Source: Ligilactobacillus salivarius DSM 20555 = ATCC 11741 (GTDB lineage Bacteria; Bacillota; Bacilli; Lactobacillales; Lactobacillaceae). Taken from it: DNA of 64,000 nucleotides. This document shows, one piece after another, positions 1-64,000 of this stretch. A program made the position numbers and the translations under genes. The stretch's first letter is position 1, and every line of letters begins with the position of its first letter. Under the pieces are notes generated by a model, which made no database searches, had not been told where the DNA came from, and saw only the letters and a list, made by a program, of their open reading frames with translations. Where the stretch lies: contig NZ_AYYT01000008.1 of NCBI RefSeq assembly GCF_001435955.1, forward strand, positions 1-64,000, written 5' to 3'.

Positions 1-1876
1 TGTTGGTTCTAGAACTTTACCATCTTCTGTAACGTAAGTTACATCTACATTACCCTTCTGTTTAACCTCTGGAACATAGAGATAAATTACTCGTTGATGC
101 CCTTCTTTAACAGTTCCTTCAGCCGGTGCTGAATCATATCCCATAGTTGTAAACTTATACCCTGAAAATGTTTCTGAAGTAGTTTTATATTTAGTTCCTT
201 GTTCCACATTGTGTAATGGTGTGCCATCTTTTTCCAACACATATGCTTCTGGTTTTAACAATTTTCCGGTGGTTGCATCAATATGAACTACAGATACAGA
301 ACCTAAAACATTTTGGGAACTACTTGTAACAGAAGAGTTATTTACATTAATTACGCCCTCTGCCCAATTAGCTGAAAATGGACCTGTGTAACGTTCATTA
401 CTTCTTACAATATCTCCTTCGTAATATGCTACGAAAACATCTGTAGTAGCCTGGTCAGCAACTGCTCTTTCACCATTTTTTGCTGGTACTGTTCCTGAAT
501 ATTCCACTACTATTGGTGAAGATGTTGTTGCATAGTCTCCAATTAAGTCTACTACATAGGCATGTGGCATCACACCAGATTTAACAATTTTATAATCCTT
601 ATCTTTAACTAATTCTTTTTCTTTAGCATATCCCATACATACTTGCATATACATTAGCTTGATATACTCTAAAACTATCTTCGTTCAATGAGTATGTACT
701 ATTAGAATCATATTTAAAATTCATATCTGTCCAAATTGAATAATTATCACCAGGGACTTCAAATTGAGGATTAATATCCTTTATTACATCTGGTGTTACA
801 TAAATTGCCGCCTCAGACATTTTTACCTTATCAGAGTTCACGATTGCATCCCACGTTATATTAGTTGAACCATCTGGATTATCTGTAGTTTTATTAGCTT
901 GAACTGTAATAGTACCTAATTCAGGAGCTTTATCTTTAGCGTCAAAAATAACTTGTAGATCAACAGCTTCTTTTTGACCGTTTGGCAAATCTAATTCAAC
1001 AATATTTCTATTATCTTTGTTTTTAAAATAGTTACGATTAACAAATGTACCTACATTGATGGTTCCATTATAAATTTTATTTGGATCCATATCAGCTGTA
1101 AATGTTGTATAAATTTTTTTAGCATCATAGTCTAACACCATAGTTCCTAATTGTTGTCCATTTGATCCAAAATAAGTTGGTACTTGTCTAGTAACAGAAG
1201 TAAATGCATCTGATAATGGTACTACTAAAGTATCACCTTTAACTAATCCTTGACCGGACCAATCAAAAGAAAAGTTTATATCTAAGCCTTCAGACTCTCT
1301 AATAACATGTTTATTAACTTTAAAATTACTAATTGTTATCTTATTGTTAGCTAATTGACTTTCAGGAACTGTAGCAGCTGTCGCAACAAGCTTTCTTGCA
1401 TTTGTAGGAGATTGAGTTAAATTATCATTTTTAACATCTGTATCACTTGATTTTGTACCAGTAGTTTCGTTCGCTGTTTGTTTCTCATTTGTAGGATCTA
1501 CTGGATTTTCGCTATTTTCTGTAGAGCCACTTTCATTTTGATTCATCGTTGGTGTACTTACTACATTATCACTTCTTACCGCATTATCACCTCTTACCGC
1601 AGGAACATCTTCCTTCTGATTTGCAGGAGTTCCTACAGTATTTGATTTAGATAAAGTTACTTCCGTACCAGAAATATCTGTACTACCGCCAGGTTTTGCA
1701 CTTGTATCTGTTCCTGTACCAGTTTGTGTAAGTCCATCAGCATTAACTGTTGTTGCTCCGCCTAACATCAATCCACCTAAAACGACACTACCAACGATAA
1801 ATGAAGCAGCACCGCCACCATTTTTCTTTTTTCTAATAGAATACTTTAACTTTCTGTTTAGATTATTTCTTGACAT
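1..1876 (-). pseudogene. YSIRK-type cell-wall adhesin, frameshifted, 3' part beyond the window
   Basis: A large surface protein is read leftwards and runs off the window. The start is the ATG at 1876, which follows GGGAGAAG at good spacing; more upstream ATGs lack a ribosome site. A YSIRK export signal lies at residues 12-16, a hydrophobic stretch at about 23-41, and likely cleavage after VNA near residue 46. A Ser/Thr/Asn-rich stalk follows to about residue 165, then an Ig-like adhesin region (about 170-410). The frame stops at 623-625. From about 640 down to position 1 the next frame stays open and encodes a convincing continuation, with a MucBP-like stretch (GSVSVVHIDATTG, later GNVDVTYVTEDGK). 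The frames join cleanly if one copy of the tandem ATAC at 635-642 is removed, giving ASMGYAKEKEL. So the gene is broken by a 4-bp duplication, unless this is a sequencing error or a switchable state. The ligand is unknown. Confidence 0.85.
634..642. repeat. 4-bp tandem duplication causing the adhesin frameshift
   Basis: The plus strand reads CATACATAC (ATAC twice, 635-642). One copy restores a single open frame across the adhesin. Two copies give +4 nt and a stop 10-12 bases further on. Confidence 0.75.
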
Positions 1877-2277
1877 GACTTCTCCCATTCCTTTCTCTAA
1901 CATATGACCTTTAATTAAAAACAACAACCAATTTTATTCTTCTAATCTAATTCTCTTTTTTCTCTATTTCTATTTTTCTAAAAATAAAGCAAATTTAAAA
2001 TCTAGTTATCAACTTCCTTTGTTTAATTAACTATGTACATTTTATGAAATATAAAATAAAATTTCAAGATACATTTTCAAAAATCTTTATTAGATTATAT
2101 AAATTATTACCCTCCCCCCTCCCCCTTAATTTTTTTGGTTTAACACAAATAAAAACCTTATTAAAACAAGATTTAAATCAATTGGATATAACTTTTATAT
2201 ATAAAAAAATAATATATTTTTTAGTATAAAACCAAATAATTAAATTAAATTAATTAATATCTATTTTTTACCGAATA
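1877..2277. other. AT-rich intergenic stretch upstream of the adhesin
   Basis: No convincing gene is present; the one short plus-strand frame here (from 2044) has no ribosome site and no recognisable content. On the minus strand a weak promoter candidate, TTGATA with 18 bp to TTTATT, lies near 1985-2010. An isolated polypurine tract (GGGGGAGGGGGGAGGG on the minus strand, 2110-2125) stands out from the AT-rich surroundings. Confidence 0.5.
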
Positions 2278-2324
2278 AAAACTCGTACCTGTTTAGTTAA
2301 TAAAACTTCACAGATACGAGTTTT
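2278..2324 (-). terminator. Intrinsic terminator of the aminotransferase operon
   Basis: The arms AAAACTCGTA and TACGAGTTTT pair perfectly (10 bp, extendable by 3 bp after one mismatch). On the minus strand the hairpin runs into TTTTTATT, directly after the EIIC-like gene. Confidence 0.8.
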
Positions 2325-2334
2325 AGATAAAATA

Positions 2335-3384
2335 CTATTCAGTTTCAATTAATAAATCATTAGCTTTAACAAATTTACTTTCACCAACAAAAATATATTT
2401 CATCGCCAAACCTAAAATAATTGGCAATACCACAAACAATGTTGTTAGTAAAATCATACTATCTACTCCAGGATCCATTTGTTCATATGCTGTCATTGGT
2501 CCAATCAATCCAGCGAAACCAAATCCTGCACTCATAGGTGTTCCTTGGATTTTGAAGATAGCTCCTAAAGCACCCATAATTCCTGAACTAATTATCACTG
2601 GAATGAATAATTTCGGTCTTTCTAACATATTCCCCATTTGAATTTTAGGAGTTCCAATAAAATGAGCAAGGATTGTTCCTAAACTATTAACCGAACTTCC
2701 CATAATCGCTAATGTGAAAGCACCAGCTGTAATTCCTAGATTAGCTGAACCAGAGGCAATCCCACTTATTCCAATGGCAGTAGCTATTCCCACTGAACTA
2801 ATCGGAGATACAATCAGAACTGCAAATGATATTCCCATCAATGTTCCCATCAAAACTGGTTGAAGAATTGTAAAAGTCTTTATCATCGCTCCTACAAATC
2901 CTGTTACTAACTTGACATAAGGGAGAGTCATTAATCCTAGTCCACCACCCAGTACTAAGACAAGAACCGGCATCAACAGAACTGTATAATTCTTCAATTT
3001 ATTTCCAATAACACTAGCAATGATTACTGCAAATGTAATTGTTACGGCGACATTAATTACATCGCCTGTTCCAGCAAGAACATAAGTTGTCCCAGCTTTC
3101 TTCACTACACCTGATCCAATTGTTGTAGCTGCTGCAATTGAACTCATTTGAATCATATTCATTTTAAAGAGATATCCCACACAGAATCCAGCCATTGCCG
3201 GCAATAGGCTTGCAGCAAAGTTAGTAATATCAATCACCTGACTTGCAATATGTGGCATCACTCCCATCAAAGCTTTCATTAATTGACCAACTAATGCAGA
3301 AGGAATTAAAGCTACCACAACGCCCATACTAATACCATTTAAAATATTCATTGTCCCTGTTTTTAAGCTAATCTTTTTATTCAT
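2335..3384 (-). CDS. PTS EIIC-like membrane transporter (PfoR / PTS_EIIC_2 family)
   Basis: A 349-residue, very hydrophobic protein with about eight to ten predicted membrane segments. It contains glycine-rich loops such as GISGIASGSANLGITAG and the conserved patch around FIGTPKIQMGN, typical of the stand-alone EIIC_2 family that includes PfoR. No EIIA or EIIB domain is present in it or beside it, so a classical phosphotransferase role is doubtful. It is the third gene of the aminotransferase-dehydrogenase operon, 18 nt after the dehydrogenase. Import of an amino or keto acid, or export of a hydroxy acid, is therefore a reasonable inference, but the substrate is unknown. The start ATG is preceded by a weak AGGT-type site. 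Confidence 0.8.
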   Translation of the reverse strand: MNKKISLKTGTMNILNGISMGVVVALIPSALVGQLMKALMGVMPHIASQVIDITNFAASLLPAMAGFCVGYLFKMNMIQMSSIAAATTIGSGVVKKAGTTYVLAGTGDVINVAVTITFAVIIASVIGNKLKNYTVLLMPVLVLVLGGGLGLMTLPYVKLVTGFVGAMIKTFTILQPVLMGTLMGISFAVLIVSPISSVGIATAIGISGIASGSANLGITAGAFTLAIMGSSVNSLGTILAHFIGTPKIQMGNMLERPKLFIPVIISSGIMGALGAIFKIQGTPMSAGFGFAGLIGPMTAYEQMDPGVDSMILLTTLFVVLPIILGLAMKYIFVGESKFVKANDLLIETE

Positions 3385-3402
3385 ATCCTTTACCTCATTT
3401 TA

Positions 3403-4392
3403 TTAAATTTCATGGTCACTTCTTTTCTCTGAAATAATAGCTAATACATCATTTAAACTAATATCAACCATATTTTGAACGGCAACATTAGTATAGAAGC
3501 CAACATGCGGTGTCAAAATAACATTATTCATCGCTCTTAATTCTTTTAATTGCTCACTTGGTAATTCTTTACCACGTAAATCAAAATTAAAGAAATTCTC
3601 TTCGCCTGTAAGTGTATCTAAAGCTGCTCCTGCTAACTTCTTATTTTTTAAAGCAGCGATTAGAGCATCTGTATCTACAACTGGGCCACGACATTCATTA
3701 ATTAGAAATGCAGTTGGTTTCATTAATGCCAATTCTTCACTTCCAATTAATCCTTTGGTTGTTTCATTCAAGTCGACATGTAAACTAATAACATCTGATT
3801 CTTGTAACACTTCGTTCAATGACTTATAAGTCAAAACCTCATTTAATTCTGGATTTTGCTTGATATCATAAGCAATCACTTTAGCACCTAAAGCATTAAA
3901 CAATTTAGCTGCAGTACCACCAATTCTACCAGCACCGATTATCCCAATTGTCAAAGTATGGATTTCTTTTCCTTTAAGTCCAATCCATCTAAAATCTTGT
4001 TCCTCAGCTCTTTCATCAAACAATTCTAAATTACGAATTAATCGCATGGTATGTGCTAAGGCTAATTCTGCAACTGATCTTGGTGAATATGCAGGTACAT
4101 TCGTTACTTTCAAACCATTTTCATGAGCTAATTTAACATTAATTACATCATAGCCAGCAGTTCTTGTGGAAATTTGCTTTAATCCTAGGTTCTTCAATTC
4201 AGCATATACTTCATTTTCAACTAAACTTCTTTGTTGAATAACAACACCATCAAAACCTTTAAGTTTAGCTACTGTATCAGCATGTAGCTCACCTTCATCA
4301 ATTCCAACTTCTACATCAGAATGTCGCTCACTCCAATTTTCAATGGCTTCTTTTTCATCTTCACGTACTGACATCATCAAAATTTTTTTCAT
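3403..4392 (-). CDS. D-2-hydroxyacid dehydrogenase (D-lactate dehydrogenase family)
   Basis: A 329-residue NAD-dependent enzyme that reduces 2-keto acids to D-2-hydroxy acids. Visible features are the Rossmann loop GAGRIG near residues 154-159, the substrate arginine in NECRGPVVD, the glutamate in TGEENFF and the catalytic histidine in LTPHVGFYT, in the order expected for the D-LDH/D-HicDH family. The residues before the arginine (NEC instead of the common NTA) are a small departure. It sits between an aminotransferase and a transporter in one operon, so the likely substrates are keto acids made by transamination (aryl or branched-chain pyruvates) rather than pyruvate itself. Substrate preference cannot be read from sequence. 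Confidence 0.9.
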   Translation of the reverse strand: MKKILMMSVREDEKEAIENWSERHSDVEVGIDEGELHADTVAKLKGFDGVVIQQRSLVENEVYAELKNLGLKQISTRTAGYDVINVKLAHENGLKVTNVPAYSPRSVAELALAHTMRLIRNLELFDERAEEQDFRWIGLKGKEIHTLTIGIIGAGRIGGTAAKLFNALGAKVIAYDIKQNPELNEVLTYKSLNEVLQESDVISLHVDLNETTKGLIGSEELALMKPTAFLINECRGPVVDTDALIAALKNKKLAGAALDTLTGEENFFNFDLRGKELPSEQLKELRAMNNVILTPHVGFYTNVAVQNMVDISLNDVLAIISEKRSDHEI

Positions 4393-4408
4393 CTATACTT
4401 ACCTCGTT

Positions 4409-5584
4409 TTATTTGCTTTCATCTTCAACATACTTGGCAATTCGAGCCACACCTTTTTTTATTTCTTCCATACTTGTTGCATAGCTTAAACGGATATAGT
4501 GTTCTCCACCTTTACCGAAGAAAGAGCCAGCAGTTACTGCTACTTTTGCTTTTTCGGCTAAGTCATAAATAAACTTCTTATCATCTTGTTCTAAACCAGC
4601 TGGAATTTTTGCGAAAATATAGAATGCTCCTTGAGGCTTAGCACATTCAAATCCTAATTTAGTTAAGTTTGAATATAGATAATCACGTCTTGCTTGATAT
4701 TCTTTCTTCATTTCTTGACTATCATTCAAGCCATTTTCAAAGGCTTCTTGGGCTGCATCTTGAGCAATCGCAGTTGTTGTAGTAATTGTAAATTGATGAA
4801 TCTTAGATAATTCTTTTGTTATCTCTGCAGGTGCTGTCATAATACCAATTCGATACCCTGTCATTGCATGTGACTTTGATACACCATTCAATACAATTGC
4901 TTGTTCACGTAAACTTTTAGCTAGTGAAGCATGTTCTTGGTCATAACATAATTCGCTATATATTTCATCGCACAAAGCAAAAATTGGTTTATCACATATA
5001 ACATCAGCTAGTTCATCCAATTCTTCTTGACTATATGTAACACCAGTTGGATTAGAAGGATAATTTAAGACTACTACTCTGACATCATCGCCATGTTCAT
5101 CTAACACTTCTTTTAACATGTCAGCTGATAATTTAAATCCATTCTTAGATGTATCAACAAGAATTGGTTCTGCACCTACTAATAAAGCATCTGCAATATA
5201 TAATGGGAAAATTGGAGTTGGTACTACAACTTTGTCCCCAGGATTCAATACTGAAGTTAAAGCTGTATAAATAGCTTCAGTTGCACCATTTGTTACAATC
5301 ACTTCATTTTCCGGATTATATTCCAATCCATATCTTTCTTTTAAGAAATTAGCTGCAGCTTTTCTTAAACCAAGTGTTCCATTTGAAGGAGCATAGTGAG
5401 AATGGTTGGCTTTAACCCCTGCAATAGCAGCTTCTTTAATATGCTCTGGTGTATTAAAATCCGGTTCCCCTACTGTAAATTTTGTAATATCCGGAATTTT
5501 ACTACTATATTGAGCAAATGCCAAAATTTCAGATGGCTTAACTAATTCTAATTCTTTCTTCATATATTTTGTTAAATCTACCAT
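4409..5584 (-). CDS. Class I PLP aminotransferase (aromatic/aspartate type)
   Basis: A 391-residue fold-type I aminotransferase that moves the amino group of an amino acid to 2-oxoglutarate. The PLP lysine lies in NGVSKSHAMTGYRIG; the NYPSNPTG and CDEIY motifs are present. I place the start at 5584 (MVDL), where AAAGGAAG lies 7 nt upstream; a longer reading to 5602 would swallow that site. It is the first gene of the operon and is preceded by an intrinsic terminator only 17 nt away and by an aromatic-rich leader peptide. This suggests aromatic amino acids as substrates (Phe, Tyr, Trp to aryl pyruvates). That is inference; the family also includes aspartate and branched-chain enzymes. Confidence 0.9.
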   Translation of the reverse strand: MVDLTKYMKKELELVKPSEILAFAQYSSKIPDITKFTVGEPDFNTPEHIKEAAIAGVKANHSHYAPSNGTLGLRKAAANFLKERYGLEYNPENEVIVTNGATEAIYTALTSVLNPGDKVVVPTPIFPLYIADALLVGAEPILVDTSKNGFKLSADMLKEVLDEHGDDVRVVVLNYPSNPTGVTYSQEELDELADVICDKPIFALCDEIYSELCYDQEHASLAKSLREQAIVLNGVSKSHAMTGYRIGIMTAPAEITKELSKIHQFTITTTTAIAQDAAQEAFENGLNDSQEMKKEYQARRDYLYSNLTKLGFECAKPQGAFYIFAKIPAGLEQDDKKFIYDLAEKAKVAVTAGSFFGKGGEHYIRLSYATSMEEIKKGVARIAKYVEDESK

Positions 5585-5600
5585 ATTAAATCTTCCTTTC

Positions 5601-5637
5601 AAAAAAAGCCCCCGAAGATGTTTAATCCTCGAGGGCT
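5601..5637 (-). terminator. Attenuator terminator in the leader of the aminotransferase operon
   Basis: On the minus strand AGCCCTCGAGGA pairs over 12 positions (two G-U) with TCTTCGGGGGCT across a 7-nt loop, followed by seven T. It stands 17 nt before the aminotransferase start, so transcription must read through it to express the operon. Confidence 0.9.
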
Positions 5638-5806
5638 ACTATTCTCTAAATTTAGTTATCTTAGGTTAATTAAGATAATTAGCTATCCCTCAGATTAATC
5701 TGCGAGATCTAATTATCTGTGCTACAAAATAGCTTTCGCTTAGAACTCACAGGTACAAACATTTAATTCCTGTCCAGTGCTTGTACCCGCATTTCTGTGA
5801 ATACAA

Positions 5807-5878
5807 TCACTGCTTCCAAAAGCGAAAGTAAAAATAAGAATTATTCAATTTTAGTTGATTTTTAATTTCTGATCTCAT
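5807..5878 (-). CDS. Aromatic-rich leader peptide (23 aa)
   Basis: A 24-codon frame starts with ATG at 5878, 8 nt after a strong AAGGAG, and ends at TGA 5807-5809. Residues 15-21 are YFYFRFW: two Tyr, three Phe and the only Trp, six aromatics in seven codons. It begins about 26 nt after the predicted transcription start of the operon and precedes several mutually exclusive hairpins and an intrinsic terminator. This is the layout of pheL/trpL-type leader peptides, in which ribosome stalling at scarce aminoacyl-tRNAs chooses the RNA fold. Codons 17-20 form the 5' arm of a 9-bp stem with 5741-5733, so the ribosome's position would control that stem. Too short for routine gene calling. Confidence 0.8.
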   Translation of the reverse strand: MRSEIKNQLKLNNSYFYFRFWKQ

Positions 5879-5910
5879 AATAAAATCTCCTTAGCAAATT
5901 GAATACCTAT

Positions 5911-5939
5911 AATATACTCATGTAAGATTAAAAAGTCAA
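5911..5939 (-). promoter_or_regulatory. Promoter of the leader peptide and aminotransferase operon
   Basis: TTGACT (5934-5939), 17 bp, then TATATT (5911-5916) on the minus strand. Transcription would start near 5904. Confidence 0.75.
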
Positions 5940-5999
5940 CATTAAAATTAATTATTTTCACATTTAATTTTATAAATCACATCATCCGCCATACACTTA

Positions 6000-6043
6000 T
6001 ATGTATATTTAATACATAAAAGTGATTAAAAATGAATATTTTT
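6000..6043. promoter_or_regulatory. Candidate ArgR operators upstream of argG
   Basis: Two AT-rich inverted repeats lie upstream of the argG promoter: TATGTAT-N5-ATACATA (6000-6018) and AAAAAT-GAAT-ATTTTT (6028-6043). Further TGAATA half-sites occur near 6100-6118. They resemble ARG boxes in composition and spacing, and an argR gene is present at 11.2 kb. The match is by eye only. Confidence 0.4.
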
Positions 6044-6063
6044 GATTATTTTTACACTTTTTA

Positions 6064-6092
6064 TTGATTTTTATTAAAAATACATGTATAGT
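6064..6092 (+). promoter_or_regulatory. argG promoter
   Basis: TTGATT (6064-6069), a 17-bp spacer and TATAGT (6087-6092), 53 nt before the chosen argG start. Confidence 0.65.
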
Positions 6093-6145
6093 GTAGTCAA
6101 TGAATAGATTATGAATATTTTAATTTTATGAAAAGAGGAATTTAC

Positions 6146-7357
6146 ATGGAAAAAGAAAAAGTTGTTTTAGCATATTCTGGCGGTTTAGATACATCAGTTG
6201 AAATTGCTTGGTTAAAAAATAAGGGATATGACGTTATCGCATGTTGTATTGATGTAGGCGAAGGTAAAGACTTAGAGGCTATTAAAGAAAAAGGCTTAAA
6301 AGTCGGTGCAGTTGAATCAATCGTTATTGATGCTAAGCATGAATTTGCAGAAGAATACGTTCTTCCAGCATTACAAGGTCATGCTTACTATGAAAATAAA
6401 TATCCTTTAGTATCTGCTTTATCTCGTCCTTTAATTGTAAAGAAACTTGTTGAAGTTGCTAAAGAACATGGTGCAACAGCTATTGCACATGGATGTACTG
6501 GTAAAGGAAATGATCAAGTTCGTTTTGAAGTTGGAATCCATGCATTAGTGCCTGAAATGAAAATTGAAGATCCTATCAGAGATTTACATTGGTCTAGAGA
6601 AGAAGAAATTGAATACGCTAAAGAAAATGGCATTCCTGTTCCTATTTCTAAGAAGAGTCCATACTCTATCGACGAAAACCTTTGGGGCAGAGCAAATGAA
6701 TGTGGTATCTTAGAAGATCCATGGCAATCCGCACCTGCTGATGCTTATGACAGAACAGTCGCTCTAGAAGATACTCCTGACACACCTGATGTTATTGAAA
6801 TTACTTTTGACAAAGGTGTTCCAACTAAGCTAGATGGGGAAGAATTACCACTTGAAGAACTTATCATGAAACTTGATAAATTAGCTGGTAAACATGGCAT
6901 TGGTAGAATTGACCATGTTGAAAATAGACTTGTTGGTATTAAATCAAGAGAAGTTTATGAATGTCCAGCAGCAACTGTACTTTTAGCTGCACATAAGGAT
7001 ATGGAAGATTTAACTCACGAAAGAGATTTAGCTCATTTCAAACCAATTATCGAACAAAAATTAAGCGAATTAATTTACAACGGTCTTTGGTTCTCACCTT
7101 TAATGGACGCTATTCAAGCATTCTTAGCAGAAACTCAAAAAGTTGTTAATGGTGTAGTTAGAGTTAAATTATTCAAAGGCAATGTTATTTGCGAAGGTAG
7201 AAAATCCCCTAACTCTCTATATTCTGAAGAATTGGCTACTTATACTTCTGCTGATCAATTCGACCAAGAAGCTGCAGCTGGTTTTATCAAATTATGGGGA
7301 TTACCAACACAAGTTTATGCTGAAGTTATGCAACAAAATGAGAAAAACAATAAGTAA
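6146..7357 (+). CDS. argG: Argininosuccinate synthase
   Basis: Joins citrulline and aspartate using ATP to make argininosuccinate, the penultimate step of arginine synthesis. The N-terminal ATP loop AYSGGLDTS is at residues 9-17, and [13 protein letters not shown] and the [10 protein letters not shown] region follow, all standard for the family. Length 403 residues is normal. The start is the ATG at 6146, with AAGAGGAA 5 nt upstream; an ATG at 6128 precedes that site and is not favoured. It is followed 23 nt later by argH. No carbamoyl-phosphate or ornithine-pathway genes are in the window, so citrulline may come from outside or from elsewhere in the genome. Confidence 0.97.
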
Positions 7358-7380
7358 TTAGTAAAGGAGATAATTGATTT

Positions 7381-8763
7381 ATGGCGATTAAAAAAATGTG
7401 GGGTGGACGTTTCCAAGAAGGTTCCAGTAAGTTAGTTGATGAATTCGGTGCTTCAATCTCATTTGATAAGCACATGGCTTATGAAGATTTAGAAGGCTCA
7501 TTAGCACACGTAAAAATGTTGAAACATACTAATATTTTATCTGCTGATGATGCTGATAAAATCATCGCTGGTTTGCATATTTTACAAGACAAATTAGCTA
7601 ATGGAGAATTAACTTTTTCTACTGAACTAGAAGATATTCATATGAATATGGAGTCTCTTCTAACTCAAGAAATTGGCGATGTTGCTGGAAAGCTTCATAC
7701 TGCTAGAAGCCGTAATGATCAGGTAGCTACTGACCTACATTTATATTTGAAAAATCGTTTAGAAATCGTGATCGACGAAATTAAAAATCTCCAAAAAGTT
7801 ATTGTAAAGAAAGCCGAAGAAAATGTTGAAACTGTTATGCCTGGTTATACACATTTGCAACATGCTCAACCTATTTCTTATGGTCATTATCTCATGGCAT
7901 ATTATCAAATGTTCCAAAGAGATATTGAACGTTTCGAATTCAATAAAAAGCATACTAACATTTCACCGTTAGGAGCCGCAGCATTAGCTGGTACAACTTT
8001 CCCTATTGATAGAGAATTTACCGCCAAAGAATTAGACTTCGATAATATTTACGCTAATTCTTTAGATGCTGTTTCCGATCGTGATTTTGTCCTAGAATTT
8101 CTAAGTAACGCCTCAATTCTCATGATGCACTTATCACGTTTTTGTGAAGAAATTATTCTCTGGTGCTCATACGAATTCGGCTATATTGAATTATCAGATA
8201 AATATTCTACTGGTTCTTCAATCATGCCTCAAAAGAAAAATCCTGATATGGCAGAACTTATTCGTGGAAAATCTGGACGCATTTATGGGCATCTAACTGC
8301 TCTACTCGCAACTATGAAGAGTTTACCTTTAGCCTACAATAAAGACTTGCAAGAAGATAAAGAAGGAGTCTTTGATGCAGTTAAAACTGTTATTCCTAGT
8401 CTAAAGATTTTTGCTGGTATGTTAGATACACTAACTGTTAATAAAGATAAGATGCTACATGCAACTGAACATGATTTTTCTAACGCTACTGAATTAGCTG
8501 ATTATCTTGCAACTAAGGGTATTCCATTCAGAAAAGCTCATGCTATCGTAGGTCAATTAGTATTTGAAGGAATTGAAAATAATACAACTTTATCAGATAT
8601 TCCTCTTGAAAAATACAAAGAAATTAACAGCGAAATTGGTGAGGATATTTACCAATTCCTACAATCTAAAGTTGCAGTTCAACGTCGCCATTCACTTGGT
8701 GGTACTGGTTTTGATCAAGTAAAACTACAAATTAAAAACGCTAAAAAACAACTTAATTTATAA
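7381..8763 (+). CDS. argH: Argininosuccinate lyase
   Basis: Splits argininosuccinate into arginine and fumarate, completing arginine synthesis after ArgG. The fumarase/aspartase superfamily signature [12 protein letters not shown] is at about residues 279-290, and [12 protein letters not shown] is near 107-118. Length 460 is typical. An AAAGGAG site precedes the ATG by about 12 nt. It is the second gene of the argG-argH operon and ends at a strong bidirectional terminator. Confidence 0.97.
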
Positions 8764-8775
8764 TCTTTTTTCATG

Positions 8776-8807
8776 AAAAAAGCAGCAAGACGAACTTGCT
8801 GCTTTTT
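8776..8807. terminator. Bidirectional terminator between argH and the ammonium transporter
   Basis: AAAAGCAGCAAG pairs with CTTGCTGCTTTT over 12 bp with a 5-nt loop. T-rich tails on both strands serve the two convergent genes. Confidence 0.85.
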
Positions 8808-8814
8808 ATTATAG

Positions 8815-10122
8815 TTATCTTCTTTTTTCAAACTTAGATAATTGCCCTCTAAATTCGGCACGATATCTCCTAACGTCAGAGGCATCGCTCTTCACATAAG
8901 AATCTACCTTTTCATTATGTTCAACTTTATCTAAGCCAATCAATTCTTCTTCACTTGTAACTCTCATCTTAACTAATTTTTTGCAACAAACTACTAAAAT
9001 CGTAGATAAAATAATTACAAAAACAATTGTACAAATAGTTCCTAAAACTTGAATTAAAAACAAGTGCACCCCACCATATAATAATCCACTCTCAGAAATG
9101 TTTGAGTTTATTGCTTTATTCGCAAACACGCCTGTTAAAATCGAACCTAAAATTCCTGAAATTCCATGACATCCAAAGGCATCTAGCGGATCATCATATT
9201 TAAGTTTTGGCTTTATTTTTTCTACAAAAATAAAACTTACAATACTGCACAAAACTCCTATTATGATTGCTCCTAAAGTTGAAATATATGCTGCTGCAGG
9301 AGTTATCCCAACTAAACCACATAATGCTCCTGTACAAATCCCTACTAACGATGGTTTGGAATGAAATTTAAGATCCAATATCATCCACGCTATTAAGGAA
9401 GCACCAGTGGAAACCGTAGTTGTTAAGAAAGCTTGAATGGCCACTTTATCTATTCCTAAAGCTGAACCAACATTAAAACCATACCACCCTATCCAAAGTA
9501 TACTTGTTCCAAGTAATACCCAAGGTAAATTATAGTGTTCGCTGTTTTCAATATTATATTTAATTCTAGGTCCTAGAAATATAGATAGCACCAATGCAGT
9601 TATACCTGCATTAATATGTACAACTGTTCCACCAGCAAAATCCAGCATTCCAATTTTCCCTAATAAACCATCAGGACTCCAAACCATATGTACCATTGGA
9701 TAATATACAAAAATTGACCATAATGATACAAATAAGATCAAAAAGTTAAATCTCATCCTCCCAACAACAGCTCCAACAAAAAGTGCTGGGGTAATAATCG
9801 AAAACATCATTTGAAATACTAGATATGTACCATTATCAATACCTAAACTTTTAGAATACATTTTCGTTAATTCATATCTATTTAGAAAAAAACTATGTCC
9901 CCAACCAAATATTCCAAATACATCTTTTCCAAAGCAAATTACATAACCTATAGAAACAAAGAGAAGAATCGCTAAACCACTAATAACAAAAACCGAAAAC
10001 ATAGTATTAACGACATTCTTTTTAGAAACCAATCCTCCATAAAAAAATGCTAAACCAGGAGTCATAAAAAATACCAATATTGTCGAAATGAGAACAAAAG
10101 CAGTGTTTGCCTGATTAATCAT
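8815..10122 (-). CDS. amtB: Ammonium transporter (Amt/MEP/Rh family)
   Basis: A 435-residue membrane protein with about eleven transmembrane helices that conducts ammonium/ammonia. The pore histidines are visible in FAGGTVVHINAG and FGCHGISGILG, and the early NVVNTMF and TPGLAFFYGG motifs are typical. The start ATG has AGGAGGG 6 nt upstream. No PII (glnK) gene is adjacent, which is the usual neighbour in other bacteria. A consensus GlnR box overlaps its -10, so expression is probably repressed when nitrogen is plentiful. The C-terminal tail is charged and could still bind a PII protein encoded elsewhere. Confidence 0.95.
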   Translation of the reverse strand: MINQANTAFVLISTILVFFMTPGLAFFYGGLVSKKNVVNTMFSVFVISGLAILLFVSIGYVICFGKDVFGIFGWGHSFFLNRYELTKMYSKSLGIDNGTYLVFQMMFSIITPALFVGAVVGRMRFNFLILFVSLWSIFVYYPMVHMVWSPDGLLGKIGMLDFAGGTVVHINAGITALVLSIFLGPRIKYNIENSEHYNLPWVLLGTSILWIGWYGFNVGSALGIDKVAIQAFLTTTVSTGASLIAWMILDLKFHSKPSLVGICTGALCGLVGITPAAAYISTLGAIIIGVLCSIVSFIFVEKIKPKLKYDDPLDAFGCHGISGILGSILTGVFANKAINSNISESGLLYGGVHLFLIQVLGTICTIVFVIILSTILVVCCKKLVKMRVTSEEELIGLDKVEHNEKVDSYVKSDASDVRRYRAEFRGQLSKFEKRR

Positions 10123-10145
10123 AAAAAGCCCTCCTATACCTTTGA

Positions 10146-10181
10146 TGTCAAAAATTATAACATCAAAATAAGTAAAATCAA
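10146..10181 (-). promoter_or_regulatory. amtB promoter with GlnR box
   Basis: On the minus strand TTGATT (10176-10181), 16 bp, then TATAAT (10154-10159). TGTCA-N7-TAACA at 10146-10162 matches the GlnR/TnrA consensus TGTNA-N7-TNACA exactly and covers the -10. Confidence 0.75.
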
Positions 10182-10337
10182 CTTTATTTTTAGATATATG
10201 TAACTTTTTATGACATAAAACATTAAAATTATTCTATTCTTTTCCTTATTTTCTATTTAAGTAATTTAACTTTTAAAATTCATTTTTCCTAAGTATAATA
10301 TAAAGTAATAATTACTGATTAGAAATTAGGTGAGACT

Positions 10338-11207
10338 ATGGAAATTTCGGAAAAAGCCCCTGCCAAACTTAATCTAAGTCTTGATACCCCTTTCCGTCAT
10401 CAAGATGGTGAGCCCGAATGGCGTATGGTTATGACAGCAATCGACTTATCTGATTATGTTCACATTAAAACTATTCCTAACAGCAAAGAGATAACTGTAC
10501 AAACTAATACCGGCTTTTTACCTTGTGATCAACGAAATTTAGCTTACCAAGCAGCAAAGCTTCTGCAATCTAAATTGGACAAACCAGAAGGCGTGGAAAT
10601 AGAGATTGATAAACATATCCCTGTTTCTGCAGGTATGGGTGGTGGATCTGCCGATGCGGCTGCAGTTTTAAGAGGTTTAAATAAAATTTGGAATTTAAAT
10701 ATGTCACGTGAGGAGTTAGCAAAATTAGCTCTTACAATCGACTCTGATGTTCCATTTTGTGTATATAGCGAACCTGCCTTAGTAACTGGACGTGGTGAAA
10801 AAATCACTCCAATAGGTCCACTTCCACCAATGTGGTTAGTCATTGCTAAACCTCAAGCTAGTGTTTCAACTCCTACAATATTGCGACAAATTCATGAACA
10901 ACACTTAAATCATCAAGAAGTTCAAAATGTTGTGTCCGCAATTAAGCAACAAAATTTTGATAAAATGTGTCGCCATATGGGGAATGCATTGGAACCCATT
11001 ACCATGAAAAAGTGCCCTGACATTATTAAAATCAAAGACAAAATGTTACAATTTGGAGCTGATGCTGCTCAGATGAGTGGTTCTGGTCCAACTGTCTTTG
11101 GTATTTCTCAAAAAAAATCCCGTGCTACTCACATTTATAATAGTTTACGTGGTTTTTGTAAGGAAGTTTATCTTGTCAGAGCATTAGACTCGTTAACGAC
11201 AAAATAA
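10338..11207 (+). CDS. ispE: 4-diphosphocytidyl-2-C-methyl-D-erythritol kinase (IspE)
   Basis: A 289-residue GHMP kinase. The ATP loop PVSAGMGGGSADAAAV is near residues 95-110, and the N-terminal APAKLNLSLD and C-terminal MSGSGPTVFG motifs fit IspE, which phosphorylates CDP-methylerythritol in the MEP isoprenoid pathway. The mevalonate-pathway HMG-CoA reductase in this window (19.6 kb) makes a full MEP pathway unlikely; IspE is known as an orphan in lactobacilli. In relatives ispE commonly follows veg, but here it stands alone on the other strand, about 2.6 kb away. The start has an AGGTGA site 5 nt upstream. Confidence 0.9.
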   Translation: MEISEKAPAKLNLSLDTPFRHQDGEPEWRMVMTAIDLSDYVHIKTIPNSKEITVQTNTGFLPCDQRNLAYQAAKLLQSKLDKPEGVEIEIDKHIPVSAGMGGGSADAAAVLRGLNKIWNLNMSREELAKLALTIDSDVPFCVYSEPALVTGRGEKITPIGPLPPMWLVIAKPQASVSTPTILRQIHEQHLNHQEVQNVVSAIKQQNFDKMCRHMGNALEPITMKKCPDIIKIKDKMLQFGADAAQMSGSGPTVFGISQKKSRATHIYNSLRGFCKEVYLVRALDSLTTK

Positions 11208-11240
11208 ATAGGTTTGGCATCTTCGCCAAACCTATTTATT
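11203..11240. terminator. Bidirectional terminator between ispE and argR
   Basis: AATAAATAGGTTTGGC pairs with GCCAAACCTATTTATT around a 6-nt loop. It is shared by the convergent ispE and argR. Confidence 0.85.
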
Positions 11241-11245
11241 TGCTA

Positions 11246-11716
11246 TTATTTCAAGTCATCATCCATATGTTCATAGATCATTTTATAAACAATTTCTGCA
11301 TCTTCTTCATTTTTACTGAATACAACTACTGTATCATTTCCCGCCAAGGTTCCTGCAATCTCAGCTAACTCTAGGTCATCTAACTTCGCAGCTAAAATAT
11401 TTGCGTAACTTGAATTTACAGTTGTTCTAATTAAATTAATAAAGTTTATTCGTTGGATTCCTAATACATTATCATTAATTTCTTGAAATAGACGTTCGTA
11501 ATTTTTTTCTCCCTCTACCTTCATTTGCTTATAATATGTATTTCCATTTTGGTCACTTACTTTTACAATATTCAAAATTCTCATATCTCTTGAAATTGTA
11601 GCTTGTGTAACCTCAACTCCTTCAGCACGCAATAATTGTTGCAATTGCTCTTGAGTTGTTATCTTATTATCAGCAAAAAGTTGCTCCATTAATTCTCTTC
11701 TAGCTATTCTATTCAC
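11246..11716 (-). CDS. argR: Arginine repressor ArgR
   Basis: A 156-residue arginine-sensing regulator. The N-terminal winged helix-turn-helix contains VTQATISRDMRIL (about residues 36-48), and the C-terminal hexamerisation and arginine-binding part contains GTLAGNDTVVVF. The start is a GTG (MNRIARREL). It lies 44 nt after an aminotransferase gene on the same strand. The likely targets include argG-argH at 6.1 kb, where AT-rich inverted repeats precede the promoter. Lactobacilli may carry two ArgR-type proteins that act together; only one is in this window. Confidence 0.93.
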   Translation of the reverse strand: MNRIARRELMEQLFADNKITTQEQLQQLLRAEGVEVTQATISRDMRILNIVKVSDQNGNTYYKQMKVEGEKNYERLFQEINDNVLGIQRINFINLIRTTVNSSYANILAAKLDDLELAEIAGTLAGNDTVVVFSKNEEDAEIVYKMIYEHMDDDLK

Positions 11717-11759
11717 TTTGACACCACTTTCCTTCCTGCAAATTAAGTGTTAGTAATTA

Positions 11760-12878
11760 TTAGTCAAATTTTCTCAAATATTCTGATAACTTCTCTAAAC
11801 CTTGTTGTAGAATCTTAGGATTACAACAGTATCCTAATCTTGCATGTTGTGGTCTATCAAATGCAGTTCCCGGAACTAACAAAACACCTTTTTCTCTCAA
11901 CAAATCTTCACAAAATGAATAATCATCTTGGGGAATATCTAGCTTTATAAATGATGTAGAAACTGAATGTGGTGTGCACCAACTTACTCGAGGCTCTGTT
12001 TTTAACCAATTTTCTACTATTTCTAAGTTATTCTTGACGATTTCTTCATTCCTTTGCAGAATTTTATCCCTATTTCTCAGTGCATGGACTGCCAAAACAT
12101 CATTTAATACACCACCACAAATAACTATGTAATCACGGAACTTTCTAAATATATCCGCTACTTCTTTATTTGATGCTGTCCAACCTATTCTTAATCCAGG
12201 TAAAGAAAATGTCTTTGATAAAGAGTTTGTAGCAATCCCCTTATCATACATATCAACTATCGAAGTAAATTTTCTATCTTTGTCTAAAGGCATGTATACT
12301 TCATCAACTAATATATACGCATCTACTTCTTTAGCAATTTTTACAACTTCTTCCATAAAATCAGTGTCAAACACTGTTCCAGTCGGATTATTGGCATTGT
12401 TTAAGCAGATTAATTTAGTTTTAGGAGTTACCAATTCCTTCAATTCATCTATTTTAAAACTCCAGTCTTGTTTCTCATCCAAGTTCAACAATTTCACCTT
12501 AGCTCCTAAAGAGCGAGGAATATCATATAATTGTTGATATGAAGGAATCATCGAAATCACTTCATCCCCAGCTTCAACTAAAGCATATATTGCTAACATG
12601 TTAGCACCAGTTGCACCATTAGTCTGCAAAATATTATCGGCGGGCATATTTTGATATAGTTCTGCTACTAATTCTTTAAATTCAGGTGATCCTTCAATCC
12701 AACCATAATTTAATTTATCAGTACTATGTTGAGCAAAAAAATCCTCCACCTTTGTACCATCTAAACCAATTAATTCTTCTAATGTTAAAGAATCAATTGA
12801 ACTTTGAGATATATCATATTTAGCACTTTTTTCCCACTTATTTAACCAGGCTTCTACACCAAATTCAGGAAGGTTCAT
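11760..12878 (-). CDS. PLP-dependent aminotransferase, class I/II, substrate unknown
   Basis: A 372-residue fold-type I aminotransferase. The PLP lysine is in NSLSKTFSLPGLRIGW (about residue 220), with NNANNPTG and VDEVY before it. It is more like the small aminotransferases related to capreomycidine synthase than like the aminotransferase at 4.4 kb. Position directly upstream of argR hints at a role in arginine or ornithine metabolism, but no residue in view proves it. It follows the DUF915-type hydrolase by 12 nt, so the three genes may share a transcript. Confidence 0.85.
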   Translation of the reverse strand: MNLPEFGVEAWLNKWEKSAKYDISQSSIDSLTLEELIGLDGTKVEDFFAQHSTDKLNYGWIEGSPEFKELVAELYQNMPADNILQTNGATGANMLAIYALVEAGDEVISMIPSYQQLYDIPRSLGAKVKLLNLDEKQDWSFKIDELKELVTPKTKLICLNNANNPTGTVFDTDFMEEVVKIAKEVDAYILVDEVYMPLDKDRKFTSIVDMYDKGIATNSLSKTFSLPGLRIGWTASNKEVADIFRKFRDYIVICGGVLNDVLAVHALRNRDKILQRNEEIVKNNLEIVENWLKTEPRVSWCTPHSVSTSFIKLDIPQDDYSFCEDLLREKGVLLVPGTAFDRPQHARLGYCCNPKILQQGLEKLSEYLRKFD

Positions 12879-12890
12879 CTTACATCCCCC

Positions 12891-13739
12891 TTATTTTTCT
12901 TTTTCCCACAATATTTGTTCTATTTCCTTTAAAACTTTCTCATCGCTATGCAAACCTGAATGACTTGTATCTTCAAAAGTCATCTGGCTATAATAGGCCC
13001 ATTTAGGATTTACTATTTTCTGAAGAAATTCTGATTGTACATGTGGTACCGAACCATCAGTATTCTCATTTTTTATCTCACCTAGGAAATTATAGAACTT
13101 TATCTTCGCTCTAAGTCTCAAATACTTAGTTTGCGCTACTAATTTTTGATAATTTCCATCAGTTGAGTGAATTTTCTTAGCTTTTTTATAACTAATATCA
13201 TCAAAGCTCTCCTCTACTGGAACACCTAATAATATTACTCGAGAAAACTTTATTTCTTTTTGAAGTTTACTAGATCCAGCTAAGGCATGCAACCAAGCAC
13301 TACCACCCCAAGAATGGGCTATTACATTCATTTTATTTATATGATATTTATCATGTAAAATTAGCATTACATTAGTTAACCATTTTGTTTGTGGTCGGTA
13401 ACTAGCAGTATAATTCCAATCAAACAAAACTTGTATCATCGTATTTTTCTTATTTTTTACAGTTCCATGTACTTTTACTTTTCCTGTTGGGCTAACATGA
13501 ATTGTCATTGTTTTTTGTGCAACATTTTCATCTTGATATGTATCTATCATACGATTATATGTCCACTTATTTCCTGCCCAACCTGGAATCAATAAAGTTG
13601 GTGTATCACTATAATTTATATCATTGAGTAACTTATCTTCTCTCAATGGTTTGTTTTTACTAGGTAATAGACTTGTAATTTGAAATCCTACTAATACAAG
13701 TAAAATAATCAATACTATCTTTAAAATTATTTTTTTCAC
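12891..13739 (-). CDS. DUF915-type alpha/beta hydrolase, secreted or membrane-anchored
   Basis: A 282-residue protein with an uncleaved-looking N-terminal hydrophobic segment (about residues 3-24), then an alpha/beta-hydrolase domain. The oxyanion region LIPGWAGN, the nucleophile elbow NVIAHSWGGSAW (Ser near 144) and the C-terminal histidine in DTSHSGLHSD are visible. This is the layout of the DUF915 family of cell-surface hydrolases common in lactobacilli. The substrate is not known. It is the first gene of a likely three-gene run with the aminotransferase and argR. The start ATG lies 3 nt after a GGTGATGGGGTG purine-rich stretch. Confidence 0.85.
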   Translation of the reverse strand: MKKIILKIVLIILLVLVGFQITSLLPSKNKPLREDKLLNDINYSDTPTLLIPGWAGNKWTYNRMIDTYQDENVAQKTMTIHVSPTGKVKVHGTVKNKKNTMIQVLFDWNYTASYRPQTKWLTNVMLILHDKYHINKMNVIAHSWGGSAWLHALAGSSKLQKEIKFSRVILLGVPVEESFDDISYKKAKKIHSTDGNYQKLVAQTKYLRLRAKIKFYNFLGEIKNENTDGSVPHVQSEFLQKIVNPKWAYYSQMTFEDTSHSGLHSDEKVLKEIEQILWEKEK

Positions 13740-13764
13740 ACCCCATCACCCGCATTTGTTCTGT

Positions 13765-13791
13765 AAAAAAGGCTGGGATAAAATCCCAACC
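13765..13791 (-). terminator. Terminator downstream of veg
   Basis: On the minus strand GGTTGGGAT and ATCCCAGCC pair (9 bp, 3-nt loop), followed by six T. Confidence 0.85.
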
Positions 13792-13834
13792 CTATTATTT
13801 ATCAATATTCTCTATCTCTTTTTTGGATGTCATC

Positions 13835-14068
13835 TTAACCAAAATTCAACTCAATGTTCTTAGTCAAAATATCGGTATAACTATAAGATACTCTTTCAAC
13901 TGCATTTTCATCATGATTTAACTCGATTATAAAAACCGAAGGAAAAGTTTCACGCAAGACACCATGTTTAGTTTTTGACTTCTTACGTCCAAGTCGTGAG
14001 GTTATAGTTAGTGGTTCACCAATTTTGCCATCCAACTTAGCCTTAATGCTTGTTATTGTAATTGGCAT
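13835..14068 (-). CDS. veg: Veg family protein
   Basis: A 77-residue protein of the Veg family (DUF1021), a small beta-rich protein conserved in Firmicutes and linked in Bacillus to biofilm formation and spore outgrowth; its biochemical role is unsettled. The core HGVLRETFPSVFIIEL is well conserved. The start is the ATG at 14068, with AAAGAGGTGG 5 nt upstream; the frame is open further up without another ribosome site. It follows ksgA by 87 nt, the usual order in lactobacilli, but ispE, which often follows, is absent here. Confidence 0.93.
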   Translation of the reverse strand: MPITITSIKAKLDGKIGEPLTITSRLGRKKSKTKHGVLRETFPSVFIIELNHDENAVERVSYSYTDILTKNIELNFG

Positions 14069-14155
14069 ATGTCCACCTCTTTGAAAGATAGTATACCATA
14101 GCCAATCAAAATAATCAATTTTATCACATTTTAGTTTTAGACTCAAGCTATTATT

Positions 14156-15046
14156 TTAATTAATCCCCATTTTTTCTAGAGCATCTGATAAATTTATAAA
14201 GTCAGCTACTGTTAATTTTTCAGCTCTTATAGATTGCTTAATATCTGCAACTTCCAAAGCTTGTAACATTTTTTCTTTAGTTTCAGAATCTTTTCCGTAA
14301 AGGCTTTGAAGATTATTCCATAAGCTCTTTCTTCTATGCATAAAGCTACCCTTAACTAATTTCTTAAAATGTTTTTCATCCTGTGGTTCTTTAGGCTTAA
14401 CTTTCTTTTTATTCAAAACAATAATTGCAGAATCCACATTGGGTTGTGGTACAAAGACTGTCTTAGGAACAATAAATGCAATTTCTGAATCCATTTCATA
14501 TTGAACCGCAACAGATAAAGAACCATATGCCTTTGTCCCAGGATTTGCAGCTAATCTTTCAGCTACTTCTTTTTGCATCATTACTACAATTGTTTCAAAT
14601 TCAATTCCTGAATCTAATAAGTGCATCAAAATAGGTGTAGTAATGTAATATGGCAAATTAGCGACTAATTTCAACTTATGACCAGGTTCAAAATGTTCAG
14701 CTATCAAAGCCTCCAAGTCTGCTTTTAAAATATCTTGATGGATTACTTCAACATTTTCATATGGCGATAAAGTATCTGCCAAAACTGGTAGTAATCTATC
14801 ATCAATTTCCAATGCCATAACTTTGTTAGCTCTTTTTGCTAATTGCTCTGTTAAAGCCCCAATTCCTGGTCCAATTTCAATTACATTATCTTCCTCACTG
14901 ACTTCTGCTGCAGCTACAATATTTTTTAAAATATTAATATCTGTTAGAAAGTTCTGACCTAAACTCTTTTTAAACGTCAATCCATATGTTTCCATAATTG
15001 CTCTTGTACGTGTTGGATTAGCAATTTCAGGTAATTCGTTTGCCAT
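14156..15046 (-). CDS. rsmA: 16S rRNA dimethyladenosine methyltransferase (RsmA/KsgA)
   Basis: Dimethylates two adjacent adenines near the 3' end of 16S rRNA with S-adenosylmethionine, a late step of small-subunit assembly. SAM motif I VIEIGPGIGALTEQL is at about residues 56-70, GQNFLTD near 33, and the catalytic NLPYYITTPI near 128. Length 296 is typical. It lies 11 nt after rnmV in the metG-tatD-rnmV-ksgA-veg block, a conserved grouping of RNA and translation genes. Confidence 0.97.
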   Translation of the reverse strand: MANELPEIANPTRTRAIMETYGLTFKKSLGQNFLTDINILKNIVAAAEVSEEDNVIEIGPGIGALTEQLAKRANKVMALEIDDRLLPVLADTLSPYENVEVIHQDILKADLEALIAEHFEPGHKLKLVANLPYYITTPILMHLLDSGIEFETIVVMMQKEVAERLAANPGTKAYGSLSVAVQYEMDSEIAFIVPKTVFVPQPNVDSAIIVLNKKKVKPKEPQDEKHFKKLVKGSFMHRRKSLWNNLQSLYGKDSETKEKMLQALEVADIKQSIRAEKLTVADFINLSDALEKMGIN

Positions 15047-15057
15047 TATTTCACCTC

Positions 15058-15633
15058 TTAATAGTTATCTTCATTCTTTATATATTCTAGTGCTTTTTTA
15101 AACTCATCTGGTGTTATTTGGAATAATTTCAAGCGCTTATACAATTGTTTCCCATTTGTATAGCCTATTCTTAAATATTCACCTAATCTTCTGCGATATT
15201 CTTTAGCTTGTGGTCCAGATGTTAATCCCGCTACTGCTAAATCTTCCCTTGAGATTAGTGGTTCTCCATCAGGTACTTCTGTATATAGATGGGCAAGCGC
15301 CTCTCTTATCGCTTCAGGACTAGCATGTTCTACACCTAAACTACCTTTATGACTAGGAGCTGCATCATGCTTTGTCAAAAATGCATGTTTTACTCCTGGT
15401 ACAGCTTCTGTAATTATCTTACGTATCTTTTCTCCAGAAAAATCAGGATCTGTAAAAACAATTACTCCACGTTTATCATATAAATCTTCAATTTGATCTA
15501 AAGTTTCGTCACTTATTGCCGATCCTCTTGTTTCTAAAGTATCAGCATTAACTGCCATTTGAATTCGTTTTGTATCATCTTTTCCTTCAACAACAATTAC
15601 TTCTTTTATCTTCATTTTGTCGTTCTCATTCAT
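15058..15633 (-). CDS. rnmV: Ribonuclease M5
   Basis: A 191-residue nuclease that matures the ends of 5S rRNA precursor. The TOPRIM domain is visible: EVIVVEGKDD near residues 11-20 (metal-binding Glu) and FTDPDFSGEKI near 60-70 (DxD). The start overlaps the end of tatD by 8 nt, showing translational coupling. A downstream ATG at 15615 could also serve as start because the ribosome site is weak. Confidence 0.95.
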   Translation of the reverse strand: MNENDKMKIKEVIVVEGKDDTKRIQMAVNADTLETRGSAISDETLDQIEDLYDKRGVIVFTDPDFSGEKIRKIITEAVPGVKHAFLTKHDAAPSHKGSLGVEHASPEAIREALAHLYTEVPDGEPLISREDLAVAGLTSGPQAKEYRRRLGEYLRIGYTNGKQLYKRLKLFQITPDEFKKALEYIKNEDNY

Positions 15634-16396
15634 TAATCTTTAAAACTCTTTCTGTATTTTTTCTTGTTATTTCAGCTAATTCTTCACTTGAAATTTCTCT
15701 TTTTTCTGCAATAAATTCAAGTGTATATCTTGTCATCGCTGGTTCATTCATTCTATTTCTATATGGCATTGGAGTTAAGTAAGGTGCATCAGTTTCAACT
15801 AACATATGCTCCAATGGTGTCATCATCATTGATTCTTGAACTCCCTTAGCACTCTTGAAAGTTACTACTCCACTATATGACAATTCCATACCTAAGTCCA
15901 AGAATTTCTCAGCCCAAGTGGTATCACCATTAAAACTGTGCATAATTCCGCCATTTTTTTGAATATTCATATTCTTTAAAATTGCATAACAATCTTCAAA
16001 TGCATCGCGATTATGCACACTTATTGGTAATTTAAGCTCTTGGGCCAAAGCTATTTGCTTTTCAAATACTTCATGTTGTACTTTTTTAGGGGAATCATGG
16101 TAATAATCCAAACCTATTTCTCCCACAGCAACAAACTTTTCTAATTCCAAATATTTTCTTAATTCTTGTTCATACTCTGCATTGTAATTTAATGCATCTT
16201 CAGGATGACATCCTACTGCACCATAAATATGAGGATATTCTTGAATAATTTCTTGTAATTTTTTTCTACTATCGTCATCATATCCAATAACCAACATTTT
16301 AGTGACATCAAGTGCCTTGGCTCTTTCTATTACGTCAGGAATATCATTATCAAATTCATGTGAATTAATATGTGTATGCGAATCAAATATTTCCAC
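15626..16396 (-). CDS. tatD: TatD family metal-dependent hydrolase
   Basis: A 256-residue TIM-barrel hydrolase, probably a 3'-5' exonuclease as in other TatD proteins. The metal ligands appear in DSHTHINS at the N-terminus, the glutamate in VGEIGLDYY, histidines in SVHNRD and IMHSFNG, and the aspartate in VETDAPYL. It is placed between metG and rnmV as in most Firmicutes, and its last 8 nt overlap rnmV. Confidence 0.95.
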   Translation of the reverse strand: MEIFDSHTHINSHEFDNDIPDVIERAKALDVTKMLVIGYDDDSRKKLQEIIQEYPHIYGAVGCHPEDALNYNAEYEQELRKYLELEKFVAVGEIGLDYYHDSPKKVQHEVFEKQIALAQELKLPISVHNRDAFEDCYAILKNMNIQKNGGIMHSFNGDTTWAEKFLDLGMELSYSGVVTFKSAKGVQESMMMTPLEHMLVETDAPYLTPMPYRNRMNEPAMTRYTLEFIAEKREISSEELAEITRKNTERVLKINE

Positions 16397-16480
16397 TTTA
16401 AATTCCTCTCATAGTCTTCTATTTTACTTCTACAATCTTAACACACTTTTTTATTTACTAGCATTATTTTCAGCAGACAA

Positions 16481-16520
16481 AAAAACACTAACTTGTAAAT
16501 TAAATTACAAATTAGTGTTT
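16481..16520 (-). terminator. Terminator downstream of metG
   Basis: AAACACTAA-TTGTAA pairs with TTACAA-TTAGTGTTT. On the minus strand the hairpin is followed by a T-rich run. Confidence 0.7.
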
Positions 16521-16529
16521 CTTGAATCA

Positions 16530-18587
<2,058 letters not shown>

Positions 18588-18660
18588 TCAATTAGATCTA
18601 AAAATATTTGCTAGATTTAGTATAGCATATAAACCCTTGATTTTAGTTAGTTAATCTTAA

Positions 18661-19617
18661 TTAACGCTTTAAATATTCAATCCCAATTGAATCTAAGAAG
18701 TCTGTTACTTTCATATTATAATATTCAACAAATTTCTTAGCGGAATCTTTGCCTGGATCAGCCAAGACAAATGAATTTTGCCCATCATTTTTCCATTGAC
18801 CAACGTAAGCTGACTTAAATGTTAAATTATCATCTAATGGAGAATGAACAATATTAAATAATTGGCGAACTTGCAATCTCATTTGTCTTTCACTTAAAAC
18901 AACTGATAAAGTGGCAAATTCTGTCATATTCATTGGTACCATTCCCAATTTACTCAATTCATCATCAAAAGCTTTAAATAACTTAACAACTGTTCTTCGA
19001 ATTGCAAAAGCAGAATCCAAACTTCTTTCAATTAAAATTTCGTATAATCTTTGCGCAGCTTCGAATGAAATTGGATAAAGTTCCATTAATTTATCCTTAA
19101 CAGAGTCTTGCTCATCTTTAAAGAATAATAAGGTATCAAGTAAGGTTAAAATTCTTAAAACCATCCACTGATCACGTTCTCCTTGTTCTGGTTTTAAAAC
19201 TGAAAGAACACCTTTAAAATATAATTCTTTAATTTCATCTGTCATCATTCCAAGTTCTGCTTGTTCACGATAGACATAGTCATGCATTACAATATCGTAC
19301 AATTCCAATCCTGTTGCCATGAACTTAGTATCTAAGTCTTTCTTTTTAGTTGTTAAATTAAATGAAATTTGTGGTGCTCCATTAAACATGTGTAAAAAGT
19401 GAAGTAATTCATGGGCTACAGTATAGTCAGGACGTGTCATATCATATATATCAATCATCAACTGTCCACCACGTAAATATTGTTGAGCCTGGTCATGGCG
19501 AACATATCCTAATTTAGAATCTTTTTTTACATTAATTCCTACACCTTCAGGAAAAATTGCCTCAACTTTCTTCATTAAACTTTTAGTAGCTTTACTGAAG
19601 TTAATTTCTTCTGTCAT
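18661..19617 (-). CDS. Uncharacterised zincin-like protein (HELLH motif), coupled to mvaA
   Basis: A 318-residue soluble protein of unknown function. It contains AHELLHFLHMF near residues 83-93, an HExxH zinc-metallopeptidase signature, and a conserved YRRE-like helix region (DYVYREQAELG). The rest is mostly helical with no second recognisable domain and no signal peptide. Proteins beside mvaA in lactobacilli are sometimes labelled IpaB/EvcA family; I could not verify that here. Its ATG overlaps the mvaA stop codon (TAATG), so the two are translated together. Peptidase activity is inference from the motif alone. Confidence 0.75.
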   Translation of the reverse strand: MTEEINFSKATKSLMKKVEAIFPEGVGINVKKDSKLGYVRHDQAQQYLRGGQLMIDIYDMTRPDYTVAHELLHFLHMFNGAPQISFNLTTKKKDLDTKFMATGLELYDIVMHDYVYREQAELGMMTDEIKELYFKGVLSVLKPEQGERDQWMVLRILTLLDTLLFFKDEQDSVKDKLMELYPISFEAAQRLYEILIERSLDSAFAIRRTVVKLFKAFDDELSKLGMVPMNMTEFATLSVVLSERQMRLQVRQLFNIVHSPLDDNLTFKSAYVGQWKNDGQNSFVLADPGKDSAKKFVEYYNMKVTDFLDSIGIEYLKR

Positions 19618-20882
19618 TATTTCCCCTCATTTCTTAAATTATCCAAAATTTCTTTAGCTGTACTCATATCTCGCTTATTTAACTTTTCTAATTTAGATAC
19701 AACTAATGGTATTTCTTTTTCAGTTGCCCCAATTGAACTTACCAATGATTTCAACTGTAGACGCATATGTCCCTTTTGAATTCCTTCTGTTACCAAAGCA
19801 TATAATGCAGCCAAATTTTGACCTAACCCTACTGATGCAACAACTTTTTCTAATTCAATTGCATTCTCTATTTCTAACAATTTATGGTTAACCTTTACTA
19901 AAGGAACAATCCCTATTGATCCCCCAACAGATCCAAGTGGTAGTGGTAAAGTAATTTCACCATGCAATGTGTCTCCAATAACTTTCCAAGTGCTTAAGCC
20001 ACGATAGCTACCATCTTTGGCAGCATATGCATGAGCTCCAGCTTCAATTGCACGCCAATCATTACCACTCGCGATAACTACTCCATCAATTCCATTCATG
20101 ATCCCCTTATTATGTGTTGTAGCACGATACGGATCGATTTGTGCAATATAGCTTGCTTGAGCAATTTTCTCAGCAATCTTTTCTCCTGACATTCCATTTT
20201 TAGCCAATGAAGCAACTGGCATATCACATATAGCCGTTGCTAGACATTCAGTTGCATAATTAGATAGGATACTCATAACTACATCTTGTTCATACTTCTC
20301 TCTAATCGTAGCTGCAATTGCTTCAAGCATTGTATTTAACATATTAGCACCCATAGCTTCTTGAACATCTACTGCTAAATCTATCGAGACAATATTCTTA
20401 TCTAATTTACGCACTCTTATCCATTTTGCTCCTCCGCCACGTCTAACAATAGAGGGATGAGCCTGGTTGGCGATTTCTAACAATTCAGCTTCATTTTCTA
20501 AAATATCATCTTCGAATTTATCAACATCTTCAATTTTTTCAACAATGACTTGTCCTAGCATCAATCTTTGCTTTACAGATGCTTTAAATCCTCCCGACTT
20601 TTTTACAATACCTGCCCCATGGCTACTTGCTGCTATCACGGAAGGTTCTTCAGTTACCATAGGAATCAAATATTCTTTACCATTAATCACATAATTTAAA
20701 GCCAATCCTTCTGGCAATAAATACTGTGTTATAAAATTCTCAATTTGAGTCTCTCCTAGACTAACATCTATCGCTTGTGACTTTAATCTATCAATATCTT
20801 CCTGTAACAAAATTTCTTGTTTTTCAAGTATCTCAAGTCGTTCAGACCAACTTTTTTTATAATATTTTTTAAAACCTTCCAT
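19617..20882 (-). CDS. mvaA: Hydroxymethylglutaryl-CoA reductase (class II)
   Basis: Reduces HMG-CoA to mevalonate, the committed step of the mevalonate isoprenoid pathway. Class II features seen are ENEAELLEIANQAHPS, the DVQEAMGANMLNT block, HNKGIMNGIDGV (catalytic Lys) and DWRAIEAGAHAYA. Length 421 is normal, and no membrane domain is present, as expected for bacteria. The ribosome site AAAGGTG precedes the ATG. It shares one base with the downstream zincin-like gene. Its presence indicates isoprenoids are made through mevalonate, making the ispE and DXS-like genes in this window curious. Confidence 0.95.
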   Translation of the reverse strand: MEGFKKYYKKSWSERLEILEKQEILLQEDIDRLKSQAIDVSLGETQIENFITQYLLPEGLALNYVINGKEYLIPMVTEEPSVIAASSHGAGIVKKSGGFKASVKQRLMLGQVIVEKIEDVDKFEDDILENEAELLEIANQAHPSIVRRGGGAKWIRVRKLDKNIVSIDLAVDVQEAMGANMLNTMLEAIAATIREKYEQDVVMSILSNYATECLATAICDMPVASLAKNGMSGEKIAEKIAQASYIAQIDPYRATTHNKGIMNGIDGVVIASGNDWRAIEAGAHAYAAKDGSYRGLSTWKVIGDTLHGEITLPLPLGSVGGSIGIVPLVKVNHKLLEIENAIELEKVVASVGLGQNLAALYALVTEGIQKGHMRLQLKSLVSSIGATEKEIPLVVSKLEKLNKRDMSTAKEILDNLRNEGK

Positions 20883-20961
20883 CTTTTTCGCACCTTTCTA
20901 AACATTAGACATTATCTATTATATAATAGATAAATAAAATATTCGATTAAGGGGAATTAAT

Positions 20962-21765
20962 TTGAAAAAAGTTCTTATTTCTATATTATCAGGGATCATT
21001 CTCTCCTTGGTTATATTAATTTCAGCACCTACACATATTTCTGCTGATACTTTAAAAGTTGGCATTTTAGCTGATAATAAACCTTATAGCTATCTGACTA
21101 ATAAAAAAGTAACTGGTTTTGAAGTAGAGTTAAGTAAAAAAATTGCTCAAGAAATGGACGCTAACATTAAATTTGTTAAGGTTTCAGATCGCAAAAAATT
21201 GCAAAAATTAGTTAGTGAGCATCAAATTGATCTTGCTTTGGGACAATTTGATAAGACTACACTTTCATCTAAATTGATCACAACTGACACTTATTTATAT
21301 CCACAAAATGTCTTGTTTACTGGCACACATCGCCATATCTCATCTATTGAAGATTTACAAAATAAAAAAGTAGGTATTCTAGTTAATGGTAATCAACATC
21401 AGCTTTTAACAAGCCTACAAATGAAACCTAAAGTTTATAACAGCATATCTTCATTAATGAAAGCATTGGAAAATAAAAAAATAAAAGCTGGTATCCTCAC
21501 AGATTATGAATATACAGCTTATCTTAATAAACATCCTGAATTAACTTCTGCTTATTTACAAGCACTTAATTCTACCAAAAAATCTGATTTACCTAAGCTG
21601 ACTTTAACACGCATAAAAGATCCTCAAATCACCTCGCAACAATTAGTGGGAATTACTGATAAGAGGAATACTAAACTAAACCAAGCTTTAGATAAGTTAA
21701 AAGATGGTAATGACATTATAGACTTATCGCAAAAATACTTTTCACAGGATTTAACCAAACCATGA
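20962..21765 (+). CDS. Family 3 extracellular solute-binding protein, probably amino acids
   Basis: A 267-residue periplasmic-type binding protein. The N-terminus is a classical signal peptide (positive, then about 20 hydrophobic residues, cleavage near ISADT) with no lipobox cysteine, unusual for Gram-positive binding proteins that must stay on the cell. The LKVGILADNKPYSYLTNKKVTGFEVELSKKIA opening (in two parts, residues 30-62) and the DLALGQFDKT core are typical of family 3. No permease or ATPase gene is adjacent. The start is TTG with GGGGAA 6 nt upstream. It may be released, act as a surface sensor, or serve a transporter elsewhere. Confidence 0.85.
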   Translation: MKKVLISILSGIILSLVILISAPTHISADTLKVGILADNKPYSYLTNKKVTGFEVELSKKIAQEMDANIKFVKVSDRKKLQKLVSEHQIDLALGQFDKTTLSSKLITTDTYLYPQNVLFTGTHRHISSIEDLQNKKVGILVNGNQHQLLTSLQMKPKVYNSISSLMKALENKKIKAGILTDYEYTAYLNKHPELTSAYLQALNSTKKSDLPKLTLTRIKDPQITSQQLVGITDKRNTKLNQALDKLKDGNDIIDLSQKYFSQDLTKP

Positions 21766-21766
21766 T

Positions 21767-21803
21767 AAAAAAGATTGAAGCCTCATTACTTCAATCTTTT
21801 TTT
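21767..21803. terminator. Bidirectional terminator between the binding protein and TetR
   Basis: AAAAAAGATTGAAG pairs with CTTCAATCTTTTTT over 14 bp with an 8-nt loop. It overlaps the stop codon of the TetR gene. Confidence 0.85.
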
Positions 21804-22449
21804 ATTCTAAACCACTTAATATTTGAGTTATAATCAGATCTAGATCTCTTTTTTCATCACAAGGGGCATTAGGGGCAAAAATAAATCGTTGTAAAAAGTA
21901 TGCTATCATTGGCCCCATTATTATTCTAACCAATACTATTGCATCATAATCTGGATGTTTGCTACCTACTAGTTTCCTAAATTCCGTAAATATTTCCTGA
22001 TTACTTTTTATAGCTTCAACAAATCCTTCTGATACCATTTGTCTAATTTTAATTTTTGTTAGACTTTCTTGGATAAAGATTCTTAGTATCTGATGATTTT
22101 TCTTCATGAATTCAAATCGATTAATCACGATAAAAGTTACAATTTCTTTTAATGATTTATCACTTACCTCATTTACTTCACTAAAAAATTTACGTTGGAA
22201 TTTTGGAAAAAGTTCAGTCGTAATTAGGTTTATGATTTCTAACAGTAACTTTTCCTTAGTTGAATAATATTTAAAAATGGTTGCTTCACTGATACCTGCA
22301 TTTTTTGCAATTTGTGCTGTTGATGTTGCATCATACCCCTGCTTAGCAAACAAATTAATCGCCGATAATAAGGCTTTTTCCTGTCCATTCGTTAATTTCT
22401 TGTTACCTAAAATTTCTTCATAATCTTCTAAAATAGTCTTGTTTTCCAT
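21802..22449 (-). CDS. TetR family repressor of the adjacent ABC exporter
   Basis: A 215-residue regulator with an N-terminal helix-turn-helix (TAQIAKNAGISEATIFKYYSTKEKLL, residues split as 37-49 and 50-62) and a variable ligand-binding C-terminal part. I start it at the ATG 22449, which has GGTGAG upstream; a GTG at 22458 is also possible. It is the last gene of the ATPase-permease-TetR operon, and two TetR-sized inverted repeats sit at the operon promoter (24318-24370). Autorepression released by an exported toxic compound is the likely logic. The ligand is unknown. Confidence 0.88.
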   Translation of the reverse strand: MENKTILEDYEEILGNKKLTNGQEKALLSAINLFAKQGYDATSTAQIAKNAGISEATIFKYYSTKEKLLLEIINLITTELFPKFQRKFFSEVNEVSDKSLKEIVTFIVINRFEFMKKNHQILRIFIQESLTKIKIRQMVSEGFVEAIKSNQEIFTEFRKLVGSKHPDYDAIVLVRIIMGPMIAYFLQRFIFAPNAPCDEKRDLDLIITQILSGLE

Positions 22450-22461
22450 AACTCTCACCCA

Positions 22462-23574
22462 TTAAACTTTTCTGTATCTTTTTAGGCCTAAAATATTCAA
22501 AATTAATAGAACTACTAAAAAGATTATCAATACTAGTATATCTTTTCCTACATCTATTAGGCCAGCTCCTTGCATTATGATTGCAGATAAGGCTTCACCA
22601 GCATAAGTTAATGGTAAAATTTTCCCAATTCTTTGTGCCCAATCAGCCATTGAATCCAATGGAATGATACCTGAAAAGAAAATCTGAGGAACAACTACTA
22701 ATGGAATGAATTGCATCATTTGAAATTCTGATGAAGCAAATGTTGATAGCAAAATACCAAAGGCTAGCGCGACAAATCCCAATAAAACTGCAATAATTAT
22801 TACACTAAATATTGAGCCTATTATCTCAATGTCTAATAATTTAATTCCTACAACTGTTATCAGACTTGCTTGCGCCAATGCCATTAAGCCATAACCTAGC
22901 ATATATCCATAAACTATTTCGCTTCTCTTTACAGGTGTAGCTAATAATCTTTCTAGAGTACCACTTATTCGTTCTTTTAATAGCGCCATTCCTGAAATTA
23001 AAAATACAAAGAAAAACACAAAAAATCCTATTAGTATTGGGGCCATCTTATCAAAAAAATTAGTTTCACTATTTCCATAATTATAATGATTTTTTATACT
23101 TATTTTCGATTTATTCATTTTAACAGACTCTTGTTGCCCAGTTAATCTCGCTATTACTTGTTCTTGTTTAACCACCATTGATTGTAATTTGGAAACATTA
23201 TCCTTCATAAGGGCATTTTCTAATACTTTCTTTGTCATCACAGTTTTAGAAACATCTAGATTGGCGTAAGTTACATCATACTGCTTACTTTTATAACTGA
23301 TTACTCCGTCTAAGCTATTAGCATCTAAATCTTTTTTAGCATGTTTTTCACTTTCATATTTTTTTATGGTAATCCCATCTACTTGATCCATTTTTCGATT
23401 AATTTGATTGTTAACATCTACTGTCCCTATTGTTACTTTAGTTTTTGTACTTGCAGAAAACATCAAATTTAACAAACACAAGATCAACAATGGTGCAACA
23501 AACATCAGCAATACTGTACGCTTATCTCTAATCAATTCTATAACAACTTTTTTAGCAATCACTAAAGTCTTCAT
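22462..23574 (-). CDS. ABC-2 type exporter permease
   Basis: A 370-residue membrane protein: one N-terminal helix (about 20-42), a long extracytoplasmic part to about 175, then five helices toward the C-terminus. This is the YhgE/DrrB-like ABC-2 layout used by drug or lipid exporters. It follows the ATPase gene by only 2 nt and precedes the TetR gene by a few nucleotides. It presumably forms the channel of a multidrug-type exporter with that ATPase. Confidence 0.88.
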   Translation of the reverse strand: MKTLVIAKKVVIELIRDKRTVLLMFVAPLLILCLLNLMFSASTKTKVTIGTVDVNNQINRKMDQVDGITIKKYESEKHAKKDLDANSLDGVISYKSKQYDVTYANLDVSKTVMTKKVLENALMKDNVSKLQSMVVKQEQVIARLTGQQESVKMNKSKISIKNHYNYGNSETNFFDKMAPILIGFFVFFFVFLISGMALLKERISGTLERLLATPVKRSEIVYGYMLGYGLMALAQASLITVVGIKLLDIEIIGSIFSVIIIAVLLGFVALAFGILLSTFASSEFQMMQFIPLVVVPQIFFSGIIPLDSMADWAQRIGKILPLTYAGEALSAIIMQGAGLIDVGKDILVLIIFLVVLLILNILGLKRYRKV

Positions 23575-23576
23575 CG

Positions 23577-24302
23577 CTACTCACCCTCGACTTTCAAAAA
23601 TACTTCTTCAATATTATTAACTTTATATTCATCTTCTAATTTCTTAGGTTTATCAAAGGCTAGGATTTTCCCCTCAAAAAGAAGTGCTACCCTATCTGTC
23701 AGCTCAGCTTCAGACATAACATGTGTTGTTACAAGAATACTTCTTCCCTCATCCCTTAATTTAGCTAATTCTTTCCATATTTTAAGTCTCAGAGCAGGAT
23801 CAATTCCAACTGTTGGTTCATCTAAAATAATTATTTTAGGTTTTGCTATTAAAGCTATTGCTAGTGATAATCTTCGTTTCATCCCACCAGAATATCCTGA
23901 AACCTTCTTATCCAAATAATTAGTTAAATCAACAACTTCAGCAACATATTCTATTTCTTTTGGCAATTCTTTCTTCGCAACGTCTTTCATATAACCAAAA
24001 AAACTTAAATTCTCCCTAGCTGTCATTGATTCATAAAGCGCATCTGATTGAGCCATATAACCAATATCTGCTAATAATTTTCGATTGGGCATTCTCTTTT
24101 CTAAAATTAAAGCCTCACCTTTGTCAGCTTTTTCCATACCCAATAGAATTTTGATAGTTGTTGATTTCCCTGAGCCAGACGGACCAATCAAACCTACTAT
24201 TTCTCCTGAATTTACTGTTAAATTAACAGAATTTAAGACATTATCATTTCCAAATTTCTTCTTTATATTTTGTAATTGTATTCTCTGGTTATTTATTTTC
24301 AT
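23577..24302 (-). CDS. ABC exporter ATP-binding protein
   Basis: A 241-residue ATPase: Walker A GPSGSGKST near 40-48, signature SGGMKRRL near 139-146, Walker B IIILDEPTVGIDP near 159-171 and the switch histidine in VTTHVMSEAE. It is of the DrrA type paired with ABC-2 permeases. The start ATG has GGAGG 8 nt upstream. It is the first gene of the operon under the TetR-controlled promoter at 24348-24376. Confidence 0.9.
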   Translation of the reverse strand: MKINNQRIQLQNIKKKFGNDNVLNSVNLTVNSGEIVGLIGPSGSGKSTTIKILLGMEKADKGEALILEKRMPNRKLLADIGYMAQSDALYESMTARENLSFFGYMKDVAKKELPKEIEYVAEVVDLTNYLDKKVSGYSGGMKRRLSLAIALIAKPKIIILDEPTVGIDPALRLKIWKELAKLRDEGRSILVTTHVMSEAELTDRVALLFEGKILAFDKPKKLEDEYKVNNIEEVFLKVEGE

Positions 24303-24317
24303 TTTTTCGCCTCCAAA

Positions 24318-24376
24318 AGTAAGTATTTACTCACTGATTCACTCCAGATTATAGTGAGTGTTTACTCACTTGTCAA
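24318..24376 (-). promoter_or_regulatory. Consensus promoter with two TetR-type operators
   Basis: On the minus strand TTGACA (24371-24376), exactly 17 bp, then TATAAT (24348-24353). The inverted repeat AGTGAGT-GTTT-ACTCACT (24353-24370) fills the spacer. A second copy, AGTAAGT-ATTT-ACTCACT (24318-24335), lies just after the expected transcription start; the centres are 35 bp apart. A bound repressor would block polymerase at both positions. Confidence 0.85.
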
Positions 24377-24415
24377 TAAAAAAAGAACTTTAAAAGAGTA
24401 AAAACTCTTTTAAAG
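24377..24415 (-). terminator. Terminator of the Ppx/GppA gene
   Basis: CTTTAAAAGAGT and ACTCTTTTAAAG pair over 12 bp (4-nt loop), followed on the minus strand by TTCTTTTTTT. It abuts the -35 of the exporter promoter. Confidence 0.85.
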
Positions 24416-24427
24416 CTCTTCAAGTAA

Positions 24428-25357
24428 CTATTTTTCAGCTAACAATTCAAAGATGATACCTTCGCGGACTCCACTCTCAGAAAACATCACATATGGACTT
24501 TCGCATTGTAACATTAACTGCATAACAGGAGTAAGTCCACCTATTATGATATCTGCACGGCTACTTTCATCCCCTAAATCTGTAGCTCTCTCAGTTTTGT
24601 CCATATCTAACCACTTACGATATATTCTTTGAAATTCTTCTTTATATACACGGAAGTTATGAATGTTAGCAGTATCTTTTTCATCTAACTTGCCCAATTT
24701 TTTACGCGCAACAGTACGATTAGCACCACCTAAAAGCACCAATGGTAAATCTTTAGCTTCAGATAGCCAAGGTAGTTTTTTAGTAAATAATTCTCGGAGA
24801 AAGACTTCAAATTCAAATAAATTTCCAGCATTTATTTTATCTTGTGTTTGGAATTTTTCAGTTAAACTAACTGCTCCATACTGAATACTGATTAGGTTCA
24901 AGGCCTTTTTATTTTTCATTAAAATAACCTCAAAGCTACCCCCACCCATATCACAGATGACAGCATCCTTAACATCTAAACAATTAGCTACTCCTACATA
25001 ATCATAGTAAGCCTCAGCAGAACCAGATAAAATTTCTACTTCTACACCTGTCAAAGACTTTATTTTCTCTAAAAATTCTTCTTTATTCTCAGCTACTCTA
25101 ACTGCCGCTGTTGCAATTCCTTTAATCTTTAAATTAGGTAAATTCTCATAATGCTTCTGAAATTTTCTAACAGCATCCAGCGTTCTTTCAATTGCGTCAG
25201 CTTGCAACACTTTCTTTTCAGAATTTCCCATACCTTCTGCCATACGCGTCATTTCCTTAGCGCGGAAAACTTCTTGGTACTTACCTTCATCACTAACTTC
25301 ATTAATCGACAACCTTGTAGAATTAGAACCAAAGTCCAAAATTACTAAATTCTGCAT
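24428..25357 (-). CDS. Ppx/GppA family exopolyphosphatase or (p)ppGpp-related phosphatase
   Basis: A 309-residue ASKHA-fold phosphatase. VILDFGSNSTRLSI opens the protein and DMGGGSFEVIL marks the second phosphate loop (about 143-153). The start is at 25357 (MQNLVIL), where GGGGTGG lies upstream; a longer frame to 25396 has no better site. Single-domain members of this length exist in lactobacilli; they may degrade polyphosphate or hydrolyse pppGpp, and sequence alone does not decide. No ppk gene is adjacent. Confidence 0.85.
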   Translation of the reverse strand: MQNLVILDFGSNSTRLSINEVSDEGKYQEVFRAKEMTRMAEGMGNSEKKVLQADAIERTLDAVRKFQKHYENLPNLKIKGIATAAVRVAENKEEFLEKIKSLTGVEVEILSGSAEAYYDYVGVANCLDVKDAVICDMGGGSFEVILMKNKKALNLISIQYGAVSLTEKFQTQDKINAGNLFEFEVFLRELFTKKLPWLSEAKDLPLVLLGGANRTVARKKLGKLDEKDTANIHNFRVYKEEFQRIYRKWLDMDKTERATDLGDESSRADIIIGGLTPVMQLMLQCESPYVMFSESGVREGIIFELLAEK

Positions 25358-25445
25358 CTCTGCCACCCCATATTTAAGATACACATATTGTAACACATTT
25401 TATAATAGTAATTTCATTTTAATTTAATAAATATGATAATTCTAC

Positions 25446-26700
<1,255 letters not shown>

Positions 26701-26782
26701 AAAGTAAAGGATTATTAACAGTAAAATGAAAATGCTTTATAATAGAAATATATTTACTTTTCTTAATCGAGGGAAGATATAC

Positions 26783-27808
26783 ATGAGTAAAATTAAGAAA
26801 CATTTACAAGAAGAATTTGAAGATTGGGAAAGAGAACAACTAAAACAACTACACAGTTTAAATGCTGCTTGGCGCCATTTAATTCTGAATGTTTTAGCAT
26901 ATCTTTCAATTTCTATCATTGAATATTTTTTAGCTGAAATTAGTAACTCTCAAACTTTACGCGCTGATGCTTTTAATAATATTTCTGGAATCGTATCTAC
27001 AATGTTATTAATGATAGGTATTCATATTGCTAGAGACATTGATGACGATGATATTGCTGGAATGGCTCCTTTGCCTAAATTGAATATGTCGCAAAGAGGA
27101 AATGATCAAAGAGTTCAATTTACACGTTTTCGATATGAAACAGTCTTTACCCTTGTAACTGGAGTTGTCATGATTGGGATTGCCATTAGTGTTATCTCCA
27201 CTGGTATCATTAATCTTTGGAAACCTGATAAACGTGTCATTCCTGAACCAATTGCTCTTGTTGGGGCTGGTATCGCTACTGTAATCATGTTAATTGTTTG
27301 GTATCTTAATCGCAGAGCTGGTAGAAAATTGCAAAATGCAGCTTTAAGTGCTTCTGCTCAAGATAGTTTAAGCGATGCTTTTACTAGTATTGGTACTCTA
27401 ATCTCTATTTCCGGTGCTTTAATATTTAAGATCACCTGGCTTGATGGTGCTACTAGTATTTTAGTTGGTTTATTCATTTTATATTCTGGGTTTAAAATCT
27501 TTATGGATAGCAGTCTTAATTTAGTAGATTATTTTGATCCGGAAGTTGAAGAAGAATATCGAAATGTTGTTTTAAGTGTTCCAGGTGTAGCTCATCTTTC
27601 TGAACTGAAGGCGCACTATAATGGTAATATTGTTAGTTTGGATATTGTTGTTATGGTTGATGCTAAAATGTCCGTTTTAGATAGTTATCGTATTGCAGAA
27701 AATATTGAAAGAATTATGCATCATAGATTTGGGATTATGGATACTGATGTTGCTTTTATTCCTGATCCGAGTTCAATTGATGACGATGAAATTAAGGATA
27801 AATTTTAA
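26783..27808 (+). CDS. Cation diffusion facilitator family transporter
   Basis: A 341-residue CDF protein: cytoplasmic N-terminus, about six membrane helices (about 28-50, 60-80, 115-140, 155-180, 205-225, 230-250) and a C-terminal CDF dimerisation domain from about 255. Metal-site-like acidic residues occur in LRADAFNNISG and ALSASAQDSLSDAFTS. It should export divalent metals (Zn, Mn or Fe) by proton exchange; the metal cannot be assigned. The start at 26783 follows GAGGGAAG; the longer frame from 26726 lacks such a site. Confidence 0.88.
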   Translation: MSKIKKHLQEEFEDWEREQLKQLHSLNAAWRHLILNVLAYLSISIIEYFLAEISNSQTLRADAFNNISGIVSTMLLMIGIHIARDIDDDDIAGMAPLPKLNMSQRGNDQRVQFTRFRYETVFTLVTGVVMIGIAISVISTGIINLWKPDKRVIPEPIALVGAGIATVIMLIVWYLNRRAGRKLQNAALSASAQDSLSDAFTSIGTLISISGALIFKITWLDGATSILVGLFILYSGFKIFMDSSLNLVDYFDPEVEEEYRNVVLSVPGVAHLSELKAHYNGNIVSLDIVVMVDAKMSVLDSYRIAENIERIMHHRFGIMDTDVAFIPDPSSIDDDEIKDKF

Positions 27809-27847
27809 AAAGAGTTTAAATTGATTAATTCAATTTGAACTTTTTTT
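27807..27847 (+). terminator. Terminator downstream of the CDF transporter
   Basis: GAGTTTAAATTGA pairs with TCAATTTGAACTT (one G-U), followed by a run of T. Confidence 0.75.
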
Positions 27848-27931
27848 CTTTAGGTGGCAAATACTTGCTACTAATCTTATCTACATGTTAAGATAATGTG
27901 CATTATTCTTTAGTAAAAGGTGTGATTAAAA

Positions 27932-30199
27932 TTGGATAATGAAAAAGCTCTGGAACAAAAAAGAGTAGATGATGTAATGAATGAAATTCAAAAGCAATTA
28001 GATGCTACTCAAATTGAATATGATAAAGCTCACAAGGAAACTACTTCGGTTGAAAGAAATTATGTTCAAAACGCTAGAGTCAATACATATGAAGTTGATG
28101 ATCAAATGGAAACAAACGCCGAAATTCAACAACAAAAGAACTTAGTTGCAAAAACGATTGAAAACGAAACAATTTTAAAGAAACAATTATCCACTCTAAA
28201 AATCCTACAAGATTCTGCTTACTTTGGTAGAATCGATATCCATGAAAATGGAGAAGAAGATTCCGAAACTCTTTATATCGGAACATCTTCATTAGTAGAT
28301 GAAGATCAAGATTTCCTCATCTATGATTGGCGTGCCCCTATTTCTTCTATTTACTATAATGGTACACTTGGTCCTGTATCTTATGAAACACCTATGGGAG
28401 AACAATTTGCTGAATTAAAAAAGAAACGTCAATTTACTATAAAAAAAGGTGTCATTACTAATATGTTTGATACTAATGAAACAATTGGTGATGAAATTTT
28501 ACAGAGTGTTTTGGGAGAACATTCTGACGAATACATGCGTAATATCGTTGCTACTATTCAAGCTGAACAAAATGATATTATCCGCGATGTTAAACATGAC
28601 TTGCTTCTAGTTCAAGGAGTAGCTGGTTCTGGAAAAACTTCTGCTATCTTACAAAGAATTGCTTTTCTCTTATATCACAGTCGTGACAAACTTAACGCTG
28701 AACAAATTGTGCTTTTTTCACCTAATCTTTTATTTAGTCACTATATTTCTGAAGTGTTGCCTAGTTTAGGTGAAAAAAACATGCGCCAAATTACTTTAGC
28801 AGAATTTCTTAATAATCGTTTTGAAGGGTTACAAGTTGAAAGTCTCTTTGATAAATATGAAAAGAAGATCACTTCTTCTAAAAAAACGAATTCAATTGAA
28901 AGTATTAAAGAAGATCCAAAATTTATGCATACAGTTGAAGAATATGTCCAAAATGTTAGCTCATCCCAACTAAGATTTACTGACATTATGCTAGATTCAG
29001 AGATTTTCTTTAGTCATAATGAAATTCATGATATCTATTCTCAACTTCCACAGGCTATGAAACCTAGTCAAAAATTTGCTGAAACTAAAAACTTACTCAT
29101 TAAACAATTAAATAGAAAAATTAAAGAAAATGCTCAAACTGATTGGGTTCGTAGTGAAATTGAAAACTTATCAGATGAAGAATACTATGATTTACTTGGT
29201 ACTAAAAGACGTCATGCCTTTCAAGCAATTGATGATGAAGAATTTTACATTGGTAGAAAAATCGTAAAAAAACGCTTTGCTCCCGTATATGACGCTTTAT
29301 ATAACAATTATTTTATTGACTACTATGCTCAATATTCTGATTTTTTAGCCAATAAATTACCAGAAGCTGTTGACCTTTTTAATCAAAATTTGGAGTTCCA
29401 TAAAATAGATTTGGTTGATGCTGCTCCTCTTTTATATTTACGTGATTTACTAACAGGTAGTGGGCGTAACCAAGCCATTGCACATCTATTTATTGATGAG
29501 ATGCAAGATTACACATTACCACAATTAATGTATTTAAAGTATATTTTCCCTAATGCTAAACTCACTCTTTTAGGTGATAGTGAACAAGCATTGTTCAACG
29601 AATTTAGAACACCACAAGAATTACTAGATTACTTTAACAAACATCTCAATGTCAAAAAATCACGCATCATCAAGTTAAATAAAAGTTATCGTTCAACACA
29701 ACAAATAACTAATTTTATGAAAGCTTTATTACCAGATGGCAATGAAATTCAAGCTTTTACACGCCAAGGTAAAAAGCCTGAATTAATTATCGCTTCTAAA
29801 GAAAATGGATTACATGCATTGAAACTTGAATTAAAGCAACGTGATTTAAGTTCTCCAGTTGCTTTAATAACTAAAAACCAAGCTGAAAGTGACTTCTTAT
29901 ATCAAAAACTTCGTAAAAGTTTCGATTCTGTCACTTTACTAGAAGATAAAGATCGTTCATTGCCTAAGGGTATCGTTATTTTACCAATTTATCTTGCTAA
30001 AGGATTGGAATTTGATGATGTTATAGCTTATGATATTTCACATGATAATTATTCTGGAATAAATGATACTGGAATTTTATACACAATTTGTTCTCGTGCG
30101 ATGCACAGACTAACTTTAATTTCATGTGGAAAGCCATCATCTTTAATTATGAGTATTCCATCTGATTTATACACTACTAAGTCAACCGTTACTTTATAA
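27932..30199 (+). CDS. helD: HelD-like UvrD/Rep family helicase
   Basis: A 755-residue superfamily 1 ATPase. The coiled-coil N-terminal part (about 1-110) and the motif QGVAGSGKTSAILQR (Walker A, near 225-240), LFIDEMQDYT (Walker B) and late YLAKGLEFDDVI fit HelD, which binds RNA polymerase and recycles stalled or post-termination complexes. It begins with TTG, 9 nt after AAAGGTG. It stands alone between the CDF gene and tRNA-Thr. The other option, a DNA repair helicase of the same superfamily, is less likely given the N-terminal coiled coil. Confidence 0.88.
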   Translation: MDNEKALEQKRVDDVMNEIQKQLDATQIEYDKAHKETTSVERNYVQNARVNTYEVDDQMETNAEIQQQKNLVAKTIENETILKKQLSTLKILQDSAYFGRIDIHENGEEDSETLYIGTSSLVDEDQDFLIYDWRAPISSIYYNGTLGPVSYETPMGEQFAELKKKRQFTIKKGVITNMFDTNETIGDEILQSVLGEHSDEYMRNIVATIQAEQNDIIRDVKHDLLLVQGVAGSGKTSAILQRIAFLLYHSRDKLNAEQIVLFSPNLLFSHYISEVLPSLGEKNMRQITLAEFLNNRFEGLQVESLFDKYEKKITSSKKTNSIESIKEDPKFMHTVEEYVQNVSSSQLRFTDIMLDSEIFFSHNEIHDIYSQLPQAMKPSQKFAETKNLLIKQLNRKIKENAQTDWVRSEIENLSDEEYYDLLGTKRRHAFQAIDDEEFYIGRKIVKKRFAPVYDALYNNYFIDYYAQYSDFLANKLPEAVDLFNQNLEFHKIDLVDAAPLLYLRDLLTGSGRNQAIAHLFIDEMQDYTLPQLMYLKYIFPNAKLTLLGDSEQALFNEFRTPQELLDYFNKHLNVKKSRIIKLNKSYRSTQQITNFMKALLPDGNEIQAFTRQGKKPELIIASKENGLHALKLELKQRDLSSPVALITKNQAESDFLYQKLRKSFDSVTLLEDKDRSLPKGIVILPIYLAKGLEFDDVIAYDISHDNYSGINDTGILYTICSRAMHRLTLISCGKPSSLIMSIPSDLYTTKSTVTL

Positions 30200-30221
30200 T
30201 CTTTACTGTAACAAATTATGC

Positions 30222-30257
30222 TTGCCAAAAATAGTATAATATAATATACTATTTTGG
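30222..30257 (+). promoter_or_regulatory. Promoter of tRNA-Thr inside an inverted repeat
   Basis: TTGCCA (30222-30227), 17 bp, TATACT (30245-30250). The same stretch is an inverted repeat: AAAATAGTATA and TATACTATTTT flank a short centre. Confidence 0.65.
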
Positions 30258-30267
30258 TAAGTCTGAT

Positions 30268-30340
30268 GCCACTTTAGCTCAGTAGGTAGAGCATCACCAT
30301 GGTAAGGTGGGGGTCACCGGTTCAAGCCCGGTAAGTGGCT
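30268..30340 (+). tRNA. tRNA-Thr (anticodon GGT)
   Basis: A 73-nt cloverleaf: acceptor GCCACTT/AAGTGGC, D stem GCTC/GAGC, anticodon stem TCACC/GGTGG with loop ATGGTAA (anticodon GGT), T arm ACCGG-TTCAAGC-CCGGT, discriminator T. No CCA is encoded. It is followed by its own terminator. Confidence 0.93.
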
Positions 30341-30366
30341 CTTATGATTAATTGAATATGATAATG

Positions 30367-30396
30367 TACCAGTCTTTTATTGACTGGTATTTTTTT
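30367..30396 (+). terminator. Terminator of tRNA-Thr
   Basis: TACCAGTC and GACTGGTA pair around TTTTATT, followed by seven T. Confidence 0.85.
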
Positions 30397-30400
30397 ACAA

Positions 30401-30432
30401 AAAAATACAGTAGCTCACAATTGAACTACTGC
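30401..30432 (-). terminator. Terminator of the lemA-htpX pair
   Basis: CAGTAG and CTACTG pair around a 12-nt loop, with TATTTTTTT after it on the minus strand. Confidence 0.65.
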
Positions 30433-30444
30433 ACTTAACTATTT

Positions 30445-31332
30445 TTACATATGTTCTAGTCTATCAATTCGCTTTTCAATTGGTGGATGTGTGTCAAAAA
30501 GATGTGTCCATGAGCCATCTTTAAACGGATTAGCGATATACATCGAAGCACTACTTGGATCTGCATTTTGCATTGGTTCACTCATAGAAATTTTTCTTAA
30601 AGCATTTATCAAACCTTGAGGATTTCTAGTAAGTTCAACAGCCGATGCATCAGCTAAATATTCTCTATTTCTTGATAGTGCCATTTGAGCCATAGATGCC
30701 GCTAACGGTCCTAAGATAATTGCTAAAACTGATAATAATAGCATTATAACTTGACCAGCATTACCGTTATCTCTGTCATCACGTCTACCTCCACCCCACC
30801 ACATCGCATTCATTCCCATATTTGCTAAGAATGAAATTACAGAGGCAAGGGCCAAAGCATATGTTTGTAATCTAATATCATAATTTCTAATATGAGAAAC
30901 TTCATGTGCCATTACACCCTCTAGTTCCTCACGATTAAGTCTTTGTAGAATCCCGGTTGTTGCCGCCACTGCCGCATGTTCAGGATCAGGCCCGGTAGCA
31001 AAAGCATTAGGACTAGGGTCGTCAATGATAAATACCCTAGGCATCGGTACTTTGCCAACCATCGCCATATCTTCTACAATATGCCATAATTCAGGAGCTT
31101 GCTGCTCGGTTATTTCCTGAGCATTATTCATACTCATTACTACATCTGTTGATTGACCTAAAATCACGAACATATAAACTATGCCGACAACAACTGCAAT
31201 AATAATTCCCGTTTGAGCACTGCCCATAAAGGCGTATCCAATCGCTGCTCCTATTAGTCCGGCTAAAAATACAAAGCCCGCCATTACTAGAACAGTTTTG
31301 CGTTTATTTTTTGCTATCTGTTGATATAACAT
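30445..31332 (-). CDS. htpX: HtpX membrane zinc metalloprotease
   Basis: A 295-residue M48 family protease of the membrane. Two N-terminal helices (about 18-38 and 40-60), the zinc site [12 protein letters not shown] (HExxH near 141-145) and two further helices (about 160-180, 195-220) give the usual HtpX topology. It degrades damaged membrane proteins. It follows lemA by 11 nt, a pairing common in lactobacilli, so the two form one operon. Confidence 0.95.
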
Positions 31333-31343
31333 TTAACTACCTC

Positions 31344-31901
31344 TTAAAAAGATACCTTTGGTGCTTCCTTTTCTTCAGCAGGAATTTCCAAGTAATTTAC
31401 CTTTGTAAAATGATGCATCTTCGCAACTACATTAGAAGGGAAAGTTAGTAACTTTTGATTGTATACAGCTGCACTACTATTAAATAATTGTCGTGAATAA
31501 GCAATTTTATTTTCAGTATTTGTTAACTCTTCTTGTAATTGAGTGAAGTTTTGACTAGCTTTTAAATCTGGATAATTTTCAGCTAAAGCAAAAATAGATT
31601 TTAAAGAGTCTGTCAACTGATTAGATAATTCCATTTTCTTTTGTGGATCAACATCTGCTGGCAGTGCCACCATTTGATTTCTCAATTCCACAACTTTGGA
31701 CAATGTTTCTCTTTCATGTTTTGCATATCCTTTTGTAGTTTCTACAAGATTAGGAATCAAATCATTTCTTCTCTTCAATTGAACATCAATTTGACTCCAC
31801 GATTCATCAGTATTTACTTTTGCACGTTGTAATCCGTTGTACATTGATATATATACAGCAACAACAATTACAATCAATGCTATTACGATTATTAAGCCCA
31901 T
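31344..31901 (-). CDS. lemA: LemA family protein
   Basis: A 185-residue protein with one N-terminal membrane helix (about residues 1-20) and a long helical bundle facing the cytoplasm or surface. The LemA core WSQIDVQLKRRNDLIPNLV is well conserved near residues 35-53. The molecular function of the family is not established; the frequent pairing with htpX suggests a role in membrane protein quality control. It is the first gene of the lemA-htpX operon. Confidence 0.93.
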   Translation of the reverse strand: MGLIIVIALIVIVVAVYISMYNGLQRAKVNTDESWSQIDVQLKRRNDLIPNLVETTKGYAKHERETLSKVVELRNQMVALPADVDPQKKMELSNQLTDSLKSIFALAENYPDLKASQNFTQLQEELTNTENKIAYSRQLFNSSAAVYNQKLLTFPSNVVAKMHHFTKVNYLEIPAEEKEAPKVSF

Positions 31902-32000
31902 TTAAATTCCTCCATATCATATTATTTAACTATTATTTTAACAAAAAATATATTCCCATCAAATAATTTTAACTAAGCTTAGTACTTTTTTACAAAAATA

Positions 32001-33380
32001 TTACAATTCTATCAAATTACTTCCTGTTTCTTTGAGATAGACATTATAAGTACTATCATCAAATAAAACAAATTCCACTAAATCAAAGTCTCCAGGATTA
32101 TCTTGGACATATTCTTTAACAATTTGAAATGCAATTTTAGTAGCCTCAACAACTGGATATCCATAAATTCCTGTTGAAATAGCTGGAAATGCAATTTTTC
32201 TAATATTGCATTTTTGGGCTAAATGTAGACTATTTCTATAACAAGCAGCTAGGAGTTGGGATTCATCAGCATTGCCACCTTTCCAAATAGGCCCAACGGT
32301 ATGAATAACATATTCCACAGGTAAATTATATCCTGATGTAATTTTAGCTTGTCCAACTTCACAGCCATTTAGTTGGCGACATTCTTTTAATAATAATGGC
32401 CCGGCTACGCGATGAATAGCGCCGTCAACACCTCCACCACCTAATAAACTAGTATTAGCAGCATTAACAATTGCATCAACATTATCAACTTTTGTTATGT
32501 CTGCTTTCAATAATCTAATCTTTGTTTTATTATCTACATGATTTAAATTTAATAGAATTTTTTCACGCAAATTTTCAATTTTTCTTTTTAACTCTTCATA
32601 ATTATACTTTCCAATTAACCTATCATAATAAGCACTTGTTTGAGCCAAATTAATATAAGTTAAGGCACCCATATCATCAGGAACAACCCCTGCGCCTTGG
32701 TGGTAACAGAGTGCCAATCTATAATAAATATCCGAACGAATATCAAGATCTTCTGGCCCTAATTGTTCTTCTGATATTTGATAATATTTAAATGCTAGTA
32801 ATTTATTTTTTTCTACAAAATCACCATAAAAATATGCATCGCCTACTTTATAACTACCATTACTATTTCCATCTAATGATGCTTGGACAAAATAATAAAA
32901 TGCTCTTTCACTATCTTTTACACCAGTTCTTCCATAAGCATAAATATAACCTAAATTACAGGCTGCCTGACTATTTCCTAGTTGTGCCGCATCCTCATAA
33001 TATTCTTTAGCTATTTCATAATCTCCACGACGATAAGCTTGTACTCCTAAGTTCAATAAATTAATTGATAACTCTTCATCATCTACCGATTCACGCTTTA
33101 ACTTATCTTCAGCTAATTTATTTTCTAATTTTCTAAAATCTGTTAATTTACATTTACGAATAATCTTTTTTATTCTATCTAAAGGATACGGAACAGTATG
33201 TATGGTATATTTTTCTACTTTTATCACCTGTGCTATTTTTTCATGCCCATCAATACCAACAGGCACAACTACTAAATCTAAAGGCTTTATTTCTTCATCA
33301 TCTGTTAGATAGTAATAGCTTTTTCCATTTTCTTCAAAAACGAAACGACAATAAATACAATTTTCTATTGTTTCACTCAC
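32001..33380 (-). CDS. Sel1-repeat protein fused to a C-terminal macrodomain
   Basis: A 459-residue fusion. Residues 1-85 form a small beta-rich domain ([19 protein letters not shown]) I cannot name. About 95-245 hold roughly three Sel1/TPR-like repeats (for example [18 protein letters not shown] and [13 protein letters not shown]). About 280-459 is a macrodomain with [22 protein letters not shown] and [11 protein letters not shown], the ADP-ribose-binding signatures of MacroD-type deacetylases and ADP-ribosyl hydrolases. It should bind or hydrolyse ADP-ribose derivatives on proteins recruited by the repeats. I choose the GTG at 33380 (MSETIEN), with GGGGTG 6 nt upstream; the frame extends to 33410. 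A structured RNA with terminator ends just upstream. Confidence 0.85.
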
Positions 33381-33404
33381 AATAATCACCCCAAACCCTC
33401 GATT

Positions 33405-33602
33405 ATACAAAAAAAGCCAGAGAATTACTTTCTCTGACTTATGCGGCAGTATTCATATGAATAAGTTGATGCAGTTCACATCTACATCAAGCAAGTACGT
33501 TACAATCCGGTAACATCTGTACTCTGCCTTAATGAAAATAATCACTAGTCGCCGCAGCGAAACAACAAAATGTTGTCTGATTCTTCTCGACTCATCGCAT
33601 CT
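33405..33602 (-). ncRNA. Structured RNA of about 195 nt, unknown class (small RNA or riboswitch-like leader)
   Basis: Transcription would start near 33601. The first bases ATGCG (33600-33596) can pair with CGCAT (33445-33441), closing the whole molecule. Inside are a domain closed by AGTCG/CGACT containing ACAACA/TGTTGT, a long hairpin built on AGTAC-GTTAC/GTAAC-GTACT, a 9-bp hairpin TTGATGTAG/CTGCATCAA, and TATTCATATGAATA. TGCGGC in the first domain could instead pair with GCCGCA in the closing strand. A terminator follows 2 nt later. No long open frame fits. I could not match it to 6S, SRP, T-box or a named riboswitch. The next gene is the macrodomain protein, 24 nt further on. Confidence 0.65.
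33409..33438 (-). terminator. Terminator of the structured RNA
   Basis: GTCAGAGAA pairs with TTCTCTGGC (one G-U) around a 5-nt loop, followed by seven T on the minus strand. Confidence 0.85.
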
Positions 33603-33607
33603 ACTTT

Positions 33608-33636
33608 ATATTAACCTATATTAGACTAAAAATCAA
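33608..33636 (-). promoter_or_regulatory. Promoter of the structured RNA
   Basis: TTGATT (33631-33636), 17 bp, TAATAT (33608-33613) on the minus strand, starting 3 nt after the GNAT stop codon. Confidence 0.65.
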
Positions 33637-33638
33637 AT

Positions 33639-34073
33639 TTAAACTAGCTTCTTATCCATTCGATGATGTGGCATTTCTGCATCTAGAAATCCTTCACCTA
33701 CAACCTCATATCCAAGCTTTTTATAAAAATCCTGCGCTGTATCCTGAGCACCTAATGTTAAATATGGCACCTTTGCTTTTCTCGCATCTTCCTCAATACT
33801 ACGAAGTAAACTTGAACTATATCCTTTTCCACGACTATCTTTTAAGGTTGCTACTCTTTGAATATGCCAAACTCCACCATCTTCTATTTTCACTCTCGCG
33901 CAAGTCACAAAATTACCATCTACATATCCACAATAATACTTTGGACCTTCTTCACCTTCAATTTCTATTTCGATAGGAACACCTTGTTCCTTAACAAAAA
34001 CATCTTCTCTAATAATTAAACTATCTCGATAAACTTGTGAATCTAACTTATTAGAATTTTTTACTTCAAACAT
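33639..34073 (-). CDS. GNAT family N-acetyltransferase
   Basis: A 144-residue acetyl-CoA-dependent acetyltransferase. The acetyl-CoA loop is RGKGYSSSLL near 79-88 (Q/RxxGxG/A type), preceded by HIQRVATLKDSR and followed by LGAQDTAQDFYKKLGYEVVG (near 101-120). The substrate (small molecule or protein) is not predictable. It is probably monocistronic, with AGAGG close before its ATG and a divergent promoter beyond. Confidence 0.9.
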   Translation of the reverse strand: MFEVKNSNKLDSQVYRDSLIIREDVFVKEQGVPIEIEIEGEEGPKYYCGYVDGNFVTCARVKIEDGGVWHIQRVATLKDSRGKGYSSSLLRSIEEDARKAKVPYLTLGAQDTAQDFYKKLGYEVVGEGFLDAEMPHHRMDKKLV

Positions 34074-34092
34074 AATTTACCTCTGATTATTC

Positions 34093-34121
34093 TTGAATTT
34101 ACTTATTATAAAAACTATAAT
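34093..34121 (+). promoter_or_regulatory. Promoter of the 46-aa basic protein gene
   Basis: TTGAAT (34093-34098), 17 bp, TATAAT (34116-34121), a near-consensus promoter 65 nt before the small gene. Confidence 0.75.
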
Positions 34122-34185
34122 AAACGTGTAGTTAGATATATAATATATTACACTAACTTAGCTATCGTGAAAAGAGGCGACAAGT

Positions 34186-34326
34186 ATGGCTCAAAAGTTG
34201 AGTAAGGAAGAACGTAAAGCTATGGCTCGTAAGGCTATGGAAGCCCGTGCTAAGAATCCTAACAAGTCATCACATGGTTCTGGCTTTGCTAAGATCGACG
34301 CTGATGCTAAAAGCTTGCGCGATTAA
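34186..34326 (+). CDS. Small basic protein (46 aa), unknown function
   Basis: A 47-codon frame too short for routine calling but well supported: a near-consensus promoter, AGAGG 9 nt before ATG, translation-friendly codons (GCT, CGT, AAG, GAC dominate) unlike the AT-rich surroundings, and its own terminator. The N-terminal half is rich in Lys, Arg, Ala and Met (SKEERKAMARKAMEARAK) and probably an amphipathic helix; the C-terminal half is polar with GSGFAKIDADAK. No signal or membrane segment. The codon use implies strong expression. I do not recognise the family; ribosome or nucleic-acid binding is only a guess from charge. Confidence 0.85.
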   Translation: MAQKLSKEERKAMARKAMEARAKNPNKSSHGSGFAKIDADAKSLRD

Positions 34327-34349
34327 TTAATCTTATTACGATTGCAAAC

Positions 34350-34380
34350 AAAAAAGATGAGCGATTCGCCCATCTTTTTT
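34350..34380. terminator. Bidirectional terminator after the small basic protein and the ABC exporter
   Basis: AAAAAAGATG-GCG pairs with CGC-CATCTTTTTT (one mismatch, 3-nt loop) with T-runs on both strands. Confidence 0.8.
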
Positions 34381-34381
34381 A

Positions 34382-36205
34382 TTATCTCGCAAATTGACTA
34401 TTATATAGATCTGCATAAAATCCATCTTTGTCCATTAAGGTATCATGATTTCCTGTTTCTACAATAGACCCATGATTCATTACAATAATATTATCTGCAT
34501 CTCTAATTGTTGAAAGTCTATGTGCAACTACAAAACTTGTTCTTCCAGCTAACAATTTTTCCATTGCTTGTTGAATTAGAATTTCTGTACGCGTATCAAC
34601 AGAACTAGTTGCTTCATCTAAAATCAAAATTTCTGGATTAGCTAAAAACGCTCTAGCTATTGTTATCAATTGTCTTTGTCCTTGTGATATATTAGAAGCT
34701 TCTTCATTTAGTATAGTTTGGTATCCATCTGGTAATTGTCTAACAAATGTATCAACATGAGCTGCTTTAGCTGCCGCAATAATTTCTTCTTCCGTAGCCT
34801 GCTCATTTCCATATTTTATATTGTCATAAATTGTACCTGTAAATAACCAAGTATCTTGTAATACCATCGAAAAATGAGATCTAATTTCTTCTCTCGACAT
34901 GCTCCTAGTATCACGTCCGTCAAGTTTAATGCTACCACTATTGATATCATAGAAACGTTCCAACAAATTAATTAACGTTGTCTTCCCTGCACCTGTAGGA
35001 CCAACAATTGCTACTTTTTCACCTGGACTAACATTCAAGTTAAAATCTTTCATCAATTGTTTATCAGAAGTATATCCAAAGTTCACATGATTAAAACTAA
35101 TTTTATACTTATTTTGACTATTATCATTGTTATCTTTTAGATTAGTGTCCATTTCAGCTTCATCTAAAATTTCAAAGATTCTTTCTGCAGAAGCTACTGT
35201 TGCCTGAATTGTGTTGGCTATATTGGCAATTTGTGTAATTGGTTGAGTAAATTGGTTTACATATTGCAAAAATGCTTGAACATTTCCTAATGTAACAGTT
35301 CCATTAGCGACTTGTATTCCACCTACTATTGCAACAAAAACATATCCAATATTTTTTACCATATTCATCAATGGCATTATTAAACCAGAGATAAATTGAG
35401 CCTTCCATGAACTTTTATAATATCTTTCATTTTCAGCTTCAAATTCTTCAATTGTACTTTTTTCTTTATTAAAAGTTTTAACAACTGTGTGTCCAGCATA
35501 ATTTTCTTCTACATAATTATTTAACAATCCTAAACTCTTTTGTTGTGCAACAAAATATTTTTGTGAACGGGGAGCTACCAATGAAACAACGATTAAGCCT
35601 AGTGGAATTGTAATACAAGCAATTAAAGTTAGTTTCCAACTAATAGATAGCATCATGAAGAAGACACCTACAAATGTTACTGTACTTGTTACAAGTTGGG
35701 CCAAATTTTGTTGCAAAGTTCCCGCTATGTTATCCATATCATTAACAGCTCTAGACATGATATCTCCATTAGAATGAGTATCGTAGTATGAAACTGGCAG
35801 ATACTGCATCTTAGATTTCATTGCCTTTCTAAGTCGATAAACTACCTTCTGAGAAATATTAGCCATCATTAGCTGCTGTATAAAAGATAAAGCTGCTGAA
35901 GCTAGGTATAAAACTGCTACCGTCATTAAAATTCGTTTAATGGCTGCAAAATCAATTGGATATTTTCCGATACTTTGTCCACTTGCTAAGCCTTTTTTTA
36001 TTCCAATATAGATTTCAGTCGTCGCTCCACCTAAGATCTTAGGAGTTATAATTTGAAAAATTACAGACCCAATCGCAAATATAAATACTAATACAAAAGC
36101 CCATTTCCAAGGCCCCATAAATCCTACTAAGCGTTTTACGGTTCCCCAAAAATCCTTTGCACCTTCCGCTTTTGGTCCTTTCATTCTACCGCCATGTCCT
36201 TGCAT
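34382..36205 (-). CDS. Heterodimeric ABC exporter subunit B (full catalytic site)
   Basis: A 607-residue half-transporter: six membrane helices (about 35-320) and a nucleotide-binding domain with Walker A GPTGAGKTT (near 388), signature ISQGQRQL and Walker B ILILDEATSSVD, keeping the catalytic glutamate. The signature reads SQGQ rather than SGGQ, common in such subunits. Its start overlaps the previous gene's stop by one base (TAATG), so the two are co-translated and pair as one exporter, probably of drugs or lipids. Confidence 0.93.
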   Translation of the reverse strand: MQGHGGRMKGPKAEGAKDFWGTVKRLVGFMGPWKWAFVLVFIFAIGSVIFQIITPKILGGATTEIYIGIKKGLASGQSIGKYPIDFAAIKRILMTVAVLYLASAALSFIQQLMMANISQKVVYRLRKAMKSKMQYLPVSYYDTHSNGDIMSRAVNDMDNIAGTLQQNLAQLVTSTVTFVGVFFMMLSISWKLTLIACITIPLGLIVVSLVAPRSQKYFVAQQKSLGLLNNYVEENYAGHTVVKTFNKEKSTIEEFEAENERYYKSSWKAQFISGLIMPLMNMVKNIGYVFVAIVGGIQVANGTVTLGNVQAFLQYVNQFTQPITQIANIANTIQATVASAERIFEILDEAEMDTNLKDNNDNSQNKYKISFNHVNFGYTSDKQLMKDFNLNVSPGEKVAIVGPTGAGKTTLINLLERFYDINSGSIKLDGRDTRSMSREEIRSHFSMVLQDTWLFTGTIYDNIKYGNEQATEEEIIAAAKAAHVDTFVRQLPDGYQTILNEEASNISQGQRQLITIARAFLANPEILILDEATSSVDTRTEILIQQAMEKLLAGRTSFVVAHRLSTIRDADNIIVMNHGSIVETGNHDTLMDKDGFYADLYNSQFAR

Positions 36206-37938
36206 TAGATTGCAGCTCCTTTCATCTGTGATTCAACAATTTCTTGGTAAGTAGTATTATCAGCTAATAATTCCTTATGTGTGCCTTGTCCTACTACCTT
36301 GCCTTCATCTAAAACAACAATATGATCTGCACCAGTAACTGTTGAAATTCTTTGAGCTACAATAACTATAATTGCTTTGCTAATTCTCTCATCTTGACGT
36401 AGTGCTAAACGTAATTTAGCATCTGTTTTAAAGTCTAATGCAGAAAAAGAATCATCAAATACATAAATTGAAGCAGGTTTGATAATTGCACGTGCAATTG
36501 CTAATCTCTGCTTTTGACCACCAGAAAAATTATCCCCACCTTGTTCAACAACAGCATCTAATCCATCTGGTAAGTCTGAAATGAAATCTTTAGCTTGAGC
36601 TATTTCTAGAGCTTTCCACATGTCTTCTTCAGTTGCTTCAGGATTTCCAATTAGTAAGTTTGAACGAATAGTTCCCTTAAAAAGTACTGCTTTTTGTTGA
36701 ACGAACGCTACCTTATCATGCAAATCATGTAAGCTATATTTTCGGACATCATTTCCATCAACCAATACTTCTCCTGAATTTACATCGTATAGTCGAGGAA
36801 TAAGATTAATTAATGTAGATTTACCAGATCCTGTCCCACCAATAATAGCCAATGTTTCTCCAGCCTTTACATCTACAGATAAATTATCCAATGCTAAATC
36901 TTCTGCACCACGATATCTAAATGATACATTCTTAAATTCTAGACTTGCTTGTAGTTTATCACTGTCACTACCTATTTCTGATTCTACGTCATTAATTGAA
37001 TTTTCTATCTCTAAAACAGCATTAATACGTTTAGCAGCTGCTTCCGCTCTTGGTACCAATACAAAAATCATTGATAGCATCATAAAGCTAAATAAAATCA
37101 TTGAGGCATAAGTCATGAAAGCTACTAAATTACCTACTTGCATTTCATGGTTAGCTATTAACTTAGCTCCAAACCAAATAATTCCCATATTTGTTACATT
37201 CAAAACTAAGGTCATAATAGGAAACATTAAGGAAACAATGCTGAAAACTTTAATCCCTGTTTCTGTATAATCTTTATTAGCTCTATCAAATCTTTCCTGT
37301 TCAAACTTATCTTGTCTAAAAGCTCTAATTACTCTTACACCAGTTAATCCTTCACGAAAGATTAAATTAATTCTATCGATTTGTTTTTGTAATTTTTGAA
37401 ATAATGGCACTGCAAAATACATAGCACATCCAATAGCGATTAGTAATATTGGAATAGATACTAAGAATATGCTAGTTAGACGTTTTTCATTAAAATATGC
37501 CATTACACTTGCACCAATTAGCATTAAAGGAGCCATAATCATCATTCTTAACATCATTATTGTAACGTTTTGAATTTGCATAACATCATTCGTCGTTCTG
37601 GTAATTAATGATGAAGAACCAAATTTATCCATTTCATAATTTCCAAAGGATAAAACTTTTTTAAATATCTTTCCTCTCAATCTGGCACCCATTTTTTGTG
37701 CTTGAGTAGAAGCAAAATATACATTTCCTGCTGCTGCAAAAATACCAACTAAAGTCAGCCCCAGCATTTGAAGACCTATTTGCCAAATATATCCTACATT
37801 TCCTTTAGCTACTCCGTTATTTATTAAGTTAGATGTCAAATTAGGTAAGCTTAAATCACAAACCACTTGAAATCCTAAAAAGATAGTAGCAGTAATAACT
37901 GCCCACCAATCTAAATTTCGTCGCATCAACTTTACCAT
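36205..37938 (-). CDS. Heterodimeric ABC exporter subunit A (degenerate catalytic site)
   Basis: A 577-residue half-transporter with six membrane helices (about 10-300), Walker A GGTGSGKST, signature FSGGQKQRL and Walker B SIYVFDDSFSALD. The residue after the Walker B aspartate is Asp instead of the catalytic Glu, the mark of the degenerate site in asymmetric exporters such as BmrC/BmrD or LmrC/LmrD. A ribosome site GAGGAA precedes ATG. It follows a TetR gene by 21 nt in an operon whose first gene is MacB-like. Confidence 0.93.
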   Translation of the reverse strand: MVKLMRRNLDWWAVITATIFLGFQVVCDLSLPNLTSNLINNGVAKGNVGYIWQIGLQMLGLTLVGIFAAAGNVYFASTQAQKMGARLRGKIFKKVLSFGNYEMDKFGSSSLITRTTNDVMQIQNVTIMMLRMMIMAPLMLIGASVMAYFNEKRLTSIFLVSIPILLIAIGCAMYFAVPLFQKLQKQIDRINLIFREGLTGVRVIRAFRQDKFEQERFDRANKDYTETGIKVFSIVSLMFPIMTLVLNVTNMGIIWFGAKLIANHEMQVGNLVAFMTYASMILFSFMMLSMIFVLVPRAEAAAKRINAVLEIENSINDVESEIGSDSDKLQASLEFKNVSFRYRGAEDLALDNLSVDVKAGETLAIIGGTGSGKSTLINLIPRLYDVNSGEVLVDGNDVRKYSLHDLHDKVAFVQQKAVLFKGTIRSNLLIGNPEATEEDMWKALEIAQAKDFISDLPDGLDAVVEQGGDNFSGGQKQRLAIARAIIKPASIYVFDDSFSALDFKTDAKLRLALRQDERISKAIIVIVAQRISTVTGADHIVVLDEGKVVGQGTHKELLADNTTYQEIVESQMKGAAI

Positions 37939-37959
37939 TTTGTTCCTCTTTTCTATTTA

Positions 37960-38610
37960 TTATTTAGAAAAACCATACTCAATAAATTCTAATTTGTGTA
38001 AATATTCTTGCTTTTTTTCTTCAATATCTATTTTAGGAATGTCTGATTCATGCTTCATTTGCAAGAATGTATCGGTTATTACTATGATAAATGGGGTAAT
38101 TAAAATTCTGATAAACATATCAAAGTCACTTCGACTTTTTATTTTTAATTTTTCTTTATCTATCATTTTATATATAACATCAAAATCTTGTTTCACATTC
38201 CAACCATGCTTACTATTATCCTTAGATTTAACTTCCTTTTGTCTAAAATCCTTCATAAAACTTGCTTGTAATAGATAGTAATAAAAATTAGAATATTCTC
38301 CTCCTAGTACTTCATGAATCTGTTTTGGAAAGACTATTTTTACAGTCGCAAAAATATCTCCATTTTGTTCATCTAATTCTTTAAAAAAGTCATCTCTAAA
38401 GTTTTGCATAATTTTTTGAGTAATATAGAGATATAGATCTCTTTTATCTTCAAAATATTGATAAAAACTTCCCCGAGGGATTTTGGCTAATTTTATAACT
38501 TCATTAATTGAAGAATCGTTATAGTTATGACTCGAGAATACCTTAATTGCCGCTTGAATTATGCGATTCTGCTTTTCTTTATCAATTCCAAAAAATGTTT
38601 CTTTTGGCAT
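37960..38610 (-). CDS. TetR family repressor of the ABC operon
   Basis: A 216-residue regulator: helix-turn-helix SINEVIKLAKIPRGSFYQYF near residues 34-53, then an all-helical ligand domain. It lies between the MacB-like gene (10 nt upstream) and the exporter pair (21 nt downstream), and two palindromic sites overlap the operon promoter at 40.6 kb. It should repress the whole four-gene unit, with induction by an unknown compound. Confidence 0.9.
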   Translation of the reverse strand: MPKETFFGIDKEKQNRIIQAAIKVFSSHNYNDSSINEVIKLAKIPRGSFYQYFEDKRDLYLYITQKIMQNFRDDFFKELDEQNGDIFATVKIVFPKQIHEVLGGEYSNFYYYLLQASFMKDFRQKEVKSKDNSKHGWNVKQDFDVIYKMIDKEKLKIKSRSDFDMFIRILITPFIIVITDTFLQMKHESDIPKIDIEEKKQEYLHKLEFIEYGFSK

Positions 38611-38620
38611 AAAATCTCCC

Positions 38621-40606
38621 CTATTCCTTGCGTAAAGCTTCTACTGGATCTAGCTTAGATGCTCTATTGGATGGTAAAATTCCGGCAATCATACTGATAA
38701 CAACACTAATAACTATTCCAGCTATTGCATATTTAGTAGTCATGGAAACAACATTTACTTCGAAAGCCGCTTTCGTAAAGTTATTAATGAAGAAACCTAG
38801 AACATAAGTTACAACTACGCCAATTGCTCCTGATGTAATTCCAATTAAAAATGCCTCAGAAGCAAATATTCTTCTAATATCTTTTCTTCTAGCACCTAGA
38901 GCTTTAAGTACACCTATTTCTTTTGTACGTTCAACTACAGAAATATTTAAAACTACCAATATCATAATTGCTGAAACCACTAATGAAACAGCAGCGATAG
39001 CAGTTAATACCCAAGTAATAATATTCAACATTTTCGTAAACATTTCCGTCATTTGTTCTTGCATTGAACCTGTATAACCAAGATCTTTTACTTTGTCCTT
39101 AATCATCTTAGTGTTGTCTTTGTTAGCTGTATGTAGATATACTACATTTGGCAATAATTTTTCTTGGTTTGTCTTATATAGGTCTTGTAAACCTGCATAA
39201 GTAAAGAAAACTGTACTTGAACTTTGACTTTGTGATTCATATAAACCTATTACTTTAAAGTTTTGTGTAATTGTCTTTTCACCTATCTTCAAAGTCAAAG
39301 TAACCTCTTTATCTAAAATATTCTTTCCTAGTAAATCTGCAGTAGCTCTATCTAACATTATTTCATGATTATTCTTAGGAGCTTTTCCTTCCACAATGCT
39401 TGATTTAGAAATACTATCAGACATTGTCTGCAACATCATTAAACTAGCTTGCTTATTATTATATTTAACTGTATTAGTTCCTAGTGAAAATGAACTATAA
39501 CCTTTTTGATATCTATCTACATGTTTTATCTTACTTAACTTTTCTATATCCTTTTTTGTAAAACCTGTATTAGTTCCTGACCCCGTTAAGGCAGCCATAT
39601 TCTCTTGCTGTTGCTTAGCTATCTCTTCACGACTCATATTTTGTGGATTTTTTGTCGTTTGTTGAGTACTACTCTTCTTATGAACTTCAGTAATATTAGG
39701 GTTAGTATATGACTTCATAGTACTACTTACATAGCTTGTTACACCTTTACCTAAGGCTAACATCAATACTACTGACATGATCCCTATACTAGACCCAAGT
39801 GCTACTAGTAAATTTCTTCCTAACTTGGCTTTCATATTTAGAAATGCTAGCTTAATTGCTTTCCACATACTCATATTCTTTACTTTAATATCTTCACGAG
39901 TATTTTCTGTGTATTCCAAATCTAATTGGTGCTCATCTGAGATTAACTCACCATTATCTATTCTCAAAACTCGACTACAATGAGAGGCTACCTTGTCAGA
40001 ATGTGTTACCATTAAAACTAATTTACCTTCTTCTGCAATTCCCCTAATCATATCGAGAATGGTATCTGTCGTTTCCGCATCCAAAGCTCCTGTAGGTTCA
40101 TCAGCAATAATTACATCAGGATCATTAACCAATGCACGCGCAATAGCTACACGCTGTTTTTGTCCACCAGAAATCTGATCTGGTTTTTTATACATATGTT
40201 TTTCTAATCCTACTTTACGTAATAATTCTTTTGCACGTTTTTTTCTGAAATCTTCACTTACATTTGATAATGTCATCGCCATTGAAACATTATCTATTAG
40301 ATTTAAATGTGAGATCAAATTAAAGTTCTGAAAAATAAATCCTATACTCTTTTTATGATAGTCAACTAATTCTTGAGTTGAAAAATTACGTAAATTCTTT
40401 CCTTCATAAATAATTTCTCCGCCAAAATCAGAATCTAATCCACCAATTGCATTCATTAAGGTAGATTTACCTGACCCTGATTCACCAACGATCGCTACCA
40501 GTTCTCCAGCTTCAAAACTTGCACTAATTCCTCGCAAGGCTTCAAAGGTTCCTCCACCAGCCATCTTATATGTCTTAGTAACATTTTTTAATTCCATTAC
40601 TGGCAT
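38621..40606 (-). CDS. MacB-like ABC transporter, ATPase fused to FtsX-type permease
   Basis: A 661-residue fusion: an N-terminal LolD-like ATPase with Walker A GESGSGKST (near 41), signature SGGQKQRVAIA and Walker B VIIADEPTGALD, then one helix near 255-280, a large extracytoplasmic domain (about 290-520) and three C-terminal helices of the FtsX type (VVERTKEIGVLKALGARRKDI loop, in two parts). Such proteins act as mechanotransducers or peptide/bacitracin-type resistance pumps. The start is the ATG at 40606, where GAAGGG lies 10 nt upstream; the TTG at 40615 is too close to it. First gene of the TetR-controlled operon. Confidence 0.92.
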   Translation of the reverse strand: MPVMELKNVTKTYKMAGGGTFEALRGISASFEAGELVAIVGESGSGKSTLMNAIGGLDSDFGGEIIYEGKNLRNFSTQELVDYHKKSIGFIFQNFNLISHLNLIDNVSMAMTLSNVSEDFRKKRAKELLRKVGLEKHMYKKPDQISGGQKQRVAIARALVNDPDVIIADEPTGALDAETTDTILDMIRGIAEEGKLVLMVTHSDKVASHCSRVLRIDNGELISDEHQLDLEYTENTREDIKVKNMSMWKAIKLAFLNMKAKLGRNLLVALGSSIGIMSVVLMLALGKGVTSYVSSTMKSYTNPNITEVHKKSSTQQTTKNPQNMSREEIAKQQQENMAALTGSGTNTGFTKKDIEKLSKIKHVDRYQKGYSSFSLGTNTVKYNNKQASLMMLQTMSDSISKSSIVEGKAPKNNHEIMLDRATADLLGKNILDKEVTLTLKIGEKTITQNFKVIGLYESQSQSSSTVFFTYAGLQDLYKTNQEKLLPNVVYLHTANKDNTKMIKDKVKDLGYTGSMQEQMTEMFTKMLNIITWVLTAIAAVSLVVSAIMILVVLNISVVERTKEIGVLKALGARRKDIRRIFASEAFLIGITSGAIGVVVTYVLGFFINNFTKAAFEVNVVSMTTKYAIAGIVISVVISMIAGILPSNRASKLDPVEALRKE

Positions 40607-40632
40607 TTTTTTCAATCCCTTCAGATTTATTA

Positions 40633-40688
40633 TGACAAGTTGTCATATGACACATTGTCATAATATCATTTTGAAATTATAATTGCAA
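40633..40688 (-). promoter_or_regulatory. Promoter of the MacB-TetR-ABC operon with two operators
   Basis: On the minus strand TTGCAA (40683-40688), 17 bp, TATTAT (40660-40665). Two palindromes, TGACACATTGTCA (40648-40660) and TGACAAGTTGTCA (40633-40645), follow in tandem, 15 bp apart and starting at the -10. They form an imperfect palindrome overall, suited to two TetR dimers. Confidence 0.85.
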
Positions 40689-40689
40689 T

Positions 40690-40720
40690 AAAAATAGACC
40701 TCTATATAGAGATCTATTTT
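40690..40720 (-). terminator. Terminator of the DXS-like gene
   Basis: AAAATAGA and TCTATTTT flank the perfect inner stem CTCTATATAGAG, followed on the minus strand by TTTTTATTG. Confidence 0.75.
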
Positions 40721-40725
40721 CACAA

Positions 40726-42486
40726 TTAATCTATAACTCTTTTTATATCATCTACAATTTGTTCAGGGTTTAAATGATATCGATCATACAATTCTTCAAC
40801 TGGAACCATATCAGTTAATTCTTTTTGAGCACCAAAGTTTAAAACTTTCATTTCAGAATTAGCATAGAAGTGATCTACCTTTTCTCCAAAGCCACCAACC
40901 ATGCTTGCATCTTCAAGTGTTACAACTAATTCATGATCCTTCTTTAAATTATTTAAAGTTTCAACATCTAATGTTGTAGCAGAAATCGGATTAATCAATG
41001 TAGCATCAACATTCAAATCTTCTTTCAACTTTCTTTGAACATCTTCACCTAATTTATAGAACGCACCTAATCCTAAGATTGCTACTTTTTCTCCTTGGTT
41101 TGCTACACGATAATTTATCTCTGTATAATCATCATCTGCTTCTCCATGTCGTACTTCAGTAATTGGTTCACGAATAACAACCGGTTTATCAGTTTGTGTT
41201 AATGCCCAACGCAACATCGAAATTAATTCTTCTGCATTAGTTGGAGCTAAATATTCCAAATTAGGAATGCTAGAAATCATACCTATATCAAAAATTCCTT
41301 GGTGTGTATTGGAGTTTTCAGTAATGTGCCCACCTTTTACGAGCACAACAACTGGATAACCATTTAATGCCATGTCATGTTCTAATTGATCGTATGCTCT
41401 TTGAAGGAATGTACTATTATGGAAGACTACTGGTCTTGCGCCATTAGCAGCTAATCCTGTTGCATATGTGATAGAATATTGTTCAGCAATATCAACATCA
41501 TCATAATTATCAGGATATTTTTCCTTAAATGGTACTAAGTCAAATGCACCTGGTATTGCAGCATTAATAGCCATAATTGGTTTACCATCATCAATTTGTC
41601 TACCTAACTCATCAAGAATTAATTTATTATATGATTCCCCTGTTGCCACATTTTTAGTTGAACCATCTTCAACATTAAATGGTACATGCCAATGGAATTC
41701 ACGTTTTCTTTCTATTGCTGGTTGATATCCTTCACCCTTCAAAGTGTTGATATGAACAACAATAGGATGGTCAATATCTTTTACTTCTTCTAAAACAGAA
41801 ATCATTGTTTCTAAATCATTTCCATTATCAACATAACGATAATCCAAGCCCATAGCCTTAAAGAGGTTATTAGAACTTTGTCCATTTGTTTCACGTAATT
41901 CGGCGAACATCTTATACATACCACCATTTACATCATCAATGGACATTTGATTATCATTGAAGATAATTATTAAGTTAGATTTAAGCTTAGCAGCATTATT
42001 TAGCCCTTCTAAAGCTAAACCTCCACTCATAGAGCCATCACCAATAACAGCTACAATATTTCCATTTTCATTCTTCATGTCTCTTGCTTTAGCCATTCCT
42101 GTAGCCAATGCAATAGATGTAGAAGTGTGACCAACTTTAAAGTAATCATGTTCACTTTCATCTTGATTACTATATCCTGTAACATCGCGATAATGATCTG
42201 GATCTAAAAATGCCTCTTTACGTCCAGTTAACATTTTATGAGGATATGATTGATGTGAAATATCCCACACTACCTTATCCTTAGGAGAGTCAAATACATA
42301 ATGAAAAGCAATAGTTGTTTCAACGATGCCCAAATTAGGGCCAACATGTCCACCAATAGCGGCATCTTTTTCTACAACTAATTGTCTAATTTCAGTAGCT
42401 ACTTTTTTTAAATCATCAATTGTTAAATTCTTTACATCTTTAGGACTATTAATTTGATTTAAAATATAATCTGGATGTTGATTCAT
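40726..42486 (-). CDS. 1-deoxy-D-xylulose-5-phosphate synthase-like thiamine enzyme
   Basis: A 586-residue thiamine-diphosphate enzyme of the DXS/transketolase group. Conserved DXS parts: GGHVGPNLGIVE near 44-55, VGHTSTSIALATGMA, the cofactor block GDGSMSGG...NDN, the catalytic Glu in DIAEQ and FLQRAYDQ. But the DXS hallmark DRAG with its phosphate-binding Arg is absent: VVVLVKGGHITENSNTHQG stands in its place, and Tyr replaces the His after AEQ. Substrate choice may therefore differ from glyceraldehyde 3-phosphate plus pyruvate. The organism has HMG-CoA reductase, so a MEP role is not needed. Thiamine or pyridoxal precursor synthesis, or another sugar ligation, are alternatives. The start has GAGAGGTG 9 nt upstream. 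Confidence 0.8.
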   Translation of the reverse strand: MNQHPDYILNQINSPKDVKNLTIDDLKKVATEIRQLVVEKDAAIGGHVGPNLGIVETTIAFHYVFDSPKDKVVWDISHQSYPHKMLTGRKEAFLDPDHYRDVTGYSNQDESEHDYFKVGHTSTSIALATGMAKARDMKNENGNIVAVIGDGSMSGGLALEGLNNAAKLKSNLIIIFNDNQMSIDDVNGGMYKMFAELRETNGQSSNNLFKAMGLDYRYVDNGNDLETMISVLEEVKDIDHPIVVHINTLKGEGYQPAIERKREFHWHVPFNVEDGSTKNVATGESYNKLILDELGRQIDDGKPIMAINAAIPGAFDLVPFKEKYPDNYDDVDIAEQYSITYATGLAANGARPVVFHNSTFLQRAYDQLEHDMALNGYPVVVLVKGGHITENSNTHQGIFDIGMISSIPNLEYLAPTNAEELISMLRWALTQTDKPVVIREPITEVRHGEADDDYTEINYRVANQGEKVAILGLGAFYKLGEDVQRKLKEDLNVDATLINPISATTLDVETLNNLKKDHELVVTLEDASMVGGFGEKVDHFYANSEMKVLNFGAQKELTDMVPVEELYDRYHLNPEQIVDDIKRVID

Positions 42487-42563
42487 TTAAAATTTCACCT
42501 CTCAATAATGATAAAAATATCATACACCTTAAAGTTAACTTTAAGTCAAGGAATAAGCATTAT

Positions 42564-42606
42564 AAAAAAATCATTGACCTCGTCTCCGATAGTCAATGAT
42601 TTTTTT
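42564..42606 (-). terminator. Terminator of the MFS transporter gene
   Basis: AAAAAATCATTGAC pairs with GTCAATGATTTTTT over 14 bp around a 13-nt loop. Confidence 0.8.
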
Positions 42607-42607
42607 G

Positions 42608-43777
42608 TTATTTAATATTTTTTATAAATGTACTTGTTATTGCTGCGATTAGAGCACATACTACTAAACCTACAAAGGCAACGCTATATGAGCCTGACAA
42701 TTGAACTAACCATCCGATCAATAAAGGCCCTATAAATCCACCTAATTGACCACCGAAGTTTACAACTCCAATTGAAGATCCATAAGTCTTTTCATCTAAG
42801 ATCTGAGCGACAAAACTAAAAATTCCTGTAAATGCTAGAGATTTTGTGAAATATACTAAAATTTCAAAAATGACAATCCATACTAGTGTAGTTGATTTAT
42901 ACATTCCAAACATAAATATTAGTGTTAGCAATGAAGAAATAAAGATCATCCAACGTTCACGTTTACGGAAAATATGAACCATTACAAAGCCACTAATAAA
43001 TGCTGCAATACCACCAGCTATTACTGGCAATGGAACCAACCATGCTAAGTTCTTTAAATTAATATGTTGAGCTTGTAAGAAATATATTGGCATCCAGGTC
43101 TCTAAACCTTTTGTAATAACATTCAATACTAAACCTATTATTACAAAGATCCATATTCTCTTATCGATTTCACGCCAATTAATTTTTTTAGCAGTTGTTA
43201 TTTTCTTCTTAGATTTAATTGGTCGCTCAATTAAATAATATAGACCAACTAATATCAAGCCTAGAATTCCCAAGAAATAAAATGATACTCTCCAACCATG
43301 ACTAGCAATAATTGGAACAATAATTAATGGAGCAATAGCTGCACCAGCATAGTTTGATGAAATTGTAACTGATGTAGCTTGTGAACGATCACTCTTATCA
43401 TACTCTTCAGAAATTTGCTTTAGAGCTGCTGATGGATAAGGACCTTCAGCTAAACCAAATAAAAATCTGATCACAACTAATGTCATTAATGATGTAGCTA
43501 AGCCTGTAAAAGCAGTTAATAAAGACCATAGTATCAAAGATATTATAACCGTTTTTTTACTACCTAATATATCAGTGACTATACCTCCTGGAATTTGCAT
43601 TAAGGTATATCCTAGAAAGAAGGCACTAGCTGTCGCACCCAATGCGACTGGACTAATTTGAAATTCCTTTCCTATGTATGCCATAGAGATATTCATTACA
43701 GTTCTATCAGCAAATAGAAGCATGTAACCTATATATAGTAAGATTAATGAGACTATTGGTTTTATTGATTTTTTCAT
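42608..43777 (-). CDS. Major facilitator superfamily transporter (ACS-type)
   Basis: A 389-residue protein with twelve likely helices. The loop motif GGIVTDILGSKKT after helix 2 and the AEGPYPSAALKQISEE stretch fit the anion:cation symporter group (organic acids, hexuronates, phthalates). I prefer the ATG at 43777, 11 nt after GAGAGG; an ATG at 43786 lies only 2 nt from that site. No neighbour fixes the substrate; next upstream is an aldose-1-epimerase homolog with a promoter gap, so a sugar acid is possible. Confidence 0.88.
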   Translation of the reverse strand: MKKSIKPIVSLILLYIGYMLLFADRTVMNISMAYIGKEFQISPVALGATASAFFLGYTLMQIPGGIVTDILGSKKTVIISLILWSLLTAFTGLATSLMTLVVIRFLFGLAEGPYPSAALKQISEEYDKSDRSQATSVTISSNYAGAAIAPLIIVPIIASHGWRVSFYFLGILGLILVGLYYLIERPIKSKKKITTAKKINWREIDKRIWIFVIIGLVLNVITKGLETWMPIYFLQAQHINLKNLAWLVPLPVIAGGIAAFISGFVMVHIFRKRERWMIFISSLLTLIFMFGMYKSTTLVWIVIFEILVYFTKSLAFTGIFSFVAQILDEKTYGSSIGVVNFGGQLGGFIGPLLIGWLVQLSGSYSVAFVGLVVCALIAAITSTFIKNIK

Positions 43778-43897
43778 TAAATTCATTTCCTCTCACTTAT
43801 AAAATAATTTATTGAAATTAACCAATAAACATTATAGCTCATTGCTATTAATAATAAAATGAATAATTATATTCTTATAAATCGAATGATTAGTATT

Positions 43898-44767
43898 TTA
43901 AAATACTGTAATTTCAAAATACGCATCGAAACTTTCTTTTCCATTTAATTTATTAGTTGCAAATTTCTCTTTAAAATTACCATCTGTATATACAGTATCT
44001 GCTAAACTCCACCAAGGTTCAATACATACAAATTGTCCTTTAGCTGGATAAGACGACCAAATTCCTGCAAACTTAGAATTTGGAGTGAAAACTTCTACTC
44101 CGTAATTATTTTTAGTATTTTTCAAACTAAATTTTGTAGGTTCTTCACCCAAGTCATAAATAATTGCATCCTTAGCAAATACGTCATGACTAATTTCTAA
44201 TCTGGATTCTCCATCAATAGTATTAATGTTATCAACTAATCCACCTTTTAAAGGCAAAACTTTTCGCGTTTTTTCCGGTGTAATTTCAAGATAATAGTCA
44301 TCATAAGCAGCTTCACCTAAAGGAACACTAAATGCTGGATGAGCTCCTAGTCCAAAAAACATTTCACTATCACTAGGATTTTCTACTTCATACCTTACAA
44401 CTAAAGTTTCTTCTTTTAGTTCGTAGACTAAACGGAAAATAAATTCATAAGGATATTTTTCTAGTGTCTCTGTATTGGATTTTAATTCAAAACATACAGA
44501 TTCCTTAGTAAGTTTTTTAACTTCAAAATCCATGTCCCTAGCGAATCCATGTTGTCCCATACGATATTCTTTCCCATCAACAAACATTTTTCCATCTTTT
44601 AGTGCACCTTCAATTGGAAATAGTACCGGAGACTTTCTTCCCCAATATTTACTATCGCCACTCCAAAGATAGTTCATACCATTACTTTTATTAATTAAAC
44701 TAGCTAATTCAGCACCATGTTCATTAATCGTAACAAATAATTTTTCATTTTCAATTTTTACAGCCAT
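43898..44767 (-). CDS. Aldose 1-epimerase family protein (LacX-like)
   Basis: A 289-residue galactose-mutarotase-fold protein. HPAFSVPLG (near 145-153) and FGLGAHPAF hold a catalytic-type histidine, and VCIEPWW the glutamate region. This is the LacX-type subgroup, likely acting on hexose or hexose-6-phosphate anomers. The start is at 44767, with GGGGGAA upstream; the longer frame to 44794 lacks this site. Confidence 0.88.
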   Translation of the reverse strand: MAVKIENEKLFVTINEHGAELASLINKSNGMNYLWSGDSKYWGRKSPVLFPIEGALKDGKMFVDGKEYRMGQHGFARDMDFEVKKLTKESVCFELKSNTETLEKYPYEFIFRLVYELKEETLVVRYEVENPSDSEMFFGLGAHPAFSVPLGEAAYDDYYLEITPEKTRKVLPLKGGLVDNINTIDGESRLEISHDVFAKDAIIYDLGEEPTKFSLKNTKNNYGVEVFTPNSKFAGIWSSYPAKGQFVCIEPWWSLADTVYTDGNFKEKFATNKLNGKESFDAYFEITVF

Positions 44768-44833
44768 CTTTATTCCCCCTACTTTAAAATTCAAATTTAT
44801 TATATCAAATTTATTTATACTTATGATTAAAAT

Positions 44834-44871
44834 AAAAAATCTTAACTTCCATTTAAAGCTAAGATTTTTTT
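44834..44871 (-). terminator. Terminator of the two-component system
   Basis: AAAAAATCTTA pairs with TAAGATTTTTT around a 15-nt loop. The kinase stop codon lies in its upstream arm. Confidence 0.65.
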
Positions 44872-46010
44872 ACTACATTATCATGTTTAATAGGTAATCT
44901 CATAATAAAACTAGTCAAATTTTTATTAGATTCTACATAAATATATCCATGATGCAATTCTATAATACTTTGAGCTATTGCCAATCCCAGTCCTGTCCCA
45001 CCTGTTTCTTTAGAACGTGAACTTTCTACTCGATAAAATCGATCAAATACCTGTCGCAATGATTTTTCTGGAATAGGTTCTCCATCATTAGAAATTCTTA
45101 TTTCTATTTCTTTTTCATCTACTTTTGTTAATTGCAAGTAAATGTTTTTACCATCACTACCATACTTCAAGGCATTCGTGATTAAATTATTAAATACTCG
45201 AGCAAGTTTTTCTGGATCAGCTTCAATTTTCACTGGACTATCGGGTAAAATTGTATTAATTTCCATACCCTTTTTATTTGCTTCCAATTCAAAACTAGCT
45301 CCTATTTGTTCTAGCATCGCATTCAATTCTAGAGATTGTACTTGTAATGGTGCATCAGTTTGACGTACTTTCGTATATTCAAATAAGTCATCCACCAATG
45401 ATTTCATCTGCTTAGATTTTAGGTATGCTGTATGCGTATATTTTAAAATATCTTCTTCAGATCGATATTGTTTATCTTCAATAAGCCCCAAATATCCAAT
45501 AATAGATGTCAAGGGTGTACGTATATCGTGACTAACATTCGTTATTAATTCATCTTTAGAGCGTTCAATCTCTCTTTCATCTTCCATTGCTTTAATCGTA
45601 CTATCGACAAGTGCATTGACACTTGCTACTACTCTTTGCATTTGTCCCTTTAATTGAAAAGGAATACGGTGATTAAAGTGACCATCTGCAATATAGTGGA
45701 GCTCATTAATAATATGTCTCAATTGCATTTGATGATGTCGTCGAACTAATCTCCAATAAACTACGATAACATCAACTACCGCCATAAGTATAATGAATAT
45801 CCAACCCCAACTCCATAATTGAATATGTGCATACTTAAAATCTAAGGAAGTTTTGATTAGGAATATTCCTGAAGCTAAATCAGGATTAGATACTAACAAT
45901 TGATTCAAAATCACATAAAGCGACATATTTAACAGAATTAACAATATAATTGTTAAAATACCTTCGCCTAATAGCTCACTCTTTTCTCGACCAGTTATGT
46001 GAAATTTCAC
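44859..46010 (-). CDS. Sensor histidine kinase
   Basis: A 383-residue membrane kinase: helices at about 15-38 and 67-88 enclosing a short outer loop, then a HAMP-like segment, the phosphorylation helix NVSHDIRTPLTSIIGY (His near 161) and an ATPase domain with NALKYG, ISNDGEPI and ETGGTGLGLAIAQS. It starts with GTG after GGGGAAAAG. It follows the response regulator by 27 nt. The small outer loop suggests sensing in or near the membrane, as in kinases for cell-envelope stress, but the signal is unknown. Confidence 0.92.
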   Translation of the reverse strand: MKFHITGREKSELLGEGILTIILLILLNMSLYVILNQLLVSNPDLASGIFLIKTSLDFKYAHIQLWSWGWIFIILMAVVDVIVVYWRLVRRHHQMQLRHIINELHYIADGHFNHRIPFQLKGQMQRVVASVNALVDSTIKAMEDEREIERSKDELITNVSHDIRTPLTSIIGYLGLIEDKQYRSEEDILKYTHTAYLKSKQMKSLVDDLFEYTKVRQTDAPLQVQSLELNAMLEQIGASFELEANKKGMEINTILPDSPVKIEADPEKLARVFNNLITNALKYGSDGKNIYLQLTKVDEKEIEIRISNDGEPIPEKSLRQVFDRFYRVESSRSKETGGTGLGLAIAQSIIELHHGYIYVESNKNLTSFIMRLPIKHDNVVKKS

Positions 46011-46037
46011 AGTTCTTTTCCCCTTTAGCTTACTAAA

Positions 46038-46727
46038 TTAGTGTGACTCTATCTTATATCCAACACCCCAAACAGTTTGGATAACTTGTTCTCCATTAGT
46101 TGCATCTTCAATCTTATCACGCAAATGACTAACATGAACCATTACGGTCTTAGCTGATACAACAGATTCTTGTTGCCAAACTCTTTCAAAGATTTCATCA
46201 GCTGAGAAAACTCGATTAGGATGACTAGCAAGTAAGTGTAAAATTCCAAATTCTAGTGCAGTTAATTTGATTTCCTTACCTTCTAAAGTTTTTACCTCAT
46301 GAGAATCTTTCTTTATAATGAGTGGCCCAATTTCGATTTGATCTGGTTCATTATTTTTAACATTATGTTCAGCTCTACGCAATAATGATTTTACACGTGC
46401 CATAACTTCCAAAGGATTAAATGGCTTTGTAACATAATCATCCGCACCTTGTACTAAACCTTGAATTTTATCCAAGTCATCCGTTTTAGCAGATAAAATT
46501 AATACTGGAATTTGTGATTCTTTTCTTACCTCACGAATTACTTCCATCCCATCCATTTGTGGCATCATCACATCTAAGATCATCAATGCAATGTCAGGAT
46601 TCATGTTCAACTTAGACAAAGCTTCTTTACCATTATATGCTTTTTCTACTTCATATCCTTCATTTTCAACATATATACTTAATAATTCAACAATATCTTT
46701 ATCATCATCAACAATTAAAATTTTCAT
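46038..46727 (-). CDS. OmpR/PhoB family response regulator
   Basis: A 229-residue regulator: receiver domain with DDD (residues 7-9), phosphoacceptor Asp in LMILDVMMP (near 54) and conserved Lys in YVTKPF, then a winged-helix DNA-binding domain ending TVWGVGYKIE. AAGGAGA precedes the ATG. First gene of a two-gene operon with the sensor kinase. Targets are unknown. Confidence 0.93.
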   Translation of the reverse strand: MKILIVDDDKDIVELLSIYVENEGYEVEKAYNGKEALSKLNMNPDIALMILDVMMPQMDGMEVIREVRKESQIPVLILSAKTDDLDKIQGLVQGADDYVTKPFNPLEVMARVKSLLRRAEHNVKNNEPDQIEIGPLIIKKDSHEVKTLEGKEIKLTALEFGILHLLASHPNRVFSADEIFERVWQQESVVSAKTVMVHVSHLRDKIEDATNGEQVIQTVWGVGYKIESH

Positions 46728-46881
46728 TTTCTATCTCCTTAGGTACACTACTTAGATTATAGTGTACGATTTATAATACTATTGTATCAAAGTTAAGCGC
46801 TATCGCAACTGAAGTTTTCTATAAATATTCTTGATATTTTTTTGAAGTATGTCTTAAATAATTATTAAAGTAACAACCTAA

Positions 46882-48066
46882 TTATTTATTTAGTATCAAG
46901 TTCATTAAATCGTCATCTTTCCGCTTAAATAGTACAATAGCTCGCTGCAATCTCCTCAATGCATCTTCAATTAAATCCGTTGAAGTTGCTATATTCATGC
47001 GTAAGAATTGTTTACCATTTCCATCAAATTTATCTCCAGCAGTTAAAATTAAACCTGTCTTTTTACGAATAAATTCCGTTAATTCTTGTGCATCAACATT
47101 TAATGATGATATATCCAACCAAAGAAAGTATGATGCTTCATTTAAACTTGGTTTCACATCTGGAACATTATGCTCTAAAAAACGTTCAATGAAATTTCGA
47201 TTTTCTCTTAGATAATCTTTCAATTCTTCAAGCCAATCTTTTCCTTCTGTATATGCTGCAATTGTTGCCGGAACTGCTAAACTATTAGCTTCATTAAGAT
47301 GGAAACTTTTTATTGCGTTATCTACTTGCTCTTTCAACTCTTTATTTGGCGTTATTATTGTTGCAGTTTGAATTCCAGCAATATTAAATGCTTTACTTGG
47401 TGAAACTGCTATAATCGTATTCTTTAATAACTTTTCGTCTAAACTAAATAATGGAGTATATTTCTTATCAAATGTTATTTCTCCATGAATCTCATCACTA
47501 AAAATTTTAAAATCATACTTTAAACTTAGTTTTAGTATCTTTTCCAAATCTTTTTGAGACCATATTTTCCCAACTGGACTATGCGGATTACAAAGAACAA
47601 AGAGATTAGTCTTTTTTAATTTATCTTCTAAATCTAGCCAATTAATGCCATAATTGCGCTTTTCTTTATCATAAATAAGTTCACTTACTAATACTTTTTG
47701 TTTTCCTTCTCCAACTTTCTTAAATTTATCAAATCCTGGAGTTAAAACTGTTATTACACTATCTTCATTCATTAAATTAGTAATGATAGCTGATAAAGTA
47801 GCTACTACTCCTTGAGAAAAAGACATCCAGGAAATATCAAGGGTACAATTATGCATTTCTTTATACCATTTAGCTACACTTACATAATATTCGTACGGAA
47901 TATATTCGTATCCAAAATTCTTATTTTCTATTCTTTTGTGTAATTCAGTAATTATTTCAGGTGCTACTTCAAAATCCATATCACCAAGTGTCATTGGTAA
48001 TTCGCTATTATTAACATGCCACTTAAGTGAATTTTGAAACTTTGCCACCTTATCAAAATTGTACAT
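46882..48066 (-). CDS. PatB/MalY-type cystathionine beta-lyase / aminotransferase-like enzyme
   Basis: A 394-residue PLP enzyme. The lysine is in AVSPSKAFNIAGIQTA (near 229), with NPHSPVGKIW and FSDEIHGEI as in the C-S lyases MalY and PatB. It probably cleaves cystathionine or related thioethers, releasing a thiol and pyruvate. The start is at 48066, with GAGAGGTAG upstream. It follows the sirtuin gene by 17 nt on the same strand, an unexplained pairing. Confidence 0.9.
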   Translation of the reverse strand: MYNFDKVAKFQNSLKWHVNNSELPMTLGDMDFEVAPEIITELHKRIENKNFGYEYIPYEYYVSVAKWYKEMHNCTLDISWMSFSQGVVATLSAIITNLMNEDSVITVLTPGFDKFKKVGEGKQKVLVSELIYDKEKRNYGINWLDLEDKLKKTNLFVLCNPHSPVGKIWSQKDLEKILKLSLKYDFKIFSDEIHGEITFDKKYTPLFSLDEKLLKNTIIAVSPSKAFNIAGIQTATIITPNKELKEQVDNAIKSFHLNEANSLAVPATIAAYTEGKDWLEELKDYLRENRNFIERFLEHNVPDVKPSLNEASYFLWLDISSLNVDAQELTEFIRKKTGLILTAGDKFDGNGKQFLRMNIATSTDLIEDALRRLQRAIVLFKRKDDDLMNLILNK

Positions 48067-48083
48067 TCTACTACCTCTCAACT

Positions 48084-48815
48084 TTACTCTATTATTTCAT
48101 TAAAAACTTTTCCTATACTATCATGGATTAATAAATCTGCATATTTATCATAAGGTGTCTTACTTTTATTTATTAAAATTAGTTTATTCCCATCATAATA
48201 ATTAACAAAACTTGCAGCTGGATAAACATTTAGAGAAGTTCCACCTACAATTAACATATCAGCTTTTTTTATTGCTTTAATACTATTATTGATAATTTCT
48301 TCATCTAATCCTTCTTCATATAAAACAACATCTGGTTTGATTATCCCACCACACTCTTTACATTGTGGTACACCCTTACTTTCTGTAATTGTACTTAATG
48401 GGTAAAATTTGCCACATTTCATGCAATAATTTCTATGAATTGATCCATGCAATTCGTAAACAGTCTTACTCCCTGCTAATTGATGTAGTCCATCTATGTT
48501 TTGAGTAACGATGGCTTTTAACTTACCTTGTTTCTCTAATTTAGCTAATCCTAAATGTGCTAAATTAGGCTTAGCACTTTCATATATCATAGTAGAACGA
48601 TAAAAATCATAAAATTTTTCTGGATTTTTCATAAAAAATGAATGCGATAAAATTTGCTCTGGAGGATAACCAAAATTCTTTACTGTATTATAAATTCCTT
48701 GTTCACTTCTAAAATCTGGAATTCCACTTTCAGTAGATACTCCTGCTCCACCAAAAAAGACAATATTACTACTCTCTGAAACTAATTTTTTTAATTTAAG
48801 TATATTTTCATCCAT
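48084..48815 (-). CDS. Sir2 family NAD-dependent protein deacylase
   Basis: A 243-residue sirtuin. NAD site FFGGAGVSTESGIPDFRS (near 20-37), QNIDGLHQLAGS, the catalytic His in ELHGSIHRNYC and a four-cysteine zinc site (CMKCG and CKECG) are complete. It removes acyl groups from lysines and makes O-acetyl-ADP-ribose, a ligand of macrodomains; a macrodomain protein lies at 32.0 kb. The ATG has GGAGGG 6 nt upstream. Confidence 0.95.
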   Translation of the reverse strand: MDENILKLKKLVSESSNIVFFGGAGVSTESGIPDFRSEQGIYNTVKNFGYPPEQILSHSFFMKNPEKFYDFYRSTMIYESAKPNLAHLGLAKLEKQGKLKAIVTQNIDGLHQLAGSKTVYELHGSIHRNYCMKCGKFYPLSTITESKGVPQCKECGGIIKPDVVLYEEGLDEEIINNSIKAIKKADMLIVGGTSLNVYPAASFVNYYDGNKLILINKSKTPYDKYADLLIHDSIGKVFNEIIE

Positions 48816-48870
48816 GAAAATCCCTCCATTCTATAATATATCTACATCTTATTTTACCCTATATGTAAAA

Positions 48871-48901
48871 AAAAAGAACCCAGACTTCGTCTGAGTTCTT
48901 T
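48871..48901 (-). terminator. Terminator of fusA
   Basis: AAGAAC-CAGAC pairs with GTCTG-GTTCTT (one mismatch, TTC loop), followed by a run of T on the minus strand. Confidence 0.85.
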
Positions 48902-48919
48902 ATCTTAATTTACTAAGAA

Positions 48920-51013
48920 TTATTCAGCGTTACCGCCATTTTTCTTAATAATTTCATCTTGGATGCTCTTTGGAACTGGTTCGTAGTGATCCATTGTCAT
49001 TGTAAATGTACCACGACCTTGTGTTGCGGAACGTAATACAGTTGCGTAACCGAACATTTCAGCTAATGGAACAAATGCGTTAACAACTTGTGCGTTACCA
49101 CGTGCTTCCATACCTTCAACACGTCCACGACGAGCCGTAACATGACCCATAACATCACCCAAGTTATCTTCTGGTGCAATTACTTCAACCTTCATAATTG
49201 GTTCAAGAATTACAGCACCACCCTTAGGAGCAGCGTTACGTAATGCTAAGGATGCAGCAACCTTAAATGCAGCTTCACTGGAGTCAACATCGTGGTAACT
49301 ACCATCATATAACTTAGCCTTAACATCGATTAATGGGTAACCAGCTAATACACCGTTTTGCATAGCTTCCTTCAAACCTTGTTCTACTGAAGGGATGTAT
49401 TCACGAGGAACTACACCACCAACGATAGCATCTTCGAATTCGAAACCTTTACCTTCTTCGTTTGGTGTAAATTCAATCCAAACGTCACCGTATTGACCTT
49501 TACCACCAGATTGACGAACAAACTTACCTTGTGCAGATACTTGTTTTGTAAATGTTTCACGGTAAGCAACTTGAGGTTCACCAACAGTAGCTTCAACGTT
49601 AAATTCACGCTTCATACGATCAACGATGATATCCAAGTGCAATTCACCCATTCCGGCGATCAATGTTTCACCTGTTTCAGGGTTTGTTTCAGCCTTGAAT
49701 GTAGGATCTTCTTCAGCAAGTTTTTGTAAAGCAACGTCCATCTTATCTTGGTCTGCTTTTGATTTAGGTTCAACAGAAACTTGGATAACTGGATCTGGGA
49801 ATTCCATAGATTCAAGAATCAATGGTGTCTTAGGATCTGTTAAGGAGTCACCTGTTGTTGTGTTCTTCAAACCAATAGCAGCAGCGATATCACCAGAGAA
49901 TACTTCTGGAATTTCGTTACGGTGGTTAGAGTGCATTTGTAGTAAACGACCTACACGTTCACGTTTACCCTTTGTAGCGTTCAATACGTATGAACCAGCT
50001 TCAAGAGTACCACGGTAAACACGGAAGAATGTTAAACGACCTACGAATGGGTCTGTAGCAATCTTAAATGCTAAACCTGCGAATGGAGCAGAGTCGTCAG
50101 CTTTCAATTCAATTTCTTCACCTGTTTCAGGATCTGTTGCCTTGTATGGCTTAACATCTAATGGAGATGGTAAGTAATCATTAACACCATCTAACATCAT
50201 TTGAACACCTTTGTTCTTGAAAGCAGAACCTGCAAATACAGGGAATACGTCTAAGTTCAATGTAGCTTGACGAATTGCAGCACGAATTTCATCGTTGCTG
50301 ATTTCTTCACCTTCAAGATACTTGTCCATGATATCTTCATTAACGTCAGCTAAAGCTTCGATCATTTCATCACGACGAGCTTGTGCATCTTCTTTGTATT
50401 CATCTGGAACATCAACTGTATCCCATTTTGAACCTAATTCGTCTTCATCATACAAATCAGCCTTCATTTCGATTAAGTCGATAACACCTTCAAAGCTATC
50501 TTCTGCACCGATAGGCATTTGTACAGGCAATGGATTTGCTTGTAAACGATCTTTAATTGTGCTTACAGAGTAATCAAAGTTAGCACCAATCTTATCCATC
50601 TTGTTAACAAAAACAATACGAGGAACACCGTATGTTGTAGCTTGACGCCAAACGTTTTCTGTTTGTGGTTCTACACCAGATTGAGCATCTAAAACAACTA
50701 CCGCACCATCAAGAACACGTAATGAACGTTCTACTTCAACTGTAAAGTCAACGTGTCCTGGGGTATCGATAATGTTAATACGGTTTTCTTTCCATTGAGC
50801 TGTTGTAGCAGCAGATGTGATTGTAATACCACGTTCTTGTTCTTGTTCCATCCAGTCCATTTGGGAAGCACCATCGTGTGTTTCACCAATTTTGTGAATC
50901 TTACCTGTGTAGTACAAGATACGTTCAGTTGTTGTTGTCTTACCAGCGTCGATATGAGCAACAATACCGATATTACGTGTTTTTTCCAATGGGAATTCAC
51001 GTTTGTTTGCCAT
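48920..51013 (-). CDS. fusA: Translation elongation factor G
   Basis: The GTPase that drives ribosomal translocation. G1 [15 protein letters not shown] near 17-31, DTPGHVDF near 82-89 and NKMDKIG near 137-143 are standard. Length 697 is typical. The start at 51013 lies after GGAAGGAGAG; upstream codons up to 51034 would include that site. It ends the rpsL-rpsG-fusA unit, with a 120-nt gap after rpsG. Confidence 0.98.
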
Positions 51014-51133
51014 TGAGAATTTCTCTCCTTCCAAAATTAAAAATTATAACTAATCGAATTAATAAGTAAACCTTCAAAAAAATGACTATTATAGGCTTTA
51101 CTAAACAAACCATATAACAGCCATTTGTGAAAA

Positions 51134-51604
51134 TTACCAGCGATAATGTGCGAATGCACGGTTAGCGTCAGCCATCTTATGTGTATCTTCACGTTTCTTA
51201 ACAGCTGCACCTGTATTGTTTGCTGCGTCCATGATTTCTTTAGCTAAACGTTCGGACATTGTGTGTTCACCACGAAGACGTGAGTATTGAACTAACCAAC
51301 GTAAACCTAAAGTTGTACGACGATCTGGACGAACTTCAATAGGAACTTGGTAGTTAGAACCACCAACACGACGTGCCTTAACTTCAAGTACAGGCATGAT
51401 GTTCTTCATTGCTTCTTCAAAAACATCCAATGGTTCATTTCCTGTTTGTTCCTTAATAATATCAAATGCTTGGTATAAAATCTTTGATGCAGTCCCACGC
51501 TTACCATCTAACATCAAACGGTTGATTAAGCGAGTAACCAATTTTGAGTTATAAATTGGATCTGGGAGCACTTCGCGTTTTGCAACGGCACCTTTTCTTG
51601 GCAT
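51134..51604 (-). CDS. rpsG: 30S ribosomal protein S7
   Basis: A primary 16S rRNA-binding protein of the small-subunit head, 156 residues, with [20 protein letters not shown] and the [16 protein letters not shown] core. GAGGAGG precedes the ATG. In many bacteria S7 represses its own operon by binding the mRNA between rpsL and rpsG; here that gap is only 34 nt. Confidence 0.98.
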
Positions 51605-51638
51605 TTAAAATAACCTCCTCAAATACTAGTTACTAAAA

Positions 51639-52052
51639 TTATTTCTTAGGCTTCTTAGCACCGTACTTAGAACGGCTTTGCATACGGCCTTCAACACCTG
51701 CTGTATCTAAAGCACCACGAACGATATGGTAACGAACACCAGGTAAGTCTTTTACACGACCACCACGAATAAGAACAACACTATGTTCTTGTAAGTTGTG
51801 TCCGATACCCGGAATATAAGCTGTAACTTCAATTAAGTTAGATAAACGAACACGAGCATACTTACGTAAAGCTGAGTTAGGCTTCTTAGGTGTCATTGTA
51901 CCAACACGAGTTGCAACACCACGTTTTTGTGGAGCTGAGTTGTTTGTTTGTACTTTCTTATAACTATTGTACCCAAAGTTTAAAGCTGGGGAATTAGATT
52001 TTGAACCTTTAGATTTACGACCTTTACGAATTAATTGGTTAATTGTAGGCAT
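51639..52052 (-). CDS. rpsL: 30S ribosomal protein S12
   Basis: A 137-residue decoding-centre protein. [17 protein letters not shown] keeps the lysine that is usually changed in streptomycin-resistant mutants, so the sequence looks like the sensitive form. The start is at 52052 with GGAAGGAGG about 9 nt upstream; the open frame beyond to 52145 covers the leader only. First gene of the S12-S7-EF-G unit. Confidence 0.98.
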
Positions 52053-52264
52053 CTCTAAAGCTTCCTCCTTCCTTATTTTAAGAATATTAATTAAGTACAC
52101 ACATCCAGGAGTTTCTTTTTTGAGTTTAAAAAAATAACGCCTCAATGTACGTCAGAATAAATGTGCTAACCTGCTCACAGCCAGCACGATCTTGAGATAA
52201 CTCAAGAGAACTGTTCACATAAAGCACCTTTAATAGAATATCACGCTTAATACACTGATGTCAA
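52053..52264 (-). promoter_or_regulatory. rpsL promoter and structured leader
   Basis: TTGACA (52259-52264), 18 bp, TATTCT (52235-52240). The roughly 175-nt leader contains the hairpins CTTGAG-TTAT-CTCAAG (52191-52206) and GTGCT...AGCAC (52163-52187), and a T-run near 52129-52136. It may allow autoregulation or attenuation of the S12 operon; I recognise no named motif. Confidence 0.6.
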
Positions 52265-52336
52265 TTTAATTTTTATATTTTTTGTGCTAATTTTATTTAT
52301 TTTCAGCGTAATTTATAATTAAGAGGTGAAATTATT

Positions 52337-53053
52337 ATGCTTTACATATTTTTTCTATTATTTATATTAGGAACTTGCTTAGGTTCATTTATTTCGTGCG
52401 TTGCTTACCGATATAAATTAGGAATAAGCATTATATATCCTAGGTCTTTCTGCGATAACTGCTCACAAACTTTGCAGCATTGGCAATTGATACCTATTAT
52501 TGGTTTTATACTTCAAAAAGGAAAATGTCATTTCTGTAAGCAAAAAATTCCTTTAAGTAGTACTGTTATTGAATTAGCTATTGGTGTCATATTTATTTTT
52601 AATACGATCATAATAGCGAATACTAATTTAATTTTTACATCATTACTAGTAGTCTGGCTTACTTTAATCTCTTTAGAAGATTATTACACATTGAGCGTTG
52701 ATTCAATTACTCTTGAATATGGAGGATTAATATTGCTCATTTTTAGATTTCATACCGTAATTACTAATCTAAAAGCTAATTTCCTCATAATCATTCTTTT
52801 CACAATTATTTTAATCAGTTGTAATCTTCTAAATAAATTTGGTACTGCAGATACTATCTTGATTGTTTTTAGTTTTTTATTACTAGGATTTTACAATACT
52901 CTAGTAGTAATTCTTTTATCATGTATTTTAGGAATTATTTCATATTTAATCAAAAGGGATTTTTCTGCTTCTCACCCCTTTATTCCATATTTAAGTTTGA
53001 GTATTTTAATTATTTTTTATGCAACAAATATATTTAAAATTCCAATAATATAA
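52337..53053 (+). CDS. comC: Type IV prepilin peptidase (competence pilin processing)
   Basis: A 238-residue membrane aspartyl protease (A24 family) that cleaves and methylates prepilin-like proteins, probably ComGC-type competence pilins. The cytosolic loop holds two CxxC pairs (CDNC, CHFC). Catalytic aspartates appear in SLEDYYTL and FGTADTILI (the latter in place of the usual GxGD). About seven helices. Start ATG at 52337 has AAGAGGTG upstream. It stands alone on the plus strand between rpsL and rpoC, splitting the str and rif operons. Confidence 0.88.
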   Translation: MLYIFFLLFILGTCLGSFISCVAYRYKLGISIIYPRSFCDNCSQTLQHWQLIPIIGFILQKGKCHFCKQKIPLSSTVIELAIGVIFIFNTIIIANTNLIFTSLLVVWLTLISLEDYYTLSVDSITLEYGGLILLIFRFHTVITNLKANFLIIILFTIILISCNLLNKFGTADTILIVFSFLLLGFYNTLVVILLSCILGIISYLIKRDFSASHPFIPYLSLSILIIFYATNIFKIPII

Positions 53054-53087
53054 AAAAAATCAGGTAGAAAAACTACCTGATTTTTTT
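53053..53087. terminator. Bidirectional terminator between the prepilin peptidase and rpoC
   Basis: AAAAAATCAGGTAG pairs with CTACCTGATTTTTT over 14 bp around a 5-nt loop, with T-runs on both strands. Confidence 0.9.
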
Positions 53088-53098
53088 ACTTCTATATT

Positions 53099-56000
53099 CT
53101 AGTTTGAAGATTCAACATTATTTTGTTGTTCATTAATCTTTTCTTCTAATTCAGAGATTGAATAAACACCATCTGTTACATCGCTATTAACAACTTCTGG
53201 TTCGATATCATGATACTTCTTCATACCTGTACCTGCAGGAATTGTCTTACCAATAATAACATTTTCTTTCAAACCAACAAGTGGATCGTTCTTACCGCGA
53301 ATTGCAGCATCTGTCAATACACGTGTTGTTTCTTGGAATGAAGCAGCAGATAAGAAACTGTTTGTTTCAAGAGCAGCTTTAGTAATACCAAGAAGAACTG
53401 GACGTGCAGTAGCAGGAATTCTACCTTCAATGATTGCACTTGTATTGCGATCTTTGAATTGGCTAATATCCAATAGAGTTCCTGGAAGCATATCTGTATC
53501 ACCTGGATCCATAATACGTACTTTACGTAACATTTGACGAGTCATGATTTCAATATGCTTATCTGAAATATCTACACCTTGCATACGGTATACTTTTTGA
53601 ACTTCACGTAAAATGTAGTTTTCTGTAGATAAAACATCACGAACCTTGATAAGTTCCTTAGGATCAATAGAACCTACAGTCAATGCATCACCACGATGAA
53701 CTTGATCGCCTTCCTTAACTTTAAGAACGGAAGTAAATGGCAAGCTATATGTTCTAGTATCTGTTTCACCTTTAACAGTAACTTCTTTTGTACGTTCAGC
53801 AGGATTTTCTTCAACTGTATCAACAACACCAGTAACTTCTGTAATTACTGCACGGCCTTTAGGATTACGTGCTTCAAATAATTCTTGAACACGAGGAAGA
53901 CCTTGAGTAATATCGTCGCCACCAGCAACCCCACCTTGGTGGAAGTTTCTCATTGTTAACTGTGTACCTGGTTCACCAATTGATTGAGCTGCAACGGTAC
54001 CTACCGCTTCACCAACTTCAACTTCATCACCAGTAGCTAAGTTACGTCCATAACAACGTTCACAAACACCGTGACGTGTGTTACATGTGAATGCAGAACG
54101 AATAGTAACTTTTTGTACACCAGCATCAACAATCTTACGAGCTTCGGATTCTTCTACTAATACATTAGCAGGAACAATAATTTCACCAGTATTAGGATCT
54201 TTAACTTCTTTCATAGTATAACGACCCAAAATACGATCATATAATGGTTCAATCATTTCATTACCTTCAGTAATAGCAGTAACATCCAAACCTCTATCTG
54301 TATGACAGTCTTCTTCACGAATGATAACATCTTGAGCAACGTCTACTAAACGACGAGTCAAGTAACCAGAGTTAGCAGTCTTCAAAGCTGTATCCGTCAT
54401 ACCTTTACGAGCACCGTGAGAGGACAAGAACATTTCCAAAACAGAAAGTCCTTCACGGAAGTTTGAAATAACAGGTAATTCCATTGTCTTACCGTTAGGA
54501 GCAGCCATCAAACCACGCATACCAGATAACTGTGTAAAGTTAGAAATATTACCACGAGCACCTGAATCACTCATCATTTGAATTGGGTTAGATGGATCCA
54601 TATTTTCAACCAATTTAGCTTGAATATCATCTTTTGCTTTGTTCCAGATAGAGATAACACGATTGTAGCGTTCTTCATCTGTAATCAAACCACGACGGAA
54701 TTGCTTAGCAACAGTTGCAACATTCTTGTGTGCTTGTTCAATAATTTCTGGCTTTTCTTTCAAAACAGTAACGTCAGCGATACCAACAGTTAAACCTGAT
54801 TTAGTAGATTCGTAATAACCTAAATCTTTCATGCGGTCAAGTAATTCTGCAGTTGCAGTTACTTTATACTCTTTATAAACTTGAGCGATAATATCTGATA
54901 AGAATCCAGATTTAAATGGTCCTACTAAAGGTTGATTCTTAATGAATTCCTTAATATCTGTTCCTGGTTCTACAAAGTACTTATCAGGAGTCATTCCTGT
55001 TAAGTTTTCTTGTGTAGGCTCGTTTAAGAATGGGAAATCAGCAGGTAGAATTTCATTAAAGATTGCTTTACCAGCTGTAGTTATTAAAATACGTTCTTTT
55101 TGCCAATCAGTAAATGGTGTACCTAACTTAGCTAATGAAGAGGCTTGCAAACCAATTCTTGTATGCAAATGTACATACCCGTTTTGGTAAGCTGTTCTTA
55201 CTTCGTTAACATCCTTAAATACCATACCTTCGCCTTCACGACCAGCTTCTTCAAGTGTGATGTAGTAATTACCGATTGTCATATCTTGAGATGGTGAAAT
55301 GATTGGTTTACCATCTTTTGGAGCCAAGATATGATGAGCAGCTAACATCAATAAACGAGCTTCAGCTTGAGCTTCATCTGATAAAGGAACGTGAATAGCC
55401 ATTTGGTCCCCGTCAAAGTCGGCGTTGTAAGCTTCACAAGCCAATGGATGGAGACGCATAGCTTTACCGTTAACCAATACTGGTTCGAAAGCTTGGATAC
55501 CTAAACGGTGAAGCGTAGGGGCACGGTTTAGTAGAACTGGGTGTTCCTTGATAACATCATCTAAAACATCCCAAATATCTTCATCGCGGCGTTCAATCTT
55601 ACGCTTAGCATTCTTAATGTTAGATGCCATTTCACGCTTAACCAATTCTCTCATCATGAATGGTTTGAACAATTCCAAAGCCATTTCATGAGGAATACCC
55701 ATTTGGTTTAACTTCAACTTAGGACCTACATCAATAACTGAACGACCAGAATAGTCAACACGCTTACCAAGTAAGTTTTGACGGAAACGACCTTGCTTAC
55801 CTTTCAGCATGTGTGACAATGACTTAAGTGGACGGTTACCAGGACCAGTAACTGGGCGACCACGACGACCGTTATCAATTAAAGCATCAACAGCTTCTTG
55901 CAACATACGCTTTTCGTTTTGAACAATAATTCCAGGAGCATTCAAATCTAATAAACGCTTCAAACGATTGTTACGGTTGATAACTCGACGATATAAATCA

Positions 56001-56764
56001 TTCAAGTCAGAAGTTGCAAAGCGTCCACCTTCTAATTGAACCATTGGACGAAGATCAGGTGGAATAACTGGGATTGCATCCATAACCATCCAATCAGGAC
56101 GATTTCCAGAGTTCAAAAATGCTTCTAAAATATCTAAGCGACGAACTGCACGAGTACGTTTTTGACCTGTAGCTTCGCGTAATTCTTCTTTTAATTCAGC
56201 ACATTCTTTTTCAAGATCTACATCTCTTAGTAAAGTTCTAATAGCTTCAGCACCCATTGCTGCCTTAAAGCCATCACCATATTCTTCACGTTTTTCACGA
56301 TATTCGCCTTCAGTTAAGAGTTGTTTCTTTTCAAGTGCTGTATCACCTGCATCTGTAACTACATAAGATGCAAAGTAGATAATTTCTTCCAATGCACGTG
56401 GACTCATATCTAAGACAAGACCCATACGACTTGGAATACCCTTAAAGTACCAAATATGTGTAACAGGAGCTGCTAATTCGATATGACCCATACGTTCACG
56501 ACGTACTTTTGAACGAGTAACTTCAACCCCACAGCGATCACAAACAACACCTTTATAACGGATACGTTTGTACTTACCACAGGCACATTCCCAGTCCTTA
56601 GTAGGTCCAAAAATACGTTCATCAAACAAGCCATCTTTTTCTGGTTTCAATGTACGGTAGTTAATAGTTTCAGGTTTCTTTACTTCACCATAAGACCAGC
56701 TACGGATCTTATCGGAAGAAGCAAGACCGATCTGCATACTATCGAATTTATTGACATCGATCAA
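53099..56764 (-). CDS. rpoC: RNA polymerase beta' subunit
   Basis: A 1221-residue catalytic subunit. [12 protein letters not shown] (active-site magnesium aspartates, near 450) and the two zinc sites ([11 protein letters not shown]...CDRCG near 60-78 and [13 protein letters not shown] near 890) are intact. The start is a TTG (MIDVNKF), with GGGAGG about 9 nt upstream. It follows rpoB by 28 nt as one transcription unit. Confidence 0.98.
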
Positions 56765-56792
56765 AGGACCGACCTCCCTTTCTTATAATTGT

Positions 56793-59700
56793 CTATTCTG
56801 TCTTAGTTTCTTCTTTTTCAGCAGTTTCTTGTTCTGCTTCTTTAGCTTTCTTTTCTTCTTGTTCCTTTGCGAATTTCTTCAATGCATCAACGTTAACAAT
56901 ATCATCGTCTTCGTCATCCATATCACGTAATTCAATTTCATTCTTATCAGCATCAAGAACTTTCATATCCATACCTAATGCTTGTAATTCTTTAACAAGA
57001 ACACGGAATGATTCAGGAACACCTGGTTTTGGAATTGGTTCGCCCTTAACGATAGCTTCATAAGTCTTAACACGTCCAACAACATCGTCAGATTTGTAAG
57101 TCAAAATTTCTTGCAATGTGTAAGCAGCACCATAAGCTTCTAATGCCCAAACTTCCATTTCACCAAAACGTTGTCCACCAAATTGTGCCTTACCACCAAG
57201 TGGTTGTTGTGTAACTAATGAGTAAGGTCCAATTGAACGAGCATGAATCTTATCGTCAACCATATGTGCAAGTTTAAGGTAGTACATAACACCAACTGCT
57301 ATACGGTTATCGAATGCTTCACCTGTACGTCCATCATATAAAACAGTCTTACCATCGCCAGGTAATCCAGCTTCTTGTAATGCACTCCAAATATCTTCAT
57401 CACGAGCACCATCGAAAACTGGTGAAGCTACGTGAATACCTAATTTACGAGCAGCCATACCTAAGTGAAGATCCAAAACTTGTCCGATGTTCATACGGGA
57501 AGGCACACCCATTGGAGAAAGCATGATATCGATTGGAGTACCATCAGGCATAAATGGCATATCTTCTTCTGGAATAACAACAGAAACAGTACCTTTATTA
57601 CCGTGACGTCCAGCCATCTTATCCCCAACTTGTAACTTACGTTTTTGAGCAATGTAAACACGAACCATCATATTTACACCTGGGGATAATTCATCTCCAC
57701 CTTCACGAGTAAAGATTTTAACGTCTTGAACAATACCACCTGCACCGTGAGGAACACGTAATGATGTATCACGAACTTCACGCGCTTTTTCACCGAAGAT
57801 AGCATGTAACAATCTTTCTTCTGCAGATAATTCTGTTACACCTTTAGGAGTTACTTTACCAACTAAAATATCTCCATCTTTTACTTCAGCACCAATACGG
57901 ATAATACCAAATTCATCAAGGTTCTTAAGAGCATCTTCACCAACATTAGGAATTTCACGTGTGATTTCTTCAGGTCCTAATTTAGTATCACGAGCTTCAG
58001 ATTCATGTTCTTCAATATGAATAGATGTATAAACATCTTCTTTAACTAAACGTTCGTTAATTGCGATAGCATCTTCGAAGTTATAACCATCCCATGTCAT
58101 AAATGCAATCAATGGATTTTGACCTAAAGCCAATTCTCCATTTTCCATAGCTGGTCCGTCAGCTAATACTTCATCAGCATCTACTCTGTCTCCAACACGT
58201 ACAATTGGTGTTTGGTTATAATTCTTACCACCATTAGAACGATGGAATTTCATCAATTTATACTTGTCCAAAGAACCATCGTCACGGCGAACTCTAATTT
58301 CACGAGCATCTACATATTCAACTGTACCTTCATGTTCAGAAATCAATGCTACCCCAGAGTCATGTGCAGCTTTGTATTCAATACCTGTACCAACTAATGG
58401 TGCATGTGGCTTAATCAAAGGAACAGCCTGACGTTGCATGTTAGCACCCATCAAAGCACGGTTAGAGTCATCGTTTTCCAAGAAAGGAATACATGCTGTA
58501 GCAACAGCAACTACTTGTTTAGGTGAAACGTCCATGTAGTCAACTTTTTCAGTTGAAATTTCAACGTCATCATCTTTCTTACGAGCCATAACTACATCAT
58601 CAACAAAGGAACCATCATCATTTAATGGTGAGTTAGCTTGTGCGATAACGTAATTATCTTCTTCATCGGCTGTTAAGTAGTCAATTTTGTCTGTAACTTT
58701 ATGTGTTTCCCAAGATACACGACGATATGGTGTTTCAACAAAACCATACTTATTAATACGAGCATAAGAAGATAAACTGTTGATCAAACCGATGTTAGGA
58801 CCTTCAGGAGTTTCGATAGGACACATACGACCATAGTGTGTATAGTGAACGTCACGAACTTCGTATCCAGCACGATCACGAGTCAAACCACCAGGTCCCA
58901 AAGCAGAGAAACGACGCTTATGAGACAATTCACCCAATGGATTAGTTTGGTCCATGAATTGGGACAATTGAGAACTTCCGAAGAATTCTTTAATTGAAGC
59001 AACAACTGGACGAATATTAATCAATTGTTGTGGTGTAACAGTTGATGTATCTTGAATTGACATACGTTCACGTACAACACGTTCCATACGTGATAAACCA
59101 ATTCTAAATTGGTTTTGTAATAATTCACCTACAGAGCGAGTACGACGGTTACCCAAGTGGTCAATATCATCTGTTGAACCCATGCCTTCTTGTAAATTGA
59201 AGAAGTAGTTCATGGAAGCTACTATATCAGCTGGTGTAATGTGCTTGAATTGGATATCAACATTTGCATTACCAATAACATTTACTACCTTTTCTGGATC
59301 CTTTGGTGAATATACTTTCACAATTTGAAGAGTCATTGGTTCTTGAACAACACCTTCTTCAGATGGATGGAAAGTAAATGTCTTGAAGTCATCTCTTGCT
59401 AAGTATGGAGCTAATTTATCCATAACTTGCTTATCAATAACTTCATCCTTATTTACAATAATTTCGCCTGTATCAGGATCAGCTAATGTTTCTGCAACAG
59501 TTAAATTCAATAAGCGTGTCTTTAAATCTAACTTCTTGTTAATCTTATAACGACCAACAGGTGCTAAATCATAGCGCTTTGGATCAAAGAAACGAGCTGT
59601 TAACAAACTACGTGATGAATCAGCAGTCTTTGGTTCACCTGGACGTAGACGTTCATAAATATCTTTCAAAGATTCTTCTACACGAGAATCATCCATATTC

Positions 59701-60383
59701 TTATGTACATCTTTTTCCAAAGTAAGCATCAAGCTATCGCTATTAGATCCTAAAATTTCTACAATTTCATTATCAGAACCGTATCCCAAAGCACGGATAA
59801 GTTCTGTTAATGGAATTTTACGAGTACGATCAATACGTACATATGCTACATTCTTTGCATCTGTTTCATATTCTAACCAAGCCCCACGATTAGGAATTAC
59901 AGTTGTACCGTAGTTAGTACGACCATTCTTATCTAATTCGGAGTTGAAGTATACACCTGGAGAACGAACTAATTGTGAAACAATAACACGTTCTGCCCCG
60001 TTAATAATGAATGTACCTTGCTTAGTCATCAATGGAAAATCACCAAAGAATACATCTTGTGACTTAATTTCACCAGTTTCATGGTTGATTAAGCGTAAAG
60101 TAACATGTAATGGTGCTGAATAATTAGCATCATGTTGACGTGCTTCTTCAACTGTATACTTTGGTTCTAAAAGTTGATAATCTACAAATTCAAGTGATAA
60201 TTTACCTTGAAAATCTTCAATTGGCATAATGTCATCAAACATTTCACGAAGACCTTCATCTAAAAACCACTTGTAAGAATCAGTTTGAACTTCAATCAAG
60301 TTAGGTAGATCAAGAACTTCTTTAATTCGCGAGTAACTTCTACGTACACGGTGTTTACCGTATTTTACTAAGTGTCCTGCCAA
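56793..60383 (-). CDS. rpoB: RNA polymerase beta subunit
   Basis: A 1196-residue subunit by my start choice. The rifampicin region [21 protein letters not shown] is wild-type-like, and [12 protein letters not shown] is intact. I choose the TTG at 60383 ([12 protein letters not shown]), because GAGAGGTG lies 6 nt before it; the GTG at 60392 is part of that ribosome site. The C-terminus is acidic and ends in a Lys/Glu-rich tail. Expression is probably modulated by the attenuator-like leader upstream. Confidence 0.97.
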
Positions 60384-60585
60384 GTTGTTCACCTCTCAAA
60401 AAATTTGCTGTGACTCGATTAATTTATTACAATTTTATTACAATTTTTATTTTTACCGGTTTTTTGGCAAAAAAAAGCAAAAACAGACAGAGACAAATTA
60501 AATTTGCTTCATACTATTTTTGCTTTTATCAAGTCTGCTATGGACAATATATCATAACAAACAATCAATTCACAGTTTTTCGCAT
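60384..60585 (-). promoter_or_regulatory. rpoB 5' leader with attenuator-like hairpin (candidate Lacto-rpoB motif)
   Basis: About 200 nt of untranslated leader. AAAAGCAAAAA (60527-60517) pairs with TTTTTGCTTTT (60483-60473) over 11 bp, enclosing CAAATT/TTTG, and runs into eight T (60476-60469): an intrinsic-terminator shape. CAGAC (near 60537) can pair with GTCTG (near 60487), which excludes the first pairing. A conserved leader named Lacto-rpoB is known upstream of rpoB in lactic acid bacteria; I cannot confirm identity by eye. Confidence 0.65.
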
Positions 60586-60591
60586 TTATAT

Positions 60592-60629
60592 ATTTTAAAC
60601 GGATATTTAGTATTTGTCAATACTAAATA
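60592..60629 (-). promoter_or_regulatory. rpoB promoter with its -35 inside a perfect palindrome
   Basis: TTGACA (60615-60620), 17 bp, TAAAAT (60592-60597). The -35 sits at the centre of ATATTTAGTATT-TGTC-AATACTAAATAT (60603-60630), a 12-bp perfect inverted repeat that could serve as operator or as the end of the clpC transcript. Confidence 0.7.
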
Positions 60630-60635
60630 TAACTA

Positions 60636-63128
60636 TTAACTATTTATTTTTTCTGCAGCTACTGGATTCTTAACTTTTATCGTTATTTCACCTTTTTTAG
60701 CACCTATTGTTACTGTTGCTCCAGTTTCGATATTACCTGCTAATAATTCTTCACTTAGTAAGTCCTCTATCTTATCTTGAAGGACACATCTAATAGGACG
60801 AGCACCATATTCAGCATCAAATCCAGCTTCTGCAACTATATCTATTGCTGCAGGGGTAATTTTCAGATTAATATTTTGTTCTTTAATCCTATCTATAATA
60901 TTCTTAGCCATCAATTTAACAATTTGATGAATTTCTTCTTTATTAAGCGAATGGAATACAACAGTTTCGTCAAGACGATTCAAGAACTCTGGTCTAAAAG
61001 TCTTCTTCAATGTTTCTCTAACTTTTGCTGCCATTGCTTCATAATCATCGCTGACATCTTTTGCACCAAAACCTACTGATTTTTCATCGCGTAAGGCTGT
61101 AGCACCTAAGTTAGATGTCATAATGATAATTGTATTTCTGAAGTCTACCTTTCTACCTTTAGAATCAGTTAAAAATCCATCATCTAATACTTGTAACAAG
61201 ATATTGAAAATATCATTATGAGCTTTTTCAACTTCATCTAATAATACTACTGAATAAGGATTATTTCTAACCTTTTCAGTTAATTGTCCGCCTTCATCAT
61301 ATCCTACGTATCCAGGAGGAGATCCAATTAAACGACTAGTTGTGTATTTCTCCATATATTCACTCATATCAATTCTAATCATTGAATCCTCTGAGCCAAA
61401 CATAGCTTCTGCTAAAGCTTTAGCTAATTCAGTTTTACCTACACCTGTAGGACCTAAGAACATAAATGAGCCAATTGGTCTTGTAGGATCCTTCAAACCA
61501 CTTCTTGCTCTTCTTATCGCTTTACTTACTGCTTTAACAGCTTCATCTTGTCCTATAACTCGATTATGCAATATCTTTTCTAATCTAATTAGTCGGTCTC
61601 CTTCAGAACGATTAATTTGAGTTACTGGAACACCAGTCCATTCAGAAACAACTTCTGCAATATCTTCAGCCGTAACTTTTACACGATAGTTATTGCTATC
61701 CTCTTCATCTTTGTCACGTTGGATTTGCTTTTCAAGCTTTTCTTGAATCTTTAATTCTTCATTTCTGATTTCTGCAGCTTTTTCAAAATCTTCTTTTAAC
61801 AACGCTTCTGTCTTCTCTTGGGAAAGCTCTGATAATTTCTTCTTTATTGCAGAAACTTTGTCCACTTTTTGTGCATTATTAATTCTTACTCTAGCAGCAG
61901 CCTCATCCATTAAATCAATTGCCTTGTCAGGTAAAAATCTTGAAGCAATATATCTTTTACTTAACTTAACTGCACTCTCTAATGCCTCATCTGTAATTTG
62001 AAGTTGATGATGTTTTTCATATTTAGGACGTAATCCTTTTAGAATTGTCAACGCTACTTCTGGGGTTGGTTCATTGATTGTCACACTAGCAAAGCGTCTT
62101 TCCAAAGCTGCATCAGCTTCAACATATTTTTGATATTCATTTAAAGTTGTTGCACCTATTACTTGTACTTCACCACGCGCTAATGCTGGTTTTAAAATAT
62201 TGGAAGCATCTATCGCGCCTTCAGCACCACCCGCGCCTATTAGAGTATGCATTTCATCAATGAATAAAATAACATTGCCATCTTCACGAATTTCTTCAAT
62301 AATCTTCTTTAATCGATCTTCAAATTCACCACGATATTTTGTTCCAGCAACCAAAGATCCCATATCAAGCATCATTACACGCTTATTCTTCAAATTATCA
62401 GGAACTTCACCATTTACAATCTTTTGTGAAAATCCTTCTGCAACAGCTGTTTTACCTACACCTGGTTCTCCCAAAAGAACTGGATTATTCTTTGTCCTTC
62501 TACTTAAAATTTGAACAACACGCTTAATTTCATTATCTCTACCAACTACTGGATCAATTTGATCTTTACGCACCATTTCTGTCAAATCACGTGCTAATTC
62601 ATCTAACGTAGGTGTACCATTATCCTGTTTCTTTTCTGATAACGCTAATTTCTTACGTGTTCTATTAGCTGTTGTTGCATCTACACCCATTGTACGATAG
62701 GTAATATTTTTCACCTTACGTAAATCAATATTCAGAGCTGCTAGAATACGTGAAGAAATGGTTTTATCATCTTCTAATAGTGCTAACAAAATATGTTCTG
62801 TTCCTACCTTTTCAACATTAAAAAGTTTAGCATGTTCTCTAGCACGCTCTAATACATAACGAGTCCTTGGGGAATATGGTAAATAAGTATCAGCGCCTCT
62901 ACGTTGTAAATTACCGTATCCTACGATATGTTCAATTTCTTCTCGCACATCTACTTCAGTTACTACAAAACTTTGTAATACTTTAGCAGCTACGCCATTT
63001 TTCTCCATTGTTAGTGCTAAAAGCAAATGCTCTGTTCCTATTGCTTGATGCTTGAAGTAATTAGCTTGTTGTTGTGCAAGAACTAATACTTGTTTAGCAC
63101 TCGGTGTATACCTTTCTTCCATAGCCAT
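60636..63128 (-). CDS. clpC: Clp protease ATP-binding subunit ClpC
   Basis: An 830-residue AAA+ unfoldase that feeds ClpP. The N-terminal Clp repeats (to about 145), first AAA domain with [13 protein letters not shown], a central UVR segment ([17 protein letters not shown]) and second AAA with [14 protein letters not shown] are in order. The start at 63128 (MAMEERYTP) lies 8 nt after GGGAG; the ATG at 63134 is too close. It follows ctsR by 15 nt; mcsA and mcsB, present in Bacillus, are absent between them. Confidence 0.97.
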
Positions 63129-63143
63129 AACCATTACTCCCTT

Positions 63144-63611
63144 CTATTCTTCGCATCTCAATTGATTTAAGATACTTACCAAAATCCTTGCGCGAATCAT
63201 ATTTTCCATTTCAGCAGTCGGCAAATCCAAAGCTTGTCGGCTAATAGCAGCTAAGACATAATTTGCTTCTTTTCTAGAAAAGACGCCATCCTCGTATAAA
63301 CTACTAATTAATTGGTAAGCCTGGTTTTCTGTAATTTCAGTGCCAATTGCAGAAATCAAATCATCTAAAACAGACTGATTCTCTGCCAAATCTACTTTTA
63401 CAATCCGAATATAGCCGCCACCGCCACGTTTACTTTTAACAACATAGCCATTTTTCAAAGTAAAACGAGTTTTTATTACATAATTAATTTGTGATGGAAC
63501 ACAGTCAAATTGCTGTGCAATCTCAGACCGCTTTATTTCAATTCTTCTTGAATCAGCCAATATATCTTTCAAATATTGTTCAATAATATCTGAAATGTTA
63601 CGGTTCTGCAT
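63144..63611 (-). CDS. ctsR: Class III heat-shock repressor CtsR
   Basis: A 155-residue repressor of clp genes. The winged helix contains QFDCVPSQINYVIKTRF, and the glycine-rich heat-sensing wing reads KRGGGGYIRIVK (near 62-73). The start at 63611 follows GGATGGAG; the long upstream open frame is not coding. A CtsR box lies just upstream, so it controls itself and clpC. McsA/McsB are not encoded next to it. Confidence 0.96.
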   Translation of the reverse strand: MQNRNISDIIEQYLKDILADSRRIEIKRSEIAQQFDCVPSQINYVIKTRFTLKNGYVVKSKRGGGGYIRIVKVDLAENQSVLDDLISAIGTEITENQAYQLISSLYEDGVFSRKEANYVLAAISRQALDLPTAEMENMIRARILVSILNQLRCEE

Positions 63612-63634
63612 AATTCTCCATCCTCTCTTGTAGG

Positions 63635-63689
63635 TTTGACCTACATTGACTTTTAGTCTATTATAAATGAATTTCGGCAACAAATGCAA
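63635..63689 (-). promoter_or_regulatory. ctsR-clpC promoter and CtsR box
   Basis: TTGCAT (63684-63689), 18 bp, TATAAT (63660-63665) on the minus strand. The heptad repeat AAGTCAA-N4-GGTCAAA (63635-63652) matches the CtsR operator and covers the expected transcription start. Confidence 0.85.
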
Positions 63690-63713
63690 AAATTTAGTAT
63701 CTATTAACAATCA

Positions 63714-63778
63714 AAAAACTCTCTTTGAAGTAGTGCAAGAATTTTTTTAATCCCTACTCTACTCAAAGAGAGTTTAAC
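63714..63778 (-). terminator. Terminator downstream of tRNA-Pro
   Basis: AAACTCTCTTTGAGTAG and CTACTTCAAAGAGAGTTT pair almost fully around a long loop, ending in a T-run on the minus strand. Confidence 0.8.
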
Positions 63779-63803
63779 AATATTGTGTTTTTTTAGAATC
63801 CTA

Positions 63804-63877
63804 TCGGAAAAACAAGATTCGAACTTGCGACCCCATCGTCCCGAACGATGTGCTCTACCAAGCTGAGCTATTTTCCG
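63804..63877 (-). tRNA. tRNA-Pro (anticodon CGG)
   Basis: A 74-nt cloverleaf: acceptor CGGAAAA/TTTTCCG, D stem GCTC/GAGC, anticodon stem CATCG/CGATG with loop TTCGGGA (anticodon CGG), T arm GCAAG-TTCGAAT-CTTGT, discriminator A, no encoded CCA. The body is clearly of the proline type; CGG rather than the usual TGG is notable in a low-GC genome. A TATAAT (63890-63895) lies upstream. Confidence 0.9.
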
Positions 63878-63913
63878 AGTACAGATTCCATTATATTACT
63901 TTATTTTTACTTA

Positions 63914-64000
63914 TTAAAGCTTGAACGCTCCACGTTTTTTCACATTTAAACGTAATTCCTCAAGGCTTTCAATTCCCAATTCTTCCATTCTTTTTGGAAG
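63914..64000 (-). CDS. 3' end of an unidentified gene
   Basis: The last 28 codons of a minus-strand gene enter from the right edge and stop at 63914-63916. The tail MEELGIESLEELRLNVKKRG is charged and probably helical. I cannot name the protein from this fragment. It lies just upstream of tRNA-Pro. Confidence 0.6.
   Translation of the reverse strand, partial: LPKRMEELGIESLEELRLNVKKRGAFKL

Follow-up and report, generated by a model that had tools for sequence, protein, structure and literature searches.

The region upstream of an aminotransferase gene in Ligilactobacillus salivarius DSM 20555, on the minus strand of the 64,000-nt stretch analysed here (the window), very probably functions as a ribosome-mediated transcription attenuator, which would turn on an operon encoding an aminotransferase, a D-hydroxyacid dehydrogenase and an EIIC-like protein when charged tRNA-Tyr or tRNA-Phe is short. 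This reading is carried by the parts of the attenuator, their conservation, the covariation of the helices, a computed switch, the independent retrieval of the locus by a covariance model and the common use of such leaders with aromatic genes. A first-pass annotation of this DNA had also described an aromatic leader-peptide attenuator, a view now supported by the retention of the peptide and its aromatic codons among relatives, by covarying helices and by the computed switch.

Leader and operon at the aminotransferase locus

All elements named in the first-pass annotation, i.e., the promoter, an AAGGAG, a 23-codon peptide with YFYFRFW, a stem formed by its codons and a terminator, were found again on the minus strand, on which all leader and operon features described here reside. 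A putative promoter of the sigma-70 type (5911..5939), assigned purely by its match to the consensus (10 of 12 positions), consists of TTGACT (5939-5934), a 17-nt spacer and TATATT (5916-5911). It is followed by a 5' UTR arm, UAUUCAAUUU (5896..5905), which is complementary to leader codons 10-13 and part of the MFE fold, and by the Shine-Dalgarno sequence AAGGAG (5887..5892) of the leader ORF, MRSEIKNQLKLNNSYFYFRFWKQ* (5807..5878). Aromatic codons occupy positions 15-18, 20 and 21 of this ORF, residues 15-21 reading YFYFRFW. Strand A (CUUUCGCUU, 5820..5828), which begins with the third base of codon 17 and extends to base 2 of codon 20, forms a 9-bp stem with strand A' (AAGCGAAAG, 5733..5741) and covaries in relatives. 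Strand 1 (CAGUGAUUGUAUUC, 5799..5812) overlaps the stop codon of the leader and has strand 2 (GGGUACAAGCACUG, 5775..5788) as its partner, which can alternatively pair with strand 3 (UGUUUGUACCUGUGAG, 5746..5761). The latter pairs either with strand 2 via UGUUUGUACC or, via CUGUGAG, with strand 4 (CUCGCAG, 5700..5706). Strand 4 is in turn also complementary to strand 5 (AAUCUGAGGG, 5687..5696), whose second partner is strand 6 (CCCUCGAGGAUU, 5624..5635), the helix 5:6 being the antiterminator, and strand 6 is the 5' arm of the terminator, where it pairs with strand 7. Together, these alternative strands make up an ordered relay, and the fold of the leader RNA lies 5.7 SD below that of dinucleotide shuffles. 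The intrinsic terminator, strands 6 and 7 included (5601..5637), comprises a 13-pair hairpin (5637-5607) and a run of 7 U, and the ATG of the aminotransferase is located at 5584, 16 nt past the T run. The terminator had thus been placed correctly before the aminotransferase, its earlier dimensions (12 bp and a distance of 17 nt) requiring a trivial correction.

The operon starts with a class I/II aminotransferase (4409..5584; PF00155), for which the nearest NCBIfam model, PRK07309, scores below its cut-off. It continues with a D-2-hydroxyacid dehydrogenase of the D-LDH/VanH group (3403..4392; PF00389/PF02826) and, as the third gene, a membrane protein of the PTS_EIIC_2 family (2335..3384; PF13303), all gaps being shorter than 20 nt. 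No Rfam family reaches its gathering score at the leader. The trpB motif RF04312 obtained 27.1 bits by cmscan (E 0.16, 5598-5719) against a gathering score of 59, so the leader is not a member of that family, and among the amino acid leaders of Rfam (His, Trp, Phe, Leu and others) only His_leader appeared, with 23.1 bits against 49. A T-box (RF00230) was rejected: at the gathering score the window contains no match, and a search of 5400-6150 with an E limit of 10 gave none either. Rfam matches elsewhere in the window include a Ref68 sRNA and a Lacto-rpoB element at 33471-33599 and 60517-60570, both on the minus strand.

Conservation and covariation among relatives

Four genomes of the genus, that of the host included, carry an orthologous aminotransferase, and the leader is in the same place in all four. 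The three other enzymes are 61-66% identical to that of the host, and the cores of the four leader peptides read LNNSYFYFRFWKQ, LNNVYFYFYFK, LNNSYLYFRFFR and SNNWYYNFYFFR. A close aminotransferase is present in 171 of 399 genomes of the family, and the upstream regions of 111 such genes across Lactobacillaceae were read. About 85 of these 111 are preceded by the leader; a strict detector demanding an ORF with a good Shine-Dalgarno sequence and at least 5 of 8 residues F, Y or W recovered 83, as compared to 0-1 of 111 in shuffled sequence. The aromatic leader ORF is kept in the host genus and about 15 genera of Lactobacillaceae, and an equivalent intrinsic terminator is found in 83 of 86 leaders. 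The first-pass annotation had hinged on homologous leaders retaining the peptide and its aromatic codons, which they do while the surrounding sequence diverges. A blastn search with the leader against 60 relatives returned one true homologue (G015), the remaining weak matches being rejected as chance or as lying within unrelated genes, and a search for related loci returned only distant aminotransferases. The leader was not found at the aminotransferase paralogues of about 48% identity that were examined (in the host's own genome, L032 and others), and most members of four genera (g54, g6, g43 and g10) are without it.

Where downstream genes are visible (31 loci), the dehydrogenase follows 23 of 24 leader-bearing aminotransferases. 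Six aminotransferases of g54 without the dehydrogenase have no leader, although the upstream sequence of one (L052) is too short for a verdict. In two further lineages (L143 and L147) the aminotransferase directly precedes an EIIC-like gene, and the dehydrogenase is therefore no constant part of the operon. One g54 genome (L053 of G403) has a leader of another build, MSVLTIKTTSFFSFYYWD, before an aminotransferase which is directly followed by an EIIC-like gene; the other members of g54 lack the leader.

Two layouts of the leader can be distinguished. In the short type (g31, g38, g5 and g3), strand 1 at the stop codon pairs straight with strand 4, while in the long type (the genus of L. salivarius, g9, g36 and others) strands 2 and 3 are inserted, so that 1:2 frees 3 for 4; the parity of the switch is the same in both. 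Covariation of this region had been proposed as a check, and both the codon-formed stem and the switch helices indeed covary among relatives. In alignment A1, 92.8% of the cells are paired in the terminating state (covariation 0.235 against 0.144 +/- 0.009 in shuffles, slid controls not exceeding 0.141) and 96.1% in the antiterminating state (0.119 against 0.077 +/- 0.008). For the long type, the L. salivarius leader included, alignment A2 gave 88.9% paired cells (0.246 against 0.168 +/- 0.012) and, in a second pair count, 87.8% (0.246 against 0.176 +/- 0.013). The shuffles ignore relatedness, and these figures are therefore support rather than probabilities, the slid controls being more telling. 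The structure strings were taken from one sequence per alignment, complementarity served as a guide in placing the strands, and the long-type alignments are imperfect (A' of L. salivarius is shifted in A2). Along most of the helices 4:5, 5:6, 1:4 and 1:2, 81-100% of the cells are paired, far more than in slid controls. A:A' is paired in 99%, with exchanges from UA to CG and, in the long type, also from CG to UA and from GC to AU; these compensatory changes indicate that not only coding but also RNA pairing constrains the codons. An RNAduplex calculation for A:A' on all leaders (mean z -1.35) is a weak test, as long regions always yield some duplex, and was replaced by the aligned pair counts and by folding in dependence on the ribosome position.

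A second pairing involves the codons that precede the aromatic run. Leader codons 10-13 (AAAUUGAAUA) can pair with the 5' UTR immediately before the Shine-Dalgarno sequence, the pairing in L. salivarius being 5905-5896 with 5851-5842 (QLN/LNN codons). Across leaders QLN is conserved at this position, several Trp-type leaders included, mostly as CAA-UUG-AAU. Over 60 leaders these codons are complementary to the 5' UTR adjoining or including the Shine-Dalgarno sequence with a mean z of -1.44, the pairing being absent in some genera. A reasonable guess is a hairpin that would re-close the Shine-Dalgarno sequence after the first ribosome. The conservation of QLN might also be taken to reflect TnaC-like arrest by the nascent peptide, which would sense a free aromatic molecule rather than tRNA charging. 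We consider this very unlikely, as F, Y and W swap freely among the leaders and the C-terminal residues vary, and as the predominance of CAA-UUG-AAU, with its complementarity to the 5' UTR across many genera, provides a reason for the conserved residues at the level of the RNA.

Ribosome position and the sign of the switch

According to the proposed mechanism, A would pair with A' as long as no ribosome occupies the aromatic codons, shutting strand 3 in the loop; 4:5 would then form and leave strand 6 free for the terminator 6:7. Once the peptide is being translated, a ribosome stalling in the cell on codons 16-19 would cover A and expose strand 1, permitting formation of 1:2, then 3:4 and then the antiterminator 5:6, with readthrough by RNA polymerase as the expected result. 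If the peptide is completed, the ribosome at the stop codon would cover strand 1, followed by formation of 2:3, 4:5 and 6:7, and transcription would end.

The switch was computed by folding after removal of the RNA up to 12 nt past the start of the A-site codon; the 3' arm of the terminator was absent, and the upstream pairing of its 5' arm was scored. Folding was at equilibrium with the clearance of 12 nt assumed, and with an offset of one or two codons the boundaries given here would move. In the L. salivarius leader, a ribosome located upstream (A-site codons 11-14) leaves A:A' at 0.77-0.85 and 4:5 at 0.67, with 5:6 at 0.00. At codons 16-19 (F, Y, F, R) A:A' drops to 0.00, while 1:2 reaches 0.67-0.83, 3:4 0.67-0.87 and 5:6 0.46-0.59. 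The antiterminator is at 0.12-0.15 at codons 20-21 (F, W) and at 0.01-0.02 from codon 22 to the stop, where 2:3 is at 0.99 and 4:5 at 0.66. With the full 5' end and no ribosome, 5:6 amounts to 0.37 at equilibrium, indicating that the default lock is imperfect.

Among 83 leaders, the antiterminator signal on the aromatic codons exceeds that at the stop codon by more than 0.05 in 32 and falls below it by as much in 10 (upward in 14 of 16 genera, in some barely). Compared to upstream positions it is up in 34 and down in 5 (15 of 16 genera). Little or no switch results from the calculation in g9, g47, g50 and g55. For 34 leaders from seven genera, a set picked after the profiles had been seen, the difference between stall and stop is 0.226 versus 0.059 +/- 0.020 with the non-coding part shuffled. 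In the short type, codons -8 to -3 (counted from the stop) are permissive, and these positions coincide with the aromatic codons. The locus thus combines an aromatic ORF equipped with a Shine-Dalgarno sequence, a terminator before the first gene, and a terminator and an antiterminator that are mutually exclusive and set by the ribosome, the last as computed, clear in L. salivarius and in the short type and flat in some genera.

The first-pass annotation had suggested that Phe, Tyr and Trp are sensed jointly. Phe and Tyr agree with the permissive codons 16-19, but codons 20-21 are not permissive. As W21 lies outside the permissive positions and is replaced in many relatives, a response to Trp is doubtful in this species, and W21 is predicted to contribute little. 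Since any stall on codons 16-19 gives readthrough in the model, the leader might in principle serve as a general sensor of slow translation, i.e., an antibiotic-type attenuator like the bmrB or erm leaders. This appears extremely unlikely, as the leader has a specific set of codons that corresponds to the regulated pathways, and the controlled genes are metabolic rather than resistance genes.

The sign of the response, which had been left undecided, is settled in silico, as shortage of Phe/Tyr is predicted to lead to readthrough and to turn the operon on. This sign follows from the ribosome-position folding together with the further genes that this leader precedes elsewhere (shikimate operons, a transketolase and an ABC transporter). 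According to textbooks, lactobacilli convert Phe to phenyllactate by an aminotransferase and a D-2-hydroxyacid dehydrogenase, and the host apparently cannot synthesize aromatic amino acids. Both would suit the opposite sign, by which abundant aromatics would cause readthrough and the operon would dispose of them as D-aryl-lactates. We nevertheless regard this as unlikely, since folding predicts termination once translation is completed and since the same leader class controls shikimate genes, a transketolase and an ABC transporter, for which induction by shortage would be expected.

No chorismate synthase, prephenate dehydratase or prephenate dehydrogenase was detectable in the host genome (99.99% complete), and prephenate dehydratase is absent from 19 of 23 leader-bearing genomes tested. 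An auxotroph that cannot finish de novo synthesis would have to supply an aminotransferase induced by shortage with keto acids that are imported or derived from hydroxy acids, and the dehydrogenase and the EIIC-like transporter would fit salvage from such compounds. Thus, it might be hypothesized, with a chance approaching even, that the role of the operon is the salvage of aromatic keto or hydroxy acids to Tyr and Phe. Catabolism to aryl-lactates is also possible, and by its textbook function the hydroxyacid dehydrogenase fits that role at least as well. Induction by shortage is hence predicted for a type of operon to which the formation of aryl-lactates by lactobacilli of food and gut is attributed, which, if true, would alter the interpretation of this chemistry.

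Related leaders and known systems

A covariance model (R1) was built from 29 short-type and related leaders, none of them from the genus of L. salivarius (g1), and run on 346 genomes of Lactobacillales. In the host genome its sole match is the locus described here (5845-5684, E 3.6e-4). Elsewhere, matches with the same style of peptide precede operons for DAHP synthase/3-dehydroquinate synthase or shikimate dehydrogenase in several families, and also a transketolase gene (g34) and an ABC transporter of the PF04392 type. The DAHP synthase, the shikimate dehydrogenase, the transketolase and the ABC substrate-binding protein were assigned by Pfam, the others by sequence recognition. In the shikimate leaders of family f7, the helices 1:4 (AAUCUAUGG:CCAUAGAUU) and 5:6 (AUCGAAUG:CAUUCGAU) are directly readable. 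The first gene of the leader-controlled shikimate operons of this family encodes a small protein (MIIHTLGP...TDSYAAA; L181:1405-1938, similar in L153-L169), which has no Pfam match at E 1e-6. The leader peptide upstream of the transketolase gene in g34 (L151, L152 and L179) contains NNSYYYFWFM and would couple the supply of erythrose-4-phosphate to aromatic amino acid shortage.

The attenuators pheL, trpL and his of enterobacteria comprise a leader peptide with regulatory codons, mutually exclusive hairpins and a terminator before the first gene, and the his leader is a multi-segment relay. The lactobacillus leader shares the regulatory codons, the exclusive hairpins and the terminator, and resembles his in its relay. 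In contrast to these systems, its strand 1 sits at the stop codon, 3' of the regulatory codons, and the stem of codons and A' would serve as a default lock when no ribosome is present, so that the regulatory codons would at the same time provide the lock of the 'off' state. It had been stated that leader peptides are uncommon in Gram-positive bacteria, which is right as a tendency, with precedents in Listeria ilv (PMC5864092) and Bacillus hisS/hisZ (PMC2965389). The mutant-supported ilv attenuator Rli60 of Listeria monocytogenes responds to shortage with readthrough and is, like the leader proposed here, a Firmicute leader-peptide attenuator of amino acid genes; it differs in its branched-chain amino acids, its 13-aa peptide and a simple four-segment scheme (PMC5864092). 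In hisS/hisZ a leader peptide likewise takes the place of a T-box in Firmicutes, but histidine, aminoacyl-tRNA synthetase genes and Bacillus are concerned (PMC2965389). The uORFC-13-1 motif of Acholeplasma aroF (24 sequences) similarly has a predicted uORF with Phe codon(s), a terminator and an aromatic biosynthesis gene; it belongs to another lineage, and the sections of that report used here describe neither a relay nor a lock of codons and A' (PMC8632094). In the largely open-access literature covered, we found no earlier report of this leader in lactobacilli. The present leaders point to widespread leader-peptide control in bacteria where T-boxes would be expected.

Among the closest published elements are RF04312, which was described as a strong riboswitch candidate by authors who left a classic attenuator open (PMC11109978), and the S. 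agalactiae 5' UTRs gbs1262 and gbs2033, for which riboswitches were proposed (PMC4448216). Like the leader studied here, they are 5' UTRs of Lactobacillales with a hairpin, an antiterminator and a terminator before ABC transporter or aromatic genes; unlike it, they were published without an ORF (PMC11109978, PMC4448216). However, all 46 RF04312 loci of Lactobacillales that were read (L184-L213 and L214-L229) have a Trp- or Phe/Tyr-rich leader ORF. The 30 best have, immediately before the Rfam boundary, an ORF with a good Shine-Dalgarno sequence and an end such as W-x-x-W-R-R or W-Q-S-R, and the 16 weaker loci have W-containing or Phe/Tyr-rich versions, e.g., RFYFSYFR. The ribosome-position calculation gives a weak peak on the Trp codons (0.59 versus 0.44 at the stop). 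From these sequences, RF04312 resembles the 3' half of a leader-peptide attenuator more than a riboswitch, a concrete alternative reading for a family entered in Rfam as a riboswitch candidate.

The aminotransferase leader itself might be a metabolite-binding riboswitch for an aromatic compound with an incidental ORF. Riboswitches were proposed for the related gbs2033/gbs1262 (PMC4448216) and trpB motif (PMC11109978) elements, and the structure covaries. Yet conservation is highest in a translatable ORF encoding amino acids that fit the pathway, the ORF being rich in Trp ahead of most RF04312 loci and in Phe/Tyr ahead of others, and the computed switch tracks the position of the ribosome with no need of a ligand. 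A riboswitch is thus extremely improbable, and attenuation by the leader peptide is the reading we prefer. More tentatively, and with a chance clearly below even, it might be speculated that a single class of aromatic leader-peptide attenuators spans Lactobacillales, including RF04312 and probably gbs2033, and governs shikimate operons, transketolase, PF04392 ABC transporters and the operon for aminotransferase, hydroxyacid dehydrogenase and EIIC. The latter would then, upon shortage, take up aryl-lactate or aryl-pyruvate for conversion to Phe and Tyr, the phenyllactate route being reversed in auxotrophs.

A second leader of the same style, MNNSKINELNIRWQSQY*, is present in the host genome outside the window (G000:C60:44850-47200; L214). 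Downstream of it are an RF04312-like structure (52.7 bits) and an ABC transporter resembling the PF04392 type.
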